From Bugulina stolonifera (Eukaryota; Bryozoa; Gymnolaemata; Cheilostomatida; Bugulidae): DNA of 64,000 bases. Location of the stretch: positions 15,204,158-15,268,157 of the forward strand of contig OW285195.1 of assembly GCA_935421135.1 (NCBI GenBank). Direction: 5' to 3'. This document shows positions 1-64,000 of the stretch, one piece after another (the first letter of the stretch is position 1; each line of letters opens with the position of its first letter). The notes below the pieces were generated by a model. That model saw only the letters and a list, made by a program, of their open reading frames with translations, had not been told where the DNA came from and made no database searches. A program made the position numbers and the translations under genes.

Positions 1-437
1 ATCCAAAAATGAGTGCCTGCCTGAGTCACATATACTTTCTCTCCTATTTTCATTCTCCATGGAATTGCAGTTTATATTAAATCTAAAATCGGCTTGTGTA
101 GGTTTTTTAAATATGTTGATCTATATTGCTTGTTCGTTGTCCGTTGTTTTTGAAGAGCTAAACGCAAGATAGTGTTGCATTTTGAAGGCCGAATTTTATG
201 GCCGAGCTAAACACATCACACAAATGCAAAGCTAATCAACAATTTAGATGGTAGCGTAGCCTACGTGCCAGCAGTTACTAAAACAAGACTTGATTGGTTA
301 ACAGTCAATCATGTGAATTATCGCTAACCCTGAGGTGTAGACTCCGGATTGTTCAATAATAAAGTGTCATGAAATGGTGTTCTCATGTTTGTACAGCTTT
401 ATTAGCCTGTTTGGTTATTCAGGCAACAGTAACATTT

Positions 438-608
438 CTCACTGGTTGTTCAGATAATAAATAAGTTTATCATTGGCTGTTCAGGTTGTAAACAAGTATA
501 TTGTCAGTTGTCCAGGTTGTAAGCAAGTTTCTCATTGGATTTTCAGGTTATAAACAAGTCCATTATTGGTTGCTCAGGTTGTAAACACGTCTATTATTGA
601 TTGTCCAG
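438..608. repeat. 31-bp minisatellite, about 5.5 copies
   Basis: A tandem unit of about 31 bp (CATTGGNTGTTCAGGTTGTA then AACAAGTNTAT) is repeated with mismatches up to the CARD exon. Each unit contains a pyrimidine-CAGGT core that looks like a 3' splice site. The acceptor used by the CARD exon (CCAG|GTGACG at 605-614) lies inside the last unit. Confidence 0.8.
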
Positions 609-3600
609 GTGACGGGTGCCAAGACCTCCCAGATGCAGAGACTGCTGACAGATCTGACCCGGAGAGGTCCAAACGCTTACACTGAGTTCCTGGAATGCCT
701 TCTGGAGACAGAACAGCACCATGTGGTCCACAGGCTACAAGCTATGGAACAGAGTCTAAGGGAGAAGGAGCCTAGGTTCTTCACTCCTATAATGAATGTA
801 AGGGTTATTCTATACATGTCACAAACATCTATACTTTGAGGTGTAGAATTCTGCTACGTTATGAGCAAAAGTACGTTCTGGGCACATATTGTAAAATATT
901 GTGTGTAGTTCCTTATGAGAGGTTGGGTGGAGGTAGTCGGGGGGGGGGGGGGGTAAGGGCTGTTATTCAGAGTTTAATGGTGTTTTTAGTAATCAAAATC
1001 TCTCTGCAGTACTTGTAAAATAGCTTTGGCCTATATAAGCAAGCTTCAATAAAAGTTCATTCATGTACACCTATGTATATACTGTAGTTATGAGCCTACA
1101 TTGTACATACAATAATCTAGAGTAAAATCCTTTTATGAAAGGACTCCATTGCCTAACAACTATTGGACTGGATATGTGATGCCCCATACATTAGGCCTGT
1201 GGTAAACAAACATTGGCAGCTTTAGGCCAGGCATGTGTAAGGGCCAGTCAATGAAATATTTGAGAAAGCCATTGTGCACCTTCCATTGTGATTATTAATT
1301 ATAATAACAGTATTTGGGTACAGACTGTATTGTGAGTCTGTTTTCTTTCAGAGTACAGTTTTCACTTGATAAATTACATAACTATACACTCACTTGATAC
1401 AATGCCCCTCTTATTAGGTATACTGTATCAACTGTGCATGGATAGTAATCACTGAATAGCACTGTAGTGGCAGCGGTCTGCTAGATGTGGGGTGGGGGTA
1501 GTGAAAGGTTGGGTGGGATGTGTTATGATTCACAGTCTATCTGAATCATATTGTATGATTCAGATTAACTCTATCTGGTCTAAAAGACTTTATTAAGATG
1601 TTGGTTATAATAATGTATCTGTGCTAATTGAGAAGCCATGTGATTTGTCTCCCCTTGCAGGTATATAATAATATAATAAAACATGGTGTTGATTTATTCA
1701 AGTTTTGTACACTGACCAGGTTCTGCATGTCATCATTAATACCAGTAATTATAATACCTTACAGTCCACCTCTCTGAGGGAGAATGAAGCATCAAATGGT
1801 TATTGTTCTGCTCCAACTAAACAGCTATCAGATCATCAACCAATCACAGGCCACCATTCAGCACCAGCATCTCATCTGGCCAATCACGGATTACTTAGGT
1901 TTTCTGCAGCACATTCCTCAGCCAGTTGCAGTGGAGACCACACTACACAGACGCATTCATTAGAGAACCGAGGGAACACAACTACAACAAGTCACGATAT
2001 TGTCTCTTTAGAGCAGAGGAAACCTGGTAAACCATTTATTATGATCACTTATTTCATCATTATATATATGTACATTGTAGTACATGTATATAATGATATT
2101 GGTATTTCATGCTGTTTAGTTATAGTATGCGTTGTGTCTGATTTACAGGGAGGGTGGTTTAAATGATAAAACTAGTTGCTGTGCACAATAAATTAGTCTA
2201 TTATGTAGACTACCTATGAATATGGTGTTAGAAAAACATGCGTATAGATAGAGATAAGTTAGTTTAAAGTTATCTCTCTTGTATCTGACCAGTCCGTTTG
2301 AGTGCTGTTGATACCTGACTCACTGACTTATGTGTTATAGCTGCAGCTCTCACTGTAACTCTAATGGACTGCTCCACGTCTAGTTCCACTTCCTCTACCA
2401 ACTCCGTATCCTACAGCAGACCACACGTGTCGTTCACAGCGCCCTCTACAAACACACACGTAGAGACAACTCCACCACATTCTATAGTCAATGGTGGAGC
2501 TAACAGAGACACAGCTAAACGCAACCTGAGTACCTTCTTCAGGTTGGTCTATCTACATCAGCAGTTCAAATTACGTGACTCCTTAGATTGGAGTTATCAC
2601 CCCACACACACGCATATTGAGAAGTTGTCTTCTCTTATGCTGTAAGAAGCTACTGTCATTTGACCTCTACAGTTTGTGTTTGGCATCTACAAAAATGTTA
2701 CCCACAATTCCCTGAGTAACTGCTGCCATTCACTAAGGAGCAGCTGGCTCAGCCAATTGATTTAACTACATGTACAATGTACAAGGTGTAGCCTAGTCAG
2801 TAGGGTGACCCGGTGTGGTACCCCTTGCTTTCTAGGCCCCTCATGCCCTCTATCTCATAGCTATTTAATTTAATAAGAGTCATTTAATTACCCTACTATT
2901 GGCACTTACACTGACTTTATTGGTAAATTGCTTTCATTTCCGTCACGAAACTTACAATAGTAATGAATTAATAGGCATTACATGTCATTGTGACATTGTA
3001 GTAGCAATGTTACCACATTATCTACATATACGTTATGTATTCAGGTGTATATCTATACTGGTAGGTACTGAACTGGTTCCATGTTCTGTTGTACTGTTAC
3101 TTTTCACTGGGTTCACATTCACTTTCCTCTGACAGCATTGCCTGTCATGCTATACAAGGTGTAGTACTGCTTTATGAAGCCATATGTCTTATATTACATT
3201 ATGCTACCAGATGATAGGCCTGTAATATTACTAGTAATAATAACAGTGTTGTGTTACTAGTGTATTGGTGATGTATTGCTAGTACATGTGATTTAGACTT
3301 ACTTACATCTATCTCGTAGCATCTCACATACAGCAAATATGTTCCATGTATTCAGAGGTCCCATTACACAGACAGACAATGGGGACGGGTTGGAGATCCC
3401 CTCAAACTCAGACTGTTCAATGTCACGAGGAATCCAGTCTACAGACCACCCACAAGCAGTCAATATTAACCCCTACCCTAAAGTACTAGGTAATCCTATA
3501 CTTGCTGACATTTTTACATAACACAATGTACATTAATTAGCAGTGCTTGCGTAGCAACTGGGAGTTACTCCCTCTTTGACTACATATAGATGATAAGAGG

Positions 3601-6310
3601 ACAACTCCCAAGATATCTATTGCACTTCATCTACAGGTATAATGTGTGATTGTCATTCACTTTTTCTAATTTCTTTAATTTATTTTTGGTGTGAGAACTG
3701 TCTATAGAAACAGTTGAACTGGATGTAGCTATGCTGTTATTTATTAGGCCCACGTTTCTGTAATAAATGGATTAATGAATACATTGAAAAACTAGATATA
3801 TTACATCTATTATTCAGAACTTGTAAAACAGTAAATAAAAACCGATTGGTTTGTCTCTATTTTGATTTTCTGTGTAAATTCTTATTCTCAATTGTTTTAC
3901 AGGGATGCCCATGACTTCTGGGAGGATGAAGATATCATTGAACACTCACTATACTAGTCAAGTTAGATCTGATTGGAGCTCAATGTACAAGATGACGTCT
4001 AACCCCAGAGGCTACTGTCTCATCATTAACAACAGATACTTCAGTGGTAAGACCTCAGTCTATACTAGTCTGTGAGACCACAGTCTATACTAGACTATAA
4101 GATCACAGTCTATTATACTAGATTGTAAGGTCACAGTCTAATATACTGGGGAGGTCTCGTGTAGGTACTGACTCTATACTGTATCATCTATACTTAACTA
4201 GGTCATCTGAAAGAGAGGCTGGGCACGGACGTGGACAAAGATAATCTGTATAACCTCTTCAGTCAGCTCGGATACCAGATCTGTACACAGGAGAACCTCA
4301 CTGGTATGGTAAGTCCACACCCATGTGTACAGTACAGTTAATCCACACCTGCATGTACAGTACAGTTAGTCCACACCTGCATGTACAGTACAGTTAGTCC
4401 ATACCTGCATGTACAGTCTGGTTAGTCCACACTTTTACCCATTATACGGTGTACATATTATAGTACTACTAATATGTATAGCTGGTGCTATATTATCTCT
4501 ATATGTATTGTTTGTATAGGAAATGCTACTTACACTGAGAGACTTTGCCCAGTTACCTCACCATAAATCAGTAGATAGTTGTGTGGTGGTCCTACTCACC
4601 CATGGACTCGAAGGACAGATCTATGGAACTGATGCTAAACTCATCAACCTATCCGAAGTCTTCAATTTCTTTGATGGAAGTGTCTGCCCTGACTTGCAAG
4701 GAAAGCCCAAGTTCTTCTTAGTTCAGGCCTGTAGGGGAGGTAAGTTGAGGGTGGGGCATCGGTTCACCCGACATATTGATCTGTTGCTGTGCGTTTTTGA
4801 AATACTATGTAAAGCTGTAACTGAGCATATTTAGTACCTTCTACTAATTCCCATAGGAAGGTATCCGTAGGGTCACACAGTTCTGTATTATTGTCATTCT
4901 TGAGGTGTTCGAACAACAATTTGGATGAATAATTCTTAGGGCTTTGTGACGTCCTAACTGTATGCATGCTTACACATTGAGTTAGTGAACAGTGATTCTG
5001 TGAGTTTAGATTGTACATGTAGAGTAGTTACTAAGTTGATATTGGTCACTATATTGTTGGAGTTTTGGCCGGAATGGAATACTAATGCACTAGAAACGAC
5101 CATATCAGTGTATCATCACAGAGTAGTAGTGTTTGACATTACTCCCTAGACTCTCTCTAGGTCATCTGTAGATACACCATTTATTATTACAGAGAATTTT
5201 GATGCTGGATTTGATATGCCCGACAATGGGCAGACGGACACAGCTGCAGTGGGCCCGGCCTCACAGGCTATAACCGAGGTTCACCAGCAATCAGCTCAGG
5301 ATATAAATACTATCAGCAGAAAACTCCCTTCGGGGTCCGACTTTCTCATCGCCTACGCAACAGTACCAGGTACATATGTACTCATAGTTAGTACTAGGTA
5401 CACTGTTAAACTGTATAGGGATGTTTAACTGAAGGTGTGTTATCTAAATTGATGGCTGCAAGTGATTTCACCAATAACCATACACATTGAGACAGTGGAA
5501 CCTTGGCATGTATTTGATTGGTCAATTCCTCCAGCAGTGACTGCTATAATGTAGTGTTAGCTACACTTTCTCACTATGCAAGTAAAGGGTAATGGTGATC
5601 CTGCATATGTATATATTATGGTAATATGGTAATATATTATAGTAATACGGTAATATATTACAGTATTATATGATTACAGGGTTCGTATCGTGGAGAAACT
5701 CTGAGCAGGGTAGCTGGTTCATTCAGGCCATGTGTGAAGTATTCTCTAGACAATATAAACATGAAGATGCCCTCAATATGTTAGTCGAGGTAACGTACCG
5801 CCCTTCTTTGTATTACCTCACTTCCTGTGTAGGTTACCACTTCCTGTTTCACTCACCTTGCTATTCATAGAGTAGACAACTCTAAGCTTGTTAATATATG
5901 CCACACTTATATGAGTCACTTTGTAGTTGGCTCAGTGCATATCTACTGCTTACCACTGAAGTTTCCTTTTAAAGGTGTAGAGCTAATGATTGTGTTCTGT
6001 CCACTGTATTAGGTTCAAAGCACAGACTGGTAGTTTCATAGACTAGGATTAAAGTATGTTGTAATACATGTATTTTGAATAGAAAATGTTATATTAGTAG
6101 AATGCAATAACAATAAAATATTATATTATATTACTTTGTGTTATATTGTATTATATTGTATTGCATTACATTAAATACTACTATATAATCTATTGGCAGG
6201 TAAATAACAAGGTAGCTACTATATATGAATCAGCTACTAAACACAAACAGATGCCTTCCCCTGTGGTGCTACTCAGGAAGAAACTCTTCTTTCTACCATT
6301 GGCTAACTAG
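609..6310 (+). CDS. CARD-domain caspase (initiator-type), 5' partial
   Basis: Exons: 609-797, 1765-2026, 2341-2542, 3320-3489, 3903-4046, 4202-4308, 4520-4739, 5193-5369, 5680-5789, 6200-6310 (TAG). Every junction keeps frame, giving 563 residues from the first visible one. Exon 1 is the C-terminal half of a CARD ([20 protein letters not shown]), so the start and first CARD helices lie upstream of the window. Exons 2-4 are a Ser/Thr-rich, probably disordered linker. The caspase domain starts near [14 protein letters not shown]. It has the S1-pocket Arg region (ERLGTDVD), the catalytic His in LLTHGLEG (about residue 386) and the catalytic Cys in QACRGG (about 429). The small subunit has [12 protein letters not shown] and the canonical [15 protein letters not shown]. 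By family knowledge this is a Cys protease activated by CARD-mediated oligomerisation. All key residues are present, so it is probably active. Which named caspase it matches is not clear. Confidence 0.88.
4310..4430. repeat. 28-bp intronic tandem repeat, about 4 copies
   Basis: The unit CAGTTAGTCCACACCTGCAT plus GTACAGTA repeats about four times in the CARD-caspase intron between the exons ending at 4308 and starting at 4520. Several copies follow directly after the splice donor. Confidence 0.75.
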
Positions 6311-6463
6311 GTCAGCTAATCCACTGCCTTTATTAAATAGGTCAGCTAATCAACTGCCTTTATTCAATAGGTCTGCTAATCAACTGCCTTTATTAAATAA
6401 GTCAGCTAATCAGCTGCCTTTATTAAATAGGTCAGCCTATCATTTGCCTATAAATGTGTAGGT
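6308..6463. repeat. 30-bp tandem repeat over the CARD-caspase stop codon
   Basis: Five copies of a 30-bp unit (AGGTCAGCTAATCAACTGCC plus TTTATTAAAT). The first unit starts at the TAG that ends the CARD-caspase reading frame. The Asn-Arg-Ser-Ala-Asn repeat open frame across this stretch is only the repeat translated. Confidence 0.85.
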
Positions 6464-8440
6464 CAACCAATTATTTTCTGTAAATATAGTTAAGGTATGG
6501 CTATGTCTTATCACAATATCATAATATATTGTACAAAAATATATGTTTTGACCAGGTACTACACGTAGATTTGTACATTAAATATTACCGTTTATTGATA
6601 TACTCGCATATTTATTATATAAATTTCAATCAAGTCTTCTTAGTTGTTATTTTTGTTGTCTGTGTTAATACAATATATTATAACTATTGTATGTGATGTC
6701 CATGTACTTTTGGGTAATAATATTTTGGTGACTAAGTTATAAGCCATTATTGTGTATGCATGTGCTCACTGCCTGGAGAATTAGAAGTATGGAATTGTTA
6801 TGACAAGGGATACTTCCCAAACCATACTATATTGTATTATATTCATTGCCTTGCATTACGTAATCTATATTCATATTTCCTGATAGCATGCTGTTAAATT
6901 TCAATAACTTTTTGAAATATTTTTTGTAAATAGTATTTATTGTTATAGTAATAAAATTATGGTCTTATTACCAGATACAACTTATACCAGACAGTTGGTA
7001 GCATTAGAAGATAGTTGTGGGTAAGCTAAATATTACTGATCACAGTCTACAGTTTGTCAGTGGATGGTCAGTACATGGTCAGTGTATGGTCAGTGCATGG
7101 TCACCCAGAAGCACTCAGATGTCTACTAAACACATTTTATTATGTACAATAGATGGTGTGCTACTTACCCTCTCTATGAATTAAACTTGTAGTGAATGCT
7201 ATGCCAAAGAGAGGACAACTGTCAAATTGCATGTATAAGTGTTCGAAAGTGGTGTGTATTAATAGGTGAGCAGATACAAATGCAGTGTTTCTATAAGCAA
7301 TACAAATGGAAACCATAGCCTGGGTTCCAACATATACACCACTAATTCATGCCAATCTGTGCTTGACGTATTTTCTGTGTCTTTCTATACCTACCACCCA
7401 CAATGCCTGTTACATGTAGACCTGTTCAACATAGGACACCAGTCACACCACTATAATATGTAACTCTTCTACCATACCATGATAATAAATCTACACTTTA
7501 TACTCTAAAATAAAATGTGTATAACACAGTTACACTCAACCTCCTCCTCTTATCTCACTTCTTGTAACATGTGATGTACAAAGTGCACCCCCACTGGTAT
7601 GATGATAAGACTAGTACGCCTACCAAACTCTGCACATATGAAGGAATAGGATATCACATGTCACTATGTACATTAGATAGGGTTATCTGGAGTTATGTTA
7701 TTAGCCGACACCATATCACTAAGTAGGGGCAGATATTGTACCTACTGATGGTGTCTCACAGGAATGATGTATTGACTAACACAAACACACTGCATGTAGA
7801 TCTGTTGGATACAGTCATGTAGTTCATAACTAAATATTATAAAACAAGTATTTAGTAGCAATCAGTGCTGTTTATTATGTATTTTATACCACCACCACAT
7901 TATAATAATATCAGTAGTATCAACTATAATTGCAATTGCTAATTCACAACATAGAATACAGACAGTCATATAGGTATATCCCAAGTATTATTCTCCCACG
8001 ATTTATGGAGATCATAGTGTTATCATCTCAGGCAGCAGTCAGCACTTAATATACCAATAGCCTCTACTCATAACACAGAAGCCAAGAGAATCAAATGTAT
8101 AATTATAGTAATAATAATAAAAGGAAATCATGTGAAATACACTTAATTATAGACTGAGGGACTGTCAAAGGCAGTTACTTCAACTATGATAGGGCGAGGG
8201 GTGACCACAGTCCATGTAGTCAGTAAATGATTGTATAAATCTATTCTATATAAATACACTGATAATTTTATATAGTACGCTGTTAATTATAATGGTATAT
8301 TGTGGGAGTTATCCCCTCTGTATGTCACGAACCTTTGGAATACTAGTCAGCATTCCCTACTATAGTGTTTTCTATCTTTACACAAACCATTGAGTCTATA
8401 AGTCTAAGCTAATAGAGTGAAGGTAGCCTTAGTACCAAGA
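6464..8440. other. intergenic region between two convergent caspase genes
   Basis: No supported gene. It should hold the 3' untranslated regions and poly(A) sites of both flanking genes. AATAAA-like strings occur (for example near 6950), but none can be assigned. A short imperfect repeat of a CAGTGNATGGT core lies at about 7058-7105. The remainder is AT-rich unique sequence. Confidence 0.6.
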
Positions 8441-10889
8441 TTAAGAATTACTTCCGCGCCGTCTGTGTCCATTGAAACCAGGGAAGAGGTAGAGCTTCCT
8501 GCCATGAGTCAGAGTATCCCAGACTACAGGTAGTTGTCCATCATCCAGTTTCTTCTTTATACAAACTCCTCGCACTAAACGCTGTACCTGAATAGATAGA
8601 AGAGAGAAGACGACTGAACACAAGTGACAAGATATGACATCATGCCATTTATAGGTTGTGGAGCAAAATCTGCCAGCATTATCAACAGCATAAGGAGTGG
8701 AAATGCTAATAAGGAATAAAAGCTTAGTTGGGTCCTAGTGAGCGTTCAACTAAATGAATGTGTGACAGGGGCTGCCATACTTTCCCAAACATGATTTTTA
8801 GAGAGTCAATTTAGTTACAGAAGACCAGAAATAGCTGCAAGTTCACTCTGTACAGTGCGCATATAAAAGTAACATATCTGTGTAAAGAGTAGAGCCTGAA
8901 TGTACTGGATTCTATCAGCCGTGGGTAATGACTGTAATCACAACTACAAGCTCTTACACACATTGATTGAATCTCATCACAAGTCAGTTAGTGATCCTAC
9001 AGGCATATGGACCAATCACTCAAGTATTTATATAGTTCACCTGTTTGAATATCTCGTAGACATCTCTGTGACAAGCATGTTTATACATGGTAGATACTAG
9101 AGCTCTAATCATTAGACATCCGTAGACAGGGTGTCGCTTGGAGATAAACGCTACAATAGAAAGACCCATTGTGGTTTAAAGCGGATATTTTTTCAGCTAA
9201 TTTTGGAGCTTTGGGGGTAGAAAACAGTTGATTTAAAAGTGAAATTTGTGAAAAGCTACGAATTCTATTGATTCAATGCACATGACAATCTCTCATTTAG
9301 CTGCAGAGATGACATCAGTGTTCAAAGTGGAACAAATGAGGTGGGTACACGGTGCATGCAAAATTGAGGTGGGTACACAGTGCATGCAAAATAGAGGTGG
9401 GTACACATCGTATACTCCCGTATAACCACACTTTGAACACTGGATAACATGTTTAAACACACGCAGTGGGAAACACAAGCGATAGCAACTGTAACATAGT
9501 TTCATTTAAACCACATGTACATCTACTGTAGATCCAATCATGCCTGGAAATCAAGCACTTGACTAACTTTACCAAATTCTTTCACAATTTCACTTTCAGG
9601 AACAGCTCAAAGCATGTTATTGTGCATAAATCTGGACTAGGAGCACATATCATCTTATTTACAGACTAATGAGAAAGCCTTTCACTTACACTCAGCGCTG
9701 GCTTTGATCACAAGTAAGTCGTCATAGTTCAGACTTTCCATAGACTCAGCTTCCTGGCGTCGACCAATCTGTGAAGGTGGGGGCTCCACCGTCTCGTACT
9801 TTACCTGCTGTCCAGATTCTACACTTTTATTATTTGGATGTATACCTTTCGGCCCTACATCGATTCTATCTGTAATACATGTACAAGACATTTTCAATAT
9901 TAGAAGAGCGTGTTCTCCATGTGATTATTTCATTTGTATGCCCAAACTATTCGACTAATAGGCTGTCACATCAATAGCTATTATTATTAGACACATGCCA
10001 GTACTCCAAAATTCCCAAACTATGCTAACTGAACGTCTGTATTAACCACAAGTACTTTCCTGCAGCAGCAGGCAATGGTTCGACAACATCTAGTTTATCC
10101 GTAGATGCAACAACTGTCACTAGCAGTAGATATAACAACTAGCAAAAGCTTTACAATGCTGCTAGGACCACGAAAGAAGACTGCAGATACAAGTGATGGT
10201 GAAGGAACATGGAGTTACCTCCACTGCAAGCCTCTATTATGACCACTTTGGGTTTCCCAGACATTCCAGGGAAGTTGATAGGAGTGAGTAGATCAAAGAC
10301 ATGAGTGAGGTTCACCAACTTCATGTCTGCACCAAAGAGACGATTATCTGCTGTTCCATGGCTCATGATCACCAACACGTGACATCCCATATCCTCATGA
10401 ACTTTGTGCTCTACTTCAGCCTTGATAGTAGACAGCATGACCTGAAATAACATAAAACACTAAGTCGTCATTATTTCATGAGAATATAAATTGGATTAGC
10501 ATCACTACACAGTGTTGCATGTAGTACTGCATGGTATATAATTACTCAATATTATGCCCGGTCAGTCTACAGACAAAACTATCTGCCATCACACCTCGAG
10601 ATAATGTTAGTGATTTGCTTGACAGATTTGAGGAACAGCTACCAGAATGTTCTATAAGACCATACATGTAGCATCAATAACATTATTAAATAGAATAGCA
10701 TACATAACCAACAAGTACCTCTGCCTTAAGATCTCTCCTTACTTTCACCTCAAACTTCAACTCCTTCAACATGTCTGCCATATTCTGAACATCAGCCTCT
10801 GACCCTTTTCTACAAATGTCTGGTCGCTCCTCAAAGTTTTCGTTGTTTATTATAAGTGCTCTTCCTCTCTTTCTTGTCATCTTAAATAC
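8441..10889 (-). other. caspase module of the ROCO-caspase gene (five exons)
   Basis: Exons 10889-10719, 10441-10219, 9869-9690, 9150-9041 and 8587-8441. The large subunit begins VFKMTRKRGRALIINNENF, has the S1 Arg region (CRKGSEADVQ), MSHGTADNRLFGADMKL and EACSGG. An inter-subunit linker follows, then the small subunit (DDLLVIKASAE; FISKRHPVYGCLMI; HACHRDVYEIFKQ) and a C-terminus ending LFPGFNGHRRRGSNS. The exon at 9150-9041 is 110 nt with the same phases as exon 5680-5789 of the CARD-caspase, so the two domains are clearly related. The catalytic His and Cys are present. The usual Gln before the Ala-Cys is Glu, the usual Trp in the S-W-R motif is Lys, and GSWFIQ is replaced by YGCLMI. Substrate preference may therefore differ from standard caspases. 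Confidence 0.88.
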
Positions 10890-13800
10890 CTAAATTTTTA
10901 TCGATTGGCTGGTACAATCATTGTATAGCACTCTTAGGAACCCTAAATTTTTGAACTCTTGTGTGGTAACCCAAGAGTGTTGTGGAGGAATTACTACATT
11001 GTCATTTGCTTAAAATGGTATGCTGGAAAAAATCGCTTGCTGCCATGGATTTTCGGAAAAACTGATAAGAGCAGATGGTATTCAAAATGTTGTGATAGTA
11101 CTAGCTGTGAAACTTGTGTGGAAGACAAAGGCAGTTCAGCACTCTAAAAGTAGTCTACCCTGTTGGTATTCAAGAAGAGATAATATATGCCTATCATTCT
11201 CCTACAGGAAGGAAAGAGGCGATGCACACAGAATAGTGCCAAAGCAGATAGCTACATGTAAGTTTACTAGCCAAGTCTAAGGATAAAGACAGAGTACCTT
11301 GTCAGTGTCAGAGAAAACAGAGTACCTTGTCAGTGTCAGAGAAGAGATCTTCAATCCTAGAGTTTGTCACAGGTTTAGCTCTGCTATTCAGTGAAACCAG
11401 ATGATTATTTGCTTCTTCAGGATAAATATTCTCATCATCATCGGAGAAATCACTGAGCTCTTCATCAGTTGAACTAGCTGCTCCTATAGGTCGGGTAGCT
11501 GGCTGATTCCTCTCTGCAGATAGATAAGTTAATTACATGTACATGTATATACTGTATCTTGTTAACAGCGTTCTTCAGCTCTGTTTTAGCACTGAATTGT
11601 AATGTGGTTCTGTGGATTACTATAAAGCATAATAAACTTCTGAATGATCAACTCTGTCTTTTATTGGGTTAGGACTAGAATTAGCTGGTCAATTGGTTGG
11701 AGGACACTGTTAATATCCAGAACTGTATGTGCATGTACATGTATATGAGCATAGCCACCTAACGACGATTACGGAAATAAGTCTTACCAGAAGCGACGAG
11801 TCTTCCTCGTGCTTTCATCTGACTGACGGCATCTTCAAATATCTTTACTTCTGCTTCTGGCAAGGAATCACCTTATTGACCAAAAGTAACTGAATTAACA
11901 AAGTGTAACGGCACATTCTATCTAATTTCCTTGTCTGAATGACTACAAACTAATTCCTATGCTGAAAATCCTGGTCGGTTGGTAACCAAGCCAATATGCA
12001 GGTCATACTAATTCATTTTAACAACAGCTGTATTCCTATTCAGTATGTGTATATTATACAGCATATACATGTACATAGATATACAAATGTACATGTATGT
12101 GTCATTATGCTGTAGAAGTAATGTGACTCACTTACTTGCACAAGGATGCTGAAGTATGGCAAATATCTCCTCCCTCTTGCAGATGAGAGTAGAGGAGGTC
12201 TTGGTTAAAAGAACCTGGTGCCGATAGCGGTGTTGAGAGGTGCTCCATTCAGGGTCAAGGACTTTTTCGGGATGAGGGTTCTGTACCAACAGGCAGTGTG
12301 CACAGTAGGAAACAGTGACAGGCCTACTCGCAGGCCACGCCTCTTTAACATGTCTCAGCGTGTTGTTAGTGATGTCTATGAGCTTCTTCCACATGCCACA
12401 TATATTCCTGGCAGCAGATGAAACGTAGATTGAAGCTTTTCTGGATTTGTAATCATGAACCAGCTGCATATCAAAACCATCAAAATATATCCTTGCTCCA
12501 TTTCTCCTCACAGTCTTCGAGGCAATAGTTGAAGGAAAGAGCTCTAGGAAACCAACTATCATCTGGTAGTACACATATTGTGGCAGTGAGAGCCCTTTGA
12601 ACAGGAGGTCTACTTGAACAATTAGACCTTCATTCGACTCCTCTGGCGTAGTTGAATGTCCAACAGCGAAATAGGGAATTATGAAACCTGCTCTACGAGA
12701 ATCAGCAGTGATTGGTCCATAGAGTAGCTGAAAGGTTGTCAGCAAGGTAATCGCCACCTTCAGATTGTTTTTGCTGGTAAATCCGGTTTCACTTTCTATC
12801 AGATAGACGAGTAGTTCTTTATCCATGACTCCTGTTTCCTTGAATCTGGCAACAAATGAGTCAAAATGCTCTCGCTCCAGGCGCCCTGAATTAGAACTCA
12901 TACGCGCTCTAAAGTTGTCCCGCCTACTTTGCCAAACTCTGTCAACGTCATGGTGATAGAACACACACAGCAACTTGGTGACCTCGGCTATTTTGTGAAA
13001 ATAGAAGGGCTGAAGGAATTCAATGTCCTTATACCACAGGATCTTGCCACAGTCATGCATGTACTGCAAAATGATTGAAATTTGTCGGCGGCTTAACGTG
13101 TGGTCTTTTTTATACAGAGTGGAGAATATCTCGTCAAAAGTGTTGTAGACCGATGGCATTGAGAGAATTAAATCATTCACTTCTTCCCAAAGTTTTGGTA
13201 GCTTTTGGGTAAAGTCTTTGCAAGATACAAACAGATTAGTTTTCAAGCTATCAAACACTGAATAGTGATCTTTTACTCCCACTTCGTATATATCATCTGA
13301 TAGGAAAATGTCTTCCGTCGAATCACAAAATCTTCTTATCTGGCAGAATTGGCCTCCCAGGGTTTTTTCCTCTTGAACAATTTCCTGACACAGCTCATTA
13401 CTCATTTTAATAAATTCAGTTCTTAGTTCGTTGAACTTTTGAACACTGAACTTGTCGTGGTGAGTGAACACTAATTTGGGAGAAACCAAATCAGGATTGG
13501 CAAGGTATAAGTGTGACAAGTAATCGAATGCGCATCTTCTCACAGCTTCTCTCGGAGACGATTCTTTGGAAATATGGTGATATTGCTCCATGCTCACAAC
13601 AAATACTGGTATGCATTTCTTTTTCAAGGTAAGCTGGTATGTGATATGGTAGACCCCTTGTCCTCCCATGTCAATCAGTCGGAGAACCATACCATCAACT
13701 TCGACCTCTTCAACTTTGAACACTTTTGTCGTTTCATCGACATCAGCTTTAGGGTCCCTAATTGTTAAAACTCTTTTTCTGTCAGCACTCTGCAATGTCC

Positions 13801-16800
13801 TAATGAGGCTGGTTTTTCCAGCTGATGATTTCCCAATCACCGCTATAGTAACCATGGGTAAATTGCGTCCTTGACCTTTCTCCAAGTCTACGTAATATTG
13901 AATTATAGCTTCCAGCCTTTGACAGCAAATCTCATATGGAGGTGAAATAATCACCTGAGAATATTCAATATTGAGCAGGCTCTTCAGTGATGTCATTTGT
14001 AGTATTTTAGGATTGAGATGTTTTAAATTCCTGGGACACACAATGTCTAAGACTTCCAATCCCTTCAATTCACAGACAACGGATGGCATGACTGATAATT
14101 TGTTATTTGAAATGTCAAGTTTAACCAGCTGTTGAAGATTTCTTATGCTGAAAACATTAATGAATAAACCAAACTGAGTGATTAAAGCAATATACTTTAA
14201 ATATGGGCTGAATGAAAGCGGTAACTCATAAAGGAAAAGTTGAACCTTCACCATTGCAAGTTTTTTCAACAGAAAAAAGCTTCAAGGAAACATAAAAACT
14301 CTGTGGTAGCGATCATTGCGTCAAATGACCACATTTAGTTCAAAGTGTCTATTTTGCTATCCGGTATGCTGATCAAGGTCGGCCTATATGTTATTAATTG
14401 ATATTCACTAATTATTATAGGTTAATTCAGTTAGTGACTAACAGGATTGCCAAAAAATATTACTGAATTGGATAGCTACTGAAAATTCAAAACTTTCACT
14501 AAGTCCTCCTATAGCTATTATAACAAGTCACTTTGAGCTACATTTACATTTTTATATGTCCTATTACCAATTGTACAACACTGGGTCTTGTTTTGTGGTG
14601 CTCATGGGTGGACGCATAACTTCAGCTTCAGCTTTTCAATCTGTTTCACAAGTTTATTATTGGGATTTTGAAACTTGAATTTTCTGCATACGCAATGCTG
14701 CCTCCCATATACAGGGTGCAGCAGCTGTACTACATTATAATGTGTATATACATTGTAAGTACATGTATGTGTATTTTCCTGCTCATACTTGACCCCATAA
14801 AAATTATATAAACCCCATAAAGGCTATTCAGTAAAGCTCCATCTGCACTATTAATGTTTCGGGGAAGTGTCGTGATACAAACCAGCTACACTTCAGTTGT
14901 AACCATAGCCTACTGCCATAATACCTTAATATTGTGGTGAGAAGGATATTTCTCATTGACATTGTAATCAGTATGTAATTGTCTATAATTGTATAACTGT
15001 CTTATATTTGTTGTATCTCATTAATAATTACCTGTAAATGTATCTTAAATGCATGGTTTTACAAGGCCGAGTGCCCTTTATATACATGTACATGTACATG
15101 TAGTTCTGCTTTTATATCTAATGTATATACAGTATTGTGTGCCTTTTTCTGTATGTGACCGACCTTAAGAGATCCGACTTCGTCCTTATTATTAGTATTG
15201 CATAATAGCGGTCGCACTTTTACCGTAAGTTACCAGAAATGTAAAAATAATGTATAAAAGGCGAACGCATTTTTGTATTGAATCAGTTTTTACTTGGAGC
15301 TCAATGAAGACCCATCTACTATGGAGAATCTATTTGGAGTTGTCTTTTCTTAAATATTGTAGCATACTTCCAGCCTAAGTCTTTCAAGACTAAAAGCCCG
15401 AAGCCCTAAACTAGTATAGATAAAACTCATGTTAGCTCTAATTACAATTAGTAACAGCTCAGACCTATGGCTCACAGTACAAGCACAATCAACAAGGCTA
15501 TCACTGTTCAGTGTAATATGTAATTAGGAACTAGGTTCAATAGCTCACTCTTGAACCATTCCCGTACTCATACCGCAGTACCCGTACACCTAAAACATCA
15601 CAATAATTATATCATCAGGTACATATAGACCTTTAGAGAAGTCATTATTTGATATGTTCAGAGTTTGCAGATTCCTCAGCTGATTTATACTACAATGTAC
15701 ATGTACATGTAGGTATAGCTATTATCAATACCGTACACTGGGTTTCATTCGCGTGATTTAAATTTAACGTTTTAACGAGTGGGTCGAACTCGTTAAAATA
15801 TGATTCGTATTACTAAACTATTAATTAAACATATTCACGTGTTGTTTTCATTAGCTGAGTAGCGATACACAACTAGTAAAGTATTACCACAGTTGATTAT
15901 TATTATTACATAGGCCGATGCTTAGACTCGTTAAAGAGTCAAGGGTCGACGTAGGTCCGATGGTTTATGCTTCTAAAAGTGTAAAAAGTCTAAGTGTTGA
16001 TGTGAGGACGTAGGCCCGATGCTTAGGCTCATTGAAGAGTCAAGGATAGACTAAGGTCCGATGTTTATATTCATCAAGAGTGTGGTAAGAGTCTTGTACG
16101 AGTATGAGGACGAGCTCGGGCGCTAAAGGTCCAAAGGGACCAAGGCTGGAGCTGCTTGCCTGCAAAAGTAAGACTCTGAAGGGTTGAGTTAAGAGATGTT
16201 GCTTTATTAGAGAGCAATCAATAATTGACTAGCATAAGAAAATGTTCTTGCTTTTATACTAAATCAGTTTCCGGTAAAGTTCTGGTGAAAAACCCGATAA
16301 GGTATCGGGTGGGGACGATAAGGTATCGGCCCCGGAAATTGCATAACAATATGGCTGTAAAGTGCTCGAGGTTTGACCTTAAAAGAGTCGGCCATTGGCA
16401 AAAAGAGCTGAAAATCATGTGGCAGATATTATATGTAAAACAGGCATAATCTGAGACATCGGCCATTATTTATAATAGGCAAAAGACTTAAAATAGTTAA
16501 TACAATAATATCCACTTGCTATTCCAAAACAAAACTTGCTATGTTACGGCACGTTTTATACAAGACCCAAGTTCACATAATGAATAGGGAGTTAGCTACT
16601 TTGGGTACAACACAACTAGCAGTGAAGCCTCGCAGAAACAAACAAGGTGTTTCAGTCAAAGATTTATTAGTAGTAGTGAAATATTCAGGCCAAAATTACA
16701 CAATGTCATAGATACCTCCTTGGGAGAGTAGTCAGTTTACATCCAGAAATGTTCAATTCTCTCAATGATGTCATAGAAGATGTGAATATATCATCAGGTA

Positions 16801-19800
16801 GACCTTTAGAGAAGTTATTTTCTGATATGCACAGAGTTTGTAGATACCTCAGCTGATTTACACTACAATGTAAATGTAGGTATAGCTATTATCAATATAA
16901 ATATATATATTATTAGTCTGTAACATTCCACAATGTATTCTACTCTGTAGTGATAATATATTGGATGCAATGAGGAACCTATAATATAGCCTGGTCTCCT
17001 TAAACACTCTAAAACACAACTGGTAGTCTTGTAATATTTTTATGTGAGAAGCAAGAGCACAAACTCCCCCTGTAACTAGGTAAATAATTAATTAGGTAAA
17101 ACATTGGTAGCTGTAAAGCCTTGAAACTAAAAACAAATAATTTTTTAGAGTCAATTATTGAAGCCTGCAGTAGTGGTATTTAGTATCAGGCTAAAATCAC
17201 ACAATGTCATAGATACCTCCTTGGGAGAGTAGTCAGTTTACATCCATAAATGCTCAATTCTCTCAATGATGTCATAGAAGATGTGAATATATCATCAGGT
17301 AGACCTTTAGAGAAGTCATTGTTTGATATGTACAGAGTTTGTAGATTCCTCAGCTGATATATACTACAATGTACATGTAGGTACAGCCATTATCAATATA
17401 AATATATATATTATTAGTCTGTAGCATTGCATTCCACTCTGTAGTGATAATATATTGGATGCAATGAGGAACCTATGATATAGCCTGGTTTCTTTAAACA
17501 CTCCAAAACACAACTGGTAGTCTTGTAATATTTTTATGTGAGAAGCGAGAGCACAACTCCCCCTGTAACTAGGATGTATATAATTAATTAGGTAAAACAT
17601 TGGTAGCTGTAAAGCCTTGAAACTAAAAACAAATAATTTTTTGGAGTCAATTACAGAAGCCTACAGTTGTAGTGGTATTTAGTATCAGGCCAAAATTACA
17701 CAATGATATAGATACCTCCTTGGGAAAGTAGTCAGTTTACATCTAGAGATGTTCAACTCTCTCAATGATGTTATAGAGGATGTGAATATATCATCAGGTA
17801 GACCTTTAGAGAAGTCATTACTTGATATGCGCAGACTTTGTAGATTCCTCAGCTGATATATACTACAATGTACATGTAGGTATAGCTATTATCAATATAA
17901 ATATATATATTATTACTCTCTTTCTCAGTATAGTAAACAAGCATAACTCGGGATCTCATGGGTCGTCTTTGGTAGTTCTTTGACTACTGACTCCGATTAA
18001 TCTTTCATGTAATGAGAAGGCCTAGCACCACTCATAGGCACTTCACTTTGGACTCTGGAGTCGTCTTAGGACGACCATACCAGAAACCAAAAACCATTAC
18101 AATATATTGGATGCAATGAGGAACCTATGATATAGCCTGGTTTCCTTTAACACTCCAAAGCACAACTGGTAGTCTTGTAATATTTTTATGTGAGAAGCAA
18201 GGGCACAAACTCCCCTGTAACTAGGTATATAATTAATTAGGTAAAACATTGGTAGCTGTAAAGCCTTGAAACTAAAAACAAATAATTTTTTGCAGTCAAT
18301 ATTATTGAAGCCTGCAGTAGTGGTATTTAGTATCAGGCTAAAATTGCACAATGTCATAGATACCTTTTAGGGAGAGTAGTTAGTTTAGACATAGAGATGT
18401 TCAACTCTCTCAAGGACGTCATAGATGTGAATATATCATCAGGTAGACCTTTAGAGAAGTCATTGTCTGATATGTTCAGAGTTTGTAGATTCCTCAGCTG
18501 ATTTATACTACAATGTAAATGTTGGTATAGTTATTATCAATATAAATATATATATTATTAGTCTGTAACATTCCACAATGTATTCTACTCAGTAGTGATA
18601 CTATATTGGATGCAATGAGGAACCTATGATATAGCCTGGTTTCCTTAAACACTCCAAAACACAGCTGGTAGTCTTGTAATATTTTTATGTGAGAAGCAAG
18701 GGCACAAACTCCCCCTGTAACTAAGATGTATATAATTAGTTAGGTAAAACATTGGTAGCTGTAAAGCCTTGAAACTAAAAACAAATAATTTTTTGCAGTC
18801 AATTATTGAAGCCTGCAGTAGTGGTATTTAGTATCAGGCTAAAATCACACAATGTCATAGATACCTCCTTGGGAGAGTAGTCAGTTCACACCAAAAGATA
18901 TTCAACACTCTCAATGATGCCATAGAAGATGTGAATATATCATCAGGTAGACCTTTAGAGAAGTCATTCCTTGATATGTCCAGAGTTTGTAGATTCCTCA
19001 GCTGATTTACACTACAATGTAAATGTTGGTATAGTTATTATCAATATAAATATATATTATTAGTCTGTAACATTCCACAATGTATTCCACTCTGTAGTGA
19101 TAATATATTGGATGCAATGAGGAACCTATGATATAGCCTGGTCTCCTTAAACACTCCAAAACACAACTGGCAGTCTTGTAATATTTTTATGTGAGAAGCA
19201 AGAGCACAAACTCCCCCTGTAACTACATGTAGGTAAATAATTAATTAGGTAAAACATTGGTAGCTGTAAAGCCTTGAAACTAAAAACAAATAATTTTTTA
19301 GAGTCAATTATTAAAACCTGCAGTAGTGGTAAAATACCAGGCAAATTCACACAATGATATACAAATGTACATGTAGATACCTCCTTGGGAGAGTAGTCAG
19401 TTTACATCTAGAGATATTCAGCTCTCTCAACGATGTCATAGAAGATGTGAATATATCATCAGGTAGACCTTTAGAGAAGTCATTGTCTGATAAGTACAGA
19501 GTTTGTAGATTCTTCAGCTGATTTATACTACAATGTACATGTAGGTATAGCTATTATCAATATAAATATATATATTAGTAGTCTGTAACATTCCACAATG
19601 TATTCCACTCTATTAGTGATAATAATATATTGGATGCAATGAGGAAGCTATGCTGCAACCTAAAACATGGTACTTTGTATTTCTTGGCCAAGCTCCACTA
19701 CAGCAATAGCATTATATGTTATCAATACTGCAAGATATCGAGATATCGAGTATACTACAGTATCATGTACATGTAGGTGCTGGGATGTCTGTAAACTGAA

Positions 19801-22479
19801 TTACCTCCTACAGGTAGCACTTGAAATCTGGTCAATAGACAGGGAACTCAAATAGAGATGTGTGAGCTGTGGAAACAGAGAGTCTATATCCCGTATGATG
19901 CTGCCTTCTAGTGAGAGATGTGTGACTGTATGATGTGCCACTTCACTTAACAGCTCGTTCAGGGTGTAACGTTTTCTCTCCGAGTATCCCCAGTACTTTT
20001 CTGGTTCTTTCATACCGCTATGTCTGAAGTTGACCTCATATACTTCTGCAACAAATTGAAATTATGTATGCATTATGTAATAGACATCCTGTGAATTACC
20101 TAAGTTATATTAGTGTGATGGTTACATTGTTTGTGGAGTTTGAACCCAGGCTTTACAGCACTTAGGCTAAAGTGGCAGACACATAAATCACTAGCTCACC
20201 ATATGGGCCATTTTCACCTAGGTGAAACCAAGTCAGTCCTTGGCTGCCCATAAATAAAATTTCCTTGCTACAGAAAAACATGCAGCATAAAAGTGCCCAA
20301 ATTTCTCTATAAAACTACTACCATTACACTAACAAGAGTTAGGCCCCGGCAGAGTGTCCACTACATACTGTGGTCATTTCAGACAATCTGATGCGTGATG
20401 CATGTATCTGCATGTACATGTAAATGAGGTACATCAGTATTAGTAATTTTATAACTAGTTGAAACTGTATTTGAAACAAGGCCAAAACTGGTTTATTGTG
20501 TGTTTTTAGAATTAAGCATCAGTCATAATTCTTACACCACAATTTTCCGCTGGATCTACAGGGCTGACCTATTTGTATCGGCCCCTCGGGTCTTCATATT
20601 ATGCCCTAGTCATCCAGTTCCCAATGCTATATCAGACCTTGAGTATCATGTGGGTAAATAATGTAGGCCGATGGCCCGTCAGCACCCAGCCCCCCCCCTC
20701 CCCCCCAGCTGCATCGGGAAGTTCTTTTAGTACATGTATAAGGAATGAGATCTTCTGTATTGGGTCAGTTGTGCTAGAGTAGTTATTTAGCTCACACCTG
20801 TGCAAAAGTGAATAATAGACAGCACACCCGGACCTATTGGCCGCAAGACAGGGTTGATAGATTGGTCATCGGGCTTTACTCAGTGTGTATAACGTAGAGA
20901 AGACAATAACCACTCTCTCCCTCTTAACAGTGCATACACGTCATCTGTATTCATGACTACACGACAGAATATAATATTATATAGTATTGCTATGGCCTTA
21001 GGAATGAGTTCAACGCAACTCAAATCAGTAAATAAATAAAAGTATTATCAGTGTCCAGCACCATCGATTGTGTGAGCCAAAACAATATTTTGATGGTAGT
21101 TGTGATTTATCACCATAGGGCCAATATGGCCACCATAGGGCCAATATGGCCACCATAGGGCCAATATGGCCACCATAGGGCCAATATGGCCACCATAGGG
21201 CCAATATGGCACTGTTTACTTTCTGTGGTGCAACTTTCACATTCACTTACTACCACAATTCCTCTATAACTCCCAAGGTTATCTATACGATAGCATAGCA
21301 GCCATGATATTGATGTAGGTAGCTAGGTAGCTGAGGTGCAGCCGTACAACATACATGTACAGGCCAGAGTACAAGAGAGGGCATAAACATGTATTTTCTG
21401 TACAGAACTTTCAGTATTAACATTGACATAATTCCGCCCATTGAATGCATATAATATGATGTTGTGGATGTCTGCATGTTTGAACAGCCACTCCTTGTAC
21501 TTATAATCAGCACAACTCCATACACATGTAGCTCTGGTGTATAATTTACATCTGATTAAATAAAATGATGTCAACTGCTCAAAAGTATAATTAATGTTAA
21601 CTACAACGTATGATGATTTACTATTTCTTTTATATAGTAAAAAGGCAACAATTACCACTCAACCTTTTAACCGAGGCGGACAAGGTAACAAAGGTTGTTC
21701 AAAAAATATGTATAATATACTATATTGTGTATAATATTTACAATGTATACATGTAATACTACATTTTGTATTATGTATATATGTCGTTCGCCTATCACAG
21801 ATTGTAATCTCCAATATCAGACTGCAGTAAGTGTTCGGATGACCTTGCGGTCGTTGACATGATAAATGTTTTGGAGGGTTACCCGCATAGTCCATCTATA
21901 ACACAGGTAACCCCACTTGCCTGAAGATTTATCAGCTCTATTTGCGTGTGTTATAAAAATGTGCACTAGTTGCGCGCAAAGATTAATTTTAATACTAAGT
22001 AAACCTGCTGCTGTTGTTGACATTAATATTGCATTCAAATGAAGTTTTCAAATACCGAGTAATGGATTTGTGAAGAGTTACTTAAACGATTTGTTCCCTA
22101 AACAATCTGACTGTAATCTAAAGCAATCAAACTAGTTTTACGGCATGTTCTTCGAGAATTTCCCAGTAGGTGTTTGGCAAATATAACATATGTTACAACT
22201 AATGGCAGCTATCGTATTAATATGTGACTTTTGTTTTAATTTATGCGATGAATATGTGACATTCAATAATCCGATATTATTTTTTATTATTTATTTCATC
22301 TCATAATTGTAAATGTCTTCTCCTCTATGGCGCTGTAGCCGAAAACCCCTTAGACTTATCGAGAATTCTACAAGCGAAAACTACTATTTGTTTTGTCACT
22401 AAAAGGAACATTTAAATGTAGCACTCATACCTTCTCCACGTCCTCCATGGTCTCCCATTTTACTGCCCCCTTCACCCAT
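8441..22479 (-). CDS. LRR-Roc-COR-caspase fusion protein (ROCO-caspase), predicted 1427 aa
   Basis: Sixteen exons, read on the minus strand: 22479-22431, 20045-19805, 19527-19381, 19011-18865, 18507-18364, 17862-17716, 17363-17217, 16862-16716, 14147-12136, 11871-11788, 11513-11326, 10889-10719, 10441-10219, 9869-9690, 9150-9041, 8587-8441. All 15 junctions are GT/AG and phase-compatible, totalling 4284 nt (1428 codons with stop). Layout: N-terminus (MGEGGSKMGDHGGRGE), LRRs to about residue 450, Roc with P-loop GKSSAGKTS (495-503), DMGGQ (549-553) and THHD (618-621), COR to about 1055, acidic linker 1061-1151, then caspase with SHG (His1236) and EACSGG (Cys1280). Inferred role: an intracellular sensor whose GTPase-driven dimerisation controls its own caspase. 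The first exon is the least certain. A two-gene alternative would have the ROCO protein read through to the TGA just past 12136. Confidence 0.8.
9339..9410. repeat. 26-bp tandem repeat, about 3 copies, in an intron
   Basis: The unit AGGTGGGTACACNGTGCATG plus CAAAAT is repeated about three times (the last copy partial), in the ROCO-caspase intron between exons 9869-9690 and 9150-9041. Confidence 0.75.
11290..11345. repeat. 28-bp direct duplication containing a splice donor
   Basis: Two adjacent near-identical 28-bp copies of ACAGAGTACCTTGTCAGTGT plus CAGAGAAA. On the minus strand each holds a donor AAG|GTACT. The donor after 11326 is the one that keeps frame with the caspase exon at 10889. 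Use of the second donor would add 28 nt and shift the frame. Confidence 0.8.
12136..14147 (-). other. single large exon encoding the last LRRs, Roc and COR
   Basis: A 2012-nt exon. Its start (CAG|C ATA AGA AAT) has the same phase and the same opening residues (I-x-x-L) as the upstream LRR exons. It opens with LRRs (RNLQQLVKLDISNNKLSVMP; ELKGLEVLDI). Roc follows: AVIGKSSAGKTSLIRTLQ is the P-loop, RLIDMGGQG a G3-like motif, and KLVFTHHDKF fits the Roc G4-like THxD. The remaining ~400 residues fit the COR dimerisation domain by position and length. There is no kinase domain, unlike LRRK proteins. The exon leaves one base (A) that joins GT of the exon at 11871 to give Ser. Reading through the donor meets TGA two codons later. 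Confidence 0.85.
15619..15689 (-). pseudogene. truncated LRR exon, probably dead
   Basis: It begins like the six intact LRR exons (T|ATA AAT CAG CTG AGG AAT CTG) and encodes INQLRNLQTLNISNNDFSKG. It then departs from the family where the second LRR should be and reaches TAG. No donor with the required phase is visible. It lies next to an LTR-like insertion that probably removed the rest. The functional transcript should skip it, joining 16716 to 14147 in frame. Confidence 0.65.
15724..16590 (-). mobile_element. LTR-like element, family B, diverged copy
   Basis: It interrupts the repeat-like intron sequence after TAGGTATAGCTATTATCAATA. It shares blocks with the copies at 34014-34991 and 41830-42645: a CGTAGGCCGATGC block with CTCATTGAAGAGTC, GATGTTGCTTTATTAGAG, ATATACTAAATCAGTTTCCGG-like text and a GATAAGGTATCGG block. 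On the minus strand it carries an AATAAAGC signal. Boundaries are approximate. Confidence 0.6.
16716..19527 (-). repeat. tandem array of six LRR exons in ~500-bp units
   Basis: Exons 19527-19381, 19011-18865, 18507-18364, 17862-17716, 17363-17217 and 16862-16716 are each 147 nt, except the third at 144. Each reads 1+3n+2 in phase and encodes about two LRRs (NQLRNLQTLNISNNDFSKGL; PDDIFTSSMTSLRELNIS; CKLTTLPRS). The introns are also near-identical, including ATAAATATATATATTATTAG and CACAACTGGTAGTCTTGTAA. The repeat spacing is about 500 bp (645 where an LTR fragment intervenes). All six are open, so the array can change LRR number without breaking frame. Lineage-specific amplification is inferred. 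Confidence 0.9.
17916..18101 (+). mobile_element. LTR fragment (family A, U5 end) inside the LRR array
   Basis: Matches the 3' end of the family-A LTR found complete elsewhere: CTCTCTTTCTCAGTATAGTA, then GGCCTAGCACCACTCATAGG, ending AAAAACCATTACA. It is truncated on the left and replaces about 60 bp of the intron unit between exons 17862-17716 and 18507-18364. Confidence 0.8.
20115..20240 (-). mobile_element. tRNA-derived SINE-like sequence
   Basis: On the minus strand it has a B-box-like CTGGGTTCAAACTCC and, upstream, TGGTGAGCTAGTGATTTATG as a degenerate A box. No complete tRNA cloverleaf can be built. It lies in the first large intron of the ROCO-caspase gene, close to its second exon. Confidence 0.45.
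21111..21210. repeat. 20-bp repeat, five exact copies
   Basis: Five perfect tandem copies of CACCATAGGGCCAATATGGC in the first intron of the ROCO-caspase gene. The Trp/Pro/Tyr-rich open frame across it on the minus strand is an artefact of the repeat. Lack of drift suggests recent expansion. Confidence 0.95.
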
Positions 22480-22985
22480 TATCTACCAGCAGAGGTTATC
22501 AGTTGCAGCTACATCTGGCAGGCTGTATACAGGAAACACGTCTCTCTCACCATAACTCAGACCAGTCCCTGTCAATTGTATATGGCACAGTAATACAGTA
22601 ATGCAGTACTGCAATAATACAGTAATACAGTAATGCAGTAATACAGTAATACAACGAGACTTAAATACTCATCTGGCATAGTATTATGTTATCACTCAGC
22701 CTCTATTGATAAACTATCCCTTGACTGGAACCAAACTCTCCTTTCATATTATACAAAACGAGTTGACGGCTAGAAGCAGTTAAACAACTCAGGTTAAGCC
22801 TGTATCTACAAGTTCCAAACTAAAGTGGAACACACATTAAACTGTACTCTTCTGCCTTAGGTTTGCTGAAGTATAATATTGTTATATTGTATGATTTTTT
22901 TCCAAATGCGAAAAGGAGTGTTACTCTATTTCACTTGGGCTGCTAATAGATCACATTACCCACACTAACCTGCATAGCTAGACTT

Positions 22986-23119
22986 AGGTGCTAAAGGAAA
23001 GAAATCTGAGATAGTAGAAGGAGAAGTTGTCTTCTCTATATACTAATAGTTAACCCTCAAACACAAACCACAAAGCATGCAGCACCCAAGGCTATCCAAA
23101 TTACTCCACTACAGCACCT
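22986..23119. mobile_element. MITE, same family as 35751-35910
   Basis: Begins TAGGTGC and ends GCACCTA, and shares the internal stretch GGAGAAGTTGTCTTCTCTAT and the Pro-rich-looking CCACAAA block with the copy at 35751. Flanking TA on both sides fits a TA target duplication. It lies 5' of the ROCO-caspase start. Confidence 0.7.
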
Positions 23120-23120
23120 A

Positions 23121-25290
23121 GTAGACTAATGCGATGTGTCCTATATTCAGTATTATATTGTACATACACAATGCTGTACTTACCTATTCATAGCATATCT
23201 ACATGTCTATACTGTCTGTATAATCTACCAGTTGATGACCTGTATGTACATGTACAATATTTCACCAAGTACTAGCAGCACACTCACTGCATACAAACTC
23301 AAATCAAGTAAGCCTTCTGGCATGTACTTGCAAAACTTCCTCATGCATAACCAGTTTTAACCTGTTAGCTGATTGACTGCCTTGGGAAGGGACTCTATTT
23401 GGCACGCATCACCCTAATATGATGATAAGGTCACTAAGCATTTGCATGTAAATATTCCTACCTATATTGACAACCCACTGTCACTGTGTACATTACATGC
23501 AAGATAGAGGTCAATGTAATGTCAATATACATTGACCTCTATACATGTACATTGTAGATAATGGACAAAGGAAAAGATAGTGTGCTAGGGTAGTAATAAT
23601 TTGTTAGTGGAAATCCTCCATGCGAGTGCCTGATGAGAGGGGGGCCTACAACACCTCAAACATTGGTGACCCTCTCATGCAGTAGAGTTGTGATAATTCA
23701 CTGAAGCTATTGTGGAACTGTTCAATACTATTCTTGAGGGGAAATTGCCAAGTTTTGTGCATAAATTAGGAGTTGCCCTCTCTCGGGGTAGAGTAGGTAC
23801 TTCATGTACCAAGTGCTTAATCAAGAGGGTTATGCTCCCTTGACTAGAAATACAGATGAAGAGAAGACAATTTCAAAATTGTAGAGATAACACAACTAGT
23901 TCATTTCTGTATTAGAGGTCTTTATTTTTACGATAAAAGAATGCATTTGGCTAAAAATCTGGGAATTATTTGATTTTATTCTGTTAAAAATAAGTGAAAT
24001 GGTACAATATAATAAAGTCTGTTTGGATAGATAGTACATGTTGCAACAATATAATGCTATCATTAAAATTCAACGCCCCAAAAAATCAACAAAAATAATA
24101 GAAGGAGCCAACAAGTTCAACATGTTGGTAAAGTAGTTGATTATGAACACCATTCGTGTTCAACAAAGGGCTGTCAACACTTTTTCTCATAACCATACAT
24201 TCAAGACTGCAACAAGTTGTAAATTATGTTGATATAAAATGTATGACATAAGGTGGATAAATTTGAAAGGCTGATTGATAAATTCAGATATTATATACAT
24301 GTACTGTACAGTGTAGTTTCAAATTTCCCCACCTAGATAGTGAAATAGAGATAGTGATTAATCATACTTGTATATTGTATTATAAAGTAGACAATGTTAG
24401 AAACATGATGTAGCTGAAGACATGCATCATAATGTAAAGTGGAATCAGAAACAATATTTTTATTTATTAGTAGCAGAAAAAAAATATTGCCATACAGTGA
24501 CAAGAATGCGGAGAGAGACAGAGCAATTCTACCAATACTCTATCGGCATCTATCAACACTGATGTATTAAATATACATTATGTATAAATCAAGCTACATT
24601 TTACATGGCAATAATACTATTTATTACCAATTACATTCTATAGTTACTGTGGTGAGGGTGTCTTGTTATTATACCTATCCTTTTCAGAGTTCTATAATAT
24701 AAGTAGCAATTAAATTCTACAGTTACTGTGGTAAGGGTGTCATGTCATCATACTTATTATTTTTATAGTAGCATAATATTGTGGACATATACAATTGTAA
24801 GTAAACTTTTATCCCTTTACTAAAATCCTTGTGTTTATGAGATTGAAGATACCAATACTCTATCGGCATCCATCAACACTGATGTATTAAATATACATAT
24901 ATGTATAAATCTTGCTACATCATGTAGGTATTATGAAATAATATGTATCTCTTTAGTGCTTGCGATTATAACAAGTTATAAATGTGATAGTGATAATTCA
25001 ACCAATAAGATTTGCATTAAATGTAATGTTATTATTATGTCAAGGATTAAATTAATCACTTTCCATTTAACAAGGTTGACAGGTAGGGAATTGGGGTGTA
25101 AATGGTACCCAATGAATAAACACTAGAGAGAGACACACTTGGCTGCACTCGTCAGTAGAAAAGGAGGAAGACTCAGTGAAGACCTGTCCTAGTCGAATAC
25201 ATGCCCAAGATTAGTACAGTCACAAGTACAGTGTACTACGAGTAGAATCAAACACAAGCTAAACTATCTTTCTGGTTTACTTCTCATTTG
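23121..25290. other. intergenic, no gene recognised
   Basis: Between the divergent starts of the ROCO-caspase and the protease gene. It holds a small hairpin (ATAGAGGTCAATGTA / TACATTGACCTCTAT at about 23503-23543). It also has an internal duplicated segment: ACCAATACTCTATCGGCATC at 24531 and again at 24851, and ATTCTANAGTTACTGTGGT at about 24645 and 24714. The promoter of the protease gene should lie at the right end, but no TATA box is convincing. Confidence 0.6.
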
Positions 25291-25296
25291 TAAGAA

Positions 25297-28200
25297 ATGG
25301 GTCCGCCACTGAAAAAGGCAAAATCTAACTCCTCCCTAGAATATGGTATAGTGAAAAGCGGATTTAAGGAGAGATTAGCTAGACAAGCGAGCGCAGCCTT
25401 TAAGAAGTTTCGTACAATGGTAACAAAAAAGGACAGCAAACAGGAGGCCTTTCAAAGAAATACGGTTACATCAAAGACTGCACCAGAAAGAAAGAAAGGC
25501 GGGAGGAACGTAGCACAGGAAATAGAGTATAGGCCCCTCCCAGAGGAACTCAACAATGAGCTAGAGAGGTAAGATGTCACGTTCTCATACTCGTACTTGC
25601 CTTTCAGCAAAGTATTTAAAGATACAAAATACTCATCATTGACTGAAGCAAGACTGTACCCTTGGCCGTTGTGGCACAAACTTGTCAGCTGCTCTTCTAA
25701 TATTCAACTTTTTAATTTACAGGTTGATAGTGATATCAATATGTTTATTGTTTTTTTGGTAGACCACTGGCCATATGGAAAAGTTTAATTTTCGACACAA
25801 TGTATTACATGACTTGTGCTTTAATTTGGCTACTAGGTTTGGTATTATACTGGTAATAAAATAAGTTAATTAGAGATATTTTGATGAATTTAGCTATAAA
25901 CTCTTCATGGTCATCACGGCTCAATAGAGCACCTGCCTATAGTTGAAAATGTCAGACCTAGCAGTCAACATAAATTACTCAGTACTGGTTCACAAGGGTG
26001 TATACCAAATTCCACCCAAGGAGAAGCTATATTGCCTCTAAATTTGAATTTTAAAGCTCTATGGTTAAGATGACATTAGGAAGCCTCCATCTTTTTGCTC
26101 ATGTGTATTTAATTGAAGTCTAGCATGAAATAGATTTTTACACTGATGTAAGTTAAAGTTATGCAGCTTCCTAATTCATTTTTTATTTTCTCCGGTGAGT
26201 TAACTAATCTGAAATAAAGGTATTATGTATGTTCAATGTAATAATGGAGTAGATGAGATCACATAGATTGCCTGTTGGAACACAGTTTTGTATTTACTTA
26301 AAATTGTTAATAATCAAAAGTCAGGCAAATTAAATGATGCGTATTCTAACAAAAGCTGTCAGCTCCGTGGGTGATTGGATAGTTGACACTTCACCAGGAG
26401 TCTTCCAATACTATGTGTACTATCAGGCCAATCATACTCATGCTTGAGCACAGTGTATTTGGAATTATCTTATCTTGAGTCCTAGTATATATACAATCAC
26501 ACTAATGCTTTACCAACATGGTGTAATTGTCCTGTCCTGTTAATGTAATGTTTTATAGGAATGTGAAGATATTTAGATTTACTATTTGACATTATATAAC
26601 TCGTGCTTCTATCTTGTAGTCTATGTGAAGAGTATGCAGTGGAAAAGGCTATCTGGTTTCAATCACCGTCAAACTGGAATAAGGTGATAGTTACTGGCAT
26701 CGGTGTCCGTCGTATCCAGAAGGAGTTGTATCTTCTGCAAGAGAAATATAACGACATAACATTTGATCCTAAAGACAGTTCACCACTTCACACGGAACAA
26801 TATGAAGACAGTATACTGTTGGTGGAGCATACTGAATCTTCTCGAGAAAGACCCCCACTGACAACCTCTTATGCCACATGCGACCTGATTCTGGAAGATC
26901 CAGAGTCTCATAGGACTTCCTCTTCAGACAGACCACACAATCCAGGAAGTCTTTACGCCCTTACCTGCGCACACCTACTTCTATCTAATGAACAATGTCT
27001 CAGACTAATCAACAGCAGCGATGTATCAACCATAGAAGCAATGAGAGATGAACTAAATTCCTCCTGTGCTCAACGGCAATATAATTTAAAGCTGAGAAAT
27101 GGTAACAATAACATGATGACTATTGCTCTTGGTAACACGTCCATGTTCTCCTATCGACATTACTACCGCAGAGAAACTTGCAATAGGAGACAGAGAACTG
27201 TCTGTGGAACCTGCAGATCCGAGATTTCTGATTGGTCCGTCTGCCATCATATTTACATGAATGACATTGCAATCTTACCCATAGATCACCGTGCAGTTGA
27301 GCAGCTTCGGCATCAAGTCAAGGAGGAGCCACATAAATTCTTTCATCTTAGTTTTGATGGAATAAAGCTGATAGACTTAAAAGAGTTACAAATTATGAAG
27401 AAAGTCTACGTTGGTAGGAATTCCTACATGGTACATCCAGGTATTCACCAACCTTCCAGAACGAGAGAGCAACATGCACACTATGTCGCATTCTACTCCG
27501 ATAACACTCCGCACAAAACGGGGTAAGCCAGCATATCAATCAGTAGTATTTATTTTGACACCTTTGGTAACTTTTGGAAACCAAAGGGAACTAACAATAA
27601 CTATTAATAGGCTGCTAAAGAACAATTCATGTACTCACACAAGTTATTAGCAGGGATAAGATATGAATGTTTTATATGCCTGAATGGCATTAACCAAATC
27701 ATAGAGATTGCAAGTATTTGTTTCAACTAAACAATCATAGTGTATTTTGCTGTATTAATGTTTACTACAAGTCATGAACTCCATACTTAGCAGGCTATTA
27801 TGGCGGGATAACTACTCAAATTAATAGTTATCATAGCTGCTAAATATTTTATGCGGAGTTTCCCGAAAATGTATTCTAATGCTAATGCAGGCCGACACAC
27901 CACATGCATCGAAATCCCATGCCAGATTGCCAATAGAAACCTAAAATTCAACTTATACAACTGACCAATAGGTTTGACATTCTCCTACTATAGGATTACT
28001 ATCGCATGCATGTTTCCTGGTTGGTGCTTGTATAGGTGATCTCTAATCACGCAGTTCCTCAGCAGACCTAGGCTGGGAAACTCCTCTGTATTCCTACATG
28101 TTTCTATCACGAATGTAGAGCATATAAAGAGATAGGAGTAGCTATATTATTGCAAACATAATATAGAAAACACTGGTATGTACCTTTGTATCATATGTGG

Positions 28201-28845
28201 CTCCGCCCAAAGTCTGGGGTACCGATGGGTCATCGGCCTACAAGTTAATGCCTAATTAATTTATGCAATTAAAAATGCTCTGACCCGATACATTGTCAAA
28301 CTATACGACTATAACACAAAAAGCACTCGAGGGTCGGACATAAAAATCGGCCCTTGAAAGGTAAGGCGTAGGATTGTGGTCAAGGTAAAATATTTGTAGC
28401 ACATTTCTGCATCTAATATATTATCGGCTCTTGGCCTTTCAATAGGTCTACATGATGCTATGTTACACTTTCTTATAATAAATGCCAATTACTGTTACAT
28501 GTTTAGTTAAGTCTTGTTTTGAGAGACATTATGTATAAACTGAGCTTACATTATTTTCATTCTTTTAGACTCCTTGAATCAGGAGACAGTGGTTCAGTGG
28601 TATATGTAAGAGAAGGGACCAAAAGGTTGGCGGTGGCCATTTTGATTGGTAGCTTCAAACATGACATGTCCATCTACCAAGCAGTAGTCTTAGACCAAGG
28701 ACTTAAAGATCTTAAACACGATTATGAGACTCATTTGAAGAACCTGAGGCTGTTTGACCTGAGGTCACTCGCTATCCCACAGGAAGAGAGTTCTAGAGAG
28801 ACTAGAGTCTCCAGCTCCAACACTACACGTCCTCCCCTCCAATAG
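25297..28845 (+). CDS. trypsin-like serine protease homologue with basic N-terminus, 483 aa
   Basis: Three exons: 25297-25568, 26620-27522, 28569-28845 (TAG), with phase-consistent junctions (AG|T and GG|A). The Met at 25297 opens MGPPLKKAKSNSS, and the first ~90 residues are Lys/Arg-rich with no signal peptide, so a cytoplasmic or nuclear location is inferred. The trypsin-fold triad is recognisable: His in SLYALTCAHLL (about residue 209), Asp in YMNDIAILPID (about 306) and Ser in LESGDSGSVVY (about 399). The intron just before the GDSG exon is a common position in this fold. Exon 2 has Cys pairs (RRETCNRRQRTVCGTCRSE) that could be structural or zinc-binding. All triad residues are present, so activity is plausible. 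The family is not pinned down; it looks like an intracellular HtrA/trypsin-like peptidase domain and not a secreted digestive enzyme. Confidence 0.82.
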
Positions 28846-29399
28846 AGATTATTAGCATTGCTATGGAACATTCTGACCTATCTTTGTGACCTTGACCTTG
28901 GTCCCCATTTGCGTTATTATCATCAAAAATTTGTATAATCTGTTTATGCGTATTTTTACACATGACCTGTGAGCTGTGATTTACGTAATCATCTCATGAA
29001 TGGTCTATGTGAAGACAACTCCTCTGTGTTTTTCTACTTGTTGTTTTCTCCTGCCTTGTATGATCTCGAGAAGACAATTTCTAAATGGTAGGAGTAGTAC
29101 ACCAAGTTATAATGACTGTGCACTGTACATAAATGTACATGATTACATTGATAGCATGGTGCAGATAATGATAACCTTTCTGGCATGTGACATGTACATT
29201 GTCCCGCTACCATACAATCACGGTGTACTATGAGAGTACAATCATAGCAAAAACACATTTCTAGCAAATGCTTATAGTTCTGCTGTCTGCTATCTCTACG
29301 TCACTCTATTTGGTACATTACTACTTATTATTTTGTGGTATATGATAATTTCGGCACTGTTAATTAGAGTTTTATGAAGATGTTTGAGATTATGGCCCA

Positions 29400-29545
29400 T
29401 CTGCTCAGTTATGTATTACAATACCAGTTATGTAATACAGTATTAGTTATGTATTACGATATCACCTATGTATTACACTATGAGTATGTACAGTATTACA
29501 ATACCATTTATGTAATACAGTATTAGTTATGTGTTACAATATCAC
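29400..29545. repeat. tandem repeat with TATGTATTACAATACCAGT units
   Basis: About 19-20-bp units alternating TTATGTATTACAATACCAG and TTATGTAATACAGTATTAG. The same array recurs at 36280-36315 and 37174-37345, which places all of these in one duplicated downstream segment. Confidence 0.75.
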
Positions 29546-29586
29546 TTAAAATGATGTATTTTTAGCAAGAAATATCACTTACATAT

Positions 29587-30185
29587 TGTAATGGTACAGG
29601 ACATTTGTATACGACTCCAGCTACCGGATGAAGCCCTACGGGATCCTAAAGTGCCTAGTAGTTGTCACAGCGCTACTCAGCTAACACTCAGACTCTCATA
29701 ACTAGCTGCTCGTATACGCACATTCAATTGTATTGCATGTTAAACCATTTAATTACTGTCTGTATACGTGTATCCATGTGTTTATACCCATTACATACTG
29801 ATGTGCATTCATGTATGATTATTACTAAGTCTTTAATGCCTTTTATACCCATGTACAGAGGCCCGACCTCTCAGAATCCATTGATATTGATTTTGTACAT
29901 GAATTGGACCATTATAAGCAACTTTTGTATAACCCGACCTATTTTGGGTCGGCCGTCGGGCTTCCGGCGGCCATGTTGTTGCGCAACTTCCGGACGACCT
30001 TATGTCGTCTTTTCCCGACACTACGTCGGGCGGAAGTCCTTATACTATATAAAGGGCATTGTTCCACTGTTCATTGTCTCAGTCTTCACTTGGCTTTCAA
30101 TAAAGACACATCTATACTTGATACAGAGACTTTCACTTCCTTTTGTCAGGTCATTCGCTTAGTGAACTGCCTACTAGGTCGGATC
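29587..30185 (+). mobile_element. family-A LTR, 3'-truncated
   Basis: Starts TGTAATGGTACAGGACATTT after a left flank ACATAT. It carries a TATA box (ACTATATAAAGGGC at about 30041) and a poly(A) signal (CAATAAAGACAC at about 30099), giving U3-R-U5 order on the plus strand. It breaks off at GGTCGGATC, where complete copies continue with ACTCTCTTTC. The break joins directly to exon 2 of the protease copy. Confidence 0.85.
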
Positions 30186-32478
30186 ATAAAGCCGATAGAC
30201 AGAAAAAAGTTACCACAGAATATGAGGAAAGTCTACGTTGGTGAGAATTCCTACATGGTACATCCAGGTATTCACCAACCTTCCAGAACGAGAGAGCAAC
30301 ATGCACACTATGTCACATTCTACTCCGATCACACTCCGCACAAAACAGGGTAAGCCAGCATATCAGTTACCTAATAGCATCTATTTTAACATCTAACTTT
30401 CGGAAACCAAAGGAAACTAATAATAACTATTAATAGGCTGCTAAAGAACATTTCATGTACTCACACAAGTTATTAGCAGGGATAAGATATGAGTGTTTTA
30501 TATGCCTGAATGGCATTAACCAAATAATAGAGATTGCAAGTTTTTGTTTCAACTAAGCAATCATAGTGTATTTGCTGTATTAATATTTACTACAAGTCAT
30601 GAACTCCATACTTAGCAGGCTATTATGGCGGGATAACTACTCAAATTAATAGTTATCATAGCTGCTAAATATTTTATGCGGAGTTTCCCTACAATGTATT
30701 TTAATGCTAATGCAGGCCGACACGCCACATGCACTGAAATCCAATGACAGATTGCCAATAGAAACCTAAAATTCAACTTATACAACTGACCAATAGGTTT
30801 GACATTCTCCTACTATAGGATTACTATCGCATGCATGTTTCCTGGTTGGTGCTTGTATAGGTGATCTCTAACCACGCAGCTCCTCAGCAGAACTAGGCTG
30901 GGAAACTTCTCCGTATTCTTACATGTTTCTATCACGTATGTAGAGCATATGCAGAGATAGGAGTAGCTATATTATTGCAAACCTAATACAGAAAACACTG
31001 GTATGTACCTTTGTATCAAATGTGGCTCCGCCCAAAGTCTGGGGTACCGATGGGTCATCGGCCTACAAGTTAATGCCTAATTAATTTATGCAATTAAAAA
31101 TGCTCTGACCCGATACATTGTCGAACTATACGACTATAACACAAAAAGCACTCGAGGGTCAGATATAAAAATTGGCCCTTGAAAGGTAAGGCATAGGATT
31201 GTGGTCAAGGTAAAATATTTGTAGCACATTTCTGCATCTAATATATTGTAATGGTTTGTGGTATTTCGTGCGGTCGTCCTTGGACGACTACCGACCCAAA
31301 ACTGAAGTGCCTATGAGTGGTGCTAGGCCTTCTCATTACATGAAAGATCGAGCGGTCTCAGTAGTCAAAGTACTACCAGAGACGACCCATCTGGTCCCAA
31401 GTTTGACCTTCAGACTATACCTTGAAAGAGAGTGATCCGACCTAGTAGGCGGTTCGCTAATGCGAATGACCTGGCAAAAGGAAGTGAAAGTCTCTGTATC
31501 AAGTATAGATGTGTCTTTATTGAAAGCCAAGTGAAGACTGAGACAACGAATGATAAAACATGGCCCTTTATATAGTATAAGGACTTCCGCCCGACGTAGT
31601 GTCAGGAAAAGACGACATAGGATCGTCCGGAAGTTGCGCAACAACATGGCCGCCGGAAGCCCGACGGCCGACCCAAAATAGGTCGGGTTATACAAAAGTT
31701 GCTTATAATCATCCAATTCATGTACAAAATGAATATCAAGTGATTCTGAGAGGTCGGGCCTCTTTACATGGGTATAAAAGGTACCAAAATACTTAGTAAT
31801 TATCATATTACATGAATGTACATTGATATGTTGTTAAGTAGAATGAATATGAACACATAGATACACATATGTAGACAGTAAACGAGTGGTTTAGACATGC
31901 AATACAGTTGAGTATGAGTATACGAGCAGCTAGGTATGGGAGTACGAGTGTTAGTTGAGTAGCGCTGTGACAACTACTAGGCACTTAAGGTGCTATAGGG
32001 TTTTATCCGGGTAGCTGGAATCGTATACAAATGTCCTGTACCATCACAATATTATCGGCTCTTGGCCTTTCAACAGGTCTACATGATGCTATGTTACACT
32101 TTCTTATAATAAATACCAATTACTGTTACATGTTTAGTTAAGTCTTGTTTTGAGAGACATTATGTATAAACTGAGCTTACATTATTTTCAAATTCTTTTA
32201 GACTCCTTGAATCAGGAGACAGTGGTTCAGTGGTATATGTAAAAGAAGGTGAAAAAAGGTTGGCGGTGGCCATTTTGATTGGTAGCTTCAAACATGTCAA
32301 GTCCATCTACCAAGCAGTAGTCTTAGACCAAGGACTTAAAGATCTTAGACACGATTATGAGACTCATTTGAAGAACCTGAGGGTGTTTGACCTGAGGTCA
32401 CTCGTTATCCCACAAGAAGAGAGTTCTAGAGAGACTAGAGTCTCCAGCTCTAACACTAGACGTCCTCCCCTTCAATAG
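30186..32478 (+). pseudogene. 5'-truncated second copy of the trypsin-like protease gene
   Basis: Retains the last ~164 nt of exon 2 (about 30186-30349, with KVYVGENSYMVHPGIHQ) and exon 3 (32202-32478, with ESGDSGSVVYVKEGEK). Splice sites and phase are intact. The N-terminus, catalytic His and Asp are missing, so it cannot be a complete protease. The intron matches that of the full gene except for an inserted family-A LTR at 31247-32048. The upstream truncated LTR stays open in the same frame: an open frame from an ATG at 29904 crosses the LTR TATA/R region and continues into the protease exon. A chimeric transcript starting at the LTR TATA box would begin downstream of that ATG, so translation is doubtful. 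Remnant is the likelier reading. Confidence 0.8.
31247..32048 (-). mobile_element. solo LTR, family A, 802 bp
   Basis: Begins TGTAATGG and ends CCATCACA with ATAT on each side. The paralogous intron of the complete protease gene (near 28430) shows the uninterrupted site ATCTAATATATTATCGG, which proves insertion with a 4-bp ATAT duplication. TATA and AATAAA are on the minus strand. No internal coding region is present. Confidence 0.95.
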
Positions 32479-33088
32479 AAATTAGCATTGCTGTGAAACA
32501 TTCTGACCTATCATAGTGACCTTGACCTTAGTCCCCATTTGCGTTATTATCATCAAAAAATTGTATAATCTGTTTATGCATATTTTTACACATGACCTGT
32601 GAGATATGATTTACGTAATTACCTCATGAATGGTCTATGTGAAGATAACTCCTCTGCATTTTTCTACTTGTTGTTTTCTGTGGTCTTGTTTGATACCGAG
32701 AAGACAATTTCTAAATGGCAAGAGTAGTACACCAAGTTATAATGACTGTGCACTGTACATAAATGTACATGATTGCATTGATAGCATGGTGCAGATAATG
32801 ATAACCATTCTGGCAAGATTTGACATGTACATTGTCCCGCTACCATACAATTACGGTTTACTATGTGAGTGCAATCATAGTAAAAACACATTTCTAGCAA
32901 ATGCTTATAGTTGTGCTGTTTATAGCTGCTGCTGTGCCAGCAGCTATAGACAGGCGGGTAAATGATTATGGAGTTCGGAGCAGAGCTCAACATCGATTAT
33001 TCTTATTATTAGATTTTATAGAGATTAGGCTCATTTATTATCTCGAGTGAAACTAAAAATAACAGAAGTGAATAATGATATAACATAC

Positions 33089-33891
33089 TGTAATGGTTTC
33101 TGTGATTTGGTGCGGTCGTCCTTGGACGACTATCGACCCAGAAATGAAGTGCCTATGAGTGGTAATAGGACTTCGCATTACATGAAAGATCGCGCGGTCT
33201 CAGTAGCCCAAATACTACCAAAGACGACCCATCTGATCTCAAGTCCGACCTTCAGACTATACAATGAAAGAGAGTAATCCGACCTAGTAGGCGGTTCGCT
33301 AAGCGAATGACCTAGTAAAAGGAAGAGAAAGTCTCTGTATCAAGTATAGATGTGTGTTTATTGAAAGCCAAGTGAAGACTGAGACAATGAACAGTAAAAC
33401 AGTGCCCTTTATATAGTATAAGGACTTCCGGCTGACGTGACGTCGGGAAAAGACGACGTGTGGTCGTCCGGAAGTTGTGCAACAAGATGGCCGCCGGAAG
33501 CCCGACGGCCGACCCAAAATAGGTCGGGTTCTACAAAAGTTGCTTATAATGGTCCAATTCATGTACAAAATGAATATCAATGGATTCTGAGAGGTCGGGC
33601 CTCTGTACATGGGTATAAAAGGCATTAAAAAGACTTAGTAACATTCATGCAGTTATATACAGTTATATAGTGGAACAATACATAAGTAGTGAGTATTAGC
33701 ACATGGAGACACGTATGTAGACAGTAATTAATGGTTTGGACATGCAATGCAGTTAAAGGTAAGTATACGAACACTAATTATGAGAATGTGAGTGTCAGAT
33801 GAGTAGCGCTATAACAACTACTAAGCACTTAAGGTGCGATGGAGCTTCGTCCGGGAGTTGGAGTCGTATACAAATGTCCTGTACCATCACA
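33089..33891 (-). mobile_element. solo LTR, family A, 803 bp
   Basis: TGTAATGG at the left, CCATCACA at the right, flanked by ATAC on both sides (4-bp target duplication). Closely similar over its length to 31247-32048, with the same TATA box, AATAAAC-type signal and GCCGCCGGAAGCCCGACGGC block. Confidence 0.93.
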
Positions 33892-34013
33892 ATACAATAG
33901 AAAAGAATACTGATATGACAAAAAATAAAGTCGAACAAGACATGTAAACCAAATAAAATATTACATAAAAGAATATAAGAGACTCACATCAGTGCTCCAA
34001 TATGTCTACATAT

Positions 34014-34991
34014 TGTAATGTTTTAGAGTATAGTTACATACGAGTGCCGACAGAACACTGGTATGGGAAGGGCTTGGAAGGTGGTAGAGGCCGACCAAGT
34101 AACTTTCTGCTCATTACATAAAAGAGTGAACAGTTATTAGGTGCTCTTATTATTGTGTATCTGACGTAGGCCGATGCCGAGACTCATTGAAGAGCTCAGG
34201 ACCGACGTAGGTCTTGTAGATTTTATACTCCAGAGGAGTGCAATGAAAGATCTGGTATTCTAGGATCTTAAGCCCGACGCTAGATTCATATACATTGTAG
34301 AATCCGGGATCGACCTAAATCGTAGAAGTAGTGTAGAGATATGCTTAAACGATGATGGGGATGAACTTGAGCCGTATGGATCTATGGATTCGCCGGTGGA
34401 GTTACCCGCCTACAAGAGAAAGCCTCTATAGGTTTGAGTTAGGAGATGTTGCTTTATTAGAGTGCAATCAACAACTGATTTCGTATAGAAAATGTGCTAC
34501 CTTATATACTAAATTTATTTCCGGTAAAAAGAGAGGCCGAGGCCGATAAAGTATCGGGCCCCGAACTGATGCAATAACATGGCTGGTTCCGCCCGACGTC
34601 ACGTAGGCAAATAATCAGGCGATGATTACATAACTGCGAACATGCTAGGCAAAGGCAAGTATAATTAGTTAGTGATAGGTATGTGTCCAATACAATAGTA
34701 GTAAACATAAAAATGCATAAGTAGTTGGATTATAATATCAGATAATACAGTGACATGATTGGTTGGTAAAAATACAATAGTAGATATAATAATAGGCATA
34801 GAGGGGATCAAACATATAGCTGTAGCTAGTAACTAGTAGCTAGAATTGTCTATGCATTATAAGATTATTTTCAGTGTTTGGCTAGCCAAGGGAGGCTAGA
34901 CACTAAGGCTATAATGTCAGTTTATAGTGTGATGGACCTTGAGACTCTGGGAGTCGCTTGTCCACTACACAGCGTTGTTCGTTTCACTACA
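34014..34991 (-). mobile_element. solo LTR, family B, 978 bp
   Basis: TGTAATGTTTTAGAG at the left, TTTCACTACA at the right, flanked by ATAT on both sides. It shares the CCGATGCCGAGACTCATTGA, GATGTTGCTTTATTAGAGTG and TATTTCCGGTAAAAA blocks with the other family-B copies. Its right ATAT is immediately followed by a family-A LTR. Confidence 0.85.
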
Positions 34992-34995
34992 ATAT

Positions 34996-35717
34996 TGTAA
35001 TGGTTTTTGGTTTCTGGTATGGTCGTCCTAAGACGACTCCCGACCCAATATGAAGTGCTTATGAGTGGTGCTGGGCCTTCTCATTACATGAAAGATTGAT
35101 CGCAGTCAGTAGTCAAAGAACTACCAAAGACGACCCATGTGATCTCGAGTTATGCTTGTTTACTATACTGAGAAAGAGAGTGATCCGACCTAGTAGGCAG
35201 TTCGTGTTGCAAGGTCGAGGACCTTAACAACTAGAATGACCTACAATGTATCTACGAAGTGAAAGTCCCTGTATATAAATATAGATGTGTCATTATTGAG
35301 ATCCAAGCAAGAACTGAGACAACAAACGTAAAAACAATGCCCTTTCTATAGTAACAGAACTTCCGGAGGAAGTTCCGGTAAAAAGGCCGACGTAGTGTCG
35401 GGAAAAGACGACGTAGAGTCGTCTGGAAATTGCGCAACAATATGGTGGCCGGAAGCCCAATGGCCGACCCAAAGTGGGTCGGGTTATTACAAAAGATGCT
35501 TAGAATCATCCAAAGCATATACAAAATGAATATCAGGTAATTCTGAGAGGTCGGGCCTCTTTACATGGGTATAAAAAGCAGTACAATGACTCAGTAATGC
35601 CATATTCGAGTATACAGCAATATTCGACTAAGTAGTAGGGAATACAAGTAGATAGACATATGAGTACACATTGCAATTAATGTCAGGTGGTTAGAGAAGA
35701 CTGTGCGTACCATTACA
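34996..35717 (-). mobile_element. solo LTR, family A subfamily, 722 bp
   Basis: TGTAATGGTTTTTGG to GTACCATTACA, with ATAT at both ends. This subfamily has GGAAGTTCCGGTAAAAAGG and a GTTCGTGTTGCAAGGTCGAG block that the 31247 type lacks; the copy at 42653 is of the same type. It lies directly beside the family-B LTR, sharing one ATAT. Confidence 0.9.
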
Positions 35718-35750
35718 ATATTATATTGATATCGATATTAATATAGAGTT

Positions 35751-35910
35751 AGGTGCAGAAGTGGAGAAATTTGAGATAGCCTTTGTTCTTCGCCAAAACT
35801 GAAGCAGGAGAAGTTGTCTTCTCTATATTTTGCTGGTTGACCACCCTTACCCCAAACCCCAACCACAAACAAGGAACTAAGACTATCTAAATTTCTCCAC
35901 TACTGCACCT
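35751..35910. mobile_element. MITE, 160 bp with 22-bp terminal inverted repeats
   Basis: Left end AGGTGCAGAAGTGGAGAAAT, right end ATTTCTCCACTACTGCACCT; the arms are inverted repeats with one mismatch. TA flanks the GGTGC ends, compatible with a TA target. Related copy at 22986-23119. Confidence 0.85.
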
Positions 35911-35943
35911 AATTGTTAATATAACAGTTATGTGTGTCTATGA

Positions 35944-36236
35944 AGAACTGAACCCGCACTGAAGAAATCAACCCACTGGAACCCACAAAACCCCACGCAA
36001 GCCAAGCAGCCAGTCCAGCCACTGCAGCAAGCTCAACAGTCACCGCTTCAAACAATGACGAAAGCTTTTTCCATTATTGTCTTAGGCACACAAACGCTAT
36101 TCAGCACAGCGATGGCCACACCTATCACCGCAGTCCCAGCGACAGCTACACTGTTTGCTGTCTCTACTTCACTCTATTTGGTACTTACTACTTATTATTT
36201 TGTAGTATATAGTAATTTCGGCACTGATAGTTAGAG
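35944..36236 (+). other. short open frame of unknown status
   Basis: An open stretch of about 97 codons, locally GC-richer than its surroundings. A Gln-rich part (LQQAQQSPLQT) leads to ATG at 36054. The 59 residues after it begin MTKAFSIIVLGTQTLF and contain two hydrophobic stretches. Its last third overlaps sequence duplicated from near 29285, where the frame is not kept, so it may be a chance fusion. No family is recognised. Confidence 0.2.
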
Positions 36237-36319
36237 TTTCATGAAGATGTTTGAGATTATGGCCCATCTGCTCAGTTATGTATTACAATACCAGTTATGT
36301 AATACAGTATAAGTTATGT

Positions 36320-37173
36320 CAAGGAGTAAGAGAGAAGGAGGCTCGGCCATGAAAACCTGCATATATGTTACAATGGGCTTCCGGTGTTCGATGTGCGCCT
36401 CGGGTACTTGGTAAAGTCAGAAGAAAAGATGAAGAATGTTTGTAAAAAAGTAAAATTCACACATCAACTGAAATTAAAATATCAACAATGTCAACAATTG
36501 GTAACACTCTAATGAACAGGCTGACTATATACACACTACATATTTCAATGGGATACGATAGATATTGGCAAGTAAATTCGCCAGATTTGAAGAAAATTGC
36601 GTATCTCAACATAAAATGACACTTTTTGCAAATACCAACATGCTCAACAAAATAAGGAAAAATAATACTGATAGATTTAAACTTGTTGCAATTGGTTAAG
36701 TTTAAATCCAATTTAAACTTTGCTCCTTCATAATAAAAAAAACATACAAACGCCAAAATCGCGGTTAAATTGAGCAAATTTGTGCAACACGTTTCTCTAA
36801 CATAAAGACTCCATATACCTAATTTGATTTATGGTGTATAGTTCAGATACCATTTTAGTTGGTAGGCTAGTTTGTGGGCCCTACAACATGCCCACACTAA
36901 ATGAAAATAGTGCTCAAACTATAGGCTATGTCAATAAACAATAATGTTTATCTCTCCATAGAGATAATTTCTATTGGATGCTATAACTGTGACGTGTTAA
37001 GCGCCAGACCCTTGCATATATGCATTGCTGTTTAGCAATGAGGAAGCCCATCACGATCCAACGGAGTTGTCTACTCGCTTAATGCCAGTGACTCATGTGC
37101 TCATATTTTTAAACCGAGGAGCAGATCGAACACAAAATCCTCATAGACGAGCCTCCTTCTCTTTTACTCCTTG
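36320..37173. mobile_element. 854-bp DNA transposon with ~26-bp TIRs and GTTATGT target duplication
   Basis: Left end CAAGGAGTAAGAGAGAAGGA, right end the inverted match TCCTTCTCTTTTACTCCTTG. GTTATGT occurs directly before and after. The paralogous sequence near 29525 (TTATGTGTTACAATATCAC) is uninterrupted. TIR ends CA..TG with a 7-8-bp duplication resemble the hAT type. A 106-codon frame inside on the minus strand has no recognised transposase motif, so it is probably non-autonomous. Confidence 0.85.
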
Positions 37174-37379
37174 GTTATGTGTTACAATATCACTTATGTA
37201 TTACAATATGAGTATGTACAGTACTACAATACCAGTTATGTAATACAGTATTAGTTATGTATTACAGCATCACTTATGTATTACAATATATGTACAGTAT
37301 TACAATACCAGTTATGTAATACAGTATTAGTTGTGCGTTACAATATCACTCAAAATGATGTATTTTTAACAAGAAATAT

Positions 37380-38038
37380 TGTAATGGTACGCACAGTCGT
37401 CTCTTACACCTGACACTCATTATTATGTGTGCTTACATGTATATACCTGCTTACATTCTACCTTGTGTAACTTCTATATCATTGTATATACTTGTATGAT
37501 TATTAATAAGTCTTTTAGTGCCTTTTATACCCATGTACAGAGGCCCGACCTCTCAGAATTACTTGATATTCATTTTGTACATGAATTGGATGATTATAAG
37601 CAACTTTTGCATAACCCGACCTATTTTGGGTCGGCCGTCGGGCTTCCGGCGGCCATGTTGTTGCACAACTTCCGGACGACCTTATGTCGTCTTTTCCCGA
37701 CACTACGTCAGGCGGAAGTCCTTATACTATATAAAGGGCATTGTTTCACTGTTTGTTGTCTCAGTCTTCACTTGGCTTTCAATAAAGACACATCTATACT
37801 TGATACAGAGACTTTCTCTTCCTTTTGTCAGGTCATTCGCTTAGCGAACCGCCTACTAGGTCGGATCACTCTCTTTCAAAGTATAGTCTGAAGGTCAGAC
37901 TTGGGACCAGATGGGTTGTTTCTGGTAGTTATTAGACTACTGAGACCGCTCAATCTTTCATGTAATGAGAAAGCCTAGCACCACTCATAGGCACTTCAAT
38001 TCTGGGCCGGTAGTCGTTCAATTCCAGAAACCATTACA
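37380..38038 (+). mobile_element. solo LTR, family A, 659 bp
   Basis: TGTAATGGTACGCACAG to GAAACCATTACA with ATAT on each side. The duplicated segment near 29570 has the empty site AGCAAGAAATATCACTTA, confirming the insertion and the 4-bp duplication. TATA box (TATATAAAGGGC) and AATAAAGACAC are on the plus strand. Confidence 0.95.
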
Positions 38039-38961
38039 ATATCACTTATGTATTATAATGTGTATAGAGCTAGTTTCTTCATGCATTCATTATTAAAGAT
38101 GGTTAAACAACTGGCTATGTGGTGGCGCCTACGAAGGGCATCAGTGAACACCCTGTCTTACTCCATTTCTCCAAGATCAACCCTTAGTCTATCTCCAGGT
38201 CGTAGCAGATCATACCATGATTGACGGAGACAATAAATTTTATTACCGTAAACTTTGACACAATACTTTGAATAATGTAAGACCAATGAAGTACACACAC
38301 ATATCATATGATAAGACATTTCGCCTAGTGCACACCAACCGTGGTAATGGGCCAGGAATAGGCCTTTGTCAGCAAATTTGTGTATCGACATGTTATCTCA
38401 AAAACATTTTGTTAAAAATAAAGAAAACATTAAACAATATTGTAAAATAATAGAGAGCGTATAGGCTCTACTTGCTGAGTAACAAAATCTTCTATAGCTA
38501 ATTAAACAAAGATGCCACATCAACAAATGAGGATATTTGTAATAAAGCGGCTTGAACCTGCCCACAGGATAGTATTATTATTGTTACACTATTTCACCAT
38601 GTGTCATAGTCAGCTGAGAGGGAATTAATGAACCCGGAGTCATCTCACCGTGGTATTTGAGTACTACATGAAGTCATGGTGTTGGCGAGTCAAGTTAATC
38701 TCAGTTTTGTACTAGTTTAACTTGTTATGTCAAATTAGGAGTTATCTACTTAATGCAGTAATGAATAACCTACTACTATTTGCAGTTCTTCCCCTTCATT
38801 TTCACAGAAATTATATTTTGTAGTAGAAATAAGACTGTATAGTAGATATTGGGCTACCGGGTGTTTGCACATGCAAATCCTGAACCTATGTAGCCCCAGT
38901 GTGGTACATGTCTACAGTATAGGTTCAGTCCCAATTTTGGGAAAGAATAAAGGAGGGTTTC

Positions 38962-41900
38962 CTAATCCCCGTAGAATTCAATCTCATTTATGCAGAAGTT
39001 TGCACCTTTTACTATTTTAATAATCTTAATATATTTGGCCTCCATTCCTGAACTCTGTTCATAGACCATTGGGTTGCAGCAGACGGCAGTTGATGCGTCT
39101 CTGAATATGTTGTCCGGTGCCGTCGATCCAACTTTTATTTTCAAACTTTTGATGCTGGTCTCTACAAAATCATGTCTTATATTGTATTAACCTCATACAA
39201 AACTATCAATTTTAAAGGAATACTTCATTGACTTTCAGAATGAGGCAGAGTTTTATAAATGTTTTTCCAAATGGACTATTTAATCCGCCCATTATACTCA
39301 TAGAAAATATCCAAGTAATTTTAACTTTAACCCAATTTTTCATCTTATACTTTAAAATTAAAACTAATGACCAAATTGTACGCATAAATGCACATTTAGA
39401 GCGAGGCAGCAGTTCATTAGATCATTAGAGTGAGGCAGCAGTTCATTAGAGCATTAGAGTGAGGCAGCAGTTCATTAGAGCATTAGAGTGAGGCAGCAGT
39501 TCATTAGAGCATTAGAGTGAGGCAGCAGTTCAGTGTTTAACTCACCGTAATTATCATCGCTGAGGACCCAGATCTCTCTCAGTTTATTGACGACAGTGGT
39601 GAGCTTGAGATTTACATAAGGGTAAGAATTCTACAAGACAAACTGGTACATATGCATACTGGAAGGAGGCATAACCATGTGATAGCTAGGGATTCTCCAT
39701 GCTAAGGCTTCTGACAGGCACTGTATTAAAAAAAGTTTTTTCCCTAATAATTATATAATAATAATTATATCCGTGGAGTCAAACACATTTCTTTAATGTG
39801 GCTGCCCAATAGCAGAGCTAATCGAGGGGCCACCATGGCTCCTAGAGCTTAATGTAATTATAGTTTGATATGTCACAGAGGGAAACCTTCTTCAGAGCAG
39901 AAACCTCCAGATCATTAGTGGGACTCGAACCCACGTCCTTACAGATAACCTCCGTTATTGCTGCAAGACCAGAGTGACCAGCGTTATATCACTCGGTCAC
40001 CAATACCTACATAAATTTACATTTACATTTAGTATTTGCTAATACTTAGAACTTCGGTATGTTAAGAGGGTCATTGACTGTAAACTGAGTTTTAATGCCC
40101 ATATAGAATTTTTAGAATCTAAGACCAACAGCCGCTTGTATTTGATTCGCAAGCTTAAAACTCTAGGGCTCAACGATGCTGGTCTAAAAACATTTTATCA
40201 GAGTAACATTCGCTCTATTTTAATTTATGGAACCCCAGCCTGGTATACCCTCCTAGGAAAACAACTTAAAGACAGACTGTAGAAGATGCAAAGATCAGCA
40301 TCACGAATTATAGTGCCAAATCTTCCATTTGAATCTAGAGTAGAAGTGTTAGTATTACCAAGTTTGAACAACTTTATTTTTGATGTATGTGCCAACCATT
40401 TCCTAAGGATCATTTCAAATCCAGGACATCCACTTTATGACAGAATTTATTTTAATAACTGCAGAAGAACATCTCGCTCAAAGACTCTATATAGGCCTGT
40501 AATAGTACGAACTGCAAAGCGATCCAACAGTGTTTTTCAATTTTTTATTAAATTTTTTAACAATGGTAATATCTACACTATGTGAATATTGAATAGAGAG
40601 TATGTATATGTACATATACCATCAATTCTACATCAGTGCCTGTTACTTACTGATAATGTATGGTAAATAAATAAACTAAACTAAGTATAATAACACTAAT
40701 TAATATTAGCGGTTGACAGTGATTAGGATTTTAGGCTAGTGATTGGCAACGCTTCAAAATAACATCAACCTGAGGTCCAACAATAAATACATGTACATGT
40801 ACAGTGTAGATATAGTCTAAGCATCCCACTGACAAGTGAATAATATAAGTGCATTGTAAGCTCTTACTTTAGAAGCTGCCTTGACGCAGAATTTTGTATC
40901 TGGGTCACCGTCGTTGAGATGAGCTTCATTTCCATTTGCAACCGTCGCTCCTGTATGATCAATGACCTCGGCTTTTGAAAATAATTATTAGCAATATAAT
41001 AAACAATTATAAATAAAGTTATACATGTATATGACTATATAGTGCGTGTCAACTCCATCGCTGCATTGCTTGCATGTCTTGTATTACTATTTATAATAAA
41101 GCTACTAGTCCACACTAATATTTTTCAACAGGTACTTATATCACATGGCTATATATCAGCAACATGTGCTTGTATCACATGACAGTATATCAGCAACAGG
41201 TGCTTGTATCACATGACTACATATCTTACCAATCTCTTGTTTGGGATAGGGAGTAGTAGGAGCTGGAGTAGTTGTAGTTGTTGTGGATGTAGTTGTGGAT
41301 GTAGCTGTAGTTGTTGTGGATGTAGTAGTTGGTGTTGTAGTTGTTGTAGTTGTTGATGTGGTAGTTGTTGGTGTTTCAGGGACAATGTAAGTAACAGTAT
41401 CTGTTCCTTCTACACACGAAGTTGTCTCCTCCGAGGATGAAACGTAGCAGATCTGACTGCTGGAATCATACGATACACTCAGACAGGGATTGTTTAACCT
41501 CAGGCATTCTGGGATACAATCATCAACATTAGCCACTCCATTCACCTGCTGGTCAATGCTACTCAGGCATGTGTCAGCAGGCTGCTGGCTCAGATATCTA
41601 GATGACAGTTTGGCCTAGAATAGAGTTGATATAGAAATGATCTTCCCATAATATTTCACAATTACTCTGTTTGTAGTTTTCAGGTTAATCAATTCCTTGA
41701 TATTTAATGGTTATATACATGTACACTTATACAATTGTACATACTGCAACTAAAAGTACACAATTGAATGTACCGAAGGAAGTATTTGGTTTAACATGAT
41801 GACACTTGATTCAATGGACACTGTAATATTGTAATGTTTTCTGCTAAGATCACACGGGTGCCGATGATGGCATGAGGGTGGGAAGTGCTTGAGAGTGGTC

Positions 41901-44145
41901 GATCAAGCTATGCTGCCAGCATTACATAAAGAGTGAACAGTTATGTAGCCGTTTAATCGTGTATCCAGAGCATAAGTTCGATACTAGTGCTCATGAAAGA
42001 GTGTGTGAAAGAGCTCGAGCTCGAGGATGAGTTCGGGCTAATGGTCCAAGGCTGGAACTACCTATTTGTGAGAGAAGACTCTGTAGAGTTGAGTTGAGAG
42101 ATGCGACTTTGTTAGAGCCTAATCGACAACTGATCTATATAGCAAAATGAGCTTACTTATATACTAAATCAGTTTCCGGTGATAGTTCCGGTAAAAAGCC
42201 CAATCGAGTATCGGGAGGGACGATATAGTATCGGCCCCAGAAATTACGCAACAATACGGCAGCAAAAGGCCGAGGTCCAACCTAAAAAAGATTGGCCATT
42301 ACAATAGAAGCTTATAATCATGCAAAACACATAATGGGGAGTTTACACGAGGTGATTTATTCTGGCGGATAAATCGCTTGAATGGATCATGGACCCATTC
42401 AGGCGATTTATAGCTGAAGATTTATATACATTTTGCATCTTTACCACAAAACTCCAGATAATTAATCCTGGCAATTTTGTGTTTACACGAGGAGATTTTG
42501 TTGTGGCTGCCACGATAAATCTCCTAACCAGGCGATTTATCGCCAATCACCTCGTGTAAACGCTACATAATATGTGGAAACCAACATATTTAGGCACGTG
42601 GCCATATTTACAATAGGCTCAAAAGGCATAGAAATTGCTATTACAATAATATTGTAATGGTTTTTGGTTTCCGGTGTGGTCGTCCTAAGACAACTCTCGA
42701 CCCAAAATGAAGTGCCTATGAGTGGCGCTAGGCCTTCTCATTACTTGAAAGATTGATCGGAGTCAGTAGTCAAAGAACTACCAAAGACGACCCATGGGAT
42801 CCCGAGTTATGCTTGTTTACTATACTGAGAAAGAGAGTGATCCGACCTAGTAGGCAGTTCGTGTTGCAAGGTCGAGGACCTTAACAACTAGAATGACCTA
42901 TCTACGAAGTGAAAGTCTCTGTATATAAGTATAGAAGTGTCTTTATTGAGATCCAAGCATGAGCTCAGACTACAAACGTAAAAACAATGTCGTTTATATA
43001 GTAAGAGAACTTCCGGAGGAAGTTCCGGTAAAAAGGCTGACGTAGTGTCGGGAAAAGACGACGTAGGGTCGTCCGGAAATTGCGCAACAACATGGCGGCC
43101 AGAAGCCCGATGGCCGACCCAAAATGGGTAGGGTTATTACAAAAGATGCGTCGTCTTTTCCCGACACTACGTCAGCCTTTTTACCGGAACTTCCTCCGGA
43201 AGTTCTCTTACTATATAAACGGCATTGTTTTTACGTTTGTAGTCTGAGTTCATGCTTGGATCTCAATAAAGACACTTCTATACTTATATACAGAGACTTT
43301 CACTTCGTAGATAGGTCATTCTAGTTGTTAAGGTCCACGACCTTGCAACACGAACTGCCTACTAGGTCGGATCACTCTCTTTCTCAGTATAGTAAACAAG
43401 CATTGACTCGGGATCCTATGGATCGTCTTTGGTAGTTCTTTGACTACTGACACCGATCAATCTTTCATGTAATGAGAAGGCCTAGCACCACTCATAGGCA
43501 CTTCACTTTGGACTCGGGAGTCGTCTTAGGACGACCACACCGGAAACCAAAAACCATTACAATATTTCCATATGATACAGTTTGAATTAACTACCATTGC
43601 ATTGAATCACTCCCCTTAAATAACTGTATTACATCACACACCCAGTAGAGTAGTATGCTCTATTATTCAATATGTCGTTCTATTACAGTAAATGAATGAA
43701 TATTATGGTGTTGGAGATGTGTCTCCTTTATCAAACTGACGAGGTGTAATACTGTCATTGTTGGTCTAGATCTCTTATACTGCGTGGATCATTAGCTGGT
43801 TGCTCCACGAAACTGTCTCATATACTAACGGCTATGTATATCTTAATTTATTTAAATTTACAAATACACATATACACAAATACACAAATACACATATCAT
43901 ATCAGTTTTTCATCTACAGTTACAAATATCTTTCTTCACCAATGACAATTTGGGTCGCCTCCTAATATAAACATAATCGTCATAAGAATACATTGATGGT
44001 ATAGGCCTATCAGATGGCGGAAATCTTCTGTGCACACAAATTTAATACTACATGTACTTTAAATAAAAATAAACTAAATAATTACCTGGACGCAGATGTT
44101 GGAGGTGATGAGAAGTATACAGGTTAGTTGCCGCAGAATCTCCAT
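38962..44145 (-). CDS. secreted PAN/apple-like, Thr-rich, discoidin-like protein (paralogue 1), 277 aa
   Basis: Exons: 44145-44086, 41614-41230, 40971-40868, 39630-39546, 39161-38962 (stop). Junctions are GT/AG and in frame. Exon 1 is a signal peptide (MEILRQLTCILLITSNICVQ). Exon 2 has six cysteines spaced as in PAN/apple domains (ADTCLSS; DDCIPECLRLNNPCLSVSY; QICYVSS; TSCVEG), then a Thr/Pro linker that should be O-glycosylated. Exons 3-5 form a discoidin/F5/8C-like module: NEAHLNDGDPDTKFCVKAAS, then KLREIWVLSDDNYG, then a CCNPM motif and the ending GANFCINEIEFYGD. By family knowledge such modules bind glycans or matrix; the partner is unknown. Same intron phases as the genes at 46259-50250 and 51963-56264. 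Its introns hold a LINE fragment, a SINE and two LTRs. Confidence 0.85.
39399..39533. repeat. 29-bp minisatellite, about 5 copies
   Basis: The unit GAGTGAGGCAGCAGTTCATT plus AGAGCATTA, in the last intron of paralogue 1, ends a few bases before exon 39630-39546. Confidence 0.9.
39775..40010 (-). mobile_element. tRNA-derived SINE
   Basis: On the minus strand, GGTGACCGAGTGATATAACG (A-box-like) is followed about 55 nt later by GTGGGTTCGAGTCCC (B box), then a non-tRNA body ending TTTGACTCCACGGATAT. A closely similar copy is at 55300-55512. The head resembles a Ser/Leu-type tRNA, but the arms do not pair well enough for a functional gene. Confidence 0.8.
40022..40683 (+). pseudogene. LINE (non-LTR retrotransposon) 3' remnant, reverse-transcriptase tail
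   Basis: Frame from 40055 reads RYVKRVIDCKLSFNAHIEFL, LYLIRKLKTLGL, FYQSNIRSILIYGTPAWY and MQRSASRIIVPNL, the usual C-terminal end of a LINE ORF2. One in-frame TAG at 40280 breaks it, and the frame ends at 40585. The tail GGTAAATAAATAAACTAAACT looks like a LINE 3' end. Only the 3' portion is present, as expected of a 5'-truncated, dead insertion in an intron. Confidence 0.85.
41830..42645 (-). mobile_element. solo LTR, family B, with a nested MITE
   Basis: TGTAATGTTTTCTGCTAAG at the left with ATAT before it; the right end is TTGCTATTACA. It shares CGTGTATCCAG, GACTTTGTTAGAGC and CAGTTTCCGGTGATAG-type blocks with the other family-B copies. A MITE at 42342-42562 has inserted into it, and a family-A palindrome follows within 8 bp. 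It lies in the first intron of paralogue 1. Confidence 0.75.
42342..42562. mobile_element. MITE with GTTTACACGAGGTGAT termini
   Basis: About 220 bp with inverted ends (GTTTACACGAGGTGAT / ATCACCTCGTGTAAAC) and internal sub-repeats of GGCGATTTAT and GTTTACACGAGGAGATTT. It has no coding capacity and sits within the family-B LTR. A target duplication is not clear. Confidence 0.85.
42653..43561. mobile_element. family-A LTR in head-to-head foldback form
   Basis: The left half is a minus-orientation family-A LTR from its U5 end to about 43147. The right half (43148-43561) is the same LTR in plus orientation. The arms pair over roughly 410 bp with a ~75-bp unpaired middle, so one strand can fold into a giant hairpin. 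ATAT flanks both outer ends, so it inserted as a unit or rearranged after insertion. Confidence 0.88.
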
Positions 44146-45059
44146 GGCTGCTACAGCTGTGATCAACGTGTGCTGCTCATGATGACTTGTTTGTGGAAGA
44201 AATCAATCTAACATCAATATGTTGTATTGTGACTGGTATTTGGCACCATTGTCACTACTAATATTCCCAAATGAACAAAGGTGATATTATTTTTGCGAAA
44301 ATATAATTGTTCATAGCCCATTCAATTTTTTCACCAATTAATTGATTTTACCATAATTATTTGATCTTGTTTTGACAGCACAATTTGATTGGGCAGATAA
44401 TTTCTCCTCATGTGTAGTTCATGCTGATTCTATGGGAAAAATGGATGTTACAAAGATGTCTAAAATAATATTTACATGTATTTCAGTTGTATCACTATTC
44501 TCACATATTTTATGTTGTCACAAACTTAGGTATAGCAAAGTCTATAACAATAAGTACTTCAGTCACTTTACTTTTTTATATTACATGACCTGGCATGATA
44601 TGTTGGAATTACTAACCTTTTCTATTTGGTCCCACTGCTTCAAGTCATGGACGATTTTGGATCTAATACTTATGCAACTCAATCATGCAATCAACTCAAA
44701 GTAATAAGAGGAGGCACACAATATTAGCCGATCTATTTTCAGTTAACATGAAAACTTACCAAATTTTGCTGATGACATCATGCCGTGAAGATGAACAGAG
44801 CATGATACCACTACACTAGCTCAGCAACCTTGAGGAAAAGAAGGTTCATTGGTGAACAGCAGACATGTTTGGAGTTAACTGCACACAACGCATCCCTCAT
44901 GTTATGGCCACCTTGCTATAATATAGGGAGTCAAGGGGTTTGTCCATTTCTTATTATACACTGTTTGACTCTTTTTATGTCTTTTGATATCTAGGATCTA
45001 CTATTTGTAGACATAACTGTGAGATCATTTGTCTTCGTGGAATGCTTTTCTTTTGTCCC
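44146..45059. other. intergenic, upstream of paralogue 1
   Basis: Holds the presumed promoter of the minus-strand gene starting at 44145. No TATA box stands out. A plus-strand 110-codon frame at 44372-44704 shows no family resemblance and no coding-like composition, and I do not call it. Confidence 0.5.
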
Positions 45060-46258
45060 GGCCATGGTGGGGCTTCCCAAGCCCATTATTTTAGCAAATA
45101 CAGTCTAATAGTGTATACTACTTTAATATACATAGATTGAGTTTTATCATTGTGAAGGGTGCCTAAAATGTAAACAAATTGGAAATCAACTTTAATTACT
45201 TTAGTTTTAGATGGAGCAAAGGCTATCTTATTTACTGTCCAGTACTGCACATATCACACCGTAGCCAAGTTAGGAGGTTTACTAGTGCTCCTTCATTTGA
45301 CACCTAGGGTCTAGTGCTTGTAGATGCAATGGTAAGATCATTCGTCAGCCTGGAATGCTTTTGTGTCGGCCATGTTGTATGATGCAACATTTCATAATTA
45401 AATATAAAAGTTGTTGGTTTAGTTTGGTAGATCTAGTACTTTTTATATTTGTAGTCATTATGGCAAAATGGGCGTGACCAAACCTACGGCAGCCAATATT
45501 CAGAATGACTTCTGCTTGGAGTTTAGGCTGTCAGCAGTTGACTGTAGAGCAAAGGCTCAGAAAAGGTAACTTAGAATCTCGAGCTAACTACAGCTGAGGC
45601 ATTCCTGAGGCACACAAAATATGGTGGCTGTACTACTTGTAATTTGGTTCATAAAAACACTAATGTATAATTAAATTTATACATATAATAACCATTTGCA
45701 GAACTAGCAATGCACTTAGTTTTTATTTAATTATAACAGAAAAAAACACTGTAAAATAATAATAGTTACTATTGTAAATAAATACCACAAACTGATTTTA
45801 GGTTAGAAGTGCTACACACATACAATCATGATTACAAGTCTAAAACAGATTTCAGTCAATAAATATTATTTTAAAAGAAAATTGTAGAAAAATAGAGTAT
45901 TGCAACATGTTAAGATCCATAATGTATGATATTACTGTATAAATTCCATACATAGTATTAAAAATAGGTAATACACATAATAAGACAATTACAAGTCATC
46001 TTGTATTGTTAAGGTTGTATCATGCCGGTCAACTTTCAACGTTTTTTATTTCTGTTTACTTGACAAGTATGGGTAATATTTTACCATCTAAACCTCGGAT
46101 GTTATCAGACACAATCGTTATATTGTTACTGCTTTTATTTTGTACTGTCTCAAATAATTTTACTGTTAGTACTAATTTCTGTGCAATCAAGTGAGATGCT
46201 GCGTATGGGGAGGGGGAACACCGTCCCACCTAAGCAAGATAGAAGACATACAGGCTTC

Positions 46259-49200
46259 TTATAATCCATAGAACTCAATTTCATTTATGCAGAAGTTTGC
46301 ACCTTTGACCTTTTTTATAAGATAAATAACTTTAGTCTCCATTGGTGTATCTACTGTATAACTCATTGGATTACAACAAACAGCGCCATACTCCCATCGG
46401 AACATATTTGGAGTGGAACTAAGTCCAACGTTGATTCTCAACTTTGAGAGGCCAGTCGCTACAAGAAAAGAATATTCACAAGTGACTAACATTGAAAATT
46501 TGTTTTATTCAAGGCAAATACAATGTATTTAGCTAATTGGACTGCTTTAGTTCAGCCCCGTTCTCATACATTCCTACAGCAGTTACTAGGCACCGTTTTA
46601 TTATTATTGTAACTACTGTTTATTGTAACGAGGTATACTATTGGTGTTTATTGTAATGTGGTATACTATTGGTGTTTATTGTAATGTGGTATACTATTGG
46701 TGTTTATTGTAATGTGGTATACTATTGGTGTTTATTGTAATGTGGTATACTATTGGTGTTTATTGTAATGTGGTATACTATTGGTGTTTATTGTAACGAG
46801 GTATACTATTGGTGTTTATTGTAACGAGGTATACTATTGGTGTTTATTGTAATGTGGTATACTATTGGTGTTTATTGTAATGTGGTATACTATTGGTGTT
46901 TATTGTAACGAGGTATACTATTGGTGTTTATTGTAATGTGGTATACTATTGGTGTTTATTGTAACGAGGTATACTATTGGTGTTTATTGTAACGAGGTAT
47001 ACTATTGGTGTTTATTGTAATGTGGTATACTATTGGTGTTTATTGTAATGTGGCATACTATTGGTGTTTATTGTAATGTGGTATACTATTGGTGTTTTTT
47101 GTAATGTGGCATACTATTGGTGTTTATTGTAATGTGGTATACTATTGGTGTTTATTGTAATGTGGTATACTATTGGTGTTTATTGTAATGTGGCATACTA
47201 TTGGTGTTTATTGTAATGTGGTATACTATTGGTGTTTATTGTAATGTGGTATACTATTGGTGTTTATTGTAATGTGGTATACTATTGGTGTTTATTGTAA
47301 TGTGGTATACTATTGGTGTTTATTGTAATGTGGTATACTATTGGTGTTTATTGTAATGTGGTATACTATTGGTGTTTATTGTAATGTGGTATACTATTGG
47401 TGTTTATTGTAATGTGGTATACTATTGGTGTTTATTGTGATGTGGCATACTATTGGTGTTTATTGTAATGTGGCATACTATTGGTGTTTATTGTGATGTG
47501 GTATGCTCTACTACTACTACTCTATGATCTACTCATACCTTAACCCACACTTTACAATGAATACACCGGCTCACTTTGTGATTGGATAAATTTGGACAGT
47601 GTGAAGTTGTTGTTCATATTTGGCATAGCGTAGATCAGTACAGCTTAACAACTGGGAGTTATCCACACATGCTCTGATCTGAGTCATTCACAAAGAGTAC
47701 ATTACTCCCTGAGTTCATCTTCTCACTGCATAATTTCGTTGTTGTTGTTAGCAAATCATATTTTAGGTGGCTATATAGTAAAATAAACTTCTAGGATAAG
47801 TTAAAGTATACCTAAGCTCTCATGAGGGTGATGGGATTATGCGAACACTCCTACACTTTGGTTTGGTGAATGCGGTAATTTTTTGTGACACCCCAGGCAT
47901 CACGGAAACTGTTATAAAATGTATGAGAAGCGGATTTGATCTAACAGTATACATGTAGTTCAAGCACTTGTTCAAGCACCTGTTCAAGCGCCTGTTCAAG
48001 CACCTGTTCATGTTTGTCACTCACCATAGTTAGAGTCACCTCTGAGTATGATCTCTTTCAGTTGTGTAACGGATGCCAACTCCAGTTTCACTGTTGCATA
48101 TGAGTACTACAAAATAGCATAATGTTGAAACACTTTATTGTATTGAATGGTCATGAGAAAGTGATTAGAACCCTGTGAGCCAGTGCGGTTCACACAAGAG
48201 CTGAGGCTACAGGCACTGGTGGAACTACATGGCTATGGAAAGGTATTTTCTTTCTGCATATTTCATAGAATAAGCTATTTACTAATCAACGCTGTGTGTA
48301 AAGCTACAGTATAACTCCAATTGATGCTTACTGGTAAACAAACCTGAGTATAATATTGAAGTGCTGGTAACAGTGCTGGCCAAAAGCGAAATGGCACATT
48401 GCCCCAGTTTAGGGCGGTAAAGTAGACTATTGTGTGACAATATTTAGGCTAGAGGACAATGATTAGAAAAATGGGGCTATCACGTGATAGTGTTTAGGAA
48501 TGTGGGCTATCCTGGAATAGTGTTTAGAAAAGCAGGCTATAATGTAATACTGTTTGGGAATGTAGGCTATCATGGGATAGTGACTACCAATTACAATAAT
48601 GTGCTTTGAACAGTGTTCTTATGTAAATCGTTTCAAGTGTAAATCTACTTCACTGTGACTGGTGATCATAAAGTAGGCGGAGTAGATGAACTGAGGAAAG
48701 GTATTCAGGAGCTGTTAGCAGACTCTTACCGTTTTAGCTGCCTTGGAACAGAATTTAGTAGTTATGTCACCATCATATGCATTGGTCGTCGTTCCATATC
48801 CACCGTGTACTTCACTAAACAGGGTGATCGTAACTGTATAATAGCAAGAGTTGAAAATAACGACAATGGTGGTATTATTCATGATAAGTTCATATACTAT
48901 AATAAATTTCTTAGTAAATGCGTACATTTGTGCTGGAGGGCCGATTATTTAGTCACAATTAGTAGACTGTACCAAATTTGTAACGAACATGACTGTAGAT
49001 AACAAAGAATTCGTAGGAGATACAAATCAAACAGATTTTCTTGTGATTGCTTTGCAACATAACGCGAATGCACATTTGTACAGTATCTACTTTTGTATTG
49101 CTTCATGTACTGTATGCAAAGAAAATTTTTGTGTATGCTGACCAGCTACTAGAGTTGGCATCGGTGATGTAGTAGTAGTGGAAGTTGTTGAAGTTGTAGT

Positions 49201-50250
49201 AGTTGAAGTTGTAGTAGTTGAGGTTGAAGTAGTTGACGTTGTAGGCTCTATCGCAATGCTGTATGTCTGCTTGTCCGGGTCCGCTGTACAGGCTTTGAGA
49301 GCATCGGATGATGAAATTGAACATACATTGGAATTGTGGTTGAAAGCAAGGCCCATGCAACCTTCTTCGAGGCCAAAACACTTGGGGGCACATTCAGCCA
49401 GACTTCCAGCGCTTATCTCAAAGTCTACACTGTTCAAACATCGATCAGAAGCCATCTTAGACAAGTATCGTTGTTCCCGCTAAAGTTAACAATGAGAAAG
49501 TATTTTGCTGCCATAAATGTAGTTGAATTGTATATGTATATGAAAATTCAGTGTAGGTAGTAATACTATATCATTTGTATAGGACGTTTCAATGTACTTA
49601 CACTGTGTTCGACATGTACTTGCACTGTTACCTATATGTACTTTCATCGTGATCTACATGTACTTGCACTGTTACCTAGATGTACTTTCACCGTGATCTA
49701 CATGTACTTACACTGTTACCTTTAGATGTACTTTCATCGTGATCTACATGTACTTGCACTGTGTCTGACATTCACATACACTGTGTATGATATATACTTA
49801 TGCTGTGACCTATATGTACACACACTGTGACCTACATGTACATATACTGTGATCTACATGTACATATACTGTGATCTACATGTACATGTACATATTTCCA
49901 GCAGCTATTGTTGGCTGATCATTCTAGATTCAGCGACAAAATAATGTGTTTATGTTAAATATTCAGTTAGATGTTGATTCATGTATCCTAAACTACTAAA
50001 TTACCAAAGTGGGTACTCCATGTATAATATATATATATCTATACTCACAGGATTCTACATCTAGAGTTATCCTGTCCTGTAGGAGAATGCAATATTCATA
50101 ATATGAATATTGCATTACCCTACACCATAGCATAGCAAAGATAATATTATTTGTGTTGCTATACTATGCTTTAATAAAGTAACCACAGACCTTGCCCCAT
50201 GCACCAGACCCCAGCAGTACCACCAGAAAGTAGACTCCTATTTTCTCCAT
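46259..50250 (-). CDS. secreted PAN/apple-like, Thr-rich, discoidin-like protein (paralogue 2), 260 aa
   Basis: Exons: 50250-50191, 49479-49143, 48833-48730, 48106-48025, 46458-46259. Exon 1 is a signal peptide (MEKIGVYFLVVLLGSGAWGK). Exon 2 has the six-Cys PAN-like pattern (SDRCLNS; AECAPKCFGLEEGCMGLAF; NVCSISS; KACTADP) and a Thr/Ser linker. Exons 3-5 give the discoidin-like module (VHGGYGTTTNAYDGDITTKF; QLKEIILRGDSNYG; AVCCNPMSY; GANFCINEIEFYGL). Exons 3-5 are much closer to paralogue 3 than exon 2 is, so the N-terminal domain has diverged faster or the C-terminal part has been homogenised. Secreted or cell-surface recognition is inferred. It is transcribed divergently from paralogue 3. 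Confidence 0.87.
46615..47503. repeat. 28-bp minisatellite, about 32 copies
   Basis: The unit GGTATACTATTGGTGTTTAT plus TGTAATGT, with a second variant ending TGTAACGA and occasional GGCATACT. It is in the last intron of paralogue 2. The equivalent place on the other arm (about 55870-55900) has a single diverged unit, so the array arose after the inverted duplication. Confidence 0.95.
47957..48010. repeat. 12-bp repeat TTCAAGCACCTG, left-arm copy
   Basis: About 4-5 units next to the donor of exon 48106-48025. The inverted counterpart is at 54828-54915, so the repeat predates the inverted duplication. Confidence 0.85.
49600..49880. repeat. ~44-bp minisatellite rich in ACATGTAC
   Basis: The unit combines TGTACTTGCACTGTTACCTA and GATGTACTTTCATCGTGATC with CTACA. 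About four full units are followed by decayed ones ending TGATCTACATGTACATATAC. It lies in the first intron of paralogue 2. Confidence 0.8.
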
Positions 50251-50859
50251 GGCAGATGTGCTCAAGCTGTTACTTTAGCAAGTTACTTCTCATTACTGAT
50301 TGTTTCCCAGTTTTGGCAACATGGCGTCGAAGATGAACCCAAAAAAATTGGAAATCAATAATATGCTATTGCTTATGCATTTTTTCAAGCACAATATGTT
50401 AATCAGATCGGCCACCTCAGGGTCTTACACAGGGCAGCAGTTTGATATTGAATCAATACTACGCGGTCTTCGTGCCAGAAGACAATAGCAGCAAAGTTGT
50501 GCTTATTGATTGAAATCGATTTTATCGGTCCAAGAACAAAACAACAAGAATTAATAATTTATACAAGATCTCTTTTGTTCTCCTATTTGGTGTGAGAATG
50601 AGAACTAGGTAGCCAAATAATTTAAATCAAATTAAATAATAAAATTGCACATGCATGTATATTTATCTGCATGTGACAACAACGATATATAATACTTTGT
50701 ACGGTCTTAATGAAGTGACAATCGTGTAAATAAATTAAACATAAAATGGAATTGGTGATAATACAGGAAATGCCTTACCTTGTCATCCAAAGTGAATTGA
50801 GAAAATTAAGAATTATAAAACGTTGTAGTTATAAATCCACCAATACAGTGTACAAGACG

Positions 50860-50998
50860 CATTTTTTATATGTAGAGATTTATTTCCTAATATTCCGTTA
50901 CTTATCCAAGTAACATCATCAGATGATGTTACTTGGTTAGTAACGAAATATTAGGAAATAAATCTCTATATATATAAAAAATGCGTCTTGTACTACTA
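50860..50998. mobile_element. foldback (MITE-like) hairpin near the centre of the inverted duplication
   Basis: The left arm opens GTACAAGACGCATTTTTTAT and the right arm closes with the reverse complement. The inner parts pair as CTAATATTCCGTTACTTATCC / GGTTAGTAACGAAATATTAG and meet at CATCATCAGATGATG. The arms are about 68 bp with few mismatches. Confidence 0.9.
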
Positions 50999-51228
50999 TT
51001 CATCATTAAAATTATCCCACACTAACATTTTTCAGCTAATACAGTAGTTGGAAAATAGTACAGTAATAAAAAAGTTGTGCAATCAAAAACATAACCGTTT
51101 GAAATCCAAGCCTGCTAATGTGAGCAATAGCAACTAACCTTACTTTGCTCAAACTTTCGACTATTATTTGAAAATATTGCATGTGTAGTTTGAATTTACA
51201 TGTAAACTTAAATAATATTCTATCATAC

Positions 51229-51615
51229 ATGTAAATCTATTATCATACACGTAAGCCTATATTATCATACACGTAAGCCTATATTATCATACACGTAAGC
51301 CTATTATTACCATACATGTAAGCCTATATTATCATACATGTAAGCCTATATTATCATACATGTAAGCCTATATTATCATACATGTAAATCTATTATCATA
51401 CATGTAAGCCTATATTATCATACATGTAAGCCTATATTATCATGCATGTAAATCTATTATCATGCATGTAAATCTATTATCATACATGTAAGCCTATATT
51501 ATCATACATGTAAGCCGATATTATCATACATGTAAGCCTATATTATCATACATGTAAGCCTATATTATCATACATGTAAGCCTATATATTATCATACATG
51601 TAAGCCTATATTATC
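51229..51615. repeat. ~19-21-bp minisatellite TATCATACATGTAAGCCTAT
   Basis: About 19 units with length variants (AAATCTAT, AAGCCTAT, AAGCCTATAT), in the space between the divergent paralogues 2 and 3. Every unit contains ACATGT or a close variant. Confidence 0.9.
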
Positions 51616-51962
51616 ATTTATGTTTAACTTTGAAAACTCGACTCCTTCGATAAGATTTAATCATTTTTTCTTTATCATTCACTCCCAAACAGGGATCTTC
51701 TGCAGTGACCTTCTTAGTCAATCGATCTCCTCTAGAAATCAATATAACAATATTTTAATTGGGCAGATTTGTAACAATAGCTAAGATATCAAAGAGATCA
51801 ATGCAAGCTATTGTTATTGTACCAACAAAAATAGCGCTGAAACTAATACATTTACGTCATGGTATTGATCAGTGTCAGTCATCCCGAGTTGTCCGCCATT
51901 GAGGAGGAATCTGTGATCACCTTATCACTGCTCAGCCTGGGCATCTCTTCTTCAACTACATC

Positions 51963-54900
51963 ATGCTTGGCCGCCACTCGCTGCTGCTGTCACTTTTGCT
52001 GCTGTCACTTTTGCTCCTAACATGTGTCCAGGTAGGTAGATATTTGTGTTCCGACATATCTATTCCTTCAGTCGTATATGTATGCATTGCTTGCACTTAC
52101 AAGTAATTTGTATTAATGTCTTCCTTTCGGTCTGCCAGGTTCAGCACCACTAGACTTCATGTATAGTGTATAATATGCATTGTTGATGTATCCAAGCTCT
52201 ATAACAAAAAATATTGAGATGTACTCTTAGCAACCTTTAAATCACCTTGACCCATAATCCATATCCTTGACGATTGAATAAATTAGTTATGGTGAAATCT
52301 ACCACACGCCATCATATCCTACCTAAGGGTTGCCTTTTTTCTTTAGGCAAAAGACATGGGGCAGCATTTGAAAATTCGAAAGGCAGAGAATTGTGTAAAG
52401 TTTGTGGACAAGACATTTGCTGGAATACCCACACTGAGTAAGTGCATGCCCAAGTGCCTAGAGCTAGAGGAACCTTGCCGGGGAATCTCCTACATCGCTG
52501 ATGCACAAGAATGTCGAGTTTCCGAAGAGCACAGAGTTGAACCATGTGGAGGAGGAGTCGTTGCAGAAACCTACACAGCCTACGAAGAAGTAGACTTGTC
52601 AAGTACCACCAGTACCACCACCACCACAACCACCACCACCACCACCAAGCCACCAACAACAACGCCACTTTTATTACAAACTATCGGTGAGATTGACCAA
52701 TCAGATGTAGTTGGTGAAAATGATGATGTGTCACAGCTGTTTAGGGTTGGAATATCGTTGCTCATGAGTAGCTGTTTGCATTACTTTCTGTCGAAACCTC
52801 ACTACCAAAGTCATGCACTTACAGCTCAGATAATATACCCTGGTTCATGTACATGTACATGTATAAATATATACGATAAAATATGACCAATAAACAAATG
52901 TAGCATATAGCACGTGAAGCAATGCAAAAATATCTACAGTACAAATGTGCACTGGTATATTGTCAAGCAATTGCAGACATATCAGTTTGATTTGCATCAC
53001 CCACAGATTCTTTAATCTACAGCCATGTCAGTTATAAATTTGGTTCAGCCCACAACTTCTGGCTAAATCATCTGCCTCACATTCACTTAATAATGGTATG
53101 CATGTATTTATAAACCTATCATAGATATTACCACCATTATCGTGTATTTCCAACTTTTGCTATTATACAGCTTCGATCATCGACTATAGTAAAATACACG
53201 GTGGATATGGAACGAAGACCAATGCATATGATGGTGAGATAGGTACTAAATTCTGTGTCAAGTCAATTAGTAAGGTAAGAGGCTACTACAGCTCCTGAAT
53301 ATCTTTCCTCAGTTCATCTACTCCGCCTACTTTAAGATTGCCAGTCACAGTGAAGTAGATTTACATTTGAAACGATTTACATAAGAACACTGTTCAAAGC
53401 TCATTATTGTAATTGGTAGTGTCAATTTCCTGTTTAGGAATGTGGGCTATCCCAGGATAGCCCACATTCCTAAACACTATCACGTGTTGGCTCCATTTTT
53501 CTAATCATTAGGCATATTCGGATATTGCACCGTGCAAGTTTATAAATAGCAATCTACAGGAATAATAATTCATTTTATTCAATAACATAGCGCTATCTGT
53601 AACGCTAGCAAAGTTAATAGAATTAATAAGCTGTTCCACGGGTATCTACACCAATAGGATCGCGCAAAACCTGACCTAATAAACGACCTAGTTCAAAGTA
53701 GTTGGGCGGCAACGAAAAATTACCGATAAAACAATGGAGTCTTCTCAAGCTTGACGAAAAAATTGTCCTGAGATTGGCTAGAATTACCTGTAACGCTAGC
53801 CCACTATTTTCAGGATACATGATGTTTATACCAATAGCATCAATAGAAGAGGCAAGCATTTAGAGGAACTTAAATATAAGAAAAAGGCTCAAAAAATTTG
53901 AGCCATCCTACTGAGGACGTGGTCTGGACTACTTATGCCTCATGTACACTAAAGATGATACAAGTACGCTTTCTGTGCAGACTGTCAACTACTGCAGCCG
54001 ACCTATATTTCTATATCCTAAGCGTTTGACCACAGGTTGGGCACCCATTAAAGGGCAACGGTTTGCCAATTTTGGTGAGGGAACCACAGCAAATGACTAT
54101 GTGCATCATTTACTGGATAAATTTGGTATGTAGGAACTTTGACGCTAGGTTAGGCGCTAGGTTAGGCGCTAGGTTAGGCGCTAGGTTAGGCGCTAGGTTA
54201 GGCGCTAGGTTAGGCGCTAGGTTAGGCGCTAGGTTAGGCGTGCCTGGTAATAATATTTTATTGTAAACAAGGGGAAGCCCCTTCAAATCAAGCATTAGTC
54301 ATGCCTGACCGCTAAAGCTGTGTTCGACATTAAAAGCAGTCTTATATGAACTAGTACAGTTTCTGAAAACGCCTCTTGTCCTCTAGCCTAAATATTGTCA
54401 CACAATAGTCTACTTTACCGCCCTAAACTGGAACAATGCACCATTTCACTTCTGGGCAGCACTGATACCAACACTTTGCTCAGGTTTGCTTGCCAGGCTA
54501 AATTTATCAGTAAGCATCAATGGGAGTTATTTTCATAGCTTTACACAGTTGATTAATAAATAGCTTATTCTATGAAATAAGCAGAAAGAAAATACCTTAC
54601 CATAGCCATGCCACTCCACCGTTGTCTGAAGCCTCAGCTCTTGTGTGATTCCCAGACTGTGTTCTGCCTGTCCTGCTTGTCATGACCATTCAATACAAAA
54701 TAATGTTTCAATGTAATGCTATTTTGTAGAGCTCATATGCTTTTGTCAAAATAGAGTTGACATCTGTTACGCAACTGAAGGAGATCATACTCAGAGGTGA
54801 CACTAACTATGGTGAGTAAAATACATGAACAGGTGCTTGAATAGGTGCTTGAACAGGGGCTTGAACAGGTGCTTGAACAGGTGCTTGAACAGGTGCTTGA

Positions 54901-56264
54901 ACAGGTGCTTGAACTATACTGCTAGATTGAATCTGGTATAAAATCTGCTTCTCATACATTTGCTAACAGTTTCTCCTATAATCGTATACGCTTGACATTA
55001 TTATAGAACTCATAGTCAAATGTTTTGCCGATTTTGCTTTATTTTATTATATTTAAATGTGTTGTCACTTTCTCATTAAACTATAAACAATAAAACTGAG
55101 AGTAGCTCTGCCGAGATACAGCTATGTACATGTAGGTATAAAATAAGATGTTTTCCGGTTATCTTTCAGATTGCAAATTTGCAAGGCATCATTTCATAGG
55201 GTGTTGTTAGTGGGCTTGACTGTTTTTATACGTTTTTTATTCAAGGAATTTGTCTTTTGAGTGGTCAGAGACTTAATAGTAATAATAATAATATCTGTGG
55301 TACTAAACACAATTCTTTAACGTGGCTGCCCAATAGCAGAGCTAATCAAGGGGCCACCAGGGCTCCTAGAACTGGATATTATTATAGTTCGAGATGGGAC
55401 GGGACGAAAACCTCCAGGTCATTGGCAGGACTCGAACCCACATCCTTGCAGATAATTTGCGTTATTGCTGCAAGACCAGAGTGACTAGCGCTAGACCATT
55501 CGGCTACCAACACCAACACTTGTTTCATGAGGATACCTACTCAAAAGACAAACTACTCGCATAAAAAATATCGTATATAAAAAAGGGCCAAGCCCCCCTA
55601 ACACCCCGTATATAGCAAGGTGGCCTTAACATGAGGGGTGCCTTGTGTGCAGTTGGCTCAGAGCATGTCTACTGCTCACTCGTGAAACTTCTTTTTTGGG
55701 GTTGCTGAGCTGGTGTAGTGGTAATGTGTGTTTGCATGTACCACAATGTTGTATATAAGTATATATACTTCACTTCTAGTTCTACACTTCTAGTTCTACA
55801 CTTCTAAATTGAAAGGTGACAATTTGTTGAGGGGGTTCCTGTGAGCCCAGGGAGCTCCATCAAAAGAAGACTAACCTCGTTATAATAAACACCAGTGAGA
55901 CACCGCGTTGCCATAATTGAGAATTCGATCTAATAACTGCTGGGGAAATGTATGAGAATGGGGCTGAACTAAAGCAGGACAGCTAACTACGTAAGTACAT
56001 TGCATTTGCCTTGGTTAAAACAAATTTTCAATGTTGGTCACCTGAGAATATTCTTTTCTTGCAGCGACTGGCCTCTCAAAGTTGAGAGTCAATGTTGGAC
56101 TTAGTTCCACTCCAAACATGTTCCGATGGGAGTATGGTGCCGTTTGTTGTAATCCAATGAGTTATACAGTAGATACACCAATGGAGGCTAAAGTTGTTTA
56201 TATCGTAAAGAAGATTCAAAATTCAAACTTCTGCATTAATGAAATTGAGCTCTATGGAGTATAA
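51963..56264 (+). CDS. secreted PAN/apple-like, Thr-rich, discoidin-like protein (paralogue 3), 264 aa
   Basis: Exons: 51963-52031, 52347-52686, 53171-53274, 54730-54811, 56065-56264. The signal peptide is strongly Leu-rich (MLGRHSLLLSLLLLSLLLLT, then CVQ). Exon 2 carries the six-Cys PAN-like pattern (AENCVKF; SKCMPKCLELEEPCRGISY; QECRVSE; VEPCGGG) and a Thr-rich linker. Exons 3-5 form the discoidin-like module (IHGGYGTKTNAYDGEIGTKF; QLKEIILRGDTNYG; AVCCNPMSY; NSNFCINEIELYGV). Exon sizes 3-5 (104, 82, 200 nt) equal those of paralogue 2 on the opposite strand. All splice sites are intact, so both arms seem functional. Extracellular binding function is inferred from the domains. Confidence 0.87.
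53510..54375. mobile_element. 866-bp insertion with imperfect TIRs, present on one arm only
   Basis: On the left arm the sequence reads CTAATCATTGTCCTCTAGCC without interruption. Here the same site is split after CTAATCATT. The ends are imperfect inverted repeats (AGGCATATTCGGATATTGCA against AGGCGTTTTCAGAAACTGTA). Inside are a minus-strand 78-codon frame (53623-53859), a plus-strand 63-codon frame (53942-54133), a hairpin (GGCTCAAAAAATTTGAGCC) and a 12-bp repeat. No protein family is recognised. A non-autonomous DNA element is likely. Confidence 0.65.
54143..54240. repeat. 12-bp repeat GCGCTAGGTTAG, about 8 copies
   Basis: Perfect 12-bp tandem repeats inside the 866-bp insertion. They are open on both strands, giving Gly-Ala-Arg-Leu and Asn-Leu-Ala-Pro repeats that I take to be artefacts. 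Confidence 0.95.
54828..54915. repeat. 12-bp repeat CAGGTGCTTGAA, right-arm copy
   Basis: About seven units just after the donor of exon 54730-54811; the inverted counterpart of 47957-48010. Copy number differs between the arms. Confidence 0.85.
55300..55512 (-). mobile_element. tRNA-derived SINE, second copy
   Basis: On the minus strand, GGTAGCCGAATGGTCTAGCG (A box) is followed by TGTGGGTTCGAGTCCTGCC (B box) and the same tail as 39775-40010 (TGGGCAGCCACGTTAAAG). Absent from the left arm of the inverted duplication, so it inserted afterwards. Confidence 0.85.
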
Positions 56265-57480
56265 GAAGCCTGTGTGTCTTCTATCTTGCTTAGGTGGGAC
56301 AGTGTACCCCCTCCCCATACGCAGCATCTCACCTGATTGCACAGAAATTAGTACTAACAGTAAAATTATTTGAGACAATGCAAAACAGAAAACAGTAATA
56401 ATATAACGATTGTGTCTGATAATATCCGAGGTTTAGATGGTAAAATGTTACCCATACTTGTCAAGTAAACAAATAAAAAACGTTGAAAGCTGACCGGCAT
56501 GATATGACCTTAAGAATACAAGATGACTTGTAACTGTCTTATTATGTGTATTACTTATTTTTAATACTATGTATGGAATTTATACAGTAATACAGTAATA
56601 CAGTAATACATTATGAATCTTAACATTTTGTACATGTAATACTTTATTTTTCTACAATTTTCTTTTAAAATAGTATTTATTGACTGAAGTCTATTTTAGA
56701 CTCGTAACCATGATTGTATGTGTGTAGCACTTCTAACCTAAAATCAGTTTGTGGTATTTATTTACAATAGTAACTATTATTATTTTACAGTGCTTTTTTC
56801 TGTTATAATTAAATAAAATCTGCAGTTCACTGCTAGTTCTGCAAGTGGTTATTATTACATTACCAAATATTACAAATAGTACAGCCACCATGTTTAGTGT
56901 GCATGCCCTCAGGAATGCCTTAGGTTAAGTTAGCTCGAGATTCTAAGTTACCTTTGCTGAGCCTTTGCTCTACAGTCAACTGCTGACAGTCTAAGCTCCA
57001 AGCAGAAGTCATTCTGAATATTGGCTGGCGTAGGTTTGGCTACGCCCATTTTGCCATAATGACTACAAATATAGAAAGTACTAGATTTATCAAACTAAAC
57101 CAATAACTTTTAGATCTAATTATGAAATGTTGCATCATGCAACATTATCATATTAAAACATGGCCGAGACAAAAGCATTCCAGGCCCCCGACGAATGATC
57201 TTACCATTGCATCTACAAGCATTAGACTCTAGGTGACTAGTATAAGCCCCTAACTTGGCTATAGTGTGATATGTGCAGTACTGGGCAGTAAATAAGATAG
57301 CCTTTGCTCCATCTAAAAACTAAAATAACTAAAGTTGATTTCCAATTTGTTTACTTTTTAGGCACCTTCACAATGTTAAAACTCAATCTCTATATATTAA
57401 AGTAGTATACACTACTAGACTTAGATCTGGCTAAGTTCTCAAAACTGTATCTACTAAAATAATGGGCTTGAGACGCCCTA

Positions 57481-58786
57481 CCCGCATATTTATAATTTGG
57501 TATCATGCATGATTCGTCTTGACCCCCACAGAATAAATTTAATAAATTAACATAACTTTTTATTTGGTTAACTTTGACTACCTTATCTTGTGCCTTAGGA
57601 ATCTGAAAGTATTGGGCTATATGTATTCAGGAAACCAAGAGTTTGAAATTATGTTTGGAAATTGGAGGTAGAGGAGTGAATATACACTATATTATATAAA
57701 ATTTAGATATATACACTATATTATATAACATTCATATATATACTATTATATAACATTTATATATAATATACACTATATTAAATAACATTCATATATATAC
57801 ACTATATTATATAACATTTGACAACGACGTCAGGTAACATCAGTAAAGAATTCTATCTCTGTCAGCGAGGGTATGGTTGGAAAATTTTTTACTCCAGCTA
57901 TAGAATGACCTGAGCCGACGACTGCATGATAAGGCAAGCACACAAAAATAATCACGATATTCTTTCATGGGTCACAATTTTCTTTCATTTTATTCTTTTG
58001 TTTGTTAGCGAATAGAAAATTATTGAAAATATTTTAATAGGTGAACTGGAAGGTAACTGATGTATGAAATACACTTACAAACATATCTACAGTATGCCAT
58101 GCCATGTCTAAATAGCTATAATCTAAAACCTTTAATCTGCGGGTGCATTCAATCATCACCCAGCCCACCAACATTTCAGTCTAGCTCTTAGGCTAAATTT
58201 ACCACATGTTGTGTCGTGCTATAGATAAGCAAGGCATGTACCATCTCCTTGCTTAGACGTAATGCCATCACTACTTATTCAGTCACACATGTTCGTTCTC
58301 TTCCAGTCTTGGGCAAAGTTCTGACTAGACCTGCTAACCATCTTCAATACCAATATCACACTTATACGCTTTCTGTAGTAGTAACTTTATACCAAACCTG
58401 CCAAACGAACTATTAATAAAGAAACCAAAGAAACCAAAGTAGCCAAATCACCACTCACGTTTAATGGCAACTGTAGGTGCAAGTGGGATACAGTTTCTCT
58501 TCACAAGAGATATGCTACCGCTTCCTAAGCGGTTACCACGGCAACAAACAAGAGAGAGTTCAAAGTTCTAGGGGGGGGGGGGGGAGAACTGCGTCATCTG
58601 ACCCATAAATCTCTGTGTCTGTGTTTCCTGTTGACAGGTATGTGTATATTAATTTCATTAAGTTGGCACATCTGTATATAACAACTTGATGGGTAGTTGG
58701 TAGGTTCCCCTATGGTCTGAGATCAGCAGTGGTGTATTTAATTTCCTCTTAGAGACTGAGCTGTCCACTTCTAACAGAGAAGTAGA
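57481..58786. other. intergenic and presumed promoter of the metalloprotease gene
   Basis: Holds an AT-rich repeat of ATATACACTATATTATATAACATT type (about 57680-57815) and a G run at 58571-58584. No gene is recognised. The sequence just upstream of the ATG at 58787 has no clear TATA box. Confidence 0.55.
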
Positions 58787-61700
58787 ATGGCTAAAGCGCT
58801 TCTCCTAGCTGTGTTGGTATCTCTAAGCGCCTGCATTCAGGTAAGGAATATTTCATCCAATCATTTATTTAATATTCTAAACATTATTACATCTCAATAT
58901 TATTTCTACCGCTACATTTAGTAGAATTAGTAGCAGTTTGTAAATTACAATACATCCATGTAGGCCTACATGTGTGTTGTGTAACGTGTAATGTTATTTT
59001 GCTTAACTTGTTGGTGAATCAAACTACAGAATTCTAGTGTGAAACATGGCGTGATTTCGAACATTAAATGTGTATCGAGCAAAGACGGGCTTAACTAGTC
59101 CAATGAGACACACACAGACTCCCCCAGCCTGACGAAATTATATCTATGTGAAAATGATGATTAGAGGACAACTCTCATACGGTTTTAGTGCATATATTTT
59201 ATAGAAAACCCGCATATTTAGAAATATAGCTTGAAAAATGTAAACAGTTGTTCTGCTAGTCCTTGAAATATATGTTTAAGTGAAATTAAGCACCCTTAAT
59301 ACTCTAGAAACAACATTGCAATGCTCAGTGACATGCGTGACATGCGTAGTGATGTACACTATGTTGCCTTGAAACACAATATTATATGTACATGTATTTT
59401 GCTTCTGTCTGTTTTAGGCTACTCCCAGTGCAGCGACCATATTAGGTAAGGACAACCCTACTGGTTCTTGTAATTGTTATCACTGCATAACGATCACTTA
59501 TAGTATTACACTTTGTTCTGCTCAGTCATGATAATATCACATGTACATGTATTTGCAATAAAAATGCACTTTTAACCAGAAAATTGTTCTGCTATTTTAA
59601 CAATTTTTAACCATCATAATTATAAATATAGCGCTCTATTTCCACTTTAGATGAGTCGGTCGTTGATGTGGTGGAAGTACCAACCTTGAAACGAAATGAA
59701 GGAGAGAGGAAGTATAAGCTAAATGCATTCGGTCAAGAGATTGACCTTGACCTGAAGAGAACGGATGGTCTTCTGCCTGATACACTTCCTGTTCATGTCT
59801 ATGGAGAGGATGAAAATGGTAACCCTACTGTGGATGATTGGACGCACAACGTAAGTTACTATACACGTACACGTACACGTACACGTACACCTACAGCTAC
59901 AGCTACAGCACCAGCTACGCGTCTCATATGAATACAATCATGTAGTTCAGATATTTCATATTAGCCAGGAACTCGTCATACAACCATGTACATAAATGAT
60001 GTATTTTTTAGCAAGGAATTATTTTTGAACAGTCAGAGACTTGCTTCAAATCCATGAAAATACCAGTCTCTGACCGGAGTTTGAACCCGGGCTTCCACGT
60101 GGAAGCCCGGGTTCAAACTCCGGTTAGAGACTGGTATTTTCATGGATTTGAAGCAAGTCTCTGACTGTTCAAAGATAATTCCTTGCTAAAAAGTGCATCA
60201 TATAAATATATGAACAAATGGCCAAACCCCCTAACATGTACATACATAGATACATGTACATGTACATACCTATATCATTATACCCTGTAGTTGGTACTAG
60301 TTACAGCAGCCAATTTTTAGCAGGTGTTACCTAGTACTCATTTGGCAGGTGCTGCCTAGTGTTTATTTGACTGGTGTTTGAGCTCAGTCATCTAAGGCTG
60401 GGTGAGCTATCTGATCGGGTAACCGTTATGATGTTGTGAGCAAAGGATAACAGTACTAGCAATAGTACTGTTACTAGTACTGTTACTAGTACTGGTACTC
60501 TAGTGACAGTACTAGTAATAGTACTAGTAGTAGTGCTCGACTATTGCTAGTAATAATAACGAGGAAGACGCACTAGCTAAGCTGGTGAGTTTAGTTGTTT
60601 TCTTTTACAGACTAATTCCTTCCAACAACTTTATTCTGATAAGAACTCTGGGGCTTCACTGATGGTTGAAGAGGTAGAAGGGGAAACCAAGATGGTACGT
60701 AGGCTTACAGTTGTCTCTTCACAGTGTAGCACTTACTCTCAACTGTAATATGTAATACTCTAGCCCAAGTACATTAAGAGCATTGAACTACACATGTGCA
60801 TGGCAGAAAAGTTTCATCTTGAGTTTTAGTATTTCCTGTCAGTTTCTGTGTGTTCGTTGACTTTCTGATAACCTTGAGTTCCGTTAGATTAGAAGGGAAG
60901 TATGGGAAATTTAACAGCTGTTACATTGACGTCATTTGGGTTTGCCAGGGTATTATCTCATAGGCTAGATTGGTCAAATCATATGGCTGTATGTGATGTG
61001 GGTGGCCATGGTCACCCACATCACATACAGTGTGTACACTTTTTGTGCCATGCTATCAAAGATGCTAAAAAGTAATGTATGGAAACGTAACACCTCTAAG
61101 CCTCGGCAAAATGAAGAGTCAAAGCGGTCTTATGTTCCCAAGCTGAGTGTCTACATTATTTACAACAAGCCAAGTGTGTTATCTCTCCCCATCTGTGTTC
61201 TAGACTGGTATGATCGGAGATGATTTGATCATTGAGCCAATCATAGACATTGCGCTTTCAGACGATGAAAAGTTGTCGGTAGAGAAAAGGGAAGTACAGC
61301 ATGTTCGTCATGTTATTTACAAAGTCAAGAAGCAAGTTGAAGAAGCAACAACTGATGACTACGGTAGGATTTGCCCAGAACAATATAGTTATAAACTTGC
61401 TGGATCTCTTCTGCTTTACAAAGTGCTGTAACTGTTGTTCTCTCAAAAGTTTTTGCTATATTCAATTCTACACATATTTATAGGTTTCATAACCCCAAAT
61501 TGGAGCAGACGCTTTACAAACTGCTACATTACTTATAAGTAGAACCCTCGGGCAACAATTACAGTGCCACACACGCAAATATGACTACAGGATATATACA
61601 TTGTATACACGCATCTGCACACATCTATTACTTATTTTATAAATCTATGGTTAAAGGTTTCTCTAAATACAGTGTATATGTTGAATTTGTAGTCCCAACC

Positions 61701-64000
61701 GACCTTCTCTGCTTCATCGACAGTAACCTGAATTGACAGAGGAAAATTGCAATATAAAACTCTTTATTCAAAATCTACTTCTCTTTTAAGTTATAACTAT
61801 TTACTTTTATGTATTATAGTCTGTCTTCTCTTATCCAGTGATGTCAGAAGACAGCAAAGCTGATGATAATGCTGAAAAGAGGGCTACACCACAAAGGCTA
61901 TACGTATCAGTGCAAGTTGTGGTTAGTATATTGTTCCTCAGCCCTATTTAAAAATAAGTTTGCTTCCACCAGATAAGAAAGCAATGATCTAAAAACTTCT
62001 GCACTTTTTTCTAGTTCAGGTGGGGTAGGTGCCAAAATTGCCAGGTAGCACTGGAGCACTATAAGCTTGGATGCTCTTCCTAGCGCTACCAATGGTTGTT
62101 ACCGGGATTGAACCTGGGACTCCCACATGGAGATTCTGAGCTTTAACCACTAGGCCATGACTGCTCCCTTACCATCATTCTCTACCCCTATTTGAAGCTG
62201 TGATTAGCTAGTATAAGACTTTTTACCAATATTTGAGAATAATTCCTAAATAACAATATGCCTGGAATTAATTTACAGCTGTATGCCTCCGACCACTACT
62301 ATTGCTGTATTTCAGGTTAATAGCTAGTATATATTAGCCATGTGATTGGTTTATTTTGAATAGGTCGACTATTCGCTCTACAAGAAACTGGGAAGCAGTG
62401 AGAGTAAAGTCATCAGATATATTAAGATATTCTACAATGCTGTCAATGAGATCTACAGCAGCATTTCCTATCCCTCCGTATCTGTCAGTATCCATGGAAT
62501 CACCATATGCAAGGTTAGTTAGTAAAGCACTAGAACTGGGGAAGCCATGTTTAAATAAAAGGATGCTCATTCGTAATAGCTTTGTCTTCGGTAAATATTG
62601 CTGAGGAGGTTATAGTACATTATAATACAAGCTTATTGGACCTTCAACTTTTCAGCTTTCTGGCAAACTGACATTTTTTTATTATGCAAGTCAGTTTTAC
62701 TGCAAAAAGTCCACAATTATTAATTCAAAATAAGGATATGGGTCATGTAAGCTGCCTGTTTGCAACAAGTTAAATTATCAGCAGACGTCTATTGGTACCT
62801 CGTAACTCTACTTATCGATAGTCACAGAACTGAAGATATTGTTTGTTATTACAACCAGTACGCCTCAGCCTGTAGTATGGTAGAGAATAACAGACTTGGA
62901 ACGGATGGATTAAATGCTAAGACAGCTTTGACTGACATCTCTAAATACGCTTACGAGAAGAGATCTACTATTGGAGAGAACTACGGCCTCATGATGGTGA
63001 TGACAGAGTATGTTCATTTTATTTAATCATTATTACTCAGATGCTTGAAGAAAAATACAATAATAAATAGAACAGTAATACAATATAACATAGGCTACTA
63101 TAACATTATAATAAGTATGATAACATAGAACATAATTAATTATATTTGCACGGTATTATTGAACTCTACCTTAGCAGAATCAAAGTTACGAATTAATTGT
63201 TGGCACCATGTTTCTTATAATTACTTGACCTTCGTTTAACCTCTAGTTCTTCTCGCATAGCTACTCAAGTTATATTTACATGTACATGTATATACAACAG
63301 TCACATACTGTAAGATAATATTTCTAGGTCTATCATCATAGTGATGTAGTCTCTATATGAATTTTTTCTTCAATATGTACGTTACGCTGTCCGCAGGTAC
63401 GATCTGCTTATTTGACCCCACTCTTGTATAACTAAAGATTTCTATTATTGACTCAACTCGGTGCTAAATCTACTATTCTCTGTTTAACAGTTACGATCTG
63501 TGCAGCCCAGAGTCTGGAACCTGCCGCAGAAGTAAGTATTGTACCTACAACTCATTGGCTCTGTATTCTCAGCAGCAACAAACATAACTTATGTGAGACA
63601 TTTTGAATTACTATGATTTTCAATAAATCATCACAATTATATTTGCATATTATAGTAATTTTCATCGCATTATTTAGATTGTTTTCACTTCTGTATAATA
63701 TGTCATTAGATCGACTTTGACCTTGACGTGTATGTTGATGCATATGTTCATATCACCACTAGGACTCAACGCTAAACCGTTATTGGTTAAAATTGGTCTA
63801 AAAGACATTAGATCGATGGCTAGAAGTGAATTAGTTACTTGTTGCGTGTTTAAATGTAGCTATGTGTTCATAAATATTATGAACACATTAGGACTTGATA
63901 ACAATCCAACCAAACCACAAATTATACATTAGCCACGGATCCATTTGTTTGCAGCCACTGCGGGTCTTGCCTATGTTGCCACAGCATGTGGTCCATACAG
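58787..64000 (+). CDS. secreted reprolysin-type (ADAM/ADAMTS-like) metalloprotease, 3' partial
   Basis: Exons: 58787-58840, 59418-59445, 59651-59850, 60611-60694, 61204-61363, 61839-61921, 62364-62517, 62770-63007, 63491-63531, 63955 to the window end. Exon 1 is a signal peptide (MAKALLLAVLVSLSACIQ). The propeptide shows the reprolysin pattern (YKLNAFGQEIDLDLKRTDGL; TGMIGDDLIIEP; VRHVIYKVKK). A basic AEKRATPQR site precedes the catalytic domain (RLYVSVQVVVDYSLYKKLG; RYIKIFYNAVNEIYSSI). The last exon reads TAGLAYVATACGPYR, the stretch just before the zinc-binding HExxH helix, which lies past 64000. The donor of exon 7 is ambiguous (after 62513 or 62517); only the later one fits the frame of exon 8. 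Probably an extracellular or shed protease activated by propeptide removal. Ancillary domains cannot be seen. Confidence 0.82.
60009..60192. mobile_element. near-perfect foldback palindrome in a metalloprotease intron
   Basis: Arms of about 88 bp: TTTTTAGCAAGGAATTATTT ... GGCTTCCACGTGGAAGCC ... AATTCCTTGCTAAAAA. Each arm carries a tRNA-like B box (GGGTTCAAACTCCGG), so it may be a SINE-derived inverted dimer. No coding potential. Confidence 0.9.
62030..62165 (-). mobile_element. tRNA-derived SINE in a metalloprotease intron
   Basis: On the minus strand, GGGAGCAGTCATGGCCTAGT with an A box (TGGCCTAGTGG), then CCAGGTTCAATCCC (B box) and a non-tRNA tail. This head differs from the 39775/55300 family. 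It lies between exons 61839-61921 and 62364-62517. Confidence 0.75.

Follow-up and report, generated by a model that had tools for sequence, protein, structure and literature searches.

A gene on the minus strand of the bryozoan Bugulina stolonifera is predicted to encode, on one chain, an array of leucine-rich repeats (LRRs), a Roc GTPase, a COR region, an acidic linker and a caspase, and it very probably belongs to a large bryozoan family of receptor-caspases, presumably activated by proximity. The gene lies in a 64,000-nucleotide stretch of DNA, hereafter the window (contig C9:15204158-15268157 of assembly tzBugStol2.1; genome note PMC10213821). The first-pass annotation of this DNA had described 16 minus-strand exons at 8441..22479 coding for these parts in this order, and our model confirms them, exon 1 being tentative. 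The predicted order and reading frame, the intact catalytic residues, the modeled Roc-COR fold and the recurrence of the arrangement in paralogues and in two other bryozoans carry this reading.

The gene model is free of stops across 1,422 codons, and all of its exons are on the minus strand. The tentative exon 1 (22431..22479) supplies an ATG, 16 residues and one further base (MGEGGSK...), followed by a GT donor of fitting phase; a scan of five paralogues found no counterpart. Exon 2 (19805..20045), an N-terminal cap preceding the LRRs, matches 32 places in the genome, itself included, as well as the Watersipora subatra proteins P0005 (E 4e-6) and P0064 (E 2.5e-4). Six LRR exons follow, all of phase 2-2: five of 147 bp (19381..19527, which encodes two LRRs, 18865..19011, 17716..17862, 17217..17363 and 16716..16862) and one of 144 bp (18364..18507). 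Exon 9 (12136..14147) encodes the final LRRs, Roc, COR-A and COR-B and ends at a phase-1 donor. The linker is split between exon 10 (11788..11856), a symmetrical 69-bp exon of phase 1-1 with a weak match in locus L018 and a similar stretch in W. subatra P0066, and exon 11 (11326..11513), which encodes the acidic sequence EELSDFSDDDE...LFSDTDK. The caspase begins in exon 12 (10719..10889) with VFKMTRKRGRALIINN and the p20 Arg (RKGSEAD), and continues through exon 13 (10219..10441; catalytic His in MSHG, catalytic Cys in EACSG), exon 14 (9690..9869; the intersubunit loop and the beginning of p10, NYDDLLVIKAS), exon 15 (9041..9150; p10, FISKRHPVYGCLMIRALV) and exon 16 (8441..8587), where p10 ends with RKLYLFPGF and the stop codon.

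Several other features of the window were recorded. Intron 1 contains a short minisatellite at 21111-21208, recognized by eye, with at least four copies of a unit of about 20 bp (CCATATTGGCCCTATGGTGG). On the plus strand, a conventional caspase gene at 585-6310 points towards the ROCO-caspase; it comprises a CARD fragment (585-839, Pfam 2.1e-6), a p20 region with QACRG (4520-4834, Pfam 8.9e-20) and a p10-like stretch (5646-5870). N-terminal myristoylation was considered in view of MGEGGSK in the window model, MGCSLS in W. subatra P0004 and MGAKSS in P0064. It is not claimed here: the stretches of about 3.5 kb covering exon 2 and the DNA before it, taken from five paralogues, contained no MGxxxS/T exon with the usual donor, in a scan where the motif recognized exon 2 in just two of the five.

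The Roc P-loop and the G3 and G4 motifs are present in exon 9 (GKSSAGKTS, DMGGQ and THHD). The domain search proposed in the first-pass annotation was run on the predicted protein and returned Roc at 8.4e-5, which is below the curated cut-off, COR-A at just 0.0061 and Peptidase_C14 at 5.7e-39. The predicted fold matches LRRK2 and CtRoco as far as the end of COR-B, with COR directly after Roc; motifs and model together assign the protein to the ROCO group, with a Roc-COR fold. When the full model was scanned against Pfam at E 0.01, neither NACHT nor NB-ARC came up, the Roc-COR unit occupying that place, nor did any of the recruitment domains CARD, PYD and DED.

That the sensor-type LRRs, Roc-COR and caspase form a single polypeptide, as the annotation had claimed, is strongly supported by splice phase and by a shared linker, and further by purifying selection, correlated divergence of the two halves and single database proteins in two other bryozoans. 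We compared in detail the best 20 of 63 loci in the genome. In manual readings of their alignments the donor after COR is of phase 1 in every one, the COR open frame extending just 1 to 42 codons beyond the aligned match, and the acceptor preceding the V-F/Y-x-M caspase start is of phase 0 in 19 of 20 (the exception is L036). The acidic linker was detected at E 0.01 in 16 loci and not found in four. It is preceded by an acceptor in 15 of these 16, a weak test, AG being common; the one exception is the window copy, whose acceptor falls inside the queried codon. Between paralogues, Roc-COR gives a dN/dS of 0.15-0.32 (12 pairs; 13 were compared and one was saturated) and the caspase one of 0.12-0.44 (13 pairs); for the linker, 11 pairs fall at 0.23-0.62 and a twelfth, with 45 codons and few changes, at 1.01. 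Across the 20 loci, the distances of the ROCO and caspase halves correlate at r 0.92, a value reached in none of 10,000 permutations; in both analyses stop codons in broken copies were skipped or written as X. The comparisons indicate that the two halves are inherited as a unit, with purifying selection on both switch and protease.

These data bear on whether the locus instead holds two adjacent genes, an LRR-ROCO and a caspase, that were duplicated together in tandem and whose transcripts are never spliced to each other. Such a pair would fit the stop that the COR frame reaches shortly after the donor, the caspase start at V-F-x-M, with an ATG close by, and the polyadenylation-like AATAAA that stands between the two halves at 11665 (a further two AATAAA lie 0.6 and 1.3 kb beyond the caspase stop). 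It is nevertheless very improbable, given the invariant phase-1 donor, the phase-0 acceptor directly ahead of the caspase in all but one locus, purifying selection on the linker in 11 of the 12 pairs and the single proteins of W. subatra and Bugula neritina. The Met of V-F-x-M, moreover, is presumably part of the usual caspase Y-x-M start, which also counts against separate genes.

The one-chain arrangement recurs throughout the B. stolonifera genome. A search with the Roc-COR protein of the window found 73 places, which merged into 63 segments. In 57 of these a Peptidase_C14 match follows at most 8 kb downstream, at a median of 2.1 kb and on the same strand. This count can only have been lowered by the manual omission, from a caspase list of 139 rows, of most rows for first exons and short C-terminal pieces. 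No segment has such a match upstream and one has it downstream on the opposite strand; the chance that a random place has such a neighbor is 0.0015. The adjacency of ROCO and caspase is not a chance neighborhood. The six segments lacking a caspase comprise three fragments (C11:3170580, C4:2611674 and C9:15021037), the 5' part of a seemingly split gene (C1:11555043) whose other part, at 11564272, is linked to a caspase, and two long ROCO exons (C10:1160647 and C9:15967349). Within the 20 loci compared in detail, the p20 exons follow COR in order in every case; exon 14 had no match in L032 or L035 and a weak one in L033, and no match to the p10 exons was obtained for L025 and L027, in which the stretch of DNA compared ends shortly afterwards. 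The ROCO frame is broken in one sister copy, L034.

The caspase half has the sequence features of a metazoan caspase (C14A): the His-Cys dyad, both p20 and p10, and two Arg residues, one in p20 (RKGS) and one in p10, where ISKRH aligns with YVSWRN of CED-3, which we take to line the S1 pocket. Among the 20 loci the catalytic His and the p20 Arg are kept in all and the catalytic Cys in 19; in the sister copy L025 the Cys is replaced by Ser. By sequence, the solved structure nearest to the window caspase is CED-3 (2.4e-23); an ancestral effector caspase and caspase-1 (3.3e-22) come next. The full-length fold of W. subatra P0003, computed with six sequences, reached a pLDDT of 54.8 and was left out of the fold searches, so the caspase fold is judged by sequence alone. 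That the family consists mostly of relics in decay, the copy in the window being functionless, is scarcely credible: the Ser in L025, the broken frame of L034, the several fragments in the genome and a degenerate LRR exon at 15689 would agree with decay, whereas the window copy is open over its whole length and its caspase has a dN/dS of 0.12 against its closest paralogue.

An active caspase in the window protein may still choose its substrates differently from ordinary caspases, because the p10 GSW motif is lost (GCL in the window copy) and the Q of QACxG, beside the catalytic Cys, has become E in seven of 20 loci, the window included. The intersubunit loop has no conserved Asp among the paralogues read (20 loci; two loops were not found and one was read in part). 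Autoproteolysis at a conserved intersubunit Asp was accordingly rejected, the loops being variable and several having no Asp before the p10 strand, and for the same reason initiator-style activation by dimerization seems likelier than cleavage by an upstream protease. These departures, together with the presence of caspase-1 among the closest structures, would also suit a joined protein whose caspase is regulatory or of altered specificity rather than a killer, acting for example on a cytokine-like or matrix substrate; we regard this as unlikely in view of the near-universal retention of His, Cys and p20 Arg, the purifying selection on the caspase and the position of CED-3 as the closest solved structure.

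The search for the same order in relatives that had been suggested at the outset was run as protein searches and found it in W. subatra and B. neritina. Twelve database proteins were recovered, eleven from W. subatra (P0002-P0007 and P0064-P0068) and one from B. neritina (P0042), and in comparison with the window model a caspase match follows the Roc-COR match in all twelve; P0006 and P0007 begin inside Roc, and P0042 lacks the caspase start and ends early. Pfam detects Peptidase_C14 in all twelve and Roc at E <=0.01 in nine, mostly under the cut-off, and four of the W. subatra proteins are named MFHAS1-like or MFHAS1 homologue at NCBI. The window linker matches P0066 (E 1e-6), P0042 (2e-4) and P0064 (8e-4) in this twelve-protein set. 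In P0002, the caspase is followed by six fibronectin type III stretches and a hydrophobic, membrane-anchor-like end, recognized by eye; P0002 may be a chimeric gene model. Named ROCO-caspases in these searches, which rely on shared 5-residue words and may miss distant relatives, came from W. subatra and B. neritina and from no other phylum. In one search, 53 of 55 matches were unnamed, mostly open reading frames stopping near the end of COR; many pass the same Pro-Cys motif by a short distance and then stop, the pattern that a bacterial gene finder should give on a spliced exon. A tree of 27 rows, whose midpoint root serves display only, groups seven of its eight Watersipora rows on one well-supported side; opposite them stand the Bugulina rows, together with P0042 and with P0002, which has a long branch. 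The simplest reading of these sequences is that the join predates the split of Bugulina and Watersipora and that copies then multiplied separately.

Since all LRR exons are of phase 2-2, any number can join in frame. We found 47 such exons in four arrays with an exon finder that accepts only this phase; it recovered all LRR matches of separate searches (10 of 10 in L037 and 13 of 13 in L038). Counting matches at E 1e-8 or better among the 150 of 276 candidates scored, some of them partial or with stops, at least 53 LRR-exon matches precede the ROCO at C9:8877730, itself broken in frame, with at least 24 before C9:8750267 and at least 13 before C9:8680987; L039 has 18 LRR exons within 7.2 kb ahead of C9:10792015. 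L037, L038, L039 and C9:8812084-8856870 are tandem arrays with a spacing near 395 or 659 bp, and in L037 a block of four exons was copied as a unit. In the window, a degenerate seventh LRR exon with a stop, perhaps a spent cassette, lies at 15590-15718 on the minus strand.

Variation within the arrays was compared at ten positions which, from the LRR consensus, we take to form the ligand face; the pN/pS and Fisher figures treat pairs of related exons as independent. In L037 (10 exons) pN/pS is 3.60 at the ligand face and 0.08 elsewhere (Fisher for variable codons 4e-5), and in L039 (18 exons) 3.35 and 0.78 (Fisher 0.001), introns standing at 0.04-0.06 in the comparison of these two arrays; the values for L038 (13 exons) are 1.71 and 0.33 (Fisher 0.13). 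In the window array, computed from five of its six exons with the 144-bp exon left out, variable codons concentrate at the ligand face (Fisher 0.013; pN 0.24 versus 0.05 for the rest, about five times), with a pN/pS of 0.74 versus 0.79. The signal suggestive of ligand-face selection is strong in L037 and L039 and is not shown for the window array. Cassette-like LRR variation would fit self/non-self recognition too, and the animal is colonial, so the joined receptor-caspase might serve colony life, in allorecognition or the regular breakdown of polypides, instead of defense; we consider this rather improbable, lineage-wise expansion and ligand-face diversity fitting defense equally well.

Taken as a receptor-caspase, the protein resembles a danger sensor complete in itself, one that could bring about the death of the cell containing it. 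We hypothesize that the LRRs recognize a ligand of microbial origin, from self or from damage, and that binding would shift the Roc nucleotide state and the COR dimer, as in other ROCO proteins. The COR dimer would set the distance between two chains, and their C-terminal caspases could then pair and activate through induced proximity, with no need of CARD or DED adaptors; cell death or the cutting of a precursor would be the outcome. NLR inflammasomes and Apaf-1, with caspase-1 and caspase-9, likewise combine LRRs or other repeats as sensor with an NTPase switch and activation by proximity; the bryozoan protein would work in the same way but has Roc-COR instead of NACHT or NB-ARC, no CARD or PYD that we could find, and the protease on the same chain. 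The description of the gene in the first-pass annotation as an inflammasome without adaptors fits this anatomy and is kept here as a conjecture about function. LRRK1 and LRRK2 carry a kinase at the C-terminal place that the caspase occupies in the bryozoan protein.

The annotation had also held that no described animal protein has this order. We found no animal ROCO-caspase in the literature searched (by titles, abstract starts and sections of cited papers), nor, by title and abstract start, an account of such receptors in Bryozoa; the order itself, however, is in print for bacteria, and uncharacterized proteins of two bryozoans have it. According to the sections cited of PMC8195603, bacterial LRR-AP-GTPase(ROCO)-COR proteins carry at least 24 kinds of C-terminal domain, the caspase among them, with multiple copies possible per genome, and they share the order LRR, Roc, COR and C-terminal effector with the bryozoan gene. 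Unlike them, the bryozoan gene has a metazoan-type, intron-split caspase, which is the sole effector in the copies seen, and LRR exon cassettes. A Roco review, in the part cited, distinguishes LRR-only, kinase and death-domain groups and gives MFHAS1 the simple LRR-Roc-COR core that the bryozoan gene also has (PMC6337361); MFHAS1 is without a catalytic effector, whereas the bryozoan protein adds a linker and a caspase. In placozoan ROCOs the domain names include CARD and TIR (PMC4104024, cited in part), so that these animal ROCOs too are tied to death or immune-type domains, with a recruitment or TIR domain where bryozoans have the protease. Brown algal LRR-ROCO genes, proposed as immune receptors in the sections cited of PMC11378527, have tandem phase-2 LRR exons and positive selection at the concave face, and the bryozoan exons are likewise tandem and of a single phase (2-2). 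The algal exons are 72 bp long and encode one LRR each, with no caspase named in those sections; in three algal ROCOs the C-terminal domain is a peptidase from a different family (IPR009003). Because the lineages are distant, the two designs are probably convergent. The same paper refers, by way of a figure, to up to forty animal ROCO domain combinations (PMC11378527); the word "caspase" is absent from its main text, and a caspase combination could be among those drawn. The lineage and the arrangement would be unexpected to a specialist, while the underlying order is already known from bacteria.

In animals, sensors usually connect to caspases by way of CARD, PYD or DED adaptors; the bryozoan genes appear to place sensor, GTPase switch and protease on one chain, in dozens of genes. 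They form an animal counterpart to the bacterial LRR-ROCO effectors and repeat a layout of LRR cassettes known from brown algae, where it has been put forward as a way of diversifying receptors (PMC11378527, sections cited). The ROCO-caspase is also a direct test case for whether a control switch of the Roc-COR dimer type can turn on a caspase. It is possible, though somewhat doubtful, that bryozoans hold an immune or allorecognition repertoire of about 60 adaptor-free receptor-caspase loci, some with dozens of phase-2 LRR cassettes exchangeable in frame, whose ligand face would have been diversified by duplication and selection, with a possible contribution from alternative splicing or somatic recombination.
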